From: a virus
Length of the DNA stretch: 50,369 nucleotides
Reading direction: 5' to 3' (one strand)
IMG/VR virus record: IMGVR_UViG_3300023174_002237
Coordinates: 1-50,369 of that record
Shown one piece after another: positions 1-50,369 of this stretch; the stretch's first letter is position 1, and each line of letters begins with the position of its first letter. The notes under the pieces are model-generated. The model was not told where the DNA came from, did no database searches, and saw only the letters and a list, made by a program, of their open reading frames with translations. Made by a program: the position numbers and the translations under genes.

Positions 1-538
1 TCGTAGGAGTTGTTGTCATTAAAGGAGTTGCTGTGGCTATAACTGTGGCTGTTGCTGATTCAATTACAGGGACTGCTGCAGTAATTACTGCCTGTGCTGC
101 AACTACTTCTGGTGTTTGTGTTGTAGCGCTTACTGGAATTGCTGCTACTGCTTGAGTAACGCCAATGATTGTTTGAGTAACTGTCTGGGTAACTGCTGTT
201 GCTGTCTCTACCGCTGTGGACACATTTGATACTTCTGCAACCGCAGTGGTTGCTGCTGCAACTGCTGTATTTGCTGCTGCTACAGCAGCATTAGATGCTG
301 ATACAGCCTGAACTGCTGTAGCTACTGTTACAGTTGCTGTGTCTGATGCCGCTACTGCTTGTGCTACTTCTGTCGTTGCTGTAGCGAGTGCTGTGTTAAC
401 CGCTTGTTGTGCAGGACTTACGACCACTTGTTCTGCAGGCGCTGGAACTTCATCACCATATGCAACGCTGGGTCCAAAAAGGAAAAGCCAGCCTATTATA
501 AAAAGGCTGGTTAAAAAATACTTAATCTTTCTAGTCAA
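1..538 (-). CDS. N-terminal part of a secreted or surface Ala/Thr/Val-rich protein; probably continues into the LamG gene at the right window end
   Basis: The frame starts at a TTG (536-538) with a GGAGAG ribosome site 6 to 7 bases upstream and runs off the window edge without a stop, giving 179 complete codons. The first 28 residues form a signal peptide: a basic start (MTRKIKYF), a hydrophobic core and an AYG cleavage-like end. The rest is almost entirely Ala, Val and Thr with scattered Gln, in repeats like TAVAAA, as expected of an extended or coiled-coil stalk. If the window is circular, the frame continues at position 50369 into LamG-like domains, giving a 714-residue protein. The role could be a surface-exposed adhesin, an exclusion protein or a virion protein. 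No catalytic motif is seen. The coding call is firm because the frame stays open and codon-like throughout; the function is unknown. Confidence 0.75.
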   Translation of the reverse strand, partial: MTRKIKYFLTSLFIIGWLFLFGPSVAYGDEVPAPAEQVVVSPAQQAVNTALATATTEVAQAVAASDTATVTVATAVQAVSASNAAVAAANTAVAAATTAVAEVSNVSTAVETATAVTQTVTQTIIGVTQAVAAIPVSATTQTPEVVAAQAVITAAVPVIESATATVIATATPLMTTTPT

Positions 539-581
539 CTAAGGCTCTCCAAAGTAAAACAATATTTTTGTTTACTTAGTA

Positions 582-590
582 ATTATAGCA
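582..590 (-). promoter_or_regulatory. Extended -10 promoter for the signal-peptide gene
   Basis: On the minus strand TGC precedes TATAAT (582-587), between the FmdB-like stop and the TTG start. The same TGC-TATAAT arrangement recurs upstream of other genes here. No good -35 is visible at 17 bases, so the call rests on the extended -10 alone. Confidence 0.45.
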
Positions 591-605
591 GAGTGTTAGT
601 TTAAA

Positions 606-794
606 TTACTTAGGGTTATCTGTTTTATAAAAGCCATTACCTTTAAACTGTATACCGAATGGAGTAAAGTGTCTGATCATTTGTGATTCACATTGAACAC
701 ATGTGTAACCTGGATCATTTTCTGTTATTGATCTGTTTACTGACATTGTTGCGTGTGCATCATCATATGAGCATTTGTATTCGTATACTGGCAT
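606..794 (-). CDS. FmdB-family small zinc-ribbon-like protein
   Basis: A 62-residue protein beginning MPVYEYKC and ending with GFYKTD, both typical of FmdB-type putative regulatory proteins. The family normally binds zinc with two CxxC pairs. Here the second pair is present (C32, C35), but the first is reduced to a single Cys at residue 8 followed by SYDD, so metal binding may be altered or lost. The ATG has an AAAGGA ribosome site and sits below a structured leader (795-907). Its place between the Hsp20 and surface-protein genes gives no functional hint. Family assignment is fairly secure; the biochemical role is unknown even for cellular members. Confidence 0.7.
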   Translation of the reverse strand: MPVYEYKCSYDDAHATMSVNRSITENDPGYTCVQCESQMIRHFTPFGIQFKGNGFYKTDNPK

Positions 795-907
795 TCCCTA
801 TCCTTTAATTATAGTGAGCAGTTTAAGGACATACTCAGGTCCATCCTGCGGGTAACGGCCCGCTATCTGCGACTTCCCGATGAAGGGGTGCAGATTTCTA
901 TTATACC
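795..907 (-). ncRNA. Structured intergenic RNA or leader upstream of the FmdB-like gene
   Basis: This gap is much richer in G+C than its surroundings and packs three consecutive hairpins. One has a 6-bp stem (865-870 with 890-895) enclosing a smaller CTTC/GAAG stem. The second has a 5-bp GCGGG/CCCGC stem (848-852 with 859-863) and a 6-base loop. The third has a 4-bp GGAC/GTCC stem (827-830 with 839-842). They are followed by a TATAAT (808-813) and the FmdB ribosome site. There is no U-run, so a simple terminator is unlikely. It could be a cis-regulatory leader, a processed small RNA or an end-protection structure. I do not recognise a named RNA family. Confidence 0.45.
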
Positions 908-1330
908 CTACTTGATTTTAATTGTTTTTGGTTTCTTTTCCTCTGGAACAATACGCTCCAAAGAAATACGCAACATTCCATCTTTGACTTCTGCGCCAGT
1001 TACTTCGATGAATTCAGCTAATGCAAATTCACGGGTAAACTTACGGGCTGCAATTCCCTTATGAATTACCTTTTCTGCTGTTGCTTCAGTCTTAATCTCA
1101 CCTGTTACTGTAAGTGTTTGTTCTTTTACAGCAACATCAAGATCATCCTTTGAGAAACCAGCCACTGCTACTTCAATGCAGAAACTATCCTCATCTTCCA
1201 TTTGGATGACGTTGTATGGTGGGTATGTTGATTGTGTTGAGTGATTGTGGATTCTTGAGAGTCTTTCAAAATCTCTATTAAATCCGATAAAAAATGGATC
1301 ATTAAAAAAATCCAGTGTTGTAGTTACCAT
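908..1330 (-). CDS. Hsp20-family small heat-shock protein
   Basis: A 140-residue protein with an alpha-crystallin domain from about residue 38 to the end. Visible landmarks are the beta strands around SFCIEVAVAGF, the KDDLDV segment, a REFAL strand and the DGMLRISL strand. It ends in an IKIK tail resembling the IxI anchor used for oligomer contacts. Small heat-shock proteins hold unfolding proteins in solution without ATP. Phage copies are known, for example in T4-like cyanophages, and may protect virion assembly. The ATG follows an AAGGAG ribosome site and its own promoter with an overlapping inverted repeat, so expression may be controlled separately from the lysin genes upstream. Confidence 0.9.
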   Translation of the reverse strand: MVTTTLDFFNDPFFIGFNRDFERLSRIHNHSTQSTYPPYNVIQMEDEDSFCIEVAVAGFSKDDLDVAVKEQTLTVTGEIKTEATAEKVIHKGIAARKFTREFALAEFIEVTGAEVKDGMLRISLERIVPEEKKPKTIKIK

Positions 1331-1355
1331 TTTTGCTCCTTTTAAGCGAGTTAAA

Positions 1356-1382
1356 TTAGTACCCCCTATTGGCAGGTACTAA
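1356..1382 (-). promoter_or_regulatory. Perfect 8-bp inverted repeat in the Hsp20 leader
   Basis: TTAGTACC (1356-1363) and its exact complement GGTACTAA (1375-1382) flank an 11-base spacer. The predicted transcription start falls inside the upstream arm, so this could be an operator, or a hairpin near the 5' end of the hsp20 mRNA. The ribosome site lies downstream and outside the stem. Confidence 0.5.
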
Positions 1383-1385
1383 TAT

Positions 1386-1414
1386 ATTATATCATTATGG
1401 AACTGGAATTACAA
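1386..1414 (-). promoter_or_regulatory. Promoter for the Hsp20 gene
   Basis: TTGTAA (1409-1414), a 17-base spacer and TATAAT (1386-1391) on the minus strand. It overlaps the end of the HNH gene. Spacing is ideal, the -10 is consensus and the -35 matches 4 of 6. Confidence 0.55.
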
Positions 1415-2048
1415 CTATCTTGGTTGACTTACATCCCTTTAGGCCTGTTATTAATGCCGTTTTTTCTTTAGCATCTATAGACAAACCCCACCTTGCTTTA
1501 ATGGATACCCAATTTGCAATATATTCGCAAACATAGGATTTATTAGTTGGCACCCAGTCTGCTGGGTCTTGATCAGATTTAGATCTATTTGATGATCCAG
1601 TTACCGCAATTAAATGTCTTGGGTCTGTCATATCATTTGCATACTGTTGTCTCTTAAGGTCTGTCCATGCTGATGCTCCAGAGTCCCAAGCTTCTGCAAG
1701 AGGAACCATGTGATCTACATCTAATTTGCCAGCTTCAGTAACTTCAACATTATCATAAATGCTTAACCATTTCCCCCCAGTTAACGCACAATCTTTTCCA
1801 ATTGTTGGCTTAACTAAAGCTTCATCGATAATAACTGATTTACGTGAATCGCATCCTAATTGTCCTGCACGGCTAATTGTAATCCAATGCTTAAACTTTG
1901 TACGTACATATCCTGCACGTACTTCATCTGCAACCTTTATTGAATCAATTGCTTTTTGTACTGTTGTATAAGATTTATTTGCTGCTTCTGCTTGAGAAGT
2001 TGATAGGACTAGTATCAATCCCAAGACTACTAGTCCCACCTTCTTCAT
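1395..2048 (-). CDS. Secreted HNH-type nuclease (DUF1524/GmrSD-C-like)
   Basis: A 217-residue protein with a clear signal peptide (MKKVG, hydrophobic core, AEA cleavage site near residue 22). The catalytic region has DVDHMVPLAEAWDSGA (H113 as general base), then DPRHL and NRSKSD (N154, D159), the pattern of the DUF1524 HNH nucleases secreted by many actinobacteria. Four cysteines in the mature part (C66, C87, C174, C206) could form disulfides, as expected outside the cytoplasm. The ATG lies two bases after the endolysin stop, so the two are probably co-expressed late. It may degrade host or competitor DNA during or after lysis. This role is inferred; fold and export are well supported. Confidence 0.85.
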   Translation of the reverse strand: MKKVGLVVLGLILVLSTSQAEAANKSYTTVQKAIDSIKVADEVRAGYVRTKFKHWITISRAGQLGCDSRKSVIIDEALVKPTIGKDCALTGGKWLSIYDNVEVTEAGKLDVDHMVPLAEAWDSGASAWTDLKRQQYANDMTDPRHLIAVTGSSNRSKSDQDPADWVPTNKSYVCEYIANWVSIKARWGLSIDAKEKTALITGLKGCKSTKIVVIPVP

Positions 2049-2050
2049 AA

Positions 2051-2611
2051 TTACTTTGCCTTCTTTGCTGGTGCCTTAACTGCTGCCTTTTTTACAGGTG
2101 CTGCAGCCTTTGGAGCAGCATCCCAATCTGGGCGAGCTACTGACATAACTAAGCTATAAGGACGCTTCTTCTTAAATACGCCATCTCCGTTTGCTTGTGA
2201 TCCCTTTGTATCTCCCGATGTGTTTCCTTCATATGTTATAAGGTTCTTTCCATCGTTTGAAATAACAATTCCAACATGCTCTGTGTCTGTTGGGGTCTTA
2301 TCAAAGTTAAAGAATACTACATCTCCTGCTTGTGCTTGTCCAATCGGAACAATTCTCTTATTCTTTGCAAACCATTGTGCTCCTGCATCGCATGATGCAA
2401 AGCCCTTCTTTGTTGAAGCAGCAACTAAATGAACTACTCCAGCATCATCAAAGCATCCTGAAACAAACATTGCACACCATGGTTGGTTATTCATTCCATA
2501 ACGCTTTCCAAAAATTGTATCGTTATTAGTTCCTTCTGTGTACTTCTCATCAGCATACTTCTTAGCCGCTGCTAATACTTTTGCTGCATTTGGGTGAATT
2601 ACTTCTGCCAT
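2051..2611 (-). CDS. Endolysin with N-terminal CHAP domain
   Basis: A 186-residue protein with a CHAP-type amidase/peptidase domain over residues 5-160. The catalytic Cys is in QPWCAMFV (C46), the His in EHVGIV (H112), and a polar third residue in YEGN (N130). AGDVVFF before the His is typical of CHAP domains. The C-terminus is a Lys/Ala/Pro-rich tail (about residues 166-186) that may bind the anionic cell wall in place of a classical binding domain. There is no signal peptide, so a holin is expected but is not recognised next to it. The ATG has an AAGGAG ribosome site and a promoter just after tRNA-Gly. A secreted nuclease gene follows directly. Confidence 0.85.
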   Translation of the reverse strand: MAEVIHPNAAKVLAAAKKYADEKYTEGTNNDTIFGKRYGMNNQPWCAMFVSGCFDDAGVVHLVAASTKKGFASCDAGAQWFAKNKRIVPIGQAQAGDVVFFNFDKTPTDTEHVGIVISNDGKNLITYEGNTSGDTKGSQANGDGVFKKKRPYSLVMSVARPDWDAAPKAAAPVKKAAVKAPAKKAK

Positions 2612-2635
2612 TTTATTTCTCCTTATTGTAATTGA

Positions 2636-2654
2636 CTATACTATAAGTATAGCA
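2636..2654 (-). promoter_or_regulatory. Extended -10 promoter with palindrome, for endolysin and nuclease
   Basis: TGC followed by TATACT (2646-2651) on the minus strand lies between tRNA-Gly and the endolysin ribosome site. A perfect 6-bp inverted repeat, CTATAC (2636-2641) with GTATAG (2647-2652), overlaps the -10 and looks like an operator. The TGC-TATACT string also occurs upstream of recA. Confidence 0.5.
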
Positions 2655-2666
2655 TTTCTTTATTTG

Positions 2667-2737
2667 AGCGGATGATCAGAATCGAACTGACCCCTTCTGC
2701 TTGGAAGGCAGAGGCACTACCAATATGCAACATCCGC
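2667..2737 (-). tRNA. tRNA-Gly (anticodon TCC)
   Basis: A full cloverleaf folds on the minus strand: acceptor GCGGATG pairing with CATCCGC, a GCAT/GTGC D-arm, an anticodon stem TCTGC/GCAGA with loop CTTCCAA, and a T-arm GTCAG/CTGAT with TTCGATT loop. The anticodon TCC reads GGA. The discriminator is T and CCA is not encoded. It lies a few bases from tRNA-Arg and upstream of the endolysin promoter. Confidence 0.9.
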
Positions 2738-2741
2738 ATTG

Positions 2742-2814
2742 CGCCGTCGGCAGGAATCGAACCTGCGACCAAGACCTTAGAAGAGTCCTGCTCTATCCCC
2801 TGAGCTACGAAGGC
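2742..2814 (-). tRNA. tRNA-Arg (anticodon TCT)
   Basis: A cloverleaf on the minus strand: acceptor GCCTTCG with CGACGGC (one T:C mismatch at the fourth pair), D-arm GCTC/GAGC, anticodon stem GGACT/GGTCT with loop CTTCTAA, and T-arm GCAGG/CCTGC with TTCGATT. It reads AGA, an A+T-rich codon used often in this phage. CCA is not encoded. The acceptor mismatch could be tolerated or edited. Confidence 0.85.
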
Positions 2815-2820
2815 ATTCCT

Positions 2821-3132
2821 TTAATCGTTTGGAATATCTTCCTCATGCATATTAATCTCTACCAAGCCTAACTCTTTTGCCATTTCATGGCCTTCTTCTG
2901 ACATTTCTATTGTTGCTTCAAGGTTATCATTATATGTAACCTTTATTAATCCCGCCTCATATAGCTGAACCAATGACCTATCTACATGCTCTTGATGGGC
3001 TTCCCATAATTCTGGAGCAATGTATTTTGCTTTTTCTGTAATCTGGAAAATAAATTCTCCATGCTCATCCATACCTGCCAACTCAACTGCACCCATCTCT
3101 AGGTACCTTGATAGTTTCTCGTCATCATCCAT
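2821..3132 (-). CDS. Small acidic protein, possibly winged-helix-like
   Basis: A 103-residue, strongly acidic protein lying between tRNA-Met and tRNA-Arg. The middle, with ELWEAHQEHVDRSLVQLYEAGLI then KVTYND and EATIEMSEEGHEMA, has the helix-helix-wing rhythm of a winged-helix fold (DNA-binding type or a protein adaptor). No catalytic or metal motif is present. An AAGGAGATCG-type ribosome site precedes the ATG. The function is not recognised; co-transcription with tRNAs and terminase is inferred from position. Confidence 0.65.
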   Translation of the reverse strand: MDDDEKLSRYLEMGAVELAGMDEHGEFIFQITEKAKYIAPELWEAHQEHVDRSLVQLYEAGLIKVTYNDNLEATIEMSEEGHEMAKELGLVEINMHEEDIPND

Positions 3133-3144
3133 GCGATCTCCTTG

Positions 3145-3218
3145 TGCAACAAGTAGGACTTGAACCTACGATTACCGAATTATGAGTTCGGGGCTTTAAC
3201 CAACTAAGCTATTGTTGC
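3145..3218 (-). tRNA. tRNA with CAT anticodon (Met, or Ile2 if lysidine-modified)
   Basis: A perfect cloverleaf on the minus strand: acceptor GCAACAA/TTGTTGC, D-arm GCTT/AAGC, anticodon stem CCGAA/TTCGG with loop CTCATAA, variable TAATC, and T-arm GTAGG/CCTAC with TTCAAGT. The discriminator is A and CCA is not encoded. The 1-72 G-C pair argues against an initiator tRNA. Elongator Met and Ile(AUA) cannot be told apart by eye. Confidence 0.9.
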
Positions 3219-3226
3219 TTAGTAAT

Positions 3227-3478
3227 CTATTGTATCGTGCCATCTTCATTCTTGTCAATAGTTTCTTCTACAATTTGCTGCACATATTCAGAAAAATGCT
3301 TTCTAACATTTCCCATAGGCCTGTATCCAGCAGATTTCCAAATTCTTTTATATTCAATTACATTAGTAAATGTAGTTGGACATAATACTATTCCATTATA
3401 CTCTTTTAATACTGTTGGCAGTGGAACATGTTTACCACAGCATTTACATTCCTTGGCTTTTTCTTGATAAGTGCTCAT
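3227..3478 (-). CDS. Small cysteine-containing (zinc-binding?) phage protein
   Basis: An 83-residue protein starting four bases inside the terminase large-subunit stop (ATGA overlap), so it is coupled to it. The N-terminus has ECKCCGKHV (C11, C13, C14) and a later C33, which could form a small metal knuckle. The rest is mixed helical with an acidic C-terminus. HNH nucleases often accompany terminases, but no HNH residues are present. The function is unknown; the conserved position next to terL suggests a packaging-linked or late role. Confidence 0.7.
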   Translation of the reverse strand: MSTYQEKAKECKCCGKHVPLPTVLKEYNGIVLCPTTFTNVIEYKRIWKSAGYRPMGNVRKHFSEYVQQIVEETIDKNEDGTIQ

Positions 3479-5277
3479 ATTATTGTCATCCTGTCCATTG
3501 CATCTCTTAAGTTTTCTGGCATTCTTGGTGCCCTTATCATATTATATGATTCAGTCTCTCCGTCATTTTTTGTTCCAAAGTCATTATCGTAACTCATAGA
3601 CTCATATGTATGTATATTTATTTCTTCGTTTGTATCAAACTTACTTCTGCTTATAGCATTATAAATAGCTCCACAAACTGCGTCCGCCAAGTCTTTTGAA
3701 CCCTTTCTTGGGTGGTCAACCCTGTCTCTCATTATCTTAAGCTGAAGCAATTCATCTATAAGCAATTGTATATGTGGCCCAGACAATCTTTCTTCCGCCA
3801 CGATCATTGCCATATCATCATAATGCTTTTTAGCGACAGATAGAATCTCTGTATTGATGCCGTATTGTTTTAGTTGTTGCATCATATCGTGAGAGTTCCA
3901 TCTGTCAAAGGTGCATACACGAATTTTAAATCCTCGTGTTTTTAATGAAAGAATATAGTCCTTTACTTCCGTAAAGTCTACGGACTTATCTTTTGTTGGC
4001 GTCCAAAATCTTACTGCGTCTATCTCAACAATTGGTGCGGGTTGAGAATATGTATCAGTAACTTTAATGTTAACCCATTTGTTTACATGGCCCATGGCAA
4101 CTGCACAATGGTCATGTTTCTGAGCTAAGTCTACGTGAATAAAATATTCTTTGTCTGGATCTGGAATAAACCAGTCTTCAAGTCTGCCAAAATTATCTAC
4201 TGCAAGATGGCCTTTATTAAAAGCTTTCTCAACCTTTTCTCTTGATTTAAAAAATGCATCAACAGCATCAGGTGGCATACATGCAAATCTAGATAAAGCA
4301 TCCAGTGGGTTAGTAAAAAATGCTACTTTAAAATCATCAATACTTCTTACTGGATTAACTTCCCAGGTGGGTCTTTTGAGAGCATAAACTCTAGGAATTT
4401 TGTATGAAAGAATATGATCTTCTTCCCATTCCACACTAAATTCGTTGCCTTGTGTATCATCTGGCAAGTCTTCATCCATTTTAAACTTATGATCACGAAC
4501 AATAGTTTCTTTTTGAGCCACTACGGCATCATATCTTTGCTGAATATAATCATTCTTGTATCTAGGAAATGACAATAGAATTACTTTTCCAAAGTCTGGG
4601 AAACGAGAATCCACAGATGCACGGTACATATCATATATGGCTGCGCCTGTTTTTGCCTGCTCGTGCCCTGTTGTATTTTCAATTGCAAAGCCTGAGATTT
4701 CATCAAGGATAACTACAATTACGTTATAACCTTCCCAAGCCTCACGCTCTGAGTGTCCTGAGTGTACTGTAATAGCCTTATCAAATTTAACTTCAGAAGC
4801 TTTATCTGTATACTTTCCAGCAAACCACGGTGACTTTTCAATTCTTGTTTTAAACCCTTTAAAGAATACGTTGCTTGCCTGTTGAGAGTTAATAGCAATG
4901 TTAATAATGTCAATGCTATCTCCTGGAGGCTTTCCGTAATATGTGGCTGGATCCTTAAGGCATAATAGTAAATATACTATATATGATACTGCAATAGTTG
5001 AGCAGTAATCTTTTCCCGACCCTTTTCCTAATTGAGCAACTACCTCGTTAGCAGTTTGCTTAAACCTTATTCTTCCTTCTTCTTCTCCAAATAATTTGAT
5101 AAGCGTTGACTCTTTATAAATCTGGGAACTTTTTTCGATAAGCGTGTACTGATAGTCGGAAAGTTCTGGAAGCCCAAGGTATTCTGGACTTCTAACAAAC
5201 GTTTTAAGATCGACTGGTTTCTCATCGAACTCCTCTCCATCGAGCATGTCGATAAGGTCATTGAAATCAAACGACAT
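3475..5277 (-). CDS. terL: Terminase large subunit
   Basis: A 600-residue packaging motor and nuclease. The ATPase half has Walker A GKGSGKD at residues 84-90 and Walker B VIVVILDE ending at 193, with the catalytic Glu directly after Asp. The nuclease half has an RNase H-like centre: HVDLAQKHDH (D383), CTFDRW (D458) and DLADAVCG (D529, D532). The protein cuts concatemers and threads DNA through the portal. It overlaps the small-subunit stop by 11 bases, so translation is coupled. The length is in the usual range. The unusual Walker A form, without the classical GxxxxGK[ST] spacing, is common in terminases. Confidence 0.95.
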   Translation of the reverse strand: MSFDFNDLIDMLDGEEFDEKPVDLKTFVRSPEYLGLPELSDYQYTLIEKSSQIYKESTLIKLFGEEEGRIRFKQTANEVVAQLGKGSGKDYCSTIAVSYIVYLLLCLKDPATYYGKPPGDSIDIINIAINSQQASNVFFKGFKTRIEKSPWFAGKYTDKASEVKFDKAITVHSGHSEREAWEGYNVIVVILDEISGFAIENTTGHEQAKTGAAIYDMYRASVDSRFPDFGKVILLSFPRYKNDYIQQRYDAVVAQKETIVRDHKFKMDEDLPDDTQGNEFSVEWEEDHILSYKIPRVYALKRPTWEVNPVRSIDDFKVAFFTNPLDALSRFACMPPDAVDAFFKSREKVEKAFNKGHLAVDNFGRLEDWFIPDPDKEYFIHVDLAQKHDHCAVAMGHVNKWVNIKVTDTYSQPAPIVEIDAVRFWTPTKDKSVDFTEVKDYILSLKTRGFKIRVCTFDRWNSHDMMQQLKQYGINTEILSVAKKHYDDMAMIVAEERLSGPHIQLLIDELLQLKIMRDRVDHPRKGSKDLADAVCGAIYNAISRSKFDTNEEINIHTYESMSYDNDFGTKNDGETESYNMIRAPRMPENLRDAMDRMTII

Positions 5278-5803
5278 CGGCTTCCTCTACTGGAACTGAC
5301 TCGACTACTCCCGTGATCTGAGATAATCTTTTTGCAACTTCCATCTTACATTTAGGGCACGTTGATGTGGTTTCTTTTAAAATTTTAACAAGAATATCTT
5401 GCTTACGTTCTGTCTCTGCAATTTGTGCAGCAATTTCATTATTTTCTAATACGCCAATAGACTGTAGCATTGCAATTCTTTTAGTCTCAATATCTGCAAT
5501 AATCTTTAATGCTCCAGACTTAATGCCTAATTGTCCAGATGTATCTGCATCTTCTACTGTCTTCCAGGCTTCTTTGATAAGCATAGCGTAGTGTTGATCC
5601 GCCCCTGAGATGGCCTCTCGGGCACGATCTCTGATGTTGCTATCATTGTGTACTACGTCTTTCCAGTCGTCAATTAGCTCTAAGACTTCCTTACGCTGGA
5701 TACCTGTAATTGTGGCGATTTGAGTAGCGGTACTTCCCTTGAGAAGTTCTTCAACAACCCTGTTCATTCTATCAAAATGCTGTGATAATTCTATTTCGCT
5801 CAT
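5267..5803 (-). CDS. terS: Terminase small subunit (probable)
   Basis: A 178-residue protein directly upstream of and overlapping terL. Residues about 15-50 (EELLKGSTATQIATITG, then EVLELIDDW) form a helix-turn-helix of the kind small terminases use to bind the packaging site. The middle is long-helical, fitting an oligomerisation region. The C-terminus carries one CPKC pair, which is unusual and may be a half zinc knuckle completed between subunits. The ATG has no ribosome site because a consensus promoter ends 6 bases before it (5810-5838), predicting a leaderless mRNA. The identity rests on position plus the helix-turn-helix. Confidence 0.8.
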   Translation of the reverse strand: MSEIELSQHFDRMNRVVEELLKGSTATQIATITGIQRKEVLELIDDWKDVVHNDSNIRDRAREAISGADQHYAMLIKEAWKTVEDADTSGQLGIKSGALKIIADIETKRIAMLQSIGVLENNEIAAQIAETERKQDILVKILKETTSTCPKCKMEVAKRLSQITGVVESVPVEEADVV

Positions 5804-5809
5804 TACTAT

Positions 5810-5838
5810 ATTATACTTTCAGTCGACTAAAATGTCAA
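5810..5838 (-). promoter_or_regulatory. Consensus promoter giving a leaderless terminase transcript
   Basis: TTGACA (5833-5838), exactly 17 bases, then TATAAT (5810-5815). Six bases later comes the ATG of terS (5801-5803), so the A of ATG is the expected +1. The spacer holds the 8-base palindrome AGTCGACT (5821-5828), a possible operator. The -35 overlaps the stop codon of the upstream gene. Confidence 0.8.
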
Positions 5839-6167
5839 TTAGATTTAGCCTTTGCAATCTTATATAATACTAAATAACCAATCAGATCATCAATATCATT
5901 GTCTCCAGCGTATCCTTGGTTATTCTTTACTCTGTTTAATTTATCATCAATACGAACTTTTAATTGTTCTGTTGGGTCCGCCGTTGAAAATATTCTGGCT
6001 GGTTCAAGAGCTGAGTTTCCGTAAGAAATATTTTTTTCAATTAACATATGTGCAATTTCATGGCATGCAGACCAGATCTTATTGCCAGCTGGTGCGCCTA
6101 CTGATCTTAAATATAAATCATTGCAATTAAACTGAGTAACATCTTCATATACTGGCTTTAACATCAT
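5835..6167 (-). CDS. DUF1599 / Nmad1-like nucleotide-metabolism protein
   Basis: A 110-residue helical protein. The pattern IEKNISYGNSALEPARIF, then KVRIDDKLNRVKN and a final DDLIGYLVLYKIAKA, matches the DUF1599 (nucleotide modification associated domain 1) layout found in many phages, which is distantly MazG-like. Its biochemical role is not established; links to modified-nucleotide or dNTP-pool enzymes are suggested for the family. The start overlaps the methyltransferase stop (ATGA). The HEIAH string near residue 37 resembles a protease motif, but the rest of the fold does not fit one. Confidence 0.6.
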   Translation of the reverse strand: MMLKPVYEDVTQFNCNDLYLRSVGAPAGNKIWSACHEIAHMLIEKNISYGNSALEPARIFSTADPTEQLKVRIDDKLNRVKNNQGYAGDNDIDDLIGYLVLYKIAKAKSN

Positions 6168-6715
6168 TCCACCTTTTTATTTAAAGTTGCAATAAAATGA
6201 TCATCAATAGGATTATTGGGATCTCTTGAATACTCTATTGTATCAATTATAAAATATTTTTCCACAATTGGCAATACCTGAGACGCAGAATGATCAATCC
6301 ATGTTCGGCTATGTAAAACTAATCTGTCCGCTATTTGAGACAAATCATTTAAATAGGAATTTAGCTCAGAGTCCTCAATATGCTGGAATACAAGGCTTGC
6401 CAATACTGTATCAAACTTAAATGTTTTTACAAGTTCCCAGTCAGACGTGTATGCTATATTGCTAAGCTTATTTTCTTCTGGCACCAAATCAATCATGTTA
6501 GGAAGATCAAAAGAGATTACCTTATCATACGTTTTTGCAAGTGCTACGGAGTTTCTGCCCACCCCACAACCAAAATCTAACGCTGTAGATCCGCTTCCAA
6601 ATAACGATTTAACTTCATCATAAACTGGCATATCTTTTAATGGGCCATTATAACCCGTTAGAATTAAATCTCCTGCTGTTTCTTTATTGGCTCCTAGCCA
6701 TATGTCTTTGCTCAT
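6164..6715 (-). CDS. Class I SAM-dependent methyltransferase
   Basis: A 183-residue protein with the AdoMet-binding motif ALDFGCGVGRN (residues 45-55), an acidic residue after strand two (ISFDL) and the late strand FDTVLASLVFQHIED. The EDS-type helix and final strands complete a short Rossmann methyltransferase. No target-recognition domain and no DPPY/NPPY motif are seen, so it is probably not a DNA N6-adenine methylase; a small molecule, nucleotide or protein may be the substrate. It is coupled by ATGA overlap to the HTH gene upstream and the DUF1599-like gene downstream, which may hint at a nucleotide-modification set (inference). Confidence 0.8.
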   Translation of the reverse strand: MSKDIWLGANKETAGDLILTGYNGPLKDMPVYDEVKSLFGSGSTALDFGCGVGRNSVALAKTYDKVISFDLPNMIDLVPEENKLSNIAYTSDWELVKTFKFDTVLASLVFQHIEDSELNSYLNDLSQIADRLVLHSRTWIDHSASQVLPIVEKYFIIDTIEYSRDPNNPIDDHFIATLNKKVE

Positions 6716-6858
6716 CGTTTTTTAATTAATCCAAACTGGTCTAGGTATCTCTGAATAGTCATAGCAGAGACTTTACACTCTTCAGCAATTTCTGTTATTG
6801 TTTTCTTTTGAACTACATATCTTCTATGCAGCCAATCTTTACTTTGATATAACTTCAT
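6712..6858 (-). CDS. Very small helix-turn-helix protein (48 residues)
   Basis: The frame begins ATGA-overlapped with the RuvC-like stop and ends ATGA-overlapped with the methyltransferase start, so it is tightly operonic. The sequence contains WLHRRYVVQKKTITEIAEEC, then KVSAMTIQRYLDQFGL, an ideal helix-turn-helix with the turn near residues 29-33. Such minimal HTH proteins occur in phage genomes alone or as DNA-binding tails of homing endonucleases. It may act as a small regulator or DNA-bending adaptor. The target is unknown. Confidence 0.75.
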   Translation of the reverse strand: MKLYQSKDWLHRRYVVQKKTITEIAEECKVSAMTIQRYLDQFGLIKKR

Positions 6859-7421
6859 CGCTCTGTCAATACTTTGTTAGCATAATGTGCAATACCAAAA
6901 CTATCTGCAACGTCAAAATCCACCACATTTAAATTATACTTTCTATTAAAGTAATCAGCAGTTCTCTGCTTTCTCATATTTCTTAATTTGTTTTGATACC
7001 AGGAGTCTGCGTATCCTGGGTTTAATGCTCTGACTGCCTGCTTTTCTTCTTTAGTTGGGTTCTTATTGCCTATATATGACTGCCAAGAAGAAGGGGCTAT
7101 TGTAATAACCTTTGCTCCAGTGGACATTAGCTCTGCTATAACAACTCCATAAACATATGACAGTTTAATTACAGCATCTGCTGATTTAACAAATACTGCA
7201 CCTTCAACAACAATGTAATCTGATTTTAATTCTTCAAGCATTGAATGCATTTTATTTTTTGCATCATGTATTTTTTCATATATATCTTCGCCCACTAGGT
7301 TAACTTTACCCCATTTTAAAGGGACATCGTTTTCCATTAAACAAAAAGCAATAGAGTTAGTGGAGGCATCTATGCCTAATACTCTATTTGCTTGAGTCTT
7401 TTTTAGGCTAGCTAATGTCAT
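6855..7421 (-). CDS. RuvC-like Holliday junction resolvase
   Basis: A 188-residue RNase H-fold nuclease. The acidic centre is visible: GIDAS (D18), YIVVEG (E73) and FDVADSFGIAHY (D170 and D173). The 40-residue Lys/Arg-rich stretch before the last Asp (KLRNMRKQR) could contact branched DNA. It would cut four-way or branched junctions before packaging. It sits with a Cas4-like nuclease gene and a Zn-finger gene, overlapping both neighbours, and a second resolvase candidate lies 2 kb upstream. Family is secure; the exact substrate is inferred. Confidence 0.85.
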   Translation of the reverse strand: MTLASLKKTQANRVLGIDASTNSIAFCLMENDVPLKWGKVNLVGEDIYEKIHDAKNKMHSMLEELKSDYIVVEGAVFVKSADAVIKLSYVYGVVIAELMSTGAKVITIAPSSWQSYIGNKNPTKEEKQAVRALNPGYADSWYQNKLRNMRKQRTADYFNRKYNLNVVDFDVADSFGIAHYANKVLTER

Positions 7422-7686
7422 CTAACATCCTAAACAACTTACTTTTGTTTTCAAGATTTATATTTTTCTCGCATGTTGCACAAAACTCACCTTTATTATA
7501 TCTACTTAATTGATGTCCGCATCTACTACATGGCCTAAGTGCGCCATTTCGAATAGCTTTGCGTTCATAATACTTTTCCATGATCCTACGATTAGTAGCA
7601 ACTCGACAACATTCATCAGTGCAATACTTTTGATTATGTGTCTTTGGAGTAAAGTCTTTTTTGCATTCTGAGTTAGCGCAAATCAT
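7408..7686 (-). CDS. Double zinc-finger phage protein
   Basis: A 92-residue protein with two cysteine modules: C3, C8, C22, C26 (CANSEC ... YCTDEC, an FCS/MYM-like form) and C53, C56, C69, C72 (CSRC ... CATC, a zinc ribbon). A basic helix (RRIMEKYYERKAIR) links them. It lies between and overlaps the Cas4-like and RuvC-like genes, so a DNA-binding accessory role in recombination is likely but inferred. Such cysteine modules are frequent in actinophage small genes. Confidence 0.75.
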   Translation of the reverse strand: MICANSECKKDFTPKTHNQKYCTDECCRVATNRRIMEKYYERKAIRNGALRPCSRCGHQLSRYNKGEFCATCEKNINLENKSKLFRMLDDIS

Positions 7687-8474
7687 ACAGAAGGAACCTC
7701 AAACTTTTCAATTTGAACTGTACCCACTGGTGTCTCTTTAGAGTAGCATTCTTTTTTAACTGGGCAATATGTACAAGGCATTTTTGACTTTGTAGCCCCA
7801 GCAGGTCTCATTGGTAGGTCGCCATCTTTAAAGTTATCCCAAACTTCACACATCCAAAGAAATGTGTCTTCAATAATCTTTGTATTTCTTTCATTCATTG
7901 AAATTGGAATAACTAATATTTCTTGAGTATTTTTATTCTCATACAAGAAGAATCCCTCTTTGGCATTCTTTAGCTTCATGTATGTTAGCAGTTGAAGCAT
8001 ATGGTTAGCAGTAGGTTTCATTTCAGACTGTCTTGTATCCCATACTTCTTGCTTAGCCGTCTTGATTTCACCAATTACAGTTTCACCATCGTATTCCATA
8101 ATAAGGTCTATGAATCCTCTAATAGGTGGATACTCGTTAATAATTTCTTCTTCTTCTGCTTTAAACTGTGGCATAGATGCAATAAGCTTTTGAAGTCTTT
8201 CATGTGCTTGTGTACCTTGTGCCATATTGGCAACCGCAACTGCATCATTATCATCAATAAACATTGCACCAGAGAAGGCCATATACCAATACCTAGGGCA
8301 AGTCCCATGGCCGTAGCCAAGAGAACTTGGGCTAAATGATTTTTTTGTCATTTCGCCATCTGCACGTTTGGTATTTCTATATGACTCATCAAGCAGTTGA
8401 GCAAATAATTCTGGATCAAAGAATTTGCCCGTATGCTTTTTAAACTTTAGATTCTTTACTATATCTCTACCCAT
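7683..8474 (-). CDS. Cas4/RecB-like PD-(D/E)XK nuclease with Fe-S cysteines
   Basis: A 263-residue protein with the complete Cas4-type signature: C59 (GTCPRYW), H91 (GTQAHERL), D123 (GFIDLIM), E136-x-K138 (GEIKTA), a QxxxY helix (Q161, Y165) and three C-terminal cysteines C234, C237, C243, which with C59 can hold an iron-sulfur cluster. Family members are ssDNA or end-processing exonucleases. No cas genes or repeat arrays exist here, so the likely job is processing DNA ends for RecA-mediated recombination and replication. It overlaps the zinc-finger gene downstream by four bases. Confidence 0.88.
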   Translation of the reverse strand: MGRDIVKNLKFKKHTGKFFDPELFAQLLDESYRNTKRADGEMTKKSFSPSSLGYGHGTCPRYWYMAFSGAMFIDDNDAVAVANMAQGTQAHERLQKLIASMPQFKAEEEEIINEYPPIRGFIDLIMEYDGETVIGEIKTAKQEVWDTRQSEMKPTANHMLQLLTYMKLKNAKEGFFLYENKNTQEILVIPISMNERNTKIIEDTFLWMCEVWDNFKDGDLPMRPAGATKSKMPCTYCPVKKECYSKETPVGTVQIEKFEVPSV

Positions 8475-8813
8475 TTAAGAGTTATACCTCACAACATATT
8501 TAAGCGCATCAACCAATTTGTCTATGGACTCTTTTACAGAATAATATATATTCTTTTTATTATTATTAGCCGTTCCAGCTTTGTCCTTAGCAATTGTAGA
8601 ATATACAGATGCAAGAACTGCAAACTTTGTTGACATTGCTTGAAGCTCCATAATTAAATGTGGCGCTTTTGCTGATGGAACATCAGGATTCATTAATAAT
8701 TTTACCACAATTGCAAGGGCTCTGTCTAAGTGTTCATCTTTCATGAACTCATGCAGATCATTAAACTCTGTAATATCACTAATTAACTCAAGAGTATTTT
8801 TATCTTCAGCCAT
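8475..8813 (-). CDS. Unrecognised helical phage protein
   Basis: A 112-residue mostly helical protein with no recognised motif. The segment DRALAIVVKLLMNPDVPSAK followed by HLIMELQAMSTKFAVLASVY and a Lys-rich tract (NNNKKN) suggests a small helical bundle. It abuts the Cas4-like gene without a gap, and a 32-residue membrane ORF overlaps its start. In phages this position is often held by a nuclease partner or recombination accessory; that is inference only. Confidence 0.65.
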   Translation of the reverse strand: MAEDKNTLELISDITEFNDLHEFMKDEHLDRALAIVVKLLMNPDVPSAKAPHLIMELQAMSTKFAVLASVYSTIAKDKAGTANNNKKNIYYSVKESIDKLVDALKYVVRYNS

Positions 8814-8904
8814 TCTTTATCCTCTTATCCCACTTGTCTAGGAATAGCCCCATAGGGTATCCAATTACAAAGCCAACCATTAATCCAATAAGAAATGCAG
8901 TCAT
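8806..8904 (-). CDS. 32-residue single-span membrane peptide
   Basis: The frame starts ATGA-overlapped with the XapX-like stop and its own TGA lies within the start of the next gene. Residues 3-22 (AFLIGLMVGFVIGYPMGLFL) form one transmembrane helix, followed by a charged tail (DKWDKRIKNG) that would stay in the cytoplasm. Its size and shape fit an accessory membrane peptide, perhaps paired with the XapX-like protein. A minor holin role cannot be excluded. It is too short for most gene finders. Confidence 0.6.
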   Translation of the reverse strand: MTAFLIGLMVGFVIGYPMGLFLDKWDKRIKNG

Positions 8905-9059
8905 GCAAATGCCTTTTGAACTAAAGCATATCCAATCCATAAACCTACAATTCCCATTAATCCAGCAAATACTGGAGGGGCAGGAATTGGCAATTTAAAT
9001 ATACTAAAAACTCCACCTACTGCAATTCCAGTAATGGTTGTATAAAATAATTCTTTCAT
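8901..9059 (-). CDS. XapX-domain small membrane protein
   Basis: A 52-residue protein starting in a TAATG overlap with the ssb stop. It contains TGIAVGGVFSIFKLPIPAPP, then VFAGLMGIVGLWIGYALV: two membrane spans around the PIPAPP turn that defines the XapX (DUF1427) domain. The cellular function of XapX proteins is not known; some are near transport or stress genes. Finding one inside a phage replication operon is unusual. It could serve as a holin-like protein, because no holin is seen near the endolysin, or modify membrane transport during infection. Confidence 0.75.
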   Translation of the reverse strand: MKELFYTTITGIAVGGVFSIFKLPIPAPPVFAGLMGIVGLWIGYALVQKAFA

Positions 9060-9469
9060 TAGAATGGCGCCTTTACTGATTCAATATCCCAGGTACTTGG
9101 TGCTGACCATGAGTTATCAAATGCTGGAGTAGACTCTTTCTTTGATAAAGACCATGTTGTTACTGCAATTGTGTCTGCATTTACATCATAAGATGTACGG
9201 CTATTACCTTCTTTATCTTTCCATGTCTCTTCATAAATCTTACCTACGATAACAACTTCTTGGCCTTTCTTTAGAGTAGCAATACTTTGTTCCGCCAAAC
9301 TTTTCCACGCCTTAACAGTCCACCAAGATGTGTCTTTATCATCCCAGCTACCTGTTGAATCATTCTTTACACGGTCATTAGATACAATACGTAGTCTAAC
9401 TCCGCCTCCATTAAGCTTAACTGGATCTTGCCCTACACGACCAACGATTGTAATTGTTGGATTAGCCAT
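9059..9469 (-). CDS. ssb: Single-stranded DNA-binding protein (SSB-type OB fold)
   Basis: A 136-residue OB-fold protein: TITIVGRVGQDPVKL, RLRIVSNDR, SWWTVKAWKSLAEQSIATL, KGQEVVIVGKIYEETWKDKEG and TSYDVNADTIAV follow the strand order of bacterial SSB. The short C-terminus lacks a typical acidic DDDIPF tip and ends in VKAPF, so interactions with partner proteins may differ. It protects replication intermediates. It overlaps the resolvase candidate upstream and the XapX gene downstream. The phage also encodes a gp32-like protein (14806-15471), so two ssDNA binders coexist. Confidence 0.9.
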   Translation of the reverse strand: MANPTITIVGRVGQDPVKLNGGGVRLRIVSNDRVKNDSTGSWDDKDTSWWTVKAWKSLAEQSIATLKKGQEVVIVGKIYEETWKDKEGNSRTSYDVNADTIAVTTWSLSKKESTPAFDNSWSAPSTWDIESVKAPF

Positions 9470-9770
9470 TATTATTTTCCTCCCAGAATGCGATCAAGTC
9501 TTCTAAGACTGACCACTCAATGATTCCAAGACGAACCTTGGAATCCTCACCGATAATAATTTTAAGGGCAGGATGCATATCTCTGCTTACCTTAAAAGTA
9601 TCTGTACAGATTTTAGCCCATACATCTTTATTTAGATTGAATGATGCCTTTGCTTCTTTGTAGTCCACAAGGAACTGATTCCACTTAGCATCACCTTTTT
9701 GATAGTCACCACGGCCACTATTTTTTTGAGCCTTAGCACCATCACGTTTTACTTCTGATCTTTCTGACAT
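9462..9770 (-). CDS. Possible PD-(D/E)XK Holliday junction resolvase
   Basis: A 102-residue protein whose N-half is basic and contains NSGRGDYQKGDAKWNQFLVD followed by YKEAK. The GDA Asp (D27) and the D36-x-K38 pair fit the reduced PD-(D/E)XK centre of small resolvases such as Hjc-type or phage endonuclease families. The remainder is predicted alpha/beta with no other motif. It overlaps ssb and the zinc-finger gene upstream. If correct, the phage has two junction-cutting enzymes of different folds. The assignment is by motif only; a simple DNA-binding role is the alternative. Confidence 0.5.
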   Translation of the reverse strand: MSERSEVKRDGAKAQKNSGRGDYQKGDAKWNQFLVDYKEAKASFNLNKDVWAKICTDTFKVSRDMHPALKIIIGEDSKVRLGIIEWSVLEDLIAFWEENNNG

Positions 9771-9958
9771 TATCCGACCACATAAGAATTCTTATGTCCG
9801 TCTGGACACTCCCAAGATATTGTCATTGAAACAGCATCCCAAAAATATTCTGATGCATCCTTCTCGCATTTTCCGCAAGGTTTTGCTCCGCCTATCCTTT
9901 CAAGTTCTGAAGGAAAGATTTTTTCTGGCTTATTAAGAAACTCATTAATGTTTGGCAT
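9770..9958 (-). CDS. Small zinc-finger protein
   Basis: A 62-residue protein with C28-x2-C31 and C51-x3-H55 (PCGKC ... WECPDGH), a plausible zinc ribbon. It overlaps the recA stop region by 14 bases and the next gene by one, so it belongs to the recA operon. The ATG has a usable ribosome site within the recA coding end. No function can be named; a recombination accessory is possible from context. Confidence 0.7.
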   Translation of the reverse strand: MPNINEFLNKPEKIFPSELERIGGAKPCGKCEKDASEYFWDAVSMTISWECPDGHKNSYVVG

Positions 9959-10949
9959 TTATCTCTTCTTCTAAGCTGTCTACAACATCTGGATTTTCCT
10001 TTAAGTATGCTACAGCCTTTGCACGTCCTTGAAAACGTTCTCCATTTACCGTATACCATGCTCCACCTTTTTCTACTATTCCGCACATTTCTGCAACGTC
10101 AAGAGTTTCTCCTACACGATCTACACCAAGAGAGTCCCCTTGGTAATAAAAGTCATATTGTCCCGATAGATTTGGGGGGCCGAGTTTGTTGTAATCAATA
10201 ATCCAGTTAACTGGCCTGCCAACTCTTTGTTCAATAATCTTGTCGCCAACTTTAATGCCAGCCTTGATAGCGTTAGCCTCAGCTTCAGACGACCAGAGTT
10301 TAATGACCGTGGAAGAGAAGAACTTAACTGCCATGCCACCCGTGGGGATGTGACTAGCATGCATAGATCCAAACTGATTTCGTTGTTGTGAGATGAGAAT
10401 AAGTAATGTGTTTTTGTTTGCATAGTTTAACATTTTGACTGCGTGGGTCATATCCTTTGCTTCAGCGCCGATTTGCTTAGTGTCTTGCAAATCTTTCATT
10501 TCATTTCCGTCTTTTTCAAAATATATTGCAGGAAGTAATGCTGAGATTGAGTCTACCACAATCATATCAACACCTGCATCCATTAACTTGGTAGCAACAT
10601 CGACCATATCATTAACAGTTTTTGCTGATGAGTAAATAAGAGAAGAAGAATTTACTCCAAGTTGTTCTGCCCAAGATTGATCATAGGAAGCTTCTGCATC
10701 TATCCAAGCACAAGTTTTACCTTCTTTTTGTGCAAGAGCAATCATTTGTAGGCAAAAAGAAGATTTACCAGCAGATTTATTTCCCCATACTAAAACTTGT
10801 CTTCCGTAACCTAAGCCTCCACGCAAAGCAAAATTTAATCCAATACTAGGAGTAAGTTGTTTTTCAACTTGTACATCCTGTGCAGACTGAACTCTTGCTC
10901 TTGTTTTTGGATCTAGCTTAGCTAATATGCTATCTATTTCTATTGTCAT
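9945..10949 (-). CDS. recA: RecA-family recombinase
   Basis: A 334-residue RecA core: Walker A GNKSAGKS at 56-63, catalytic Glu in DAEAS (E86), Walker B MIVVDS (D133) and LLILISQQRNQFG before the DNA-binding loop region (HIPTGGMAVKFF). The large C-terminal domain of bacterial RecA is shortened. It would catalyse strand exchange for recombination-dependent replication and repair, working with the Cas4-like nuclease, SSB and resolvases encoded next to it. It has its own promoter (10970-10998) and an AAAGAG ribosome site. The RecA assignment is secure; UvsX-like behaviour is also possible. Confidence 0.93.
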   Translation of the reverse strand: MTIEIDSILAKLDPKTRARVQSAQDVQVEKQLTPSIGLNFALRGGLGYGRQVLVWGNKSAGKSSFCLQMIALAQKEGKTCAWIDAEASYDQSWAEQLGVNSSSLIYSSAKTVNDMVDVATKLMDAGVDMIVVDSISALLPAIYFEKDGNEMKDLQDTKQIGAEAKDMTHAVKMLNYANKNTLLILISQQRNQFGSMHASHIPTGGMAVKFFSSTVIKLWSSEAEANAIKAGIKVGDKIIEQRVGRPVNWIIDYNKLGPPNLSGQYDFYYQGDSLGVDRVGETLDVAEMCGIVEKGGAWYTVNGERFQGRAKAVAYLKENPDVVDSLEEEINAKH

Positions 10950-10969
10950 TTAAACTCTTTCTTTTCTAT

Positions 10970-10998
10970 AGTATAGCATTAAAATAAATTTCCGTGAA
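10970..10998 (-). promoter_or_regulatory. Internal promoter for the recA operon
   Basis: TTCACG (10993-10998), a 17-base spacer ending in TGC, then TATACT (10970-10975). It overlaps the end of the MazG-like gene and leaves about a 20-base leader with a GAAAGAG ribosome site. The -35 matches 4 of 6. Confidence 0.5.
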
Positions 10999-11326
10999 GC
11001 CTTTGGCGTTCTTTATTTATGTTCATTTTCTTTTCTAGAATTTCATCTAGGCTATGTAATACCTGTTCTTTATTTCTCATTGCAGCATAAACATCAAGCA
11101 ATCTAATTATTACATCAACCATTTCTTCTACAATACTTTCGCTTCCCTTTGATTTTCTAATAGCCTCTAGTACTTCAGTTACTTCTGAATGAACTAAAGC
11201 TAATTTATTTCCAATCTTGTCGTGGTTGTATTCTCCATCCCAAAATCCTTTTTCTATTGCAGTTTCATGAAGAATGGCAGACAAAGCGTCTAAACCATAC
11301 TCAGTCAGAATCTGATCCGATTGCAT
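10979..11326 (-). CDS. MazG-like NTP pyrophosphohydrolase
   Basis: A 115-residue all-alpha protein with the ExxE ... ExxD metal site of the MazG/dUTPase superfamily: LALVHSEVTEVLEAI (E48, E51) and EEMVDVIIRLLDV (E68, D71). Such enzymes hydrolyse (d)NTPs to monophosphates, cleaning pools or lowering (p)ppGpp in infected cells. The start overlaps the 71-residue gene upstream by 26 bases. Its place between polymerase and recA fits dNTP-pool control. Substrate is not determinable from sequence. Confidence 0.82.
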   Translation of the reverse strand: MQSDQILTEYGLDALSAILHETAIEKGFWDGEYNHDKIGNKLALVHSEVTEVLEAIRKSKGSESIVEEMVDVIIRLLDVYAAMRNKEQVLHSLDEILEKKMNINKERQRLHGNLF

Positions 11327-11516
11327 CTATATCCCTTAAGCTAAAAGTAAATGATGGGCCTTCCTCATCATAATCTATTACTAATTCTTTATTATTAACA
11401 TTGGCGTCTAAAAACCTTAACGTTGGTACAACTATTTTGCCATGCTCTTCAAGGATAGCAACCAGTACTTGATTCATGCTAATTGAAGTTACTAGGCCCT
11501 CTATATCATCTGTCAT
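11301..11516 (-). CDS. Small acidic protein of unknown function
   Basis: A 71-residue protein, rich in Asp and Glu, mostly beta by appearance (GLVTSISMNQVLVAIL, IVVPTLRFL, ELVIDYDEEGPSFTFSL). It starts in an ATGA overlap with the DnaE stop and runs into the MazG-like gene, so it is translated in the same operon. No family is recognised; a small polymerase or pyrophosphohydrolase partner is conceivable from position. Confidence 0.65.
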   Translation of the reverse strand: MTDDIEGLVTSISMNQVLVAILEEHGKIVVPTLRFLDANVNNKELVIDYDEEGPSFTFSLRDIDAIGSDSD

Positions 11517-14500
11517 TTTATTTCCTTTACCATTAAAGTTCCATCGTCTAAAGTAGACAGAACAACATTACATTTCATGCCTTCTCGCATCTTGGCTAAA
11601 GACATTTTATACATTGTGGGAAAAACAATTACTCTAGTTAATTCTTTTTGTGCATTTGAAAGAACTATGTGGCTCATTGTCTTGCCAGCTTTTGTTACGT
11701 ACGGAGTAAAGTCTACTACAATATACTCGTCTTCGTCAAGGTCATATTCCTTTTTGTATAAATAGTCTACAAATGAATTAGATCCTGTTGGATCAATCTC
11801 ACTAACCTTTACATAACGAGCAATTCTATTATCTCCAACAAGAATGAAATACATCTGTCCAGTCTCTATCTGAGTTTGCTCTGTATGGAATAGACCAATG
11901 GATCCAGTTTCATCTACTAACTCAATACGGGCCCATCCATTACCACGCTTAATTGATTTAACCATACCAAACATAACGAATGAACCTAAGTCTTCAAACT
12001 CTTCAATCGGTCTTGCTTGTGATTTAATACGTGGTGGAATTCCTTCTAGATTAAATGTAGGTATGCCTAGATATTCATAGTAACTATCTTTTTCATTTCC
12101 GTTTCTAGGGTTGTCTGGGAATGCTGCTCCGCCAATTGCATTTAAGGCAGATATAGCACGACTATTGATTCCGCTTCCTTTTTTAGAAGCCTTATCAATG
12201 AACTCCGAATAAGAAGTAAAGGGTCTCTGATCAATAATTTTGTTTGCAATGCTATCTGAAATAAACTTTACTTCTCCAAGACCAAATCTAATTGAGTCTT
12301 CCTTTAAAGAAAAGAATACATCTGATTCATTAATGTGTGGAAGCTTAATACTTAACTTTAATCTTTTTGCTTCAATCAGGTACTCTGTTCTTTTGTCCTT
12401 GTCATTTTCATTTTTAAGAATCGAAAACATGAACTCAAGTGGATAATAAAACTTAAGCCAAGCAGTATAATAACTAAGCATAGAGTAAGCAACAGCATGG
12501 GAGCGGTTAAAAGAATAACCAGCATGCGCTTCAAAAGTATGCCAGAGCGTTTCGGCTTGTTTCTTAGAAATGTGTTTTGAAGCCCCATCAATAAAGCGAT
12601 CCTTGAACTGGTCGAACTCTTTTGCATCTTTTTTCTTTCCAATAATCTTGCGGACCTTATCAGCCTCTGACCAAGTCATACCCCCAAGGTGTACGCATGC
12701 CTGCATAACCTGCTCTTGATATATAATAACACCATACGTATTCTCGGTAAAGGGCTTCATAATTGGGTGAATAAACTGGACTGCTTCGTTACCGTGTTTA
12801 CGCTTAATGTAAGAAGCGCCTACTGTATTCATAGCTCCTGGACGAACTAATGCGTTTGATGCAGCAAGATCTTCAAATTTATCTACACCCATCTTGATTA
12901 GCAAATTAGTATATGGGGTTGCTTCTGCTTGAAACACTCCCTTTGTATAGCCTTCGCTTAGAACCTTATAGACATCTGGATCATCAAGCCTTAACTCAGA
13001 AAGATTAATGTCTTTGCCTGAACGTTTTTTAATTGAAGCAAGGGTATCTGAAATTACAGATAAGGTCTTTAGTCCTAGTGCATCTAGTTTAATAAGACCT
13101 ATATCCGCAACCGTATCCATGTCGTATGCGACAACAGGAATTCTACCTGACACTAAATCACTTGCATCAGCTCTTGATTCAACAGGAGCATACTTTCTCA
13201 AATCATCTTTTGCAACTACAACACCTGCAGCGTGTACCCCAACAGATCTAATTCTTCCACGGAGTCTGTCTGCAAGCCATAGAACTTCAGGATATTTAGC
13301 TCTAAACTCTTTAGTGTTTGGTGACTCAACAAAATCTTCAAAGGTATCAATAGACTTCATTGCACGGTTAACATCTGAAAGTGGAACCATAAATACACGA
13401 GCAGCATCTCTAATTACACCCTTATCTTTAAAGTAAGTGTATGTAGAAATAGATGCAACGTGCTTAAACTTCTTCTTTAAATAATCTTTAACCTCTTTAC
13501 GACGGCGGTCTTCAAAGTCTGTATCAATATCTGGAAAATCATTACGCTCTGGGTTAATAAAACGGAAGAACAATAAATCATATTTAATTGGGTCTACATC
13601 TGTAATTCCTAGCGAATAACATACCAGCGAGCCAGCGGCAGATCCACGACCTGGACCTACCCTAATATTATTTTCCTTTGCCCAGTTAATCATGTCTGCA
13701 ACAACCAAGAAATAAGAAGCAAAAGACTTATCTTTAATTACAGATAACTCCTCATTAAGCCTATCAATGTAGACTTGAGACTCTGCCAGACCTAGCCTTT
13801 TAAGGCCTTCAGAGGCCATCTGAGCCAGTTTCTGGTCGGCATCCGTCTTGGGTACGGGTAGAAGGTCTAAACCACTGTTAAAATCGTATTCTCCAATTTT
13901 CTCAGCAATCTCCATAGTATTATCATATATATCTGTACGAGTAATTCCAGCTTTATTAAAGTCAGCTTCAATTTCAGACCTTGATTGAATAAATAAATTG
14001 TAGTCCTGAAAAGATATTCTACGGTCTGGATATAGGTAATTTAGTCTTTCATTAATATCTTTAATCTGTCTAGACATTTCAAAGTCAGCATCTTTATCCA
14101 TTTTGGGGGATGTTGATAATATAAGCATTGCTTCTTCTAGGACTCTATCTTCTTCTTTAGCAAAGTGAGCATCTCCTGTTGCTACCGCCTTAATTTTAAG
14201 TTCATCCGCCAACTTTAATAAAGCAGAGTTAATTGGTTCAGGATTATGTGATTGAACCTCAACATAAAAGTCTGGGCCAAATGTCTTCTTAAATCCTTCA
14301 AGTAGAGTTCTAGCCTCATCGAGACTACCTCTATCGATAGCCTTACTAATTAATCCATTAAGACATCCGCTCAAAACAATGATGCCTTCGCTATACTGAT
14401 CTAATACTTCTCTATCAATTCTTGGCTTATGATAAAAGCCTTCGTTCCAAGCAAGCTCTTGAAGAGCATTTATGTTTTCTAATCCTTTTTTATTTTTTGC

Positions 14501-14782
14501 CAATAGGATGATGTGGTTATATGCTTGAATAGATTTATCTGTCTTTGAAGACTTATCAAATCTATCTGTTGGAGATATGTATGCTTCTACTCCAAGGATT
14601 GGCTTGATGCCTTCTTCTTTACACGCAATCTGCATTTCACGGTGTGATGATAATGTTCCATGATCTGTTATTGCTATTGCTGTTTGACCCGCCGCCTTTG
14701 CTGCTTGAACAAGTTCGAGGGGAGAGTTAAGCCCATCCATTAAAGAATAGTATGAGTGCACATGTAGATGTGTAAATTTCAT
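11513..14782 (-). CDS. dnaE: DNA polymerase III alpha subunit (DnaE type) with PHP domain
   Basis: A 1089-residue replicative polymerase. The N-terminal PHP domain keeps its metal ligands (HLHVHS at 5-10, ITDHGTLSSH, GVEAYI, LSGC, TGDAHF), so a PHP proofreading activity is possible. The polymerase centre has GPGRGSAAGSLV (376-387), PDIDTDF (417-423) and KLDALGLKTL (D569). A helix-hairpin-helix region and an OB fold near residues 950-1020 follow. It lacks the Gram-positive PolC exonuclease insertion. No clamp or clamp loader is encoded, so host factors would be recruited. It is the main replicase of the phage, flanked by the gp32-like and MazG-like genes. Confidence 0.95.
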   Translation of the reverse strand: MKFTHLHVHSYYSLMDGLNSPLELVQAAKAAGQTAIAITDHGTLSSHREMQIACKEEGIKPILGVEAYISPTDRFDKSSKTDKSIQAYNHIILLAKNKKGLENINALQELAWNEGFYHKPRIDREVLDQYSEGIIVLSGCLNGLISKAIDRGSLDEARTLLEGFKKTFGPDFYVEVQSHNPEPINSALLKLADELKIKAVATGDAHFAKEEDRVLEEAMLILSTSPKMDKDADFEMSRQIKDINERLNYLYPDRRISFQDYNLFIQSRSEIEADFNKAGITRTDIYDNTMEIAEKIGEYDFNSGLDLLPVPKTDADQKLAQMASEGLKRLGLAESQVYIDRLNEELSVIKDKSFASYFLVVADMINWAKENNIRVGPGRGSAAGSLVCYSLGITDVDPIKYDLLFFRFINPERNDFPDIDTDFEDRRRKEVKDYLKKKFKHVASISTYTYFKDKGVIRDAARVFMVPLSDVNRAMKSIDTFEDFVESPNTKEFRAKYPEVLWLADRLRGRIRSVGVHAAGVVVAKDDLRKYAPVESRADASDLVSGRIPVVAYDMDTVADIGLIKLDALGLKTLSVISDTLASIKKRSGKDINLSELRLDDPDVYKVLSEGYTKGVFQAEATPYTNLLIKMGVDKFEDLAASNALVRPGAMNTVGASYIKRKHGNEAVQFIHPIMKPFTENTYGVIIYQEQVMQACVHLGGMTWSEADKVRKIIGKKKDAKEFDQFKDRFIDGASKHISKKQAETLWHTFEAHAGYSFNRSHAVAYSMLSYYTAWLKFYYPLEFMFSILKNENDKDKRTEYLIEAKRLKLSIKLPHINESDVFFSLKEDSIRFGLGEVKFISDSIANKIIDQRPFTSYSEFIDKASKKGSGINSRAISALNAIGGAAFPDNPRNGNEKDSYYEYLGIPTFNLEGIPPRIKSQARPIEEFEDLGSFVMFGMVKSIKRGNGWARIELVDETGSIGLFHTEQTQIETGQMYFILVGDNRIARYVKVSEIDPTGSNSFVDYLYKKEYDLDEDEYIVVDFTPYVTKAGKTMSHIVLSNAQKELTRVIVFPTMYKMSLAKMREGMKCNVVLSTLDDGTLMVKEIK

Positions 14783-14805
14783 TTAACTCTCCGCCTCTTA
14801 ACCTA

Positions 14806-15471
14806 TTACCAGTCTACGCTACTTGAAGAAGTAGACTCTTCGCCATTTGCTTCACCAGCAAAAAATGCTTCTTGCTCGGTGTATGGCATGTCACGCACTG
14901 CTGTATCCTCAAGCTGGTAAAGCTCAAGTGATGAACCATCAAATGGTGTTTCATCTTTTGCAAGTGGGATAATTGTGTAACTTGTATCTGTTTTTGTGCC
15001 AGTACGCTTGATGCGCCACATTAGGTTAGTAATGCTTCCCATCTCTCCAGCATACTCAATGAGTGTTGGTGTGATTGTCTTTCCGCTTGAACCTTGAGAC
15101 AAAATTCCTACATAAGGATCTTCCTTGCCATCGTCAATAAGAACATTAATGTAAAGTCGTGAACGACCCTTCCATCCTGCCTTATAGTCCTTGCGGTGTT
15201 GTTCACAACCATAACACTTGCCCTGATCGTCCATTGTGCATAGAGCCTTACGACGATAGTCTTTTGGATTTGTGTGTTCTACTGCAATAAATCCTAGACC
15301 TAGCTTTTCATTATAAGTAGGTGAGTCTGGATCAAGTTCTTGAAGAAAGCGAACTTTAACACTTTCTGCATCCTCTAACTTAACCCAACGAGCCTTTGTA
15401 CCGTCTCCACCTGAAGACTGTGGCTTGTCCATTACCTTATTAAGGTCTTTTAACCCTTTTACTATTCCCAT
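14806..15471 (-). CDS. gp32-like single-stranded DNA-binding protein
   Basis: A 221-residue protein with a short basic N-terminus, a beta-rich core, an embedded cysteine knuckle CTMDDQGKCYGCEQH that could bind zinc, and an acidic, Ser-rich C-terminus (about residues 200-221) ending SVDW. This layout is that of T4 gp32-like ssDNA-binding proteins found in many phages, which coat template strands and bind polymerase through the acidic tail. It lies between primase and polymerase genes. A GAGGA ribosome site precedes the ATG. The family call is by architecture. Confidence 0.75.
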   Translation of the reverse strand: MGIVKGLKDLNKVMDKPQSSGGDGTKARWVKLEDAESVKVRFLQELDPDSPTYNEKLGLGFIAVEHTNPKDYRRKALCTMDDQGKCYGCEQHRKDYKAGWKGRSRLYINVLIDDGKEDPYVGILSQGSSGKTITPTLIEYAGEMGSITNLMWRIKRTGTKTDTSYTIIPLAKDETPFDGSSLELYQLEDTAVRDMPYTEQEAFFAGEANGEESTSSSSVDW

Positions 15472-15524
15472 GCTTCCTCATTTCATATAGTTGATGGTGT
15501 ATATCCATCTTTAGTTTGTTTTTA

Positions 15525-16523
15525 TTATGGGTTCCAAGATCTGTATTCTATGTCTGATACTGCATTTTTAATACATATTTTAATTTCTTCATCAGTCATA
15601 TCACCAGCATCTTTTGCATCATGTGGGTATATCTTACCATATTCGTACGAAGCCCACAAGAGGTCTTTATTTTTTAATCTATTGGCTATGCTCAAGCCTA
15701 GCTCTCTGCCAGCCAAATCTGCGTCTGTCATTACAGTTATCTTATTAAAATATCTATTTAAAAGTTTGTGCTGCTCTGTAGATAATACTCCACCAAGCAC
15801 TGCTACCACATTTGGGAATCCCGCCTGATGTATTCTAATTGCATCAAAGTTAGACTCGACCACAATAACATTCTCACCAATCTTCTTAGCACGGTGTATA
15901 TTAAATAAAGTTTTGCTCTTAGGCAGGTTGGTGCTATTCTTAAATGACTTGCCCTCAATTGATCTTCCAACTAGTCCGATAGGCCTTCCGTCTGGGCTAT
16001 GCACTGGCGTGATAACCATATTCATTGAAGTAGAATATCCTAATCCAAAATAGTTCATAGACTCTTCATTAATACTTCTTGATTGAAGATAGTCTTTTGC
16101 GCTTTGATTTGCTAAAAGATCCGCATGGAGTCTATCTAAAGTCTCTTGGGAAAACTCTTCGAAGTCTGGCTTCTCTTCAAACATATTTGCCATAATCTCA
16201 TCAAAATTATTAAGAGCGGCTTGCTCTTGTGTTGCAATAAATCTAATTGCTTCAAAGTCATTCTTATGTAGTACACGTCTAACTAACTCAGTTAATGTTC
16301 CAGACTCTCCGCATGATGGATTAAAACATAGCCATGCTCCTGAAGATTTGTTTATGCAGCAACTTGCAGTATGTCTATTAGAATGAAACGGGCAGTAAAA
16401 CATAACCTCATTGCCTGGTTCCGCAACTATATCTAAGCCTAAAGCTTTTACTACTGACTTGATATGGTTGGGCGCATATTGCGTGGAATCAATTTTCCTT
16501 GCGTTATACCCTCTGATAGCCAT
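15525..16523 (-). CDS. dnaG: DnaG-type primase
   Basis: I start this at the ATG 16521-16523, which follows an AGGAAAGAAGAAGG ribosome site; a GTG 51 bases upstream lacks one. The protein (332 residues) has an N-terminal CHC2-type zinc finger (C44, H47, C66, C71) and a TOPRIM domain with VIVVESNFDAI (near 225) and MTDADLAG (near 275) carrying the metal acids. It makes RNA primers and works with the DnaB helicase encoded just upstream. The C-terminal helicase-binding domain is short, as in other phage primases. The first part is overlapped by a small gene in another frame. Confidence 0.92.
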   Translation of the reverse strand: MAIRGYNARKIDSTQYAPNHIKSVVKALGLDIVAEPGNEVMFYCPFHSNRHTASCCINKSSGAWLCFNPSCGESGTLTELVRRVLHKNDFEAIRFIATQEQAALNNFDEIMANMFEEKPDFEEFSQETLDRLHADLLANQSAKDYLQSRSINEESMNYFGLGYSTSMNMVITPVHSPDGRPIGLVGRSIEGKSFKNSTNLPKSKTLFNIHRAKKIGENVIVVESNFDAIRIHQAGFPNVVAVLGGVLSTEQHKLLNRYFNKITVMTDADLAGRELGLSIANRLKNKDLLWASYEYGKIYPHDAKDAGDMTDEEIKICIKNAVSDIEYRSWNP

Positions 16524-16750
16524 GCCTTCTTCTTTCCTACGTATACTCCGTAGAGTGTCATTAAGAACACCCACGTTTGTCCGTCAAATTGTATCGAAAA
16601 GTTAGTATCTATGTCAAGCACTCTTGCATAGCCCTTGCTTCTCATGTCGTGAGTAAGCATGCTTTCGTACTGGTATTTTAATCTAGGTATACCAGAGTCG
16701 TCAGCAAACTCAACCCTTACTTGAAATCTTTTTATCTGTTTGTGGTTCAT
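16451..16750 (-). CDS. Small basic protein bridging the helicase and primase genes
   Basis: A 99-residue protein using the ATG at 16748-16750 (an in-frame ATG at 16792 would lengthen it by 14 residues). Its 5' end overlaps dnaB by about 40 bases and its 3' end overlaps the primase ATG by 73 bases in another frame. The composition looks coding: RVLDIDTNFSIQFDGQTWVF and LMTLYGVYVGKKKAWL are beta-rich. No motif is recognised. Its nesting between helicase and primase genes suggests a replisome accessory, which is inference. Confidence 0.6.
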   Translation of the reverse strand: MNHKQIKRFQVRVEFADDSGIPRLKYQYESMLTHDMRSKGYARVLDIDTNFSIQFDGQTWVFLMTLYGVYVGKKKAWLSEGITQGKLIPRNMRPTISSQ

Positions 16751-17978
16751 CTTTTTGAAATGGATTCTCATAAATTTCTTTGACGATACCACGGTTGATA
16801 TCCCAGTCTAGGTAGAAATTAAAATCATGACCGTGTCTATTCTTACGAGAGACAATCTCAATCATATTAGTTTGTGGGTATCTGTGAACTGCTAAAGCCA
16901 TGTCAGCATCATACTCAATTGCCTTAGACCAGGCAACTTGGCTCATCATTGGTGGATTATCCTGATCAGAGATATCATCTGCTGTTGCAGCGGTAATATC
17001 AATAATAGGAATATTGTTTGATACTGCAAGCATTTTAAACTCACGAGAAACATTTCTATTTCTTTCTACTTCAGAGTTAGAGCGCTTGTTATCATTGAAT
17101 AGCTGATGATAATCTAAGATAACTAAATCTGGCTTATGTTGATCTATCTTGCCCTGAATAGTTGCAGGAGTAACTTCTGATGCGCCTTCATTTGAGATGA
17201 GAACAAAACTATTCTTTCCCTCAAACTTTTTGTTTCCCCAATTACGGAAATCATCAATGTTAATATCACCCTTTGACAAATCACTTGCACGGAAAATACC
17301 TGAGCCAAGCATTGTAAAGATACGATCACGCATATTCTCAGGAGACATTTCAAGGGATACAATCATTGGCTTAAATCCTTGCTCCCACGCTTTGCATGCA
17401 AGGTAAGCAGTAAACCAAGTCTTACCTTTACCTGGCCAACCAATTGCAACAATTAAATGTCCTGGTGCCATACCAGTTGGGTAGGCTTTATCAATTGCTT
17501 CAAAACCAGTTAGAATTCCTGGAGCACCGCCCATTACAGATGAACGCTCTTTGACTGCTTGATAATGTCGTGCAGCATTTTCAACATCAATAATATCTAA
17601 GTCTCTTACGTTGTTTGTGTATCGGCTTAATCCAGCAAGATCACTTTGCATTTGTGCAAGAACTCTAGATGCTGCATCTTCTTTAAGAGCAGATCCTCCA
17701 CGCATAATAATTGTCTTAAGTTTATTTGAGATAAACTCATTCTTCAAAATGTCTAAGTAGTACCCAGTTTCTGCCTTGGCCTCTACTGGCTCAAAGTCTT
17801 TGTGGCGTTCCATAAGAACTCCTGCTTCAGGAACTGCTTTAAACTTATAGTAGTATGACTTTAGGCTTTCCCAAATATCTCTATGTGATGTAAAAAGCTC
17901 ATCTACGTTGTCTGCCAGCAGTGTGCTAATATCTTTGTTCTTGCACACAGCAGAGATTAGTGTTGCTTCTGTATTCAC
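16710..17978 (-). CDS. dnaB: Replicative DNA helicase (DnaB-like)
   Basis: A 422-residue protein with an N-terminal helical domain (about 1-130) and a RecA-like C-terminal ATPase: Walker A GWPGKGKT at 180-187, Walker B PDLVILDYHQ near 290, and a downstream arginine finger region (IVSRKNRHG). It unwinds DNA 5' to 3' as a hexamer. It starts with GTG in a GTGA overlap with the upstream small gene, which may encode its loader, and is followed by the primase gene. It is shorter than cellular DnaB (about 470), as is usual for phages. Confidence 0.93.
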   Translation of the reverse strand: MNTEATLISAVCKNKDISTLLADNVDELFTSHRDIWESLKSYYYKFKAVPEAGVLMERHKDFEPVEAKAETGYYLDILKNEFISNKLKTIIMRGGSALKEDAASRVLAQMQSDLAGLSRYTNNVRDLDIIDVENAARHYQAVKERSSVMGGAPGILTGFEAIDKAYPTGMAPGHLIVAIGWPGKGKTWFTAYLACKAWEQGFKPMIVSLEMSPENMRDRIFTMLGSGIFRASDLSKGDINIDDFRNWGNKKFEGKNSFVLISNEGASEVTPATIQGKIDQHKPDLVILDYHQLFNDNKRSNSEVERNRNVSREFKMLAVSNNIPIIDITAATADDISDQDNPPMMSQVAWSKAIEYDADMALAVHRYPQTNMIEIVSRKNRHGHDFNFYLDWDINRGIVKEIYENPFQKDEPQTDKKISSKG

Positions 17979-18292
17979 TCTTCGCCCTCCACCATCTTCT
18001 TAGTCTCATTCAATAGAATGCTACGGTTAAACTTGTCTTTCTTAATTTCTTTATTTAAGGCATCAATTCTATCAAAGTTATTATAAAAGAAATTTAATGG
18101 GTGACCCTGCTTGTTGGTAGAAAAATAGTATATCAAAAGCTCCTGAGCACGTTGGAATCCAACACTCTCTATGACATCATTCATAGCCCACTTCTCTCTA
18201 AATTTGTTTACAGTAAGTGATTTATTATATTTCTCTTTGTAAAGGGATAGGTATAGTCCAATTAAAACGTATGGCTCTTTTTCATTTGCCAC
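17975..18292 (-). CDS. Small helical protein, possible helicase loader
   Basis: A 105-residue, Lys/Asn-rich helical protein (PYVLIGLYLSLYKEKY, WAMNDVIESVGFQRAQELLI, LNFFYNNFDRIDALN) translated from a GTG start and coupled to dnaB by overlap. Phage helicase loaders of the gp59/DnaI kind are often encoded immediately before the helicase. No P-loop is present, so a DnaC-like ATPase is excluded. The loader role is inferred from position only. Confidence 0.6.
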   Translation of the reverse strand: MANEKEPYVLIGLYLSLYKEKYNKSLTVNKFREKWAMNDVIESVGFQRAQELLIYYFSTNKQGHPLNFFYNNFDRIDALNKEIKKDKFNRSILLNETKKMVEGEE

Positions 18293-18485
18293 GTTTTAAT
18301 TCTTCTTCCACCTCACGAGTTTTTTCAATAAGCTTATCTTCAACAAACTTATATACTCTTTCTGTAGCAGTATCTACATTCTCTCCATCTCGAAGATCAT
18401 CTTCAACGCCTACGCCAATCTTAATGCTTTCATAATTACCTAGATTTCGTGTGAACGATAGGTCCACCTTAACTCTCGTTGTCAC
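18282..18485 (-). CDS. Conserved-looking small phage protein
   Basis: A 67-residue protein starting with GTG in a GTGA overlap with the small finger gene. It contains VDLSFTRNLGNYESIKIGVG, then EDDLRDGENVDTATERVYKF and a charged helix to the end. The compact beta-hairpin-plus-helix shape recurs in phage early operons to my recollection, but I cannot assign a function. It is part of the overlapping early operon that leads to dnaB. Confidence 0.65.
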   Translation of the reverse strand: MTTRVKVDLSFTRNLGNYESIKIGVGVEDDLRDGENVDTATERVYKFVEDKLIEKTREVEEELKRGK

Positions 18486-18592
18486 TTATGCTCCTTGTTG
18501 GTATGGTTAGATAATGTCATATGGGCAAAATCTGATCTAACTTCTAGTTCTTTATTACAAATTGGGCAAATTACAATTCTACTACTTGCCAT
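18482..18592 (-). CDS. 36-residue C2H2-like zinc-finger peptide
   Basis: A short frame beginning in a TAATG overlap with the upstream gene and ending in a GTGA overlap with the next. It has CPIC (C9, C12) followed by H24, H30 and H35, compatible with a C2H2 finger. Both couplings and the codon usage support real translation. It could bind nucleic acid or a protein partner. Confidence 0.6.
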   Translation of the reverse strand: MASSRIVICPICNKELEVRSDFAHMTLSNHTNKEHK

Positions 18593-19074
18593 TACTCCGC
18601 CTTCCATACTGGAATGAATCCGCTATCTGTCTTAGTATACAATATAATGTTGTGTTTGAGAAGACCCAAAAGCTCTGTTCTTGAAGGAATATTTCCAGAG
18701 TGTCCTGAATCTAATATAAACTCATGCAACTCTAATATATCTTTTTCACAAAACATATACTTAGACCAGTTCTTGTTTTCTGGATCACCTATCGGATATA
18801 TCTTTTGAGGAGCTTTAATTTTTCCCTCTAAAATATAATCATGCAATGTAACTGTATGTTTATTGAGCAAAGCAGACACATCTCTCATTGCGTATGCTTT
18901 ACCCATATACTTTTCAACTTGAGAATATGAATATAAAACTCTTTTTTTATCTGGGTAGCACCAAGCTACAAGCTCATCCTTTGATCTGGACGCCTTAAGA
19001 ACTTTGTGTATCTTATCGTTTAAGAAGAAATACCGTAGTTTTTTAAGTTTGCTGTTTCTTTTTTGTCTAGCCAT
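18592..19074 (-). CDS. Probable DNA-binding protein with a MerR/HTH-like segment
   Basis: A 160-residue, basic protein. After a Lys/Arg-rich start (MARQKRNSKLKKLRYF), residues about 50-95 (SYSQVEKYMGKAYAMRDVSA, then LLNKHTVTLHDYILEGKIKA) look like a winged or MerR-type helix-turn-helix with its wing. It lies early in the replication operon, beneath the metallophosphoesterase gene, which suits an origin-binding or regulatory role. The 61-residue zinc protein gene overlaps its 5' end in another frame. The fold is suggested, not proven. Confidence 0.65.
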   Translation of the reverse strand: MARQKRNSKLKKLRYFFLNDKIHKVLKASRSKDELVAWCYPDKKRVLYSYSQVEKYMGKAYAMRDVSALLNKHTVTLHDYILEGKIKAPQKIYPIGDPENKNWSKYMFCEKDILELHEFILDSGHSGNIPSRTELLGLLKHNIILYTKTDSGFIPVWKAE

Positions 19075-19205
19075 CTTCCGAAAGCACTCGTCTCCTTATT
19101 GCACATCCAGCGTTTGCCGCACATGATACAAAATAATTCCATATGTAGTTTTTGAGAAAATACTCTATCTACAAAAACTCTACCACCACATTTTCCACAC
19201 CACAT
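19020..19205 (-). CDS. Small zinc-ribbon protein
   Basis: A 61-residue protein with two CxxC pairs (C3, C6 and C26, C29; also C35) and a basic C-terminal helix, a clear zinc-ribbon layout. Its start overlaps the metallophosphoesterase stop by one base, and its end overlaps the next gene by 55 bases in another frame. Such ribbons often bind nucleic acid or RNA polymerase. The function is not known. Confidence 0.7.
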   Translation of the reverse strand: MWCGKCGGRVFVDRVFSQKLHMELFCIMCGKRWMCNKETSAFGRWLDKKETANLKNYGISS

Positions 19206-20005
19206 TATAAGGTAAATACCTTTCCATCAACTACACAAGAGTAATCTGGTGCAATATGAATCATCTGAATATGTGGATAATCATTTACAATATGGGCAAC
19301 GGCAAATCCCTTTTGCCAATCATGGTGCTGGCTATACTTCATTCCATCACTCTTCTCATCACACATATGTCCAATTTCATAGCCGCGAAGGGTTTCTCCT
19401 TCTCCGCCGTTTCTAAGTTCATATGTTACCATATGTGAAGCAATTCTGTGTGAGTGTCCACGAATAAGGGAAACCTGTAGGTCTTCCATATCTTTTCTTA
19501 CTGCGCCTGTAGCAGAAATAGAAAGTCCGTGGTGTACGTGAATATCTCCAAAGCGACGCTTTGGTAATTCATTATAATAAATATACTCGTATCCCAATGA
19601 GTCTAGACTCCAAAGTGACTCTGGTGTAACTTCGGTAATATAGTCAGGAAGCTTTGCGTCTACGTAATTAAATACTCGTATATCATGGTTTCCTAGCGCT
19701 GAAAATAGTTGAGCATCTGGAAGCATCTCTCTAGTCTTAGCATAGAAATCTCTTGCTTCTTTTGCTTCGTGACGCATCATTGGAACAATAAGATCTTTGC
19801 TATCATTCTTATGATAGTTTAAAAACTCTGCTGATCGACCTTCTGTATACTTGCTATAGCAAGCCTGATCGTCTGTATCGCCTAGGTAGTCAACAACGTC
19901 AGGCTTAAACCATTTCATTACCTTAAACCATAGGGCAATCATCTTATCATCTTGATAAGGAAACTGCTGATCGGATGATAGCATCCATTTTAAATCGTTG
20001 CTCAT
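19205..20005 (-). CDS. Calcineurin-like metallophosphoesterase
   Basis: A 266-residue protein with the metallophosphoesterase blocks in order: SSDQQFPY (D12, where the usual His of DxH is Gln), YLGDTDD (G42, D43), ALGNHD (105-108), HVHHG (158-159) and GHSHR (183-187). The fold includes Mre11/SbcD-type nucleases, phosphatases and nucleotide phosphodiesterases. There is no SbcC partner here, so the substrate is unknown. The D-x-H to D-x-Q change affects one metal ligand and may alter activity. It is the first gene of the early operon, after a promoter and hairpin. Confidence 0.85.
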   Translation of the reverse strand: MSNDLKWMLSSDQQFPYQDDKMIALWFKVMKWFKPDVVDYLGDTDDQACYSKYTEGRSAEFLNYHKNDSKDLIVPMMRHEAKEARDFYAKTREMLPDAQLFSALGNHDIRVFNYVDAKLPDYITEVTPESLWSLDSLGYEYIYYNELPKRRFGDIHVHHGLSISATGAVRKDMEDLQVSLIRGHSHRIASHMVTYELRNGGEGETLRGYEIGHMCDEKSDGMKYSQHHDWQKGFAVAHIVNDYPHIQMIHIAPDYSCVVDGKVFTL

Positions 20006-20022
20006 TTTTTACCTTAATATGT

Positions 20023-20047
20023 AAAAAAGTCACGGGTACGTGACTTT
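20023..20047 (-). terminator. Strong hairpin with U-run before the early operon
   Basis: On the minus strand AAAGTCACG pairs with CGTGACTTT around a 4-base loop, followed by a further TTT, making a 6-T run. This is a textbook intrinsic terminator for the structural operon, but it also lies immediately downstream of a TTGACA promoter, so it may act as an attenuator or as a 5' stabilising hairpin for the early mRNA. Confidence 0.75.
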
Positions 20048-20050
20048 GAT

Positions 20051-20087
20051 GTTACAGTAATTGTAACATATTGGTTAGTCTTGTCAA
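20051..20087 (-). promoter_or_regulatory. Early-operon promoter with overlapping inverted repeat
   Basis: TTGACA (20082-20087), a 16-base spacer ending TGT, then TACAAT (20060-20065). A perfect 6-bp inverted repeat GTTACA/TGTAAC (20051-20067) covers the -10 and fits an operator. The expected start is about 6 bases before the hairpin at 20023-20047. Confidence 0.6.
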
Positions 20088-20097
20088 TAGGCTAGTG

Positions 20098-20520
20098 TTA
20101 ACCAGCCATAGCAAAATAATGTACTGTTACGGTTCCAACAACTGAAGCCGCTGTGCTACTTTGGCTTTGTACTGGATTAAATATAACCTGACAGCCATTT
20201 TTATTTGGGCTTTGTATATAATATGTAAAGTCGCCATCTTTGCCTGCCGATTCAATTGTTATTTGAACAGTAGATGGATCACTTGTTAATGGTGGGCTAA
20301 AAACAATTCCAACCTGTTTTGTTTGTTTTAATGTTAATGTTCCAACATTACATACTTGTTTACCTGCAGTCATTTTGGCAGATATAGTAGAGTTAATTAA
20401 ACCCTGAGTATCTGGTATTTGCAAAGCCTTAGTATTAACTTCATTTAAATATGATACAAGGCCTCTTAATTGATTTGCATCAATTGGTGCATTGTCATCA
20501 AATGTTAAATTAAATGCCAT
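20098..20520 (-). CDS. Beta-rich probable virion protein
   Basis: A 140-residue protein with a helical N-terminus (DANQLRGLVSYLNEVNTKAL) and a beta-rich C-terminal two thirds (GTLTLKQTKQVGIVFSPPLT and VQITIESAGKDGDFTYYIQS). This looks like a trimerising helix followed by a small beta domain, as in tail-associated proteins. It is the last gene of the structural block and has a GGAG ribosome site. A tail-tip decoration or fibre partner is plausible from place; no motif proves it. Confidence 0.65.
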   Translation of the reverse strand: MAFNLTFDDNAPIDANQLRGLVSYLNEVNTKALQIPDTQGLINSTISAKMTAGKQVCNVGTLTLKQTKQVGIVFSPPLTSDPSTVQITIESAGKDGDFTYYIQSPNKNGCQVIFNPVQSQSSTAASVVGTVTVHYFAMAG

Positions 20521-20532
20521 TTATTCTCCTAA

Positions 20533-20727
20533 TTAAATCTCAGAAACTTCTGCAAATGTTTCCATTTGTTCTGCGTATTCTTTTACAGCATTAAGCTTGT
20601 CTTCTTTTTCAATCATGTTTTGTGTTAACTCTGCACGTAAAATGGCAATTTGTGTCTCATAGTTTGAAACAATCTCACCAATACGTTGCTGTAATGCAGT
20701 TATAACTAATTCAGCTTTATCTGCCAA
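20533..20727 (-). CDS. Small coiled-coil protein
   Basis: A 64-residue protein from a TTG start with an AGGAGA ribosome site. It is almost wholly helical (LVITALQQRIGEIVSNYETQ, LRAELTQNMIEKEDKLNAVK), a heptad-like coiled coil. It lies between two other small genes at the end of the tail block. It may be a fibre-assembly chaperone or small structural protein; this is inferred. Confidence 0.6.
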   Translation of the reverse strand: MADKAELVITALQQRIGEIVSNYETQIAILRAELTQNMIEKEDKLNAVKEYAEQMETFAEVSEI

Positions 20728-20728
20728 T

Positions 20729-20953
20729 TTATTCTCCTACCGATAATGTTTCTTTTTCTGCAATTAGAACATTTCTTTTTGCAGTTGCTGCAGTTTTTCT
20801 AGTTGTAATGCTAGAGATTAAATCTGTGTCTGGATTTGATACTGCATTAGCTTCTGATAGATCAAGTTCCAGCCCGTAAAGAGCATAGTCAATTGACTTA
20901 AGGTGCAGGTCAATAATACCAATTTTTTCTTCATTTGTTAAAGTAGTTGTCAT
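20729..20953 (-). CDS. Small helical protein
   Basis: A 74-residue acidic helical protein (NEEKIGIIDLHLKSIDYALY, TRKTAATAKRNVLIAEKETL) with an AAAGGAGG ribosome site and its own strong promoter (20971-20998). Together with the following coiled-coil and beta-rich genes it may form a fibre-related mini-operon. Function not recognised. Confidence 0.65.
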   Translation of the reverse strand: MTTTLTNEEKIGIIDLHLKSIDYALYGLELDLSEANAVSNPDTDLISSITTRKTAATAKRNVLIAEKETLSVGE

Positions 20954-20970
20954 TGTTTGCCTCCTTTCAT

Positions 20971-21003
20971 ATTATAGCATTTTGTTAGTATTAGTCAATA
21001 CTA
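20971..21003 (-). promoter_or_regulatory. Promoter with inverted-repeat operator for the last tail genes
   Basis: TTGACT (20993-20998), 16 bases ending TGC, then TATAAT (20971-20976). A perfect 7-bp inverted repeat TAGTATT/AATACTA with a 4-base centre (20986-21003) covers the -35, so a repressor bound there would block RNA polymerase. The repeat also overlaps the stop codon of the upstream gene. Confidence 0.75.
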
Positions 21004-21231
21004 CCATTTCCCTATTGGACAGGTAGCATTTAAAAGCTTTGTTTTTGCTGACATTACACAGCCACACTCTTTGCACTGTGTAGTAAGAGATATAAATTGT
21101 GGACACTCTTGGCATAAGGAGTATCTACGATCACGCATTTCTTCTGTAGCTCTTTCAACACGAGGATCAATCATATCCCATGGACGGGTATCCCCCAACT
21201 TTTCTTTATATTCTTCCCATTTAGATTTCAT
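21001..21231 (-). CDS. Cysteine-rich small phage protein
   Basis: A 76-residue protein with six cysteines: C40-x2-C43, C53-x2-C56-x-C58 and C71 (SLCQECPQF ... QCKECGCVM ... CPIGKW). This compact pattern, with Lys after the CGC and a final CP-G-W, is familiar from small zinc proteins in many phages, including cyanophages. It overlaps the upstream gene by four bases. The role is unknown; metal binding is likely. Confidence 0.75.
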   Translation of the reverse strand: MKSKWEEYKEKLGDTRPWDMIDPRVERATEEMRDRRYSLCQECPQFISLTTQCKECGCVMSAKTKLLNATCPIGKW

Positions 21232-21623
21232 TCATTGACCCCTGGAATAATAAACTCATCATTTATATAAGACCATCCCTCTGTTAAAATTTCATAGTAT
21301 TTAAACCTATTGGTTAAATGTACAATTTTAGGCTCTGATAATAAAATTGCATATAACATTTCGTCACAAACTAATAATTCTTCTTGTCCAGACTCTTTAA
21401 TAATTTTAACTGGGTATAAATTTCTATCTTTATTTATAGGTAACTCTGACTCCTCAAATCTTTGAGCATTAACAAATAATTCTTTATACTCTTTGTCTAT
21501 AATAATTATTCTAACTATTTCAGAATCAATGACTAAAGCTAGGCTGGCGGCAAGCATTCCACGATTTACCCTGTCTAATTTAACTCCAGAGTACAACCAA
21601 TTAATATCATTAAATATAAGCAT
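21228..21623 (-). CDS. Unrecognised protein with a leaderless start
   Basis: A 131-residue alpha/beta protein (LAASLALVIDSEIVRIIIID, LYPVKIIKESGQEELLVCDE, LSEPKIVHLTNRFKYYEILT). No family is recognised. The ATG is directly preceded by a promoter whose -10 is 6 bases upstream, with no ribosome site. It separates the big fibre gene from small genes and could be a fibre modifier, chaperone or unrelated late protein. Confidence 0.65.
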   Translation of the reverse strand: MLIFNDINWLYSGVKLDRVNRGMLAASLALVIDSEIVRIIIIDKEYKELFVNAQRFEESELPINKDRNLYPVKIIKESGQEELLVCDEMLYAILLSEPKIVHLTNRFKYYEILTEGWSYINDEFIIPGVNE

Positions 21624-21629
21624 TATACA

Positions 21630-21658
21630 ATCATACCTTTTTTATAAAAATCTGTCAA
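21630..21658 (-). promoter_or_regulatory. Promoter predicting a leaderless mRNA
   Basis: TTGACA (21653-21658), exactly 17 bases, TATGAT (21630-21635), then six bases and the ATG (21621-21623). The geometry is the same as at terS. The -35 overlaps the stop region of the fibre gene. Confidence 0.75.
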
Positions 21659-24630
21659 TACTGGCAGCATGATCTTCCCATTCCATCGTTATTTAATGGA
21701 GCGTCGCAGGCACCTAATGTATAACAGTGCCCGACGTAATTAGGACTTGCTGGATCAGATACGTCATACTGAAGGCATGTATATAAAGTACATGTAGCAG
21801 GAGCAGTGTAGCATCCATACGGGTCATAATTAGACCAAGTTGATGTGCTACAACCAGAAGTGTCGTATGTTCCGTTCCAGGATCCATTTACCAAAATTTG
21901 TCTTTTATAATAAATTGTTCCTCCAGTAATTCTTGAATATCCGCTGCAATAGTTATAGTCTGTTGTTCTATAATCTTCAGTACAAGAACCGTAAGTAATT
22001 ACTGATCCTGATGGTTCTGTATATGAATATTGTCCAGACCAATTGCTTATTGAAGCTGACGGACCAGATCCTGTGTTGCCAGCAGAAGAAACAGATCTTG
22101 CTGAAAAATAATATGTTGACCCAGCTGATGCTGTTAAATTAGTTACAGATATTGGAGAGCTGCTACCGCTGGCATCATAACTAGTTGTAGTTGGTGTTCC
22201 CGCAGAACCTTGCCACCAAACTTGATAAGAAGGGCCAGAACCCCCATAAAAATATACTAAATAGCTTGATCCAGATTTAATAACATTGTATATTGTTGGT
22301 GGATCAAGATTAACAACAGGGTTTGCTCTAGTTCCTGTTGCAACACTACTCCAATCAGATTTTGTTCCTGAAGGGTCTCCAGATTTATAGGCTTGCACAT
22401 AATAATTTCTAGACGAACCTGCACCAATACTTGTATCTAAATATGATGTGCCAGTTATTAATGATGTATTTCTACTTCCCCCAAAGTCTGCTGTAGAATC
22501 ATATGATGGGGTACTTCCGTACCAAACTCCATAATAAGATGCTCCTGATACAGCATTCCATGTAATATTTACTCCATCTGTTCTTGTTGTGGTAGCAGAT
22601 ACTCCAGACGGAGTAGAAAGTTTTACAACCTGTGCATTTGTTGTAACAGCAAATGCGGGGCTCCATGTACTAAATGTTCCAGAGCTTCCTTTTCCTCTAA
22701 CATACCAATAATAAGTACTTGAAGCTGAAAATATTACAGGAGTTGTATATGTATTTGTGGTTATTCCTTTATAGTCTGCATAGGCTGCGTAATCTGTTGG
22801 AGGAGTTGCATTTCCATTAAAAAATAATTCATAAGTATTTGCATCCGATGTTGCATTCCAATTTAAAGTAATTGATTGAGTGGCCGTAGATCCATTTGCA
22901 TACCCAGAAAGACCTGTCGGTGTTGTTATAGCATTAGCTACTGTTACGGTTGTAGAATTAGTTGTATACGATGGAGTAGTTTCTATATATGGATAGTATG
23001 TTCCAACATAACTATAGGTGTGTGATTGACTATATGATTGATTTGCTGTGCCTGAACTCAAAGAAATCCATCCAGAATCGGTGCCGTCACCATAATTAAT
23101 TCTATATGAATGAGGATATGAGCTTAGAGATGCGGGATAAGAATTAAATGTACCTGTAAATGTAACAGATCCACCAGTAGCAATGGATGTTGAACTTGCG
23201 GCAATTGATGGGTTAGTTGTAGGATCAATATCCCAATAATCATTAGATTGAGATGTAGACACACCGCTTGGCCAAACCCAATAGTATCTGGTACCAGAAG
23301 AATTAACAACACTTATTTCATATTGAAATGACCATCTTGACATTCCCCCACCGTATGTAGACCCATTAAAAGTTGAATCAATATTAAACACATCATATAG
23401 AGTAGCAGTTGAACCATTAATAGATATGCTTGATATATCTCCAGTACCATTATAATTTTTTGTATATGATATCCATGCGTTTCCTGCAGAAACAGATGTG
23501 CTTGGGTCATTTGGTTTATAGTATAATCCATTTTGATTATTTAATACACGATATCTAACTCTAAATGTTGTACTTGGTGTTACTCCACCAACAGTCCAAT
23601 TTAAATAAGTTGTTGTATTTGTGACTAAATTACCTCTAGCATTTTTGCCAGATCTTCCATTTGTATCTGTAAAATTTACATTTGATATTGTAATTGGAGA
23701 ACTAATTATATTTGATGGATAGGACATGTATGTCTGATACCCATAATGTCTATTATATGAATTATATGGAACTACTTGAAATACTATGTAGTATCCTGCA
23801 TCTGCAGCTTGAATTGTATATGAATCAGAACCTTGAAGGCTTGTTGAATTATTTGTGCTGACATGGTCTCCCAAATATTCTTCTCTAACCAAAGTTCCAC
23901 TAGGATCATTGCTAGTACTTCTCCACCATCTTATATAAGAGTTATATAGTTCTGGCTTGTTATACCAACGGTTTTCTAAGCTATATGTTCCAGTTAATGT
24001 ACTTTCAACTGTTGTTGTTCCTGTTAAATTTTCACTATTAAATGAAGATTCTCTCTTAATTAATTTGATTGGTCCTGCAGCGGCAGTTACCAAATCTCCA
24101 TAATTTTGAACATTTATTCTATAATATAAATATGTTTCGTCAGCAGAATCCCAATACTGTGAATTATTTGCAAGATCAAATACGTCGTTATTATCAATAA
24201 CAAATCTATTGCCACCATCTGGAGTTAAGGCGGCCTGAAAACTTCTTGTTATGCTAATTTCATTTCTAGGAGTCCAAATTCCATCTTTACCATATAGAAC
24301 TTCATTTAAATACCTTGGAGAAGATACTGAAATCCCATCATTTGGTCCATATGGGTTTGACGCTCCACCATATAAATGGATTGCTGGACCTGTTGTAAAC
24401 ACAACACCTGTAGAAGTTTTTGTAAAAACCCTTCTCCATCCAGTAGATGTTTTTCTATAAAAACCTGAAGATCTGCGCCACTCTTTAGATACGTCTGTAA
24501 AATTTGTTGCAGATGTTCCAGAGTAACTAGCTGGTGTAGTTTTTCGATATATGTTTTTAATTTTTTTCCATTGCGCTGCAGTTCCAACACCTGGGATATA
24601 TTGATACCCTTTATAAATATACCAAGCCAT
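21655..24630 (-). CDS. Large fibre / receptor-binding protein with PKD and fibronectin-like domains
   Basis: A 991-residue protein. Residues 1-80 contain repeated short motifs (WKKIKNIYRKT, WRRSSGFYRKT, WRRVFTKT) like the attachment heads of other fibres. Immunoglobulin-like segments follow, a PKD-type domain (near 480-580, with INYGDGTDSGW and HTYSYVGTYYPYIET), then at least three fibronectin III-like repeats with NITWNAVSGASYY-type strands. The last 110 residues are Cys/Tyr-rich (about 13 Cys), likely a disulfide or metal-stabilised tip. It is probably the distal host-recognition element of the tail, directly downstream of another fibre gene. Confidence 0.75.
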   Translation of the reverse strand: MAWYIYKGYQYIPGVGTAAQWKKIKNIYRKTTPASYSGTSATNFTDVSKEWRRSSGFYRKTSTGWRRVFTKTSTGVVFTTGPAIHLYGGASNPYGPNDGISVSSPRYLNEVLYGKDGIWTPRNEISITRSFQAALTPDGGNRFVIDNNDVFDLANNSQYWDSADETYLYYRINVQNYGDLVTAAAGPIKLIKRESSFNSENLTGTTTVESTLTGTYSLENRWYNKPELYNSYIRWWRSTSNDPSGTLVREEYLGDHVSTNNSTSLQGSDSYTIQAADAGYYIVFQVVPYNSYNRHYGYQTYMSYPSNIISSPITISNVNFTDTNGRSGKNARGNLVTNTTTYLNWTVGGVTPSTTFRVRYRVLNNQNGLYYKPNDPSTSVSAGNAWISYTKNYNGTGDISSISINGSTATLYDVFNIDSTFNGSTYGGGMSRWSFQYEISVVNSSGTRYYWVWPSGVSTSQSNDYWDIDPTTNPSIAASSTSIATGGSVTFTGTFNSYPASLSSYPHSYRINYGDGTDSGWISLSSGTANQSYSQSHTYSYVGTYYPYIETTPSYTTNSTTVTVANAITTPTGLSGYANGSTATQSITLNWNATSDANTYELFFNGNATPPTDYAAYADYKGITTNTYTTPVIFSASSTYYWYVRGKGSSGTFSTWSPAFAVTTNAQVVKLSTPSGVSATTTRTDGVNITWNAVSGASYYGVWYGSTPSYDSTADFGGSRNTSLITGTSYLDTSIGAGSSRNYYVQAYKSGDPSGTKSDWSSVATGTRANPVVNLDPPTIYNVIKSGSSYLVYFYGGSGPSYQVWWQGSAGTPTTTSYDASGSSSPISVTNLTASAGSTYYFSARSVSSAGNTGSGPSASISNWSGQYSYTEPSGSVITYGSCTEDYRTTDYNYCSGYSRITGGTIYYKRQILVNGSWNGTYDTSGCSTSTWSNYDPYGCYTAPATCTLYTCLQYDVSDPASPNYVGHCYTLGACDAPLNNDGMGRSCCQY

Positions 24631-27504
24631 TTAGTCTACCGTCATCCATATGTCTCCCGCAACAAAACTAACTGTTTCATATGAGTTTGTTGCACGGTTA
24701 TATACCGCTCTAGATGTATTACCACTACCTGGAATTGTTGTAGCACCATAATAAAATGTTCTGCCTCTTGTTAATTCTCCATTTGTATTTACTGAAACAG
24801 AACTTGAATTACCATAATCATTATCATCATTAACAACTCTAGTGTCTGGGGTAAATTTAAAGTTTGCACCTACAACAATATCTGAACCAGAATACGTCAA
24901 TATTCCACTTCCTAAAGAAAATCCGCCACTACTATTAATATAGTTAGATCCATTTATAGTAAGAGCATTTGCAGTAATATTTCCAGCAATTGTAGCTGAG
25001 CCAGCATACAAGTTTCCTAATGAGTCTACTGAAAATTTATAAGCTGGTGTTCCTCCAGTTGGGCCAATATTGATTGATCCGCCACGAACCTCACCTCCCG
25101 ATAAAACTACCCCTGATACCGTAGCAGAAGAATCAATTGATCCTGCAAAAAAAGCATTTCCATCTGTATCAATTCTAAATTTTCTTGATGTAATAGTTCC
25201 ATCGGTTAAATTAATATTTGTTCCTGCCGTAGAGTTGGTTGATCCATCTGTTACTGTTCCGCTCCAGTTATTTGATTGTAAATTTCCAGTTCTTATTTTA
25301 TTACCTGATATGCTTGTTGAGTTTGCATTTACATCACTTGCGGCACCACCTGATGAAATTTTAGTGCCAAGCCCAGTTGACAGTGAAGTTGTTGTTGCAA
25401 AACCTACAGAACCATCAATAGTTAATGATGATGCATAAACCGATCCATCTTTATATACTCTAAATGGTGCTGTTGCTTTAGCTGCACCCGCCCACATAAC
25501 AATATTATTTGAATCTGGGACACCAACTCCAGATGTGTATCCTGTACTATTTGCAGTTATAGTTGCATCTGATGAATTTAAAGAAAGTGTTCCCGCTGTA
25601 GTTGTTTTAAATAATGTAGAGGAATTTACATCCCATTGTCCTATGTATGCAGATGCTGTTGTAAGTTTTCCAGTAGAGGCATCAATTGTTGTAATGCCAG
25701 ATACGGATGATGAGTTAAAAGTTAGTCCAGATGAATTTAATATGTAGCCAGCTCCAGATAAATTACCAGATGTTAGTGTGCCTGAATATAAAGATCCTCC
25801 AGATATGATAGACACATTGCCTCTAAATGTTCCAGCTCTTGCGCTAATATTTCCATCTACTAAGAACTCATTTCCATCCCATGAAAGATAGTTAGATGTA
25901 CTTCCGCCTACTTTAAGCCGTGCACTATTTGTTGCATTGATGTACCAGTAATTACTTGAGTCAAAATATAAACCTTTATTTGTTGCCGTTCCGCCTACAC
26001 CTACTCCAAATTGAAATGGTCCAGCTGTTATGTAGCTGGTTACAGATGGAGTCCCATCTACCTTAAGATCTGGAGAAAGAGAGACATATGATGTTGAAGT
26101 ATTATTATATTCATCATAAGTAGCAACTGCAATTTTATATGTTGCCCCTACTGCTAGACCTCCCAGTCTATAAGTTGTTCCAGAACCTGGGGAATCTACA
26201 TAGGAATAAGTTGTTCCTGCATCATTGCTAAATCTTATTCTATATCCACGAATTCCGCCCGTAGTAACTGCGGGCCATGAAATATCAGCGTAAGCGTTAA
26301 ATCCTAAATACCCAGTTGAATCTATTCCGCCAGTAGCTGATACTGAAGTTACATTTGGTGGACCATCTACATCTACAACAACTGGACTAACTGGAGTTAC
26401 TGCAACTATATTAGAATATGCAGTAAAAGCATTAGCTCTATCATTTAATCTTGCTCTTACCCATCTTTTATTATTATTGGGTGCTGAAACAATTGAGGGA
26501 TTAGATCTATCAGTTTTTACAACTGAATACCCAGTAGCTGGGGCTGTTCCTGCCGATGACTCAACTTCTTCAATAGATATTAAATTAAAAACATTTGATG
26601 TTTGTATTGGATAAGATACTGTATATCCATTAGCAATTGCTAAAGCAGTAATTGTTGGAGTTGAAAGTGGACTTACATATGTAGTATTTGTAAATGAAAC
26701 TGGAGTAGATTTATTTCCATATATATCTACTGAGGTTATGCTTCCAGAAAACTGTGTTTGAGCATCTCCAAAAGCTGCTTGATTTACTTCTAAGCTTAAT
26801 GAAAACTTTTGGCTAGACCCTGTAGTTGGGGTAAGAGTAAATTCTTTAAATCCTGTTGGAGATGGAGGAATTAATTTTACAAGATATTCTTTAAGATATT
26901 GATTTGTAGATGATGTTGTGTCGTGTGTAAATGATACTGTAAAATCTGTGCCTGACCATAGGGGTGTAAGGCCTGACGGAATAGAGGGTGCGTCAGTTAC
27001 TGCGTTTACAGTAAACTCATCACTCCATGTAGACTCTAATCCTGTTGCGCTAACGGCAGTTATTCTAATTGTATAAGAACTTGGACTTGCAGGAAAGCTA
27101 AACATTCCGCCAACTTGATCAATAAATCCCATGCCAATAAAACTTGGAGATGCTACTGAATTATCTTTTACATATACATTGATTCTTTTAAATGCTTTTG
27201 CATCATAGGCTACATCAGTATAATCTGTTCCAGACCAAGTTATCTCAATACGACCTTGATATCTTTTAACATTTGTAGAAATAAGTTTTGGCTTGGCTAT
27301 TGCTGTTAAAACATTAGTATCTATTGCAAATCCATTAGACCATATATTTTTTACAGTATCATTTAAAGATTGATTTTCAAAAGACCATTGAAATTTTCCA
27401 ACATACTGAGAACCTAAAGTAAGACCTTTAATTAAAACTGTATAATAATTTTTATCTGAAGGATCTGCTTGACCAGTTAAACTTAAATCTACTTTATCTG
27501 CCAT
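24631..27504 (-). CDS. Tail fibre / tail-tip protein with fibronectin III-like domains
   Basis: A 957-residue protein. The first 490 residues hold a chain of fibronectin III-like domains (RITAVSATGLESTWSDEF, PPNVTSVSATGG, YKIAVATYDEYNNTST). The rest is a long Gly/Ser/Thr repeat region with short beta motifs such as GNISARAGTFRGNVSI and LYAGSATIAGNITANAL, suggestive of a trimeric beta-helix shaft. It ends in an aromatic, acidic tip. It probably forms a fibre extending from the tail tip. It lies between tail-hub genes and the large Cys-rich fibre gene. Confidence 0.8.
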   Translation of the reverse strand: MADKVDLSLTGQADPSDKNYYTVLIKGLTLGSQYVGKFQWSFENQSLNDTVKNIWSNGFAIDTNVLTAIAKPKLISTNVKRYQGRIEITWSGTDYTDVAYDAKAFKRINVYVKDNSVASPSFIGMGFIDQVGGMFSFPASPSSYTIRITAVSATGLESTWSDEFTVNAVTDAPSIPSGLTPLWSGTDFTVSFTHDTTSSTNQYLKEYLVKLIPPSPTGFKEFTLTPTTGSSQKFSLSLEVNQAAFGDAQTQFSGSITSVDIYGNKSTPVSFTNTTYVSPLSTPTITALAIANGYTVSYPIQTSNVFNLISIEEVESSAGTAPATGYSVVKTDRSNPSIVSAPNNNKRWVRARLNDRANAFTAYSNIVAVTPVSPVVVDVDGPPNVTSVSATGGIDSTGYLGFNAYADISWPAVTTGGIRGYRIRFSNDAGTTYSYVDSPGSGTTYRLGGLAVGATYKIAVATYDEYNNTSTSYVSLSPDLKVDGTPSVTSYITAGPFQFGVGVGGTATNKGLYFDSSNYWYINATNSARLKVGGSTSNYLSWDGNEFLVDGNISARAGTFRGNVSIISGGSLYSGTLTSGNLSGAGYILNSSGLTFNSSSVSGITTIDASTGKLTTASAYIGQWDVNSSTLFKTTTAGTLSLNSSDATITANSTGYTSGVGVPDSNNIVMWAGAAKATAPFRVYKDGSVYASSLTIDGSVGFATTTSLSTGLGTKISSGGAASDVNANSTSISGNKIRTGNLQSNNWSGTVTDGSTNSTAGTNINLTDGTITSRKFRIDTDGNAFFAGSIDSSATVSGVVLSGGEVRGGSINIGPTGGTPAYKFSVDSLGNLYAGSATIAGNITANALTINGSNYINSSGGFSLGSGILTYSGSDIVVGANFKFTPDTRVVNDDNDYGNSSSVSVNTNGELTRGRTFYYGATTIPGSGNTSRAVYNRATNSYETVSFVAGDIWMTVD

Positions 27505-27505
27505 G

Positions 27506-28402
27506 CTAGAACCCTAAATTAATTCTATACTCTATGTCTACTGGCTTGCCAGCAATCTTTTCTAATGGGGAAGATAATACAGATCTACTAATTAAACCAA
27601 AATTGGCATCAAATGTATCTTCATCATCAATTCTTAATGCATCAAGATATACTACTGCCTGACCGCTTGATTTTGCAGTTACAACAACTCCAATTTTAAT
27701 AATTGAAGAAAGATCTGCATATGCATTATTTGCAGTTAATGTTGAGAATAAAACTTTTGCAATTTTATTTGTTTCTGTAACTGATGCTGCTCCTGTAAAG
27801 GTTGCAGAATAATATGAAGAATCTGAGCTATAAAATTTAAATGTTATTGATTCTAAATTTGTATTTTCTTGATTATATGCAATAGATAAAGAATCGCTTG
27901 CTGTATATCCAGATAAATCTAAACCTGAATACGCACAAGTAAACTCCATTGATTGACTAGCGCTTACTGCAATTTTAGAAAAATATGAACCGACTCTTGG
28001 TTTAACACTAGAAGCTGTTGTTGATACTAATTCTGGATTTGACCCGTCGGATTTAAACCACATTAAATTATTTTCAAAATCTGCAATAAACTTGCTATCA
28101 TAATTATTTATTGATGATTTAACTCCTGGGTATAAACCAATTTCTTTAATTATTCCAGATACATCTTGTGGAATAGTAGCTTGATAAACAACTGTATAGG
28201 TACTGTTTCCTGATACGTCTGTTTGAATATCTATGCTGCCGAATGCTGCTGGTATTCTATAAAATTCAAATCCTAATCTTGTATCATTTCCATTTGATTG
28301 GACTGCAGCTGAGTCAATTCCAAAAGCTAAATCTTTTGTTTGAGACACTGACATTCCAGCCAGTAGTGAAGATATAAATCTTTTTCCAAATTTAGTAATC
28401 AA
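27506..28402 (-). CDS. Tail-tip / baseplate-like protein
   Basis: A 298-residue beta-rich protein. The first 130 residues (NDTRLGFEFYRIPAAFGSID, TIPQDVSGIIKEIGLYPG) resemble the fibre-attachment proteins seen in other phages, while residues 110-280 look like a jelly-roll carbohydrate-binding-like module (LMWFKSDGSNPELV, MEFTCAYSGLDLSGY). It overlaps the upstream gene by four bases and lies one base before the fibre gene. It probably helps connect fibres to the tail end. Assignment is by context plus fold impression. Confidence 0.65.
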   Translation of the reverse strand: MITKFGKRFISSLLAGMSVSQTKDLAFGIDSAAVQSNGNDTRLGFEFYRIPAAFGSIDIQTDVSGNSTYTVVYQATIPQDVSGIIKEIGLYPGVKSSINNYDSKFIADFENNLMWFKSDGSNPELVSTTASSVKPRVGSYFSKIAVSASQSMEFTCAYSGLDLSGYTASDSLSIAYNQENTNLESITFKFYSSDSSYYSATFTGAASVTETNKIAKVLFSTLTANNAYADLSSIIKIGVVVTAKSSGQAVVYLDALRIDDEDTFDANFGLISRSVLSSPLEKIAGKPVDIEYRINLGF

Positions 28403-28758
28403 TTTGTTATCCTCGCATTAATTCCTTTTACCACCGCATTGGTTGAATTTTTAACTTTTACAATAACATCTACTGTTGGGGGTGTAGTTGAATAATTAAT
28501 TGTCCTTGATACAATACTTATATCTCCAATTTGTGGTGTCAATAAAGATATTTTTGCTAATTCAGGATTTGATTGCCCGCTTCCAGTTTCTACTACCCCA
28601 CTTGTATTACCACTAGTGTAATTAGAATACCCGCCTAGGTTAGTAAGGAATGTCTTTTTTGTATCCGCCCCAACAATTACAACATCTCTTTCGTCAAGGT
28701 CGGCAAGAACATCTGCGCCTTGCTTAACAAATACAGGATTTGGTCTTTTAGTTGTCAT
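28399..28758 (-). CDS. Small tail-associated protein with a leaderless start
   Basis: A 119-residue protein, helical at the start (VFVKQGADVLADLDERDVVI) and beta-rich later (TVDVIVKVKNSTNAVVKGIN), placed between tail-hub and tail-tip genes. A TGG-TATAAT lies six bases before the ATG, which has no ribosome site. Likely a baseplate or fibre-joint component by location only. Confidence 0.6.
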   Translation of the reverse strand: MTTKRPNPVFVKQGADVLADLDERDVVIVGADTKKTFLTNLGGYSNYTSGNTSGVVETGSGQSNPELAKISLLTPQIGDISIVSRTINYSTTPPTVDVIVKVKNSTNAVVKGINARITN

Positions 28759-28764
28759 TTTATT

Positions 28765-28773
28765 ATTATACCA
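28765..28773 (-). promoter_or_regulatory. Extended -10 promoter predicting a leaderless mRNA
   Basis: TGG then TATAAT (28765-28770), six bases, then ATG (28756-28758). No consensus -35 is seen at 17 bases, so it is weaker than the terS example. Confidence 0.45.
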
Positions 28774-28777
28774 TTTG

Positions 28778-30502
28778 TCAGCTATAGATCGATCTAGCTG
28801 TTATGGTAGTCCCCAATCCATCCGACCATGATTGTCTTACATTAGTTATAACAAATTTATCAGTAATAGTTAATTCTTGATATGCATAATCTATTGTAAT
28901 AATATCCCCAACTGAAATTGTTGGGTTGGCCAATACTGTCATATCTACAATTCTTTGTCTTTTGCTCCATTGAGTTTTAATCCAGTCGCTGAGTTTTTTG
29001 GCATCTCCTGGATTTTGAATCCAAGTTGAGTCCATGGTCATCTGTTCTTTAACTTCATACTTATTTGTTTCTTCATCAAAATAAAGTAGGTCTTCGCTCT
29101 TCATAAGAGAATTACCAAATACGCTTAATTTAGATCCATCTGAAGAAGCAACGTTTGTTGTAACCCCAGCTGAATTTAATAAATAAGCTGTGGCAGAAAA
29201 TGATGTTAAATCTGATCCCAATACGCTAATGGATGTATTTAAATTATTATACATGTACTTAGGAAATTTAGGCTCTAGGTCTTGATACTTGGATGAAAAT
29301 ATTCTAAGTTCTCTGGCTACCGACCCAAACTCTTCTACATATTTTTTTGTTGTATGTGAATCTATGGCTGTTAATCCAGAAGCCAACATACTTCCATAAG
29401 CCAAAGAAAATGCTGATTTTGAAAATTGATTAGAATATACATTTTCTAATTCTTTTGATACATACTGTTCTTCACTAATTGGGAGGGCATATACATAATC
29501 AAAATTTATGCTTCCCATATTTACCATTAAGGATATAAAAGAAGTTTTTGAGATAAGAGGATTTGCAGCAGATACGTATGTGTCGGTTGCAGTTATTTTA
29601 AATCCATTAATATATGCAGATATGTAAACTTTAGTGCTAGTTAACTTGACTCTAACATCTATTTTATATGGAACTGATGCAGAAATTAAACCTATATTAT
29701 TTTTTGCATTTGTTACAGACTGACTATCAGTAATAATTTTTTGAGAATTTTTATAGACTTTTCCTATAGAAAATTCATCTCCGTTAGACTTTGCATTTGC
29801 TGTAGTTTTAATTTTAATAAAATATCCAGTTTGAGCTGTATTTGATGTAAAGAATCCAAATGCCCCCGACTGCATAGAGGTATCTGGCGTTGGGCTAAAA
29901 TATAGAGTAGTGCCAAATGCATAGTAGCTTGATGAAGTTTCAATACCTGTATCTTTTACTGCTGCACAAAAACTATTGACATTTGTATTTTCTGCATGAA
30001 TGGTAAACAAAGACTTACTAATTGATATTTTGTTTTTTTCTCCTGGAAGAATTGCTACTGCAGGAACTTCTTCTCCATCGTATGTATCTTCAGGAGTATC
30101 TGTTCTATTAAAAAGATCTGGAGAATATTGTGGAACTGTAAAACTAAAATAATTATATGCTCCCGATTGACCAGTTCCTAGTGATGCTGCATAGCCAATA
30201 GATCTTACATAGTAAGTAGCGCCTGGAATTAAACCACTAATTGTAAATTGACCTACTCCATTGGTTATTGAATTAATAATAATATTATCTTTTAATGTTG
30301 TGTAAGCATAATCTGAATATATTTGACCCCTAATACTTAAAACTAAAGACGGAGGGGTAAAAGTTAAAGTCCCACCTACAGTTGTAGTTGTGCTTGTATA
30401 ATTAGTTGAGTCTACATTAAATGAAGCATTTGGCAAAAGCAATGAAGATGCCGCAAGGGATATAACTCCTGATCCGTAGTCTGATGGATACATTATTTCC
30501 AA
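28778..30502 (-). CDS. Minor tail protein with a jelly-roll domain (tail hub)
   Basis: A 574-residue protein. An N-terminal fibronectin-like part (LSIRGQIYSDYAYTTL) is followed by a concanavalin-like jelly roll (YAFGTTLYFSPTPD ... FGFFTSNTAQTGYFIKIKTT ... VKLTSTKVYISAYINGFKIT). The C-terminal part, with LSDWIKTQWSKRQRIVDMTV and then SVGDIITIDY, matches the general end of phage hub/tail-associated proteins. It overlaps the preceding tail protein gene by 10 bases. It likely sits at the tail tip and may contact surface glycans. Confidence 0.7.
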   Translation of the reverse strand: MEIMYPSDYGSGVISLAASSLLLPNASFNVDSTNYTSTTTTVGGTLTFTPPSLVLSIRGQIYSDYAYTTLKDNIIINSITNGVGQFTISGLIPGATYYVRSIGYAASLGTGQSGAYNYFSFTVPQYSPDLFNRTDTPEDTYDGEEVPAVAILPGEKNKISISKSLFTIHAENTNVNSFCAAVKDTGIETSSSYYAFGTTLYFSPTPDTSMQSGAFGFFTSNTAQTGYFIKIKTTANAKSNGDEFSIGKVYKNSQKIITDSQSVTNAKNNIGLISASVPYKIDVRVKLTSTKVYISAYINGFKITATDTYVSAANPLISKTSFISLMVNMGSINFDYVYALPISEEQYVSKELENVYSNQFSKSAFSLAYGSMLASGLTAIDSHTTKKYVEEFGSVARELRIFSSKYQDLEPKFPKYMYNNLNTSISVLGSDLTSFSATAYLLNSAGVTTNVASSDGSKLSVFGNSLMKSEDLLYFDEETNKYEVKEQMTMDSTWIQNPGDAKKLSDWIKTQWSKRQRIVDMTVLANPTISVGDIITIDYAYQELTITDKFVITNVRQSWSDGLGTTITARSIYS

Positions 30503-32514
30503 ATCACCTCTTTAAGTGGAATCCATCCTGCTGCTTCTGTTTTAGGATCAGCATAATGATTCTCTTTCTTTGTACCAAATGCGCCTCTTGTTTTAATTCT
30601 ATACCGATTAGTAGGAGCCATGGTTGTTTTATATGTTGTAACATTTGGAGTAGTTATAACTTCTGCAAGTCCTAAATATCTAGAAAGATCTGACTTAGAA
30701 GATACGTCTACATATTTTATAGTATGAGTTATAGAATCTTGATAAAGATATTCAATTGCATCATATTCAATTATTTCTGAATCAATTAATACAAAGCCAT
30801 TAAATGGAACAAAAGTATTAGTATTTGGATCAAGTGCAGAATCTCCAACTTCAATAATTTGTAATCCCATATAATGATTAACATGTGCAACATTGGAAGT
30901 TAATTCTGGATCTGCTGATATTAAAATATTTGATAAAATTGCGGCGGCCATAACCTGATCATCAGTATATTCAAGGATTTCATGAGAGCTTTTATCATAT
31001 GAGGCCATAGAGACAGTTTTATATCTAATGTTAATTTGATTAATAGACGGCATTTCTTTTTTAGATAACTCAATTATATTAGACAATAATGCCCCTGATG
31101 GTTCGCTTCTAAATGTCCAAGCTGCCGCCTTAGTTGAATCAAATAAGTAGTCTCTTGTATAAAATTGAAGAACATTATATTCATCTACTAGAGCCGTAAT
31201 TTGAGAATCTCTACATAGATCTTGGATATTATCCCATACCGTTACTGATCCATTACCTCCGCTATTTGAAGATGAGCTCCACCAATAAGTTGGAACAATA
31301 ATTGATGAGTCTGTTGAAGTATAATTAAAATTATAATTTGTAAAACCTACAGTATCTAACATTCTTCTAATAATTGCAATTGCTGAGTAATTCTCACATA
31401 CCATGTCTGGGCAAACGGACTCTTGTAGTATTTTTGCAGAATCAAGAGCAAATATATTGACATCTCCTACTTCTGAAAGACTCCATTTATCTACATAAAA
31501 TACTCCTTGAGGAACTTTAAAATATGTGCCCCGTGTATCTGAAGATGTACCATCAACATGATAAACCTTTACGTATGGAGTAACCTCAGCATTTTTAACT
31601 AGGTAAACTTTTGAGGTATCAATTGTTTCGGAAATATTATATTTATTAAATGTTTTAAATTGAAGAGATGTTTGATTATATTTAACTATATTAAGATCTA
31701 AAGAATTGGCTGTGCAATACCCTACTGGTAAAAGCTCTTCTGTGCTTGAGTTTTGCTCTTTAACAATATCAAAAGAAACAATATCATTTGATAAATCTTT
31801 AATCATATGCGGTGCTACTTCTATTACCCCTATCCAGCCTCCAGGGTTTACCGCTGTAAGATTAAGAGATGTCACATTTACAAAAGCATTATAATTTAAT
31901 TCAGACTCTAATAAGCTCCAGGTTGTGCCAGTATAATAAATTGTTACTGTGCCTGCATCATAATTTTTAGTAGTAGTTGATCCAACTGTTGTTGTAAATG
32001 GCCGTACGGCTGTGCCAGTCTTTAATACTGTACCTGAATTTGCAGATATTGTCCATGATGAAGGGGTAGCATGAGATGTTTCAAATTTAACAACTATTTT
32101 ATTTACTGGAATTGTTTTAGGATATGAAACGGTAAGGTAGGCATTAGTATCTTTAGGGGATACCCAGTACTTATAGTATGAGTCTTTAGATGCATAATAT
32201 GTTCTATAGTTTAGTTGATAAGGAGTAGTAGTTGGATTCTTAAAACTGCCGCCTGCAATATCTCCGCTAATGGCATATCTGACTCCTGCCAATAAAGGTC
32301 TATTAGGCCTGATAACAGTATCAATTGGAAATAATTTTTTAAATGGAGTAGTATTATTAATTACAGTATCAGCATTACCTGTTACTGGTGTGGTTACTTT
32401 ATCCCAGTCTATTAATGTATTTAAATTAATATCAAGGGTTGCTCCAACATTCATGGAGATGCTTGTATTTTTTTCAAAAATGTCTTTGACTTTTTGATCT
32501 ACCGTGACTGACAT
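30493..32514 (-). CDS. Minor tail protein (tail-tip hub)
   Basis: A 673-residue protein. The N-terminal half is beta-rich with a possible carbohydrate-binding-like module (YLTVSYPKTIPVNKIVVKFE, TVTIYYTGTTWSLLESELNY). The C-terminal half has FYVDKWSLSEVGDVNIFALD, ALVDEYNVLQFYTRDYLF and an IGD-type fold seen in siphovirus hub proteins. It follows the tape-measure and distal tail-like genes and overlaps both neighbours. It probably forms the central hub through which DNA leaves. Exact homology cannot be stated by eye. Confidence 0.7.
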   Translation of the reverse strand: MSVTVDQKVKDIFEKNTSISMNVGATLDINLNTLIDWDKVTTPVTGNADTVINNTTPFKKLFPIDTVIRPNRPLLAGVRYAISGDIAGGSFKNPTTTPYQLNYRTYYASKDSYYKYWVSPKDTNAYLTVSYPKTIPVNKIVVKFETSHATPSSWTISANSGTVLKTGTAVRPFTTTVGSTTTKNYDAGTVTIYYTGTTWSLLESELNYNAFVNVTSLNLTAVNPGGWIGVIEVAPHMIKDLSNDIVSFDIVKEQNSSTEELLPVGYCTANSLDLNIVKYNQTSLQFKTFNKYNISETIDTSKVYLVKNAEVTPYVKVYHVDGTSSDTRGTYFKVPQGVFYVDKWSLSEVGDVNIFALDSAKILQESVCPDMVCENYSAIAIIRRMLDTVGFTNYNFNYTSTDSSIIVPTYWWSSSSNSGGNGSVTVWDNIQDLCRDSQITALVDEYNVLQFYTRDYLFDSTKAAAWTFRSEPSGALLSNIIELSKKEMPSINQINIRYKTVSMASYDKSSHEILEYTDDQVMAAAILSNILISADPELTSNVAHVNHYMGLQIIEVGDSALDPNTNTFVPFNGFVLIDSEIIEYDAIEYLYQDSITHTIKYVDVSSKSDLSRYLGLAEVITTPNVTTYKTTMAPTNRYRIKTRGAFGTKKENHYADPKTEAAGWIPLKEVIWK

Positions 32515-32972
32515 TATACCTGCTCTAACGCAATATTTACATCCCAGAATTCTTGGGCGGTATCTGCAGAAGAAGCCTTAACATTTCTTTTAATTACATC
32601 AAAGCTACATGAGCCAAAAATTACTTCAATAATCTCTTCTCTTGTAGGAGAATAAGATATTTTAAGTTTAAAAGATCCTTGTCCTTTGGCACTATTATAA
32701 AATGTTTGAATATCATTTGCACCATATCCGCCATCTACGGTCATTGTTGAATATGTTGGAATCATATTCCAGGCAACAGAAATACTCTTTTTATCTGCAA
32801 TAAAAAACTTTCTAAGTGTTCCGTTAGTTGTTCTTTGTGTTTTTTCAATTCTATTAATTTGAATAGATGCTGGCTGTCTATTGTGCTCAGTCAATTTTTG
32901 CCATGTTGGGGTATCTGTAGCAGATGTATCTACATATAATAGGGATCCTACTGGCAAGAATACTGTTGTCAT
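32514..32972 (-). CDS. Distal tail-like protein
   Basis: A 152-residue beta-rich protein (PASIQINRIEKTQRTTNGTL, KKSISVAWNMIPT, QGSFKLKISYSPTREEIIEV) encoded directly after the tape-measure gene, overlapping it by four bases. In siphoviruses this place holds the distal tail (Dit) protein or a tail-tip ring. It is short for a full Dit (usually over 200 residues), so it may be only the ring domain. Confidence 0.6.
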   Translation of the reverse strand: MTTVFLPVGSLLYVDTSATDTPTWQKLTEHNRQPASIQINRIEKTQRTTNGTLRKFFIADKKSISVAWNMIPTYSTMTVDGGYGANDIQTFYNSAKGQGSFKLKISYSPTREEIIEVIFGSCSFDVIKRNVKASSADTAQEFWDVNIALEQV

Positions 32973-35900
32973 ATATTTACCACCTGTTGAGTTCCATTGC
33001 TATAACCTCTATTGTTACCGCCTCTAGATACAGCCTTTGCTGTAACCATACCAACTTCTCTTGCTAACTGCTTAATATCCATATTTGGCCCTGCTGTAAT
33101 ATAGTTATTAATTACTGGAGCGGAACCTCCAGATGTTGCTGAAGACATATTGCTAGATCCTCTGTATCCCCCTGAAGGAATATCATATCTTGGCATAGTT
33201 GCAGCATTTGGATAAATGACTCCTGAAAAATCAGGTCTAATAAGCATGCCCTCTTGTTGTCCACCTAATGAGCTAATTCTATCATTTACCTCTATAAGTT
33301 GTCCAGCAGCAAATGGTCCGCCCAGTGCTTTTGAAACTACAACAGCTCCTGGTGTATGTAGCTTAGAGTCATAGCCATTATTAACCCTATACTTTTTACC
33401 TCCATATTCAAAATAAGTATCTTTCTTATATTTGTTTCTTCTTATTAAATCTTCTCTAGCTTGATCGGATAACTCACCATTTTTATCTACAGATTTCATT
33501 GACATAGTATCGTATACTGGAACCTCTGAAATAGTTTTAGGGCTTTTAAATGAACCAGACCCATCTTTTCCGCCTAACAATGTTTCTATATTTGCTAAGT
33601 GTGAGTTGCTAATTGTAATAAGAGCAACCATTGCTTTGGAATCTGATTTTAATTGAACATCTGCAAGACCAGTTTGATATGAAGATGACATGCTAATGCC
33701 ATTATAGGATTGAGTTACTTTTCCACCCAAGCTATCTGAAGTTTTTGAATCTATTAGTGTTCCACCAAAAGCATCTTTTAGCGCTTTAGCTAAATCTTTA
33801 TCAGAGCCTTTTGCACCTTTTGATATTGCATTTGCAAGAGTTGAAAGATCTTTAGATATAGTTAAACCTTCACTATACTTTAATGGATCGTCTTTACCTC
33901 TTTTATCATTCACACCTTGTCTTTTTAAAAGACCTTCATACTGTTGCTGGAATCCAACTACCTGATCTCTTGCAACAGTTATATTAGAAGCCCGTGATTG
34001 TGCGGCGGCAACTTTTTTATTTAAAGCATCAATCTCTTCTTGTTTTTTTGTTTTTTCTTCATCTAACACTTTTGTTTTAGCTGCAGCATCATCTTGAATA
34101 GAAGCAATTGACATTTCAGACTCATGTCTTTTTTGAAGTGCAGTTAATGCCAACCCTGCCCTAACCTGAGCTTCTTTATCCCCAGATGCAATTGCTGATT
34201 GTAGGTCAAGCTGTGCTTGTTTTAATTCAACAGCATAAGATTCAGCATCTTGAGTTTTTTGAATTGCTTTAATTCTTGCATCAGCTTCTTCTTGAATCTT
34301 TTTAATTCTTTTATCAATTGCTTTAATTTCTGCATCTATCTGATCTTTTGTTCTTTGTGCAATTTTTTGTCCAGTTACGCCACCTTTAGCTATTTGATCA
34401 TTTAATGATTTTACAACAGCTCCGCTTTTGCTAACAGTTTCAATATAACCAGATTGCGTACTAGTAGATGTTTCTGCAGCAGATACCATGGCGTCTTCAA
34501 GTTGTATAAATTGAGCAAGAGCTGCAGCTTGTGATCCTGTTAATTTTTTAAGGTCTACGTCTATACCTGCAACTAAAAGTCTCCACTTAGAATATACTGT
34601 TTTAATATCATCGCTTGTATTTAATATTTTTGCTAAAGCTGGATATGTTTCTTTTAAGCTATCTATCTGTTCTTGTTTTAACTTAGTGCTGGCACCTTCA
34701 ATAGAATTAATATTTTTTAAAGTTTCTTCCATTGCTTTTGCATGGCCTAGTTGATTTCCAGCCGCATCTTTTGTTGCCGATAAAGCATCAACTGCATTAT
34801 CAAGTCCAACTACTAAATTACTTAAAGCATTGCCTAAATCTTCTCCAGACATCTTTGTCATATTTGTATTTAGGTCTTTAAACATATAACTCAAAGCTGA
34901 AGCTCTATCTGTTATTGATTTAAATCCGCCGCTTGTAATTGCTTCAAATGCATGATTAGCCTGATCTGATGCTTTTACAATTGCATAAATTTCATTAGTT
35001 GCATCTTGTGCTGATTTACCTCCAGCAACCCATGTTGCTTTCCAGTTGGCGGCAAGGTCAAGAGTCATCTTATTATTTTTTGCAGTGCCTTGATCCATCT
35101 TATTTAATACGTCTACAAACTCTGACATTTCAGTTTTTGCTGCTTTAATTTTATTTTGCAGTTCTGCTATTGTTAATGTTAAGCCTGCAACACCACTTGA
35201 ATTTTGTGCATTAAATGCATTTTCTGATGCTGCTTTTGCTAGTTCTAATTGATTCTTTACATTCTTAATTGAATCAGAAATATTGTTATATGCTATGCCA
35301 GCTTGCTTTGCACCCTTTTCAGTAACTGCATGAAGCATAGTTTGTTCTTTTGCATTTTCTTTAAGTCTTTCATTATTTTTATATATAGCTAAACCTAAAG
35401 CTGTAACGATTGCAATAACTGCTCCTGCGGGAGTTAATAAGGCTGCTAGCCCAATTCTCATTGCAGTAAATACTGTCTTTGCAATTGTTCCTAATTTAGC
35501 TACAGAACTTCCAACTGAGCCAAATCCAGATACAAGGGGCTTTAACATTTTTAAGAGTGGGGCCATTTGCATTGCCATGCCAGCAAATTGCATTCCCATT
35601 CCAATAGTTTGGTTAGGCATCATTTGACCGCCCATCATTAATCCAAATCCAGCCATTGAAGCTGCTCCGCTATCTAAACCTCCACTCATACCAGGTACAG
35701 TTCCCGTGCCACGTATGCGTGATCTTAATGCTGCGACTCCTCCATTTGCTAAATATTGAGGTGCTGTAGCCATTCCGCCGTTTGAATATCCTGGAACCAT
35801 TCCGCCTGATGACATATAAACTGGTCCGCCATTTGCAAACCTTCTTCTTTGAGCAGCCCAACCCTTGTGAACAAATCTTGATTCTGTAGCAGTAATTCCT

Positions 35901-38900
35901 GCAGACATTAATCTTTGCAAAAGAGGTTTTGGTGTTGTTGCATGTGCAAAAAATCCTTGTGCTCTTGTTGCTTTTAATGGATCAAGTTGTATAGTTTTTC
36001 CGTTGTGTGTAATTGATCTAAGCTCCATGCTTGGACTACGCATTGGTTCGCCATTACTTCTTAAATTTTCTGAAACTATATAAGCTGGTTCTGATGAAAA
36101 TTTATTCCAAAATCCTAAAGCGTCTGAATTATTATATAAGTGTTTTTGTATAATCATATCAGATGCCTGATGATATGGGTTTCTTGCATCTGTTACTGTT
36201 GCAAGATTTCTAATTGCTCTTCTGTAAACAGAATCTATTTCTTTTTGTAATCCTTCAGCATCTTTTCCATTAATAATTCCAGCTTTTGCTAATGAGTTTA
36301 AAAATTGATCTGTTGACCCTACGTGAGGGTGTCCTGATGCTTTCATTGCAGCCTCATAGACTGGTGTTGGAACACCAGGTCTGTTAGCTAACATAGCATT
36401 TATTCTTTCTCTAGAAATTCTTCCATTCTCAACTAAATTTGGATATTTTTCTAAAATTGCAGGATCTGTAACTTCATTTAAATATACTCCCGCAGTTCCT
36501 CTTAATCTGTAAGAACCAATATTCCCCCTTCCTCTAAATCTATCTGGGAAAGTTGTTTGCATTTCTTGTTGCGTAATACCAGTCATTCTAGGAACAGTTA
36601 CATCTTCATTTGCTCCCATCAAAGTTGCACCGCCATTTATTGCTTTAAGAAGTGGCATGTTTTGTTTTGCAGCATCTGCATTAACAACAAACTCTCCTTC
36701 TGTAAGCATTGCGGGAACTGTATCTGTACCCATTGGCGTAAACTCTGGGCCGTCACTTCCTTGTTGTCTATATACTACTCCACCTGTTGCAAATCTTTTT
36801 GGAATTGTTGTCTCTGTGCTATATCCAGCGCCAAATGTTCTTACGCCTAATCCACTTGCAATTTTATTAAGAAGTCCTCTTGTTCTTCCTGGCCTTAATA
36901 ATTCTTTCATATTTGTTTTGCCATCTTTATTTACAACTGGTTGATTTAATAATGGCACTGTTGTTAGGCCAATTGATCTTCCTTGTTGTCCAGCAATCTC
37001 TATAGATGCTTGTGCCATCATAGATTCTACTTGTGCATTTAATGCAATAATTTTAGATCTAGCTACATCTACTGTTATTTTGCCAGCTTGTAATTCTGCA
37101 ACAATTGCTGCTGATTCTGTAGCGGCATTAGTAGTAAGCTTAACCATTGTTGGAAGAAGTGCTTGATATGAATCAGATAGCTCTGTTGTAATAAGTCCAG
37201 TTGCATTAACTTCTTTCTTTAATAATTCAATTTCTGCTTGTGACTGCATTGCAAGTGCACCTGTCATTGCATGCCATTTTGCTGCTTCTTCAGCTACAAT
37301 ACCTGTTGATGCTCCGCCAATTGATGTCAGTCCTGGGATCTTTGGAAGGTCTCCAGACATATACATCTGAGGATTATTTCCAATCTTCTGATTAACTTTT
37401 GGTGCCCCTGGAACAACTCCAAAAATTGTTTGTGCTGCTTTAGCATCAGTACTCATTCCAGCAACTGGATTAAGATGTGACATTGACCTAGTATCTTCTG
37501 GACTTATTAACGGATGATTTGGATCAACAACTCTTCCAGCACCGCCAGGTAATACAACATTACCTGCTACTGTTGAAAGCATTGGACCTGCTGACACCCC
37601 ACCAGTCATTGCTTTAGACTGCAATAATTCAAACTCTGTTACAAGACCTGAAATTGCTGTTTTTAATACTGTGGCTGCTTTAGCATCACTATAAAATGTT
37701 GCTTCAACAAGAGACCCTGCTTTTTGTGCTGCAAGAATTTCTGGCGTAAGCATCTTCCAGCCTTCTCCACCTTTAAATAATGATTTAAAGTGTGAAGCGC
37801 CCTTAATAATATATCCAAAAAAGTTTGCAAGCACACCAGTTAACATAATAACTGGCCCAATGATTGCTGTTAGACCTGTAACAAATGTTAGAATGGTTTT
37901 AATAGGACCTGGTAAATGCCCTACAAATTTTACAATACTATCTGTTACATTAATAAAGAATGTTTGAATCTTTAAAAATTCTTCTCCCATACCAGCAAGG
38001 TCTGCTTTAAGGCCTTCAAGAGCTCTTCTATATTTTCCAGATGCTGATTCTGTTACCATACCTAATTCTCGCCCTGCAACTCCAGCTAGTTCTTGAGAAC
38101 TTGCTTTCATTAAATCTAATACCTGTAAAGTTTGGCTTCCCTGTTTGCCTAAATTTGCAAATAAAGCATTCATACGAGCAAATTGAAATTTACCAAATAG
38201 CTGCTCAATAGCTTGTTGTTTTTGCAATGGATCTAAATTATCTAAAGCTTTTTGCAACTCTAAAATTGTTCCTGTAAGATTTCCTGCATTTTTTGTTACT
38301 ATTCCACCAAGATCAATTCCCATAGATGCAAATTTTTCAGATGCTACTTTAGTTGGGTTAATTAATGAAGCAAGTGCTGATTTAAGAGCATTTGCTCCTT
38401 CTGCAGCATTTACTCCACCTTCTTTCATTGCTGTAAGATAAAGTGCTAAATCTTTTACGCTTCCGCCCATTCCTTGAATAACTGGTCCAGCTTTTGGAAT
38501 AGCTTCAATTAAATCTGCAAGACTTGTTGATGTCTGGTTTTCAACTGCGTTGAGAAAGTTAATAGACTCTGAAAGCTGATCAGTATTTTGTTTAAATGTA
38601 TTTTGAATTGCCAGGGTGGCCTTCATTGCGTCTTGTCTGTCTACTTCTCCAAGTACTGCAAGTCTGCTTGTTTCTTTAACGGAAGCTAGCAGTTCATTAC
38701 CTTGTTTTCCTGTTGCGGCAATATCTGCTGCAAGACTAATGGTGTCTTTAAATGAAACACCATAAGATTTTGAAATATCTTTTGCAGTTGCTGCAACTTC
38801 ATTTCTTATTTTAGACAAATCTGCTGCGGATGTTGCTGCAACTCCACCATATACTTTTGTAAGTCTGACTAACTCTGCGTCAGCTGCTCTAAATGCATCT

Positions 38901-39505
38901 GCTGCTGCTTTACCAAATGCCGCAAGAGGAACCGTTAATCCTACTGTTAACTGACGTCCTGCCCACTGAGTATTTTTACCCCAGTTAATCATTTGAACTC
39001 CGCCATCTTGAATAACTTTATTCATGATTTGAAGCTCTTGCTTAGCTAAAGCAGTTTTATTTTTTACGGCATCTAGCCCTTGCGGAATATGTACGCTATA
39101 TTGCATAAGCCCTTGAGCATTTTTGCCCATTGGTTGAATAATTGCATTTTGTAGAGCTACTTGTTGTTTAGCAAGATCTCTAATTAATCCGCCTTGTGTT
39201 TTTGTATGTTGTTGAAATGTCTGAAAATATTGCTTCAGCTTCATTTGGCCCTTGTCTAGGTTGGTACCAAACTTTTCAACATCCGATGTTAATGTAACAA
39301 AATGTGATGCAAACTGACCAGTTCTTCTTAGGTTTTCACCGAAGGACCTGTTCATGGTTGCTACCTGACTTGCAAGTCTTGCATCCGACTGAATTATTTG
39401 TGCTTGAAGTTTAGATAGAGAGGCTGCAACCTTATTGACATCTGCAATAAGACCTGAAAAATTAGCATTAGCAACTATATTAGTTACAATATTTTCATCA
39501 GCCAT
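32969..39505 (-). CDS. Tape measure protein
   Basis: A 2178-residue protein, the longest gene. Residues 1-160 are coiled coil. About 190-560 is the phage tail tape-measure core (KDISKSYGVSFKDTISLAAD, FLNAVENQTSTSLADLIEAI, GQMGG-type loop). Hydrophobic spans lie near 535-570 and 1360-1390. The typical DTVPAMLTEGEFVVNADA motif is near 920-935, and Gly-rich FATGGVVY/FANGGPVY motifs recur. A globular insert of about 240 residues sits between two of them. Residues 1480-1900 are again helical. At about 0.15 nm per residue the tail would be near 330 nm. The ATG has a GAGGAG ribosome site. It sets tail length and probably enters the host membrane. Confidence 0.92.
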   Translation of the reverse strand: MADENIVTNIVANANFSGLIADVNKVAASLSKLQAQIIQSDARLASQVATMNRSFGENLRRTGQFASHFVTLTSDVEKFGTNLDKGQMKLKQYFQTFQQHTKTQGGLIRDLAKQQVALQNAIIQPMGKNAQGLMQYSVHIPQGLDAVKNKTALAKQELQIMNKVIQDGGVQMINWGKNTQWAGRQLTVGLTVPLAAFGKAAADAFRAADAELVRLTKVYGGVAATSAADLSKIRNEVAATAKDISKSYGVSFKDTISLAADIAATGKQGNELLASVKETSRLAVLGEVDRQDAMKATLAIQNTFKQNTDQLSESINFLNAVENQTSTSLADLIEAIPKAGPVIQGMGGSVKDLALYLTAMKEGGVNAAEGANALKSALASLINPTKVASEKFASMGIDLGGIVTKNAGNLTGTILELQKALDNLDPLQKQQAIEQLFGKFQFARMNALFANLGKQGSQTLQVLDLMKASSQELAGVAGRELGMVTESASGKYRRALEGLKADLAGMGEEFLKIQTFFINVTDSIVKFVGHLPGPIKTILTFVTGLTAIIGPVIMLTGVLANFFGYIIKGASHFKSLFKGGEGWKMLTPEILAAQKAGSLVEATFYSDAKAATVLKTAISGLVTEFELLQSKAMTGGVSAGPMLSTVAGNVVLPGGAGRVVDPNHPLISPEDTRSMSHLNPVAGMSTDAKAAQTIFGVVPGAPKVNQKIGNNPQMYMSGDLPKIPGLTSIGGASTGIVAEEAAKWHAMTGALAMQSQAEIELLKKEVNATGLITTELSDSYQALLPTMVKLTTNAATESAAIVAELQAGKITVDVARSKIIALNAQVESMMAQASIEIAGQQGRSIGLTTVPLLNQPVVNKDGKTNMKELLRPGRTRGLLNKIASGLGVRTFGAGYSTETTIPKRFATGGVVYRQQGSDGPEFTPMGTDTVPAMLTEGEFVVNADAAKQNMPLLKAINGGATLMGANEDVTVPRMTGITQQEMQTTFPDRFRGRGNIGSYRLRGTAGVYLNEVTDPAILEKYPNLVENGRISRERINAMLANRPGVPTPVYEAAMKASGHPHVGSTDQFLNSLAKAGIINGKDAEGLQKEIDSVYRRAIRNLATVTDARNPYHQASDMIIQKHLYNNSDALGFWNKFSSEPAYIVSENLRSNGEPMRSPSMELRSITHNGKTIQLDPLKATRAQGFFAHATTPKPLLQRLMSAGITATESRFVHKGWAAQRRRFANGGPVYMSSGGMVPGYSNGGMATAPQYLANGGVAALRSRIRGTGTVPGMSGGLDSGAASMAGFGLMMGGQMMPNQTIGMGMQFAGMAMQMAPLLKMLKPLVSGFGSVGSSVAKLGTIAKTVFTAMRIGLAALLTPAGAVIAIVTALGLAIYKNNERLKENAKEQTMLHAVTEKGAKQAGIAYNNISDSIKNVKNQLELAKAASENAFNAQNSSGVAGLTLTIAELQNKIKAAKTEMSEFVDVLNKMDQGTAKNNKMTLDLAANWKATWVAGGKSAQDATNEIYAIVKASDQANHAFEAITSGGFKSITDRASALSYMFKDLNTNMTKMSGEDLGNALSNLVVGLDNAVDALSATKDAAGNQLGHAKAMEETLKNINSIEGASTKLKQEQIDSLKETYPALAKILNTSDDIKTVYSKWRLLVAGIDVDLKKLTGSQAAALAQFIQLEDAMVSAAETSTSTQSGYIETVSKSGAVVKSLNDQIAKGGVTGQKIAQRTKDQIDAEIKAIDKRIKKIQEEADARIKAIQKTQDAESYAVELKQAQLDLQSAIASGDKEAQVRAGLALTALQKRHESEMSIASIQDDAAAKTKVLDEEKTKKQEEIDALNKKVAAAQSRASNITVARDQVVGFQQQYEGLLKRQGVNDKRGKDDPLKYSEGLTISKDLSTLANAISKGAKGSDKDLAKALKDAFGGTLIDSKTSDSLGGKVTQSYNGISMSSSYQTGLADVQLKSDSKAMVALITISNSHLANIETLLGGKDGSGSFKSPKTISEVPVYDTMSMKSVDKNGELSDQAREDLIRRNKYKKDTYFEYGGKKYRVNNGYDSKLHTPGAVVVSKALGGPFAAGQLIEVNDRISSLGGQQEGMLIRPDFSGVIYPNAATMPRYDIPSGGYRGSSNMSSATSGGSAPVINNYITAGPNMDIKQLAREVGMVTAKAVSRGGNNRGYSNGTQQVVNI

Positions 39506-39516
39506 TTATCTTTATG

Positions 39517-39888
39517 TTACTCCTCTGTGTAGCCTAGACCTGCACCAATTCCAAACCCTGCTTGTGCTGCAAAGCTTCCTTGTAAAGAAACTATATCATC
39601 ACCTGATGCTTTTATACCTTGAGCTTGTCTCTGTATATCATCAAAAGTTTTTCCTTGAGTTCCTGAGTCTTCCTCATCTACATCTAGATCAATTCCTTTA
39701 AGACTTGCCGTAAACTTTCTGTCTTCCGACTTTTGCTTCTTAAAAGATTTCAATGTTTGAATAAGTTCTGGCATTGAAAGACTTTCTTCTAGTTCTTCGT
39801 AATTCTTCCAGTGGCCCAGAAGAAAAACTTCACCCTCTAAAGCGGCTAAATCTAGTTCTGACCAGCCAGAACCGCTGCCGCTAGAAGG
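39517..39888 (-). CDS. Tail assembly chaperone, frameshift extension (T-like part)
   Basis: This frame is open from the -1 slippery site at 39888-39894 down to 39517 and is reached from the 110-residue chaperone by a -1 shift, giving a 222-residue fusion. The extension starts PSSGSGWSELDLAALEGEVF and contains EESLSMPELIQTLKSFKKQK and KFTASLKGIDLDVDEED, then a Gln/Gly-rich end. An internal ATG exists (39772-39774) but lacks a good ribosome site, supporting frameshift expression. Like lambda gpGT it would coat the tape measure and recruit tail subunits. Confidence 0.85.
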   Translation of the reverse strand, partial: PSSGSGSGWSELDLAALEGEVFLLGHWKNYEELEESLSMPELIQTLKSFKKQKSEDRKFTASLKGIDLDVDEEDSGTQGKTFDDIQRQAQGIKASGDDIVSLQGSFAAQAGFGIGAGLGYTEE

Positions 39889-39894
39889 TTTGGG
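39841..39894 (-). promoter_or_regulatory. Programmed -1 frameshift site with downstream structure
   Basis: The heptamer C CCA AAC (39888-39894) has the X XXY YYZ form in the frame of the upstream chaperone. Five bases later AGCGGC (39877-39882) pairs perfectly with GCCGCT (39841-39846), enclosing a second hairpin GTTCTG/CAGAAC (39867-39872 with 39855-39860). After a -1 shift the next codons enter the open extension frame. This meets all usual criteria for tail-chaperone frameshifting. Confidence 0.9.
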
Positions 39895-40184
39895 TCGTCC
39901 ATCTTAATCCCACCACATACCTCAAGGATACGATTGATTGTAGGAACATCTAGTGCATCTTCTAATGCATCTCTATCGGCTACCAATTCTGGTAGTTGTT
40001 TTTCAAGTGCCACTGCAACTGCATCAATTAATACATTGAGTGTTTGTGCTTCTGTTGTAGACTCACTTGCTCCTTGCAAAACGAGCATGAATTTTCTTAG
40101 CTCTTTAATGCTTAGTGGCTTCAACTTAACTGTTGAACCATTTTGAAGCGTTACTTCTTCTACGCTATATACTGTTGTTGCCAA
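39852..40184 (-). CDS. Tail assembly chaperone (G-like, zero-frame product)
   Basis: A 110-residue protein from a TTG start with an AGGAGG ribosome site six bases upstream. It begins with a beta hairpin (VYSVEEVTLQNGSTVKLKPL) then helices (IKELRKFMLVLQGASESTTE, LNVLIDAVAVALEKQLPELV), as in gpG-type chaperones. Its last 11 codons are replaced in a fraction of products by the -1 extension after residue N99. It lies in the usual place between major tail protein and tape measure, with its own promoter. Confidence 0.88.
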   Translation of the reverse strand: MATTVYSVEEVTLQNGSTVKLKPLSIKELRKFMLVLQGASESTTEAQTLNVLIDAVAVALEKQLPELVADRDALEDALDVPTINRILEVCGGIKMDDPNLLAAAVLAGQN

Positions 40185-40213
40185 TTTAATCCTCCTAGGA
40201 TCTAGTCTTAATT

Positions 40214-40242
40214 ATTATAACATATAGGTATTATCTACACAA
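40214..40242 (-). promoter_or_regulatory. Promoter for tail chaperone and tape-measure genes
   Basis: TTGTGT (40237-40242), a 17-base spacer ending TGT, then TATAAT (40214-40219), between the major-tail terminator and the chaperone start. Confidence 0.6.
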
Positions 40243-40247
40243 ATGAG

Positions 40248-40271
40248 AAACCCCCAGTTTCCTGGGGGTTT
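40248..40271 (-). terminator. Intrinsic terminator after the major tail gene
   Basis: AAACCCCCAG pairs with CTGGGGGTTT around a GAAA tetraloop: a 10-bp stem with a very stable loop. The T-run afterwards is short (TTTCTCATTT), so some read-through into the chaperone genes is likely. Confidence 0.8.
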
Positions 40272-40291
40272 TCATTAATAAATTAAATTTA

Positions 40292-40999
40292 TTATGCTAC
40301 TAATACACGGTCAATAATCTTGCCGTATTCTGAGCCAGAGTAGTTAGCATCTGGTAGAAGACGGAAAGTCACTGGGAATGTGGTTGGAGTAGTACGTGCA
40401 AGAGAGTGCTGTGACTGTTGTACAGACAAAACACGACGTGCATAATATACACGCTCTGACGATGTTGATCCTGCTGTTGGAGCTTGTCCAACTGCAATTA
40501 ATTGACGCTCTGTTGGAGCGGCTCCTAGAGAACCTGCTTCAACGTTGAGTGTTGAAACCTTTGAAGATCCAGTTCCTGTTGATGTCAATGATGCTGATGA
40601 TTGTCCGAATACTGTTACAATGTTTTCCAAAGTACCTTCTGACATTTCTGTTGCAATCATAACTTCCATTGCAGACTTGAACAGCTTAGCTGTATCAAGC
40701 AGCTGATCTACTGTTACTGAATCGTATGTTGGGTTGTATGTGATTTGAAGACCATTGTTGGTGAAACCAACGTTACGGTATCCAAATAGTCCTGCTGTTT
40801 GGTTTACAGCATTAAGTGTGTTTACGTATGAAACTCCAGTTGCAAATGCTGGAACTCCTACTGTATTTGCACCTGATGCAATTGCAACGCCTGCTTCTGC
40901 GTTAGCGATATAATCTGAATCGTTAATGTCAACGTTCGACAAGAACAATGGAGATGCGCCAACTAGAATATTTTTAGCATTACCTACGGATTGTGCCAT
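40292..40999 (-). CDS. Major tail protein
   Basis: A 235-residue protein with the tail-tube style beta sandwich (GLFGYRNVGFTNNGLQITYN, YDSVTVDQLLDTAKLFKSAM, GQAPTAGSTSSERVYYARRV, FPVTFRLLPDANYSG). It lies between the tail terminator and the chaperones. A perfect AGGAGG ribosome site, its own promoter and a strong terminator fit a very highly made structural protein. The length suits a siphovirus tail-tube subunit. No sheath gene is adjacent, which argues against a contractile tail. Confidence 0.85.
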   Translation of the reverse strand: MAQSVGNAKNILVGASPLFLSNVDINDSDYIANAEAGVAIASGANTVGVPAFATGVSYVNTLNAVNQTAGLFGYRNVGFTNNGLQITYNPTYDSVTVDQLLDTAKLFKSAMEVMIATEMSEGTLENIVTVFGQSSASLTSTGTGSSKVSTLNVEAGSLGAAPTERQLIAVGQAPTAGSTSSERVYYARRVLSVQQSQHSLARTTPTTFPVTFRLLPDANYSGSEYGKIIDRVLVA

Positions 41000-41075
41000 A
41001 GTTATTTTCCTCCTATTTATAAAAATATATATATATTGTTGTAAATCATTAAATCTTGGCTGGCTAGGCCCTTCC

Positions 41076-41115
41076 CTCTATGTATAATAATAGAGTATAA
41101 TGCGCCCAAAGGCAA
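41076..41115 (-). promoter_or_regulatory. Promoter and palindrome for the major tail gene
   Basis: TTGCCT (41110-41115), 17 bases, TATTAT (41087-41092). A 6-bp inverted repeat CTCTAT/ATAGAG (41076-41095) covers the -10. The leader down to the ATG at 40999 is long (about 80 bases) and otherwise featureless. The same TTGCCT -35 is used at the protease gene. Confidence 0.5.
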
Positions 41116-41116
41116 A

Positions 41117-41629
41117 TTAAGCGAATCTGCCAGTCGTGTCTAGGTGTCTTGCGTATTTGACCTCAAGTATTACATCTGCTGATAAAAATCCTGCCAATTC
41201 TTCAGATGGGGCTGTTGGAGATATATCGGCAACAAATATACTAAAGAATTTAAACTTCCGAGATATGCCAGAGTAAGCATTTGCATCCCTTGCCGAATCA
41301 TCCATTCTCCTGAATAGGTCTGTCATTAAGTTTCTAATCTCATTGATCTCTGAAACATCTGTTGAATATATAGTAAACAGAATCTGCTCACAGCATATGG
41401 CCCAGTTGTCTTCATATGATAGGCCTATCTTGTCATAGACTATGTGCTTCTTCCCGCTCAAAAATTGATTCATTTCTGGAGATTGCTGGACGGGAATAAT
41501 TGGAACAATTTCTTGTCCAATATTATCTGAATAATAATCGGTGTCAGTAAATATATTATTAGACTTTAATTGATCCCAAAGATACTTTCTTAAATCAAGC
41601 ATTATGTCTGCTTTATAATCTACAGTCAT
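41117..41629 (-). CDS. Tail terminator-like protein
   Basis: A 170-residue alpha/beta protein (KADIMLDLRKYLWDQLKSNN, HIVYDKIGLSYEDNWAICCE, QILFTIYSTDVSEINEIRNL, FLSADVILEVKYA). The fold impression and position before the major tail gene match siphovirus tail terminator proteins (gpU class), which cap the tube and set its end. It overlaps the upstream gene by one base. Confidence 0.7.
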   Translation of the reverse strand: MTVDYKADIMLDLRKYLWDQLKSNNIFTDTDYYSDNIGQEIVPIIPVQQSPEMNQFLSGKKHIVYDKIGLSYEDNWAICCEQILFTIYSTDVSEINEIRNLMTDLFRRMDDSARDANAYSGISRKFKFFSIFVADISPTAPSEELAGFLSADVILEVKYARHLDTTGRFA

Positions 41630-42408
41630 TATATCCCCCCAAATGCTGAGGCAATTGCTGACTCAGCTTGCATGTTTAGTGTATTAGCAGAAAAAGAATA
41701 TTTAACTTTTCTTACTTCCGAAGGAACTCTCATTGCTTTAGTTAGTGATGAATTAAATATTTGTTGGAAGCCAGATCTTTTAATTGCTCCATTTACTAGA
41801 TTGCCTGTAAAGAATTGTGCATAGGCTATTTGGAATCTTCCTGTTGCTTTACCTCCGCCAGGCCTTGTAACGGTCACAGAGGCTCCTTTAGGCATATACA
41901 CTACTCCAGTACTAGTTTCAAATACTAAACGCTCTGCGGACTTAGGACGGATTACTAGAGGCATTCCAGCTTCTATCACAGATGCTTTATTAATAAATAC
42001 ATGTCTTCTCTTACCAAAATTATTTGGAACAGCTGATTTAGATGGTTTAAATTTAGATGTAATTTTAAATGAAAGTCCATCTGTAGATAATATATTTAAA
42101 TCAAATAATCTAGATCCCTTATTTCCTGTTTTTTTCCACTCATACATGTGGTGTAAAGATTTAGGATTCATTCTTGCTTGAGAGTCTACATATAGCCCAA
42201 AGTCCTGCTCAATTTGTTTAAATATTACTGATTGAAATTTTTTTTCAAATGCTTTATTTGTAGTTAGTTTAGATACTACTTGAGCATGATAATATATCGC
42301 TGCTGATATTTGAGCAACTGTGCTGTCTTTTAAAATGGTACCCTTAGTTCCAGCCATGTTCTTTTGTAGACCGCTGGCTGCTGTAACTAATAATGAGCTA
42401 TTGTCCAA
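41629..42408 (-). CDS. Neck / head-tail joining protein (HK97 gp10-like place)
   Basis: A 259-residue basic protein with helical N-terminus (FEKKFQSVIFKQIEQDFGLY) and later beta segments (GLSFKITSKFKPSKSAVPNN, ASVIEAGMPLVIRPKSAERL). It lies between the head closure and tail terminator genes, where phages encode gp10-like tail-completion proteins, but is longer than those (about 140). Function inferred from order. Confidence 0.6.
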   Translation of the reverse strand: MDNSSLLVTAASGLQKNMAGTKGTILKDSTVAQISAAIYYHAQVVSKLTTNKAFEKKFQSVIFKQIEQDFGLYVDSQARMNPKSLHHMYEWKKTGNKGSRLFDLNILSTDGLSFKITSKFKPSKSAVPNNFGKRRHVFINKASVIEAGMPLVIRPKSAERLVFETSTGVVYMPKGASVTVTRPGGGKATGRFQIAYAQFFTGNLVNGAIKRSGFQQIFNSSLTKAMRVPSEVRKVKYSFSANTLNMQAESAIASAFGGI

Positions 42409-42826
42409 TTGTTTGATTTTCCGATCTCTTCACAGAAGAGTTATATGCAATTACGCCACCAAATGGGTCTGTGATTGGAGTGGTTCCCATTAGCTCATAA
42501 ACCGTAGGCGTGTTAGTAGGAAAATTTAATTCTTCCCAAATAACAGTTCCTTCGGCATCTCTGATATTTGTAATCTTTTCTCGTAATGTTAATTTTTCTG
42601 ATGTTCTAATTTCTAGGCTTTGATAGTTAGTATATTTATTAGAAATAATTTGCTTATCGCCAGACCTTGAAGAAGCAGAGTTAGTTATAATACCTTTTGC
42701 GCTGCAAGGCACTGTTCTATCAAACTGCCATTGTTTTTTTATTGAACCCGTATCTGGATCTTGTATATCAAATTGTTTATATATATCAGCAAACAAAGGC
42801 ATGATAGAGTCGGCAAGATCATACAT
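42398..42826 (-). CDS. Head closure / stopper-like protein
   Basis: A 142-residue protein with a small beta-barrel look (RTVPCSAKGIITNSASSRSG, QSLEIRTSEKLTLREKITNI, ELNFPTNTPTVYELMG). In siphoviruses a protein of this size after the adaptor is the stopper (gp16/gpFII class) that seals the filled head. It overlaps both neighbours. The final 20 residues are Ser/Asn-rich. Confidence 0.65.
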   Translation of the reverse strand: MYDLADSIMPLFADIYKQFDIQDPDTGSIKKQWQFDRTVPCSAKGIITNSASSRSGDKQIISNKYTNYQSLEIRTSEKLTLREKITNIRDAEGTVIWEELNFPTNTPTVYELMGTTPITDPFGGVIAYNSSVKRSENQTIGQ

Positions 42827-43806
42827 TAGATAACAACCATTTGATTGATAACATATGGAAGAAGTAGTTGATCTGCGTATAGATTACCAGTTCCTGAATA
42901 TGTACCAGAATTATACTCGAACTCCCAGTCAAATGTTTTAATATTTTTAATATATTTATTGCGCCAAATTTTATCTTTTGAAAAATAATCTTTCATTAAT
43001 TCAATGCATGCAAGATCAATTTCATCTGGAATGTCTTTCCATCCAAATTTGCCTTGAACGCGGTATGTTGATCTTGTATTAAAAGATCCATTCCATGTAT
43101 CATTAATTGTTGGGGGAACCATGCCATTTGCCGTATAAACAGTATTATCTAACATGTTAGCTCTATTAACTCTTATCCCAAATCCGCTTTCCGAAATAAT
43201 TGTATTATAGTTCCAGTTGTTTATTGAATTAATTGTATCTAAAAGGAGTATATCGTTTTGATATAACTTATATAAAGTTGTTATTTTATATGGGAGGGGC
43301 AAAACATCAGAGCCTGAACCATAAGCAATTTGAATATCGTCATATAAAAAGAATTGCTGCTTCGTATATGCTTCAATAAGTTTTCTTGCATACTTCTCAG
43401 CATTACATAATTCAGCATATGATTTAGAATTAGGATCTGAATAATCAGACCCCAACCCTAAAGAATCAATTACCTGTGTCATATCCGTATATGGTGTCTG
43501 CACAAATATTTTATTATCTTTTTGTGTAGATACTCCGCCTACTGTATATGTCCAGCTTAATTTTAATTGTCTTTGTCTATCTGTATATGTTAAAGGAATA
43601 TATACAATATATGTTCCAGCATCTGCTTCTGATTTGACAGGCGTTAACGTTGCAAGTATTGTAGCAGGATTAATTGCTGGAGATATTGCTGGATCTTCTG
43701 TAATGTCATATAATTTTACAACTGGAAGGCTATCTGAATCAGTTAGCTGTCCCTGCCAAAACACTTTATGTGTTACTGGTGAATTTGAACCTACTAGAAT
43801 TTCCAT
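42826..43806 (-). CDS. Head-tail adaptor with N-terminal Ig-like domain
   Basis: A 326-residue protein. The first 110 residues look like an immunoglobulin-type beta domain (THKVFWQGQLTDSDSLPVVK, TYIVYIPLTYTDRQRQLKLS). The rest has the helical adaptor layout (YAELCNAEKYARKLIEAYTK, FGWKDIPDEIDLACIELMKD) of gp6/gp15-type connectors that bind the portal ring. The fusion of a surface-type domain with a connector is uncommon. It lies just downstream of the small head-protein gene. Confidence 0.7.
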   Translation of the reverse strand: MEILVGSNSPVTHKVFWQGQLTDSDSLPVVKLYDITEDPAISPAINPATILATLTPVKSEADAGTYIVYIPLTYTDRQRQLKLSWTYTVGGVSTQKDNKIFVQTPYTDMTQVIDSLGLGSDYSDPNSKSYAELCNAEKYARKLIEAYTKQQFFLYDDIQIAYGSGSDVLPLPYKITTLYKLYQNDILLLDTINSINNWNYNTIISESGFGIRVNRANMLDNTVYTANGMVPPTINDTWNGSFNTRSTYRVQGKFGWKDIPDEIDLACIELMKDYFSKDKIWRNKYIKNIKTFDWEFEYNSGTYSGTGNLYADQLLLPYVINQMVVI

Positions 43807-43816
43807 TTAATAAAGG

Positions 43817-44224
43817 TTAAGCGTAGTACTCCTGAACTTCCTTTGGAGTTGCTAAGCGGAAACCCTCCTCCTTGTCAAAAATTTCTTGAGCGTCTTCTGA
43901 TGTCATTGCGACAAAAGGATGCTCTTTTGTAAATGTATAGTTAAGAATATCATATCTGTAATTCTCTCTAGTCATTCTGACTAGCAATGTATTTTCTGGC
44001 TGAGCATCAGGATTAAATCTTGGAAGAATCTCTTCTGCGTCTTCGCTGAATTCGTCTGCCGCCTTTTCAATATCCTTAATAGTCTTTTGGTAAACAGACC
44101 AAGTTACTCCCTCTTCGGTAAGAGCGGCAACAATATCGGCCTTATTCTTTAGTCCATCAGTGTCAACTGCAAAGTCCTCTGCAACTTTTCTGAGTTCTGC
44201 TACTTTCAATGTCTCAAATGACAT
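43817..44224 (-). CDS. Small head protein with SAP/HeH-like N-terminus
   Basis: A 135-residue acidic protein. Residues 3-40 (ETLKVAELRKVAEDFAVDTD then KNKADIVAALTEEGV) form a helix-extension-helix (SAP/Rho-N-like) motif that often binds nucleic acid. The remainder (ENTLLVRMTRENYRYDILNY, ATPKEVQEYY) resembles small phage head proteins made after the capsid. It has its own promoter, an AAAGGAG ribosome site and a capsid terminator upstream. Confidence 0.65.
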   Translation of the reverse strand: MSFETLKVAELRKVAEDFAVDTDGLKNKADIVAALTEEGVTWSVYQKTIKDIEKAADEFSEDAEEILPRFNPDAQPENTLLVRMTRENYRYDILNYTFTKEHPFVAMTSEDAQEIFDKEEGFRLATPKEVQEYYA

Positions 44225-44249
44225 ATATTCTCCTTTGTTAGGTTCTTCA

Positions 44250-44278
44250 ATTATAGCATTGTTAAATTAAAATGAAAA
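44250..44278 (-). promoter_or_regulatory. Extended -10 promoter for connector genes
   Basis: TTTTCA (44273-44278), 17 bases ending TGC, then TATAAT (44250-44255). The -35 overlaps the T-run of the capsid terminator. Confidence 0.55.
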
Positions 44279-44300
44279 GCCCCCAAAATTAATTGGGGGC
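44269..44300 (-). terminator. Intrinsic terminator after the major capsid gene
   Basis: GCCCCC pairs with GGGGGC around an A+T-rich loop (44279-44300), followed by TTTTCATTTT. It would terminate capsid transcription and set capsid above connector expression. Confidence 0.85.
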
Positions 44301-44325
44301 CTCTCTGGGGCTAATTCTTAATTAA

Positions 44326-45375
44326 TTAAGAAGCAACCTTAACGTTCTTTACGACAACCCAAGCATCTGCTTGTTCGATCTGGACGCCAACACGAGTATA
44401 CATTGTGTACTCGATTGAGTCCTTACGTGGCCAGAAGAAACGGTAAACAGTTACATCACGCTTGATTCCAATAACAACGTTATTTGGGAATGACAAGTGG
44501 ATATCTCCGTGTGAACCTGAAGCTCCTGAGTGTGTACCAGTTTGTGTTTCTGAAAGAAGTGGAACTTCAACAATTGGAATACCAAATGCGAATGGTGCCA
44601 CATATCCTGCAGGTCCACCTAGTGGTGCAGTTCCTCCACGGATAATGCTTGAAGCGATGTCCTGTGGAATTGTCTGGTTTGTTCCGATACTGTTCTTGTA
44701 TAGGAAGTCCTGAATCAAGTTTGATCCAGCAAGGAAGCGAAGGTCTGCACGACGTTGCTTGTACTTACGTGGCATAGCCTTAAGTGCCTTGTTGAATACT
44801 TCACGAGAAACTTCAGCGCCAGCTGCGTCTACGACACGGCCTGATGCTTTTGCCTTCTTTACAACGCCATCAAATGACTTGTAAAGAGCGTCTCCAGTTA
44901 GAGATGTATCACCGTTAAGAATAACATCTTCGATGTCATTTCCTGCCTGTGTTGCCATCAAACGTGCAATGTGATCTTCTAGATCTGCACCCTCGATGTT
45001 ATCTTCTAGAGATTCAGTTGAAAGCTCCCAGTCCATGCGGAGTTTCTTTGTTGTTAGAGAAATCTTTGAGAAAGTTACGGCTGCGTTAGCACCGTCGTTA
45101 TCTCCTTCAGTTGCAAGCTTCATAAGCTTTTCACCAACGGACATACGGTCAATCTCGGCTGTGTCTGACTTCATACGAACTGTACGTGCAACTTTACCAA
45201 TTACGGTTGCGTCGAACATATAGTCAAGGAAGCGGGCAGACTGTTCAGGGTTAAGAAGTCCACCGTTGCCAGCTTCGCTAGCGACATGTACTCCAGAACC
45301 ACCAGTTGTTGAAGCAAATGTACCACGGGCTGTTGTGCCAGTTGCAATTGCTTTTTCTAATGTTTCATTGCTCAT
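44326..45375 (-). CDS. Major capsid protein (HK97 fold expected)
   Basis: A 349-residue protein with features of HK97-type capsids: a flexible Thr/Gly-rich N-arm, a long helix region (TTKKLRMDWELSTESLEDNI, LEDHIARLMATQAGNDIEDV), a P-loop-like central part (RRADLRFLAGSNLIQDFLYK) and a C-terminal beta end (FPNNVVIGIKRDVTVYRFFW). It follows the protease/scaffold gene and ends before a strong terminator. Codon use is the most C-rich of the region, fitting high expression. No delta-domain is visible because the scaffold lies in the preceding gene. Confidence 0.88.
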   Translation of the reverse strand: MSNETLEKAIATGTTARGTFASTTGGSGVHVASEAGNGGLLNPEQSARFLDYMFDATVIGKVARTVRMKSDTAEIDRMSVGEKLMKLATEGDNDGANAAVTFSKISLTTKKLRMDWELSTESLEDNIEGADLEDHIARLMATQAGNDIEDVILNGDTSLTGDALYKSFDGVVKKAKASGRVVDAAGAEVSREVFNKALKAMPRKYKQRRADLRFLAGSNLIQDFLYKNSIGTNQTIPQDIASSIIRGGTAPLGGPAGYVAPFAFGIPIVEVPLLSETQTGTHSGASGSHGDIHLSFPNNVVIGIKRDVTVYRFFWPRKDSIEYTMYTRVGVQIEQADAWVVVKNVKVAS

Positions 45376-45389
45376 TATTTATACCTACC

Positions 45390-45935
45390 TTAGTTAAATA
45401 TTTCGTTCACGGAACCGAGGAAAGAACCGTTCCATTTGGATTTTTTGATTGTTACTTCTTCTGATCGGCCAAGATCTGAAGACTTCTTAATTGCAGTCTC
45501 TGATTCTACTGCGTCGACACGCTTTTGTACACCATCAATCGTGCTCTTGATATCATTTACAGCACTTGAAAGTACTGTGTGTTGTTCTGCCAACTCTGAA
45601 ATTCTAGCATCTACGCTCTTGCTAAAAGCTTCAACAGTCTCTTGGATTGTTGTTACTTGTGCTGCATTTGCTTCAGATGCCTTGTTTAGAGTTTCTGAGA
45701 AAAAGCCTTTTAGATCGCCTAACATCTTCGCAAAATCAGGTTCATCAACCTTATCTTCTGATACTTCGGCTGCTTTTTCCAGAGTCTCGGCAGGAACGTC
45801 TTCTACTACTGCATCTTCTGCAGGAGCCTCAACTGCTGCATCATCTGCAACAACTGCTGTCTCTTCAACGGCTACTTCAACTGCTGCATCTACTGCAACA
45901 TCTTCAGCAACTACGTTTTCTGTGTTTTCTGACAT
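45390..45935 (-). CDS. Nested scaffold protein from an internal start
   Basis: Inside the protease gene an ATG (45933-45935) is preceded by a perfect GGAGGT ribosome site six bases upstream (45942-45947), far stronger than expected by chance within coding DNA. Translation from it gives 181 residues: an Ala/Val/Glu-rich acidic linker, then long coiled-coil helices (LGDLKGFFSETLNKASEANA, FSKSVDARISELAEQHTVLS). This matches the separately made scaffolds of lambda Nu3 type, which share the protease C-terminus. Confidence 0.7.
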   Translation of the reverse strand: MSENTENVVAEDVAVDAAVEVAVEETAVVADDAAVEAPAEDAVVEDVPAETLEKAAEVSEDKVDEPDFAKMLGDLKGFFSETLNKASEANAAQVTTIQETVEAFSKSVDARISELAEQHTVLSSAVNDIKSTIDGVQKRVDAVESETAIKKSSDLGRSEEVTIKKSKWNGSFLGSVNEIFN

Positions 45936-46724
45936 TTCATTACCTCCTTCTGCGTTTGCCTGTTTTGCAATTTTTTGTGTATCAGGCAACGTAAATCTTG
46001 AGTGCTTGTACGCATCAAGAATCTTATCAATCTCTTTTGCTTTATTAACATCTGAACTCTCAACCCAACCAATTAGTTGTGCTGGCTTACCAGATACTGG
46101 TGAGTCATATGTCTTCTCTGTTGAGATAAAAACAGAGTTACTGTCTTCACAGTAAAAAATATTCTCGGTTATAACATCTACTGCTATACCTTTTGCGATG
46201 TATTGTCCATTTACTTTCTGTATAGAAAGAATGTTACATAGCTCATTTGCTGGAGAGTCTACAATTGACAGCTCCATCAATTCATAGTCTTTAATAAATC
46301 TTACAGTTTTACCTGTAGCTTTATTAACTTCGTTATCTGATTCTTTAATCTTCCCGCCGATTGAGAATCCTGAAAGAGTTCCATCTAGAACTTTCTCCCA
46401 GCTGTCCTGTGCGCCTTTTGAAATGTATGCTGTTACATAAACGCCATTATAAAATTCTTTAGTTGCTGGATCATAAAAAGTTTCTGGCTTAAAAGAAACC
46501 ATCTTTCCAACTGCAAGAGATCCGTGCATCTCACGAATGTTCCCACGGAAACCTTCAAAGGCTTTTATACTTGCCTCAGAAGTTACAACGTCACCAGTTT
46601 GGTCTACATTATCAAGTGTTGCAAAACCAGAAACAGTTCTCTTTTCACGGTTAACTTTAGTGAAAGGTACAGACAAGTTAATGTCGTTGCCATGGCTAGT
46701 CCATAAAGACTTTTCAATATTCAT
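45390..46724 (-). CDS. Prohead protease fused to a scaffold domain
   Basis: A 444-residue protein. Residues 20-170 form an S78/XkdF-type prohead protease: REKRTVSGFATLDNVDQTGD, EMHGSLAVGK (H67), LSGFSIGGK (S121) and ELMELSIVDSP. A linker (170-260) leads to an acidic Ala/Val/Glu stretch and a coiled-coil scaffold (264-444), which is also made alone from an internal start. The full-length form would be minor and deliver protease into the prohead, later digesting scaffold. The ATG lies 7 bases after a -10 box, so it is near-leaderless. Confidence 0.85.
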   Translation of the reverse strand: MNIEKSLWTSHGNDINLSVPFTKVNREKRTVSGFATLDNVDQTGDVVTSEASIKAFEGFRGNIREMHGSLAVGKMVSFKPETFYDPATKEFYNGVYVTAYISKGAQDSWEKVLDGTLSGFSIGGKIKESDNEVNKATGKTVRFIKDYELMELSIVDSPANELCNILSIQKVNGQYIAKGIAVDVITENIFYCEDSNSVFISTEKTYDSPVSGKPAQLIGWVESSDVNKAKEIDKILDAYKHSRFTLPDTQKIAKQANAEGGNEMSENTENVVAEDVAVDAAVEVAVEETAVVADDAAVEAPAEDAVVEDVPAETLEKAAEVSEDKVDEPDFAKMLGDLKGFFSETLNKASEANAAQVTTIQETVEAFSKSVDARISELAEQHTVLSSAVNDIKSTIDGVQKRVDAVESETAIKKSSDLGRSEEVTIKKSKWNGSFLGSVNEIFN

Positions 46725-46731
46725 ATGCTTA

Positions 46732-46760
46732 ATTTTAGCGACTTATAGATAAAAAGGCAA
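46732..46760 (-). promoter_or_regulatory. Promoter for protease and capsid, near-leaderless
   Basis: TTGCCT (46755-46760), 17 bases, TAAAAT (46732-46737), then seven bases to the ATG (46722-46724). There is no ribosome site, so a leaderless or one-base-leader mRNA is predicted. Leaderless starts are usually less efficient, which fits a minor protease. Confidence 0.55.
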
Positions 46761-46777
46761 ATAACAGTTGAGTAGAG

Positions 46778-48361
46778 TTAGTCAACCTGTCTGCCGTCGC
46801 CCTTAGCATTTCTACCCTCTCCAGAAATATCTGGGGTGTTTGCTTGGCGATCTTGAGATCTTTGTCTAGTATTTCCAGCTACCGCTGTCTGCTCGGCTTT
46901 TGCTGGGCCTTTTAATTCAATAACATCATCTCCACCATCTAGCGGGATCATGCCTTTTCGAATTCTAACTTCATTAGGGGTAATTACCTGCATTCTTAAA
47001 TATCTTTCGTCAATTTTAGACTGAGTATCTTCATCAGTTAAAGTTAATTCATTAAATTTAAGTGCTAGGGCATCTGTCTTTTCCTCAAATATTTTATTTA
47101 CTTTCTTCTCTAAAATCATTTGGGCTGGACGACAAACCTGCTCTTTAAATGTTTTGTCCGCATCTCTTGCCACTGCCAAATTTACGCCTTCTGGGGTTCC
47201 AATTTTATTAATTGGGACACGGTGAGCCAATAAGATTTCATCTCTATTTGATTTACGATAAATATTAAATGAAGACTCCTGTGGATTTGCCTCCACTGGC
47301 TCCATCTTAAATTCTGTCTTTGAGTCTGGGGTGTCTCCTGGAAGTGGAATATATAGAGATCTGTGATTCTTTCCCTTTAATCCAACTTGGAAGAATTCAA
47401 GTAATTTTCTTTCTGATTCTGGAGAAAGTTTTGCGCCCTTGACTGTAATAATATATCTTGGGACCGCCTTGTTTTCAAAGTAGTCTAGGTTATATCTGCC
47501 AGATAACTCATTACCTGCAAGTGCTACTTGTGCTGCAATAATATCTGGGATACCATAGTAATTATTCATAGGGGTATACTTCTTCAAATGAATAATTTCA
47601 TTTGGGCGATCTTCTTGCCCAGCAATTGGATTCTCTGTCATATTGTCTCCAAAATTGCTGAAGTAAACAGCCTTACCATAAAGCAATTGAATAAAGCCAT
47701 CTCTTAGTCTACGTACACGCATTGTTTTTGCTGGGATGTGCCCAATGTATCCAATGTTTCCGCCTGTAGTTCTTCCTATTTCAATATAGCCATTTCCTGT
47801 TGCTTCTAAATCTGTATACACCTTAATTAAAGTTTGAGTAAAAGTATCTTCCTCATTTGTAGTATCAAGCCATGCGTGAATATCTTGGCGCAACTTGCTT
47901 ATTTTTCTACGTGCTCTTTCAAGAGACTTGTCATCTGTGAGTGCATCAAGTGCATCATTTGTTTTCTTTGTTTCTACAAAATCATATCCTAGGCCAACTA
48001 TGTTGGCAACCTTTGCATTTATTGCTGCATAGTTATATGTTGATGTTTCATATACTACCGAAAGATATTCAAGGTTGTATGTTGGCTCTACTAAGTCGAA
48101 CATAGCATATCCTGTAATAGCTTGTGCTAATAGGTTTTGCTGTGTTCCCGTTCCTTCTACGCCAGTAAATGATTTAGAAAACTCTCTGCTTATCTTGCGT
48201 TTAAATGAGGCACCTAGACCTCTAACTTTTTTTAACTCATCTACTCCAACCGCAAATGGGTCATTGCTTGTTTGATCCTTTTTTAGTGAGAACCAGTCTG
48301 CTGTGTTTGAAATATTAATTATGTTTTCAGAACTCTCATCATCAATAAATTCTACGCTCAT
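46778..48361 (-). CDS. Portal protein
   Basis: A 527-residue portal. Landmarks are VVYETSTYNYAAINAKVANI, then LEATGNGYIEIGRTTGGNIG (wing), GIPDIIAAQVALAGNELSGR, YFENKAVPRYIITVKGAKLS (stem side) and LLAHRVPINKIGTPEGVNLA before a long helix (KTFKEQVCRPAQMILEKKVN), the common order of HK97-family portals. It forms the dodecameric DNA gate and binds TerL and the adaptor. Its ATG overlaps the upstream gene by four bases. Confidence 0.92.
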   Translation of the reverse strand: MSVEFIDDESSENIINISNTADWFSLKKDQTSNDPFAVGVDELKKVRGLGASFKRKISREFSKSFTGVEGTGTQQNLLAQAITGYAMFDLVEPTYNLEYLSVVYETSTYNYAAINAKVANIVGLGYDFVETKKTNDALDALTDDKSLERARRKISKLRQDIHAWLDTTNEEDTFTQTLIKVYTDLEATGNGYIEIGRTTGGNIGYIGHIPAKTMRVRRLRDGFIQLLYGKAVYFSNFGDNMTENPIAGQEDRPNEIIHLKKYTPMNNYYGIPDIIAAQVALAGNELSGRYNLDYFENKAVPRYIITVKGAKLSPESERKLLEFFQVGLKGKNHRSLYIPLPGDTPDSKTEFKMEPVEANPQESSFNIYRKSNRDEILLAHRVPINKIGTPEGVNLAVARDADKTFKEQVCRPAQMILEKKVNKIFEEKTDALALKFNELTLTDEDTQSKIDERYLRMQVITPNEVRIRKGMIPLDGGDDVIELKGPAKAEQTAVAGNTRQRSQDRQANTPDISGEGRNAKGDGRQVD

Positions 48362-48699
48362 CTCATACCCCTTAATTTTTTCATATCGTCTTTATAGCTT
48401 CCAATATCTAACGGGTCTGGAACTAATCCCCATTCGAGCCTTTGCTTCTGATGTTCAAATTCTTCATCGTCAATTTTCCTTCTAGCGGAAAGAAATTTAG
48501 GCCCGCCCTCATATATACCGAATGAGCGAACTTCTCTAGCCAAAGCATCGATTCTGGATCTATTTCCTTTTTTGGACGTGACTGAAAGAAAGTTCCCATC
48601 ATCATCCCCAATCCATCTGCCGTCTGGCATCTCCCAAACATATATTCCGAGAGTAGACTCTTCCGCAAGTACTTTGGTGTTTATACGATTAATGTCCAT
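48358..48699 (-). CDS. Small charged protein before the portal gene
   Basis: A 113-residue protein: an N-terminal beta part (TLGIYVWEMPDGRWIGDDDG, NFLSVTSKKGNRSRIDALA) and a charged C-terminal helix region (FEHQKQRLEWGLVPDPLDIG). No family is recognised. It is coupled by overlap to the portal gene and has its own promoter, with only about two bases of predicted leader, so it may be an early packaging or head factor. Confidence 0.65.
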   Translation of the reverse strand: MDINRINTKVLAEESTLGIYVWEMPDGRWIGDDDGNFLSVTSKKGNRSRIDALAREVRSFGIYEGGPKFLSARRKIDDEEFEHQKQRLEWGLVPDPLDIGSYKDDMKKLRGMR

Positions 48700-48707
48700 A
48701 GTAATTT

Positions 48708-48736
48708 ATTTTACCATTATTTCCTACACAAGTCCA
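48708..48736 (-). promoter_or_regulatory. Promoter for the portal operon, near-leaderless
   Basis: TGGACT (48731-48736), 17 bases ending TGG, then TAAAAT (48708-48713), eight bases before the ATG (48697-48699). No ribosome site is visible. Confidence 0.5.
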
Positions 48737-48740
48737 GCTT

Positions 48741-48761
48741 TTTGTCAACAAATGTGACAAA
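48741..48761. promoter_or_regulatory. Operator-like inverted repeat
   Basis: TTTGTCA (48741-48747) and its exact complement TGACAAA (48755-48761) flank a 7-base spacer just upstream of the portal-operon promoter. There is no T-run for termination, so a protein-binding operator or upstream activator site is more likely. Confidence 0.45.
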
Positions 48762-48762
48762 A

Positions 48763-50369
48763 TTAAATAGTTTGTATCACTACCCAGTCACTATTGTATA
48801 CTCTTGGAGCAGAATCTGTCAAAGTAAAGGACGTATCTGAAACATAGGCATTTGGACGGGAAATGTAAGAAGTGTAATGATCTAAAGCTAATGTCCCTGA
48901 CATTGCATAATTGTAAATAGCAATATTTTTATACAGGCTTGAAGGTCCCCCTGCGCTTGAATAATTAAACTTTAATACGCCTGATGCAGGTTGTGTTAAA
49001 ACTAATACAATATGATGCAGGTTATCTGCTAGTAATACATTTGATATATTTGTCTGACTTGTCCGATCTACTCCATTTACGTATATCTTTGATATATTGG
49101 TCTTTGTTATGGTCCCGCCCGTTGTCCAAGAATATCTAGAAGCCGTGTAAGAGCCATCTGAGGCCACATCAAACAAGGTGTTAGCCGTAAGGTCAGAAGG
49201 TGTAAAAAACATCTCTATGGTGCTTACAGAGTCTTTTACAGGTATATTAAAACCTGCTCCTGTTTTTGTCTGCAATCCATTATTTTTATGTCTTAAAAGT
49301 GGCGGGTAATTAAATGATCCCAATGAATAATCAGATGTTGATGTTGCATAATACCCTGAATTTTCTGAGTATACATCAATTGATTTATAAAAGTCTAGTT
49401 TAACTGAAGACAACTTAGGAAGGTATTTAGAAGCATCTGTTGTAGACATAGTAATTTTAAGAAATATAACGTTAGATGTTGCTACTGCCGATTTATTATA
49501 ATTAGGCAAAGCTTTTCCATTTTCACATTCGGTGTATGTTATTCCATCTGTACTCGATTGTACTGTTACTCCTTTATCCGCTTTCCAATATACTTTAGAT
49601 GTTGTAGCCCCTAAGTCAACTGGTATATTTATAATATCATTAATTTCAACAGATTTTGCTGTAACCGTATCTGTTTTATAAAATGTAAGTGCTTGATTAG
49701 CCTTATCAAAATAAACATCATCATTAGTATATGTATTTAAATTGTTTAAAACATATCTTTGGACAGGCTTTAGGAATTCATCATTTAGTCCAAATAACTT
49801 ACCGCCATCTGTTCTAATAAATTGAATAGGGTTAACGTGGAATGTTCCAGCAATAAAGTGTGATCTAATTATTTCTGAAGATAAGGCCTCACGATATATG
49901 GCTGGTGCATCCACTATAAAATAGTCACTTGCGGTACATGGACCAATAGAAAGGGCAAGGGCTGTATTTGTAAACTTAAATCCAGTAATTGATTTGGTAG
50001 CAACATTATATCCATCTACATATAATGACATACTGCTTTGTGAATATGTGCCTACAATATGCATTACCTTATTAGTATTATTTAATGTGTAATATAGCTC
50101 TTCGCCTTCTAGTTTAAATACTAGAGATCCCGCCTCATAATAAATTCCAATGCCTGCAGTATTATCTGCTATTAAAATTGTTCTTGAGGTACTGGTAATT
50201 TTAGGATAAACCCAAGCCTCTAAAGAAAAATTATTTTGCGATGTATATTTATTAGCAAATCCGCCACTTACTGTTGAGCCATAATAATCTTTATCTGTAG
50301 ATAAAGTAATTGATTTTGTAGCATTAATTAAATTACCTGATAATCCGCCTGGAACTAATGGAAGGATAT
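48763..50369 (-). CDS. LamG-like lectin-fold protein, C-terminal part; probably joined to the signal-peptide gene at the left end
   Basis: The frame is open from the window edge to a TAA at 48763-48765. It contains a concanavalin/LamG-like domain: FSLEAWVYPKITSTSRTILI, GIGIYYEAGSLVFKLEGEEL, then HIVGTYSQSSMSLYVDGYNV and a closing ALSIGP strand. A beta domain with YWKADKGVTVQSSTDGITYT and a second LamG-like domain (VSTIEMFFTPSDL ... IYVNGVDRTSQTNIS ... LHHIVLVLTQPASGVLKFNY) follow. Such folds bind sugars or act as structural modules in tail proteins. The start codon is not in this part. Joined across a circular junction the frame matches the Ala-rich secreted protein. Confidence 0.8.
   Translation of the reverse strand, partial: ILPLVPGGLSGNLINATKSITLSTDKDYYGSTVSGGFANKYTSQNNFSLEAWVYPKITSTSRTILIADNTAGIGIYYEAGSLVFKLEGEELYYTLNNTNKVMHIVGTYSQSSMSLYVDGYNVATKSITGFKFTNTALALSIGPCTASDYFIVDAPAIYREALSSEIIRSHFIAGTFHVNPIQFIRTDGGKLFGLNDEFLKPVQRYVLNNLNTYTNDDVYFDKANQALTFYKTDTVTAKSVEINDIINIPVDLGATTSKVYWKADKGVTVQSSTDGITYTECENGKALPNYNKSAVATSNVIFLKITMSTTDASKYLPKLSSVKLDFYKSIDVYSENSGYYATSTSDYSLGSFNYPPLLRHKNNGLQTKTGAGFNIPVKDSVSTIEMFFTPSDLTANTLFDVASDGSYTASRYSWTTGGTITKTNISKIYVNGVDRTSQTNISNVLLADNLHHIVLVLTQPASGVLKFNYSSAGGPSSLYKNIAIYNYAMSGTLALDHYTSYISRPNAYVSDTSFTLTDSAPRVYNSDWVVIQTI

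Follow-up and report, generated by a model that had tools for sequence, protein, structure and literature searches.

The two open reading frames at opposite ends of this viral record almost certainly belong, on comparison with related sequences, to two separate genes: one for a LamG-domain protein beside the portal gene, the other for a protein with a signal-peptide-like N-terminus (the SP protein) beside the lysis genes. The SP gene represents what seems, from sequence, to be a real, common and apparently undescribed family in freshwater phages of Actinobacteria. Taken together, the separateness of the two genes and the exported, anchored, adhesin-like anatomy of the SP protein are considered a likely reading, and this estimate does not extend to any role of the protein in masking receptors. 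The window, by which is meant the whole stretch of DNA analysed, is IMG/VR record IMGVR_UViG_3300023174_002237, which comprises 50,369 bases and has no overlap between its termini. The features at its two ends are as follows.

1-538, minus strand: 5' part (179 codons) of the SP gene, cut by the record end; the frame is open to base 1 and the related locus L082 continues it to 878 aa.
48763-50369, minus strand: 3' part of the LamG gene; the related loci L002 and L003 reach an ATG past base 50369.

If the record is circularised, the minus-strand ORF 538-2 runs in frame into the ORF ending at 48763, the joining codon being formed by base 1 and bases 50369-50368, and the arithmetic of the original prediction, a product of 714 residues, is correct on that footing. 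A circular record is indispensable to that product because the two ORFs occupy the first 538 and the last 1607 bases, and an in-frame meeting of two end-open frames would be expected by chance about once in three cases. Beyond the termini, near-identical relatives tell a different story. L082 matches window positions 1-4228 in a single piece at 99.2% identity, extends beyond base 1 and there completes the SP gene to a signal-peptide protein of 878 aa without LamG. L002 and L003 match positions 48700-50369 at 95-96% identity and continue past base 50369 for about 45 further codons to the ATG of a 579-aa LamG protein beginning MSYQLKVIKDHPIVLLPLDESSGT; the window ORF (50367-48763, minus strand) is an open frame, and the first 45 codons of the gene (MSYQ...LQSN) lie outside the record, two bases excepted. 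Both genes are present, and apart, in ten records of 82-116 kb, in which the distance from the LamG end to the SP start is 47.7-60.5 kb as against 48.2 kb in the window. Since the near-identical relatives continue differently past both ends and the ten records keep the genes apart, the junction is false, and the 714-aa protein is, on these comparisons, an artefact that arises when a linear fragment is closed into a circle and two unrelated genes, cut at the ends of the fragment, are fused. The original prediction of one protein combining a signal peptide, a stalk and LamG domains in tandem falls with a junction that is not real, as does the supposed location of its gene, with the lysis/packaging genes on one side and the portal gene on the other, which was a product of the same join. 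It is extremely improbable that a rearrangement peculiar to this phage has produced a true protein of this kind: in a circular record no stop would interrupt the joined ORFs, but the lack of terminal overlap, the diverging continuations of L082 and of L002 and L003 and the separation of the genes in the larger records all oppose it, and more than half the genome would have to have been deleted, with breakpoints exactly at the ends of this assembly. Removal of the false fusion matters in itself, as it would mislead readers who take the record as a circle.

The best explanation of the window is that it is a linear fragment of the genome, some 105-116 kb in size, of a freshwater actinophage, comprising the LamG-to-SP part and about half of the total, because the interval matches that in the larger records and the spacing in Streptomyces phage Kenrey, where the LamG homologue (gene 26) lies about 50 kb from the terminase gene. 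Judged by the larger records, the missing other half would amount to some 55-65 kb. Three records of 104-116 kb (G022, G028 and G019, those behind L094, L124 and L059) have both ends inside the SP gene, in two of the three cases in or near repeats. That these records start and stop there suggests that the SP gene is hard to assemble, repeats apparently breaking the assembly.

The LamG gene beside the portal is a known kind of gene, and three further features, all in the right-hand part of the window, bear on its identity.

46778-48361, minus strand: portal gene, the second gene downstream of LamG (Pfam Phage_portal, E 1e-32; same order in Kenrey).
49867-50247, minus strand: Laminin_G_3 domain of the LamG gene (Pfam PF13385, E 1.5e-14, over the cut-off).
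48817-49320, minus strand: possible second, degenerate LamG-like region, from profile comparison with the first and with no Pfam match.

Two lectin-like domains in tandem had been proposed. The first stands, and was also found in the L002 protein (PF13385, E 5.1e-14), whilst the second has weak support from a profile comparison of the C-terminal with the N-terminal half (probability 79%, E 1.6e-5, 114 columns), a Pfam search with the C-terminal half having given no match. Complete relatives begin MSYQ, MSYK or MTYQ (for example MSYQLKVIKDHPI) and have neither a signal peptide nor a stalk. Homologues occur in 117 Streptomyces phages, those listed being annotated as hypothetical, and the order in these phages of LamG gene, small gene and portal is the same in the window. 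Kenrey (Stanwilliamsviridae) provides the example: the product of its gene 26 (PHROG 11584), annotated hypothetical, is about 25-26% identical to the window protein over 99% of the length and its gene is likewise followed by a small gene and the portal, but it is preceded by an endolysin gene, whereas in the freshwater relatives fibre-like or FmdB-like genes precede LamG. Where the preceding genes are fibre-like, small genes intervene in L002 and L004. The simplest reading of position and domain is that the LamG gene product is most likely an adhesive virion component. The genes upstream of LamG differ completely between close relatives, being Gly-rich and fibre-like in L002 (upstream of 4377) and fibre-like of another kind in L004 (upstream of 9956), and the region looks like a variable host-range module. 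Four loci (L032, L034, L036 and L043) that at first appeared as fused relatives, through tblastn matches covering query residues 8-700, were rejected, as a reading of the ORF revealed a collagen-like fibre gene distinct from the LamG gene that comes after it.

At the other end of the window, the 179 residues of the SP protein are 98% identical to those of L082, and the following features were recognised in and before the gene.

545-550, minus strand: GGAGAG, ribosome-binding site of the SP gene; relatives have a GGAG or GGGG-type site before a TTG start.
455-538, minus strand: signal-peptide-like N-terminus, residues 1-28, from sequence and a crude signal-peptide test, the pattern being kept in relatives.
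1-454, minus strand: Ala/Thr/Val-rich region, from composition, alignment and a low-confidence model of the L082 protein.

The ORF starts with TTG and its product opens with MTRKIKYFLTSLFIIGWLFLFGPSVAYGDE, in which a charged n-region and a hydrophobic core are followed by small residues before a likely cleavage site. An export signal, as in the original prediction, is suggested by the sequence and by the crude test, which is passed by the SP ORF and, among the 55 other genes of the window, only by an HNH nuclease gene (1395-2048). The composition likewise agrees with the claim of about 150 residues rich in Ala, Val and Thr; this region is helical in the low-confidence L082 model (mean pLDDT 51.7) and, by alignment, opens a coil that extends further in relatives. 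The HNH nuclease, encoded on the minus strand (Pfam GmrSD_C, E 2.5e-12), has a signal-peptide-like start, MKKVGLVVLGLILVLSTSQAEA, and 21 relatives in viral contigs, and may be secreted.

With the 179 window residues as query, members of the SP family were found in no fewer than 157 viral contigs. A further scan, in which the distant member L203 served as query, and a search for a C-terminal motif over all loci yielded 63 different complete proteins, which form 13 clusters; only 44 of the 63, in their trimmed form, pass the crude signal-peptide test. Full-length relatives are about 700-970 aa long, complete proteins of the window type about 800-972 aa. In the latter the signal-peptide-like N-terminus is followed by the Ala/Thr/Val coil, a conserved beta-rich domain (with the motifs GYDWTTWSNGSG and RFNADVNP) and a second coil; then come a low-complexity stretch, acidic repeats with a weak match to TerB and the conserved C-terminal domain, after which a hydrophobic stretch (for example MVVATVVATGAALNAV) leads through a Gly/Ser spacer to the basic tail. 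The stalk is Pro/Glu/Thr- or Ala-rich and highly variable in length. By hydropathy only, the C-terminal hydrophobic stretch reaches a KD value of at least 1.6 in 27 of the 28 complete window-type proteins, the exception being L155, whose stretch is below the threshold and whose C-terminus departs from the family pattern. The Ala/Gly/Thr-rich composition of the stretch and the spacer that separates it from the basic tail in most members count, like L155, against the proposed anchoring. The endings of L198 and L199, VVVTIIAGQIVLGTAYRRKV and VIIPVIIVSQVMNAVANILSARRI, respectively, are among the features in its favour. No LPXTG motif was noticed in the C-termini that were read.

The modules of these proteins vary between members. 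In five other members (L226, L243, L254, L260 and L284) a PA14 head is over the Pfam cut-off, and L203 and L212 carry a different N-terminal region and an fn3-like stretch on the same C-terminal domain. L203 and L082 have 68% of the C-terminal alignment in common but not the head, whereas L198 and L082 have 66% of the head and 40% of the C-terminal alignment in common. By these comparisons the modules move independently and heads are swapped between a beta domain, PA14 and a combination of beta domain and fn3. No PA14 domain was found in the window's own record (G000) or in close relatives with the window-type head. Nor was there a second PA14 copy, for instance in tail fibres, that would support receptor mimicry, as each record had at most one.

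The suggestion that no equivalent has been described needs to be divided, as the 714-aa protein itself is not real; for the SP family it holds so far as deposited phages, named families and the open-access literature go. The window-type protein had no match among 50,697 deposited phage records, in which a PA14-type member gave two partial matches, and nothing convincing emerged from NCBIfam or PHROGs. The window-type head matched no family in Pfam, PHROGs or NCBIfam and a profile search of the PDB with it yielded nothing; a model of the head domain, itself poor, gave no significant fold match, and the head may bear some likeness to NIDO-type domains. With the full-length SP model as query, Foldseek placed the umbrella toxin particle Umb1 of Streptomyces first (E 0.021, query TM 0.12), a match discarded in view of the low confidence of the model. 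Scans of genome contigs, each limited to two peptide patterns, found no cellular relatives, and no description of the family was found in the open-access literature.

Gram-positive bacteria display anchored surface adhesins composed of a signal peptide, a binding head, a low-complexity stalk and a C-terminal anchor, and the parts of the SP protein follow the same order, but the SP protein is phage-encoded and shows no sign of LPXTG in the C-termini mentioned above. The superinfection-exclusion proteins Llp of phage T5 and Ltp of phage TP-J34 are small phage-made lipoproteins which, after export, stay bound to the infected cell's envelope. The SP protein would be like them in being phage-made, exported and attached to the envelope, the last two being predicted, but it differs in being large and modular and in having a TM-like segment at its C-terminus, and no lipobox was noticed in it. 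Phage-encoded surface proteins are therefore known as such, and if the predicted export is correct the large, modular, C-terminally anchored kind is one that, as far as we could find, has not been described. The nearest deposited analogue is WJZ48438.1, an uncharacterised 944-aa 'hypothetical protein' encoded at OQ999401.1 14385-17219 (L290:4705-7539) by the freshwater actinophage DSL-LC01 (PMC10611076). It has a signal-peptide-like N-terminus, Thr-rich stalks and C-terminal hydrophobic TM-like segments, and its fn3-like region is 48% identical to that of an SP-family member over 101 residues. However, the conserved C-terminal domain of the family was not seen in it by reading, and DSL-LC01 belongs to another phage group, with another neighbourhood around the gene.

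The neighbourhood of the SP gene in the window includes the following genes.

606-794, minus strand: FmdB-like zinc-ribbon gene, the usual upstream neighbour of the SP gene (matches to Pfam Zn_ribbon_8 and to PHROGs, near the cut-off or short of it).
908-1330, minus strand: small heat-shock (Hsp20-like) gene, by sequence reading; near the SP gene in many relatives.
2051-2611, minus strand: CHAP endolysin gene (Pfam CHAP, E 9e-10; PHROG endolysin, E 4.6e-57).
3475-5277, minus strand: terminase large subunit gene, 62-66% identical to Streptomyces phage terminases.

The FmdB-like gene is upstream of the SP gene in most closer relatives, and the order FmdB-like gene, SP gene, holin-like gene is kept in most of the loci compared, with the CHAP endolysin and Hsp20-like genes nearby and WhiB downstream in closer relatives. 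The presence of WhiB and the relationship of the terminase to those of Streptomyces phages point to an actinobacterial host. The holin-like gene, directly after the SP gene in most relatives, encodes in L082 (6502-6792) a 96-aa protein with hydrophobic segments, for which the best PHROG (E 1.4e-26) is labelled nuclease, a function not suggested by the sequence, and the match to a holin family is weak (E 0.029). Downstream of the SP gene in two loci (L127:17879-18814 and L161:16215-17321) are genes whose products have a signal-peptide-like N-terminus and, by eye, the look of a subtilisin-type protease.

An important consideration is where the SP protein would act. The original prediction placed the joined protein on the surface of the infected cell, and whilst this has lapsed for the joined protein, it survives for the SP gene alone, given the signal-peptide-like N-termini, stalks, beta or PA14 heads and mostly TM-like C-terminal segments with basic tails of the relatives. 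The host would export the protein, of about 880 aa, through its N-terminus, the C-terminal hydrophobic segment would anchor it in the membrane, and the stalk would present an adhesin-like head outside the infected cell; sequence features make export and anchoring probable. The contrary view, that the hydrophobic N-terminus is no working signal peptide and the protein is a virion component, draws on the co-direction of the gene with the virion genes and on the adhesive domains and stalks that fibre proteins too may be taken to carry. It is improbable, as the gene lies among lysis genes about 50 kb from the tail/portal module, and the N-termini, for all that their sequences vary from member to member, retain a positive charge, a hydrophobic core and, close to the likely cleavage site, small residues.

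For a surface protein made in this position, a part in lysis has also to be weighed. Displayed late, together with the holin-like protein and the endolysin, it might weaken the envelope or time its breakdown, and its location in the lysis region, adjoining the holin-like gene in most loci and close to the CHAP endolysin gene, is what would be expected of such an accessory. However, the heads, being PA14 or fn3-like, are of binding type, the searches revealed no enzymatic domain in the SP proteins, the exchange of heads would be unexpected in a lysis timer, and the holin call is itself weak, so that we regard a lysis accessory as unlikely. Because PA14-type and beta heads are exchangeable between phages, the SP head probably binds a surface glycan, one that may itself be variable. 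The role that we prefer for a displayed head, and put forward tentatively, is that it masks the receptor on the infected cell against competing or sibling phages. The same anatomy of signal peptide, stalk and adhesive heads would also serve to stick infected cells to other cells or particles and so place progeny near new hosts; nothing in the sequence tells this apart from receptor masking, and we give it little credence.

With receptor masking as the favoured role, the family may, as a cautious proposal that could well prove wrong, consist of widespread, undescribed membrane-anchored surface adhesins of freshwater actinophages, the heads of which are swapped in a fixed slot beside the lysis genes and which mask receptors or control the contacts of the infected cell. 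If SP proteins do sit on infected cells, phage-encoded modular adhesins would remodel the host surface, and their exchangeable heads would offer a way into the study of how phages of freshwater Actinobacteria compete.
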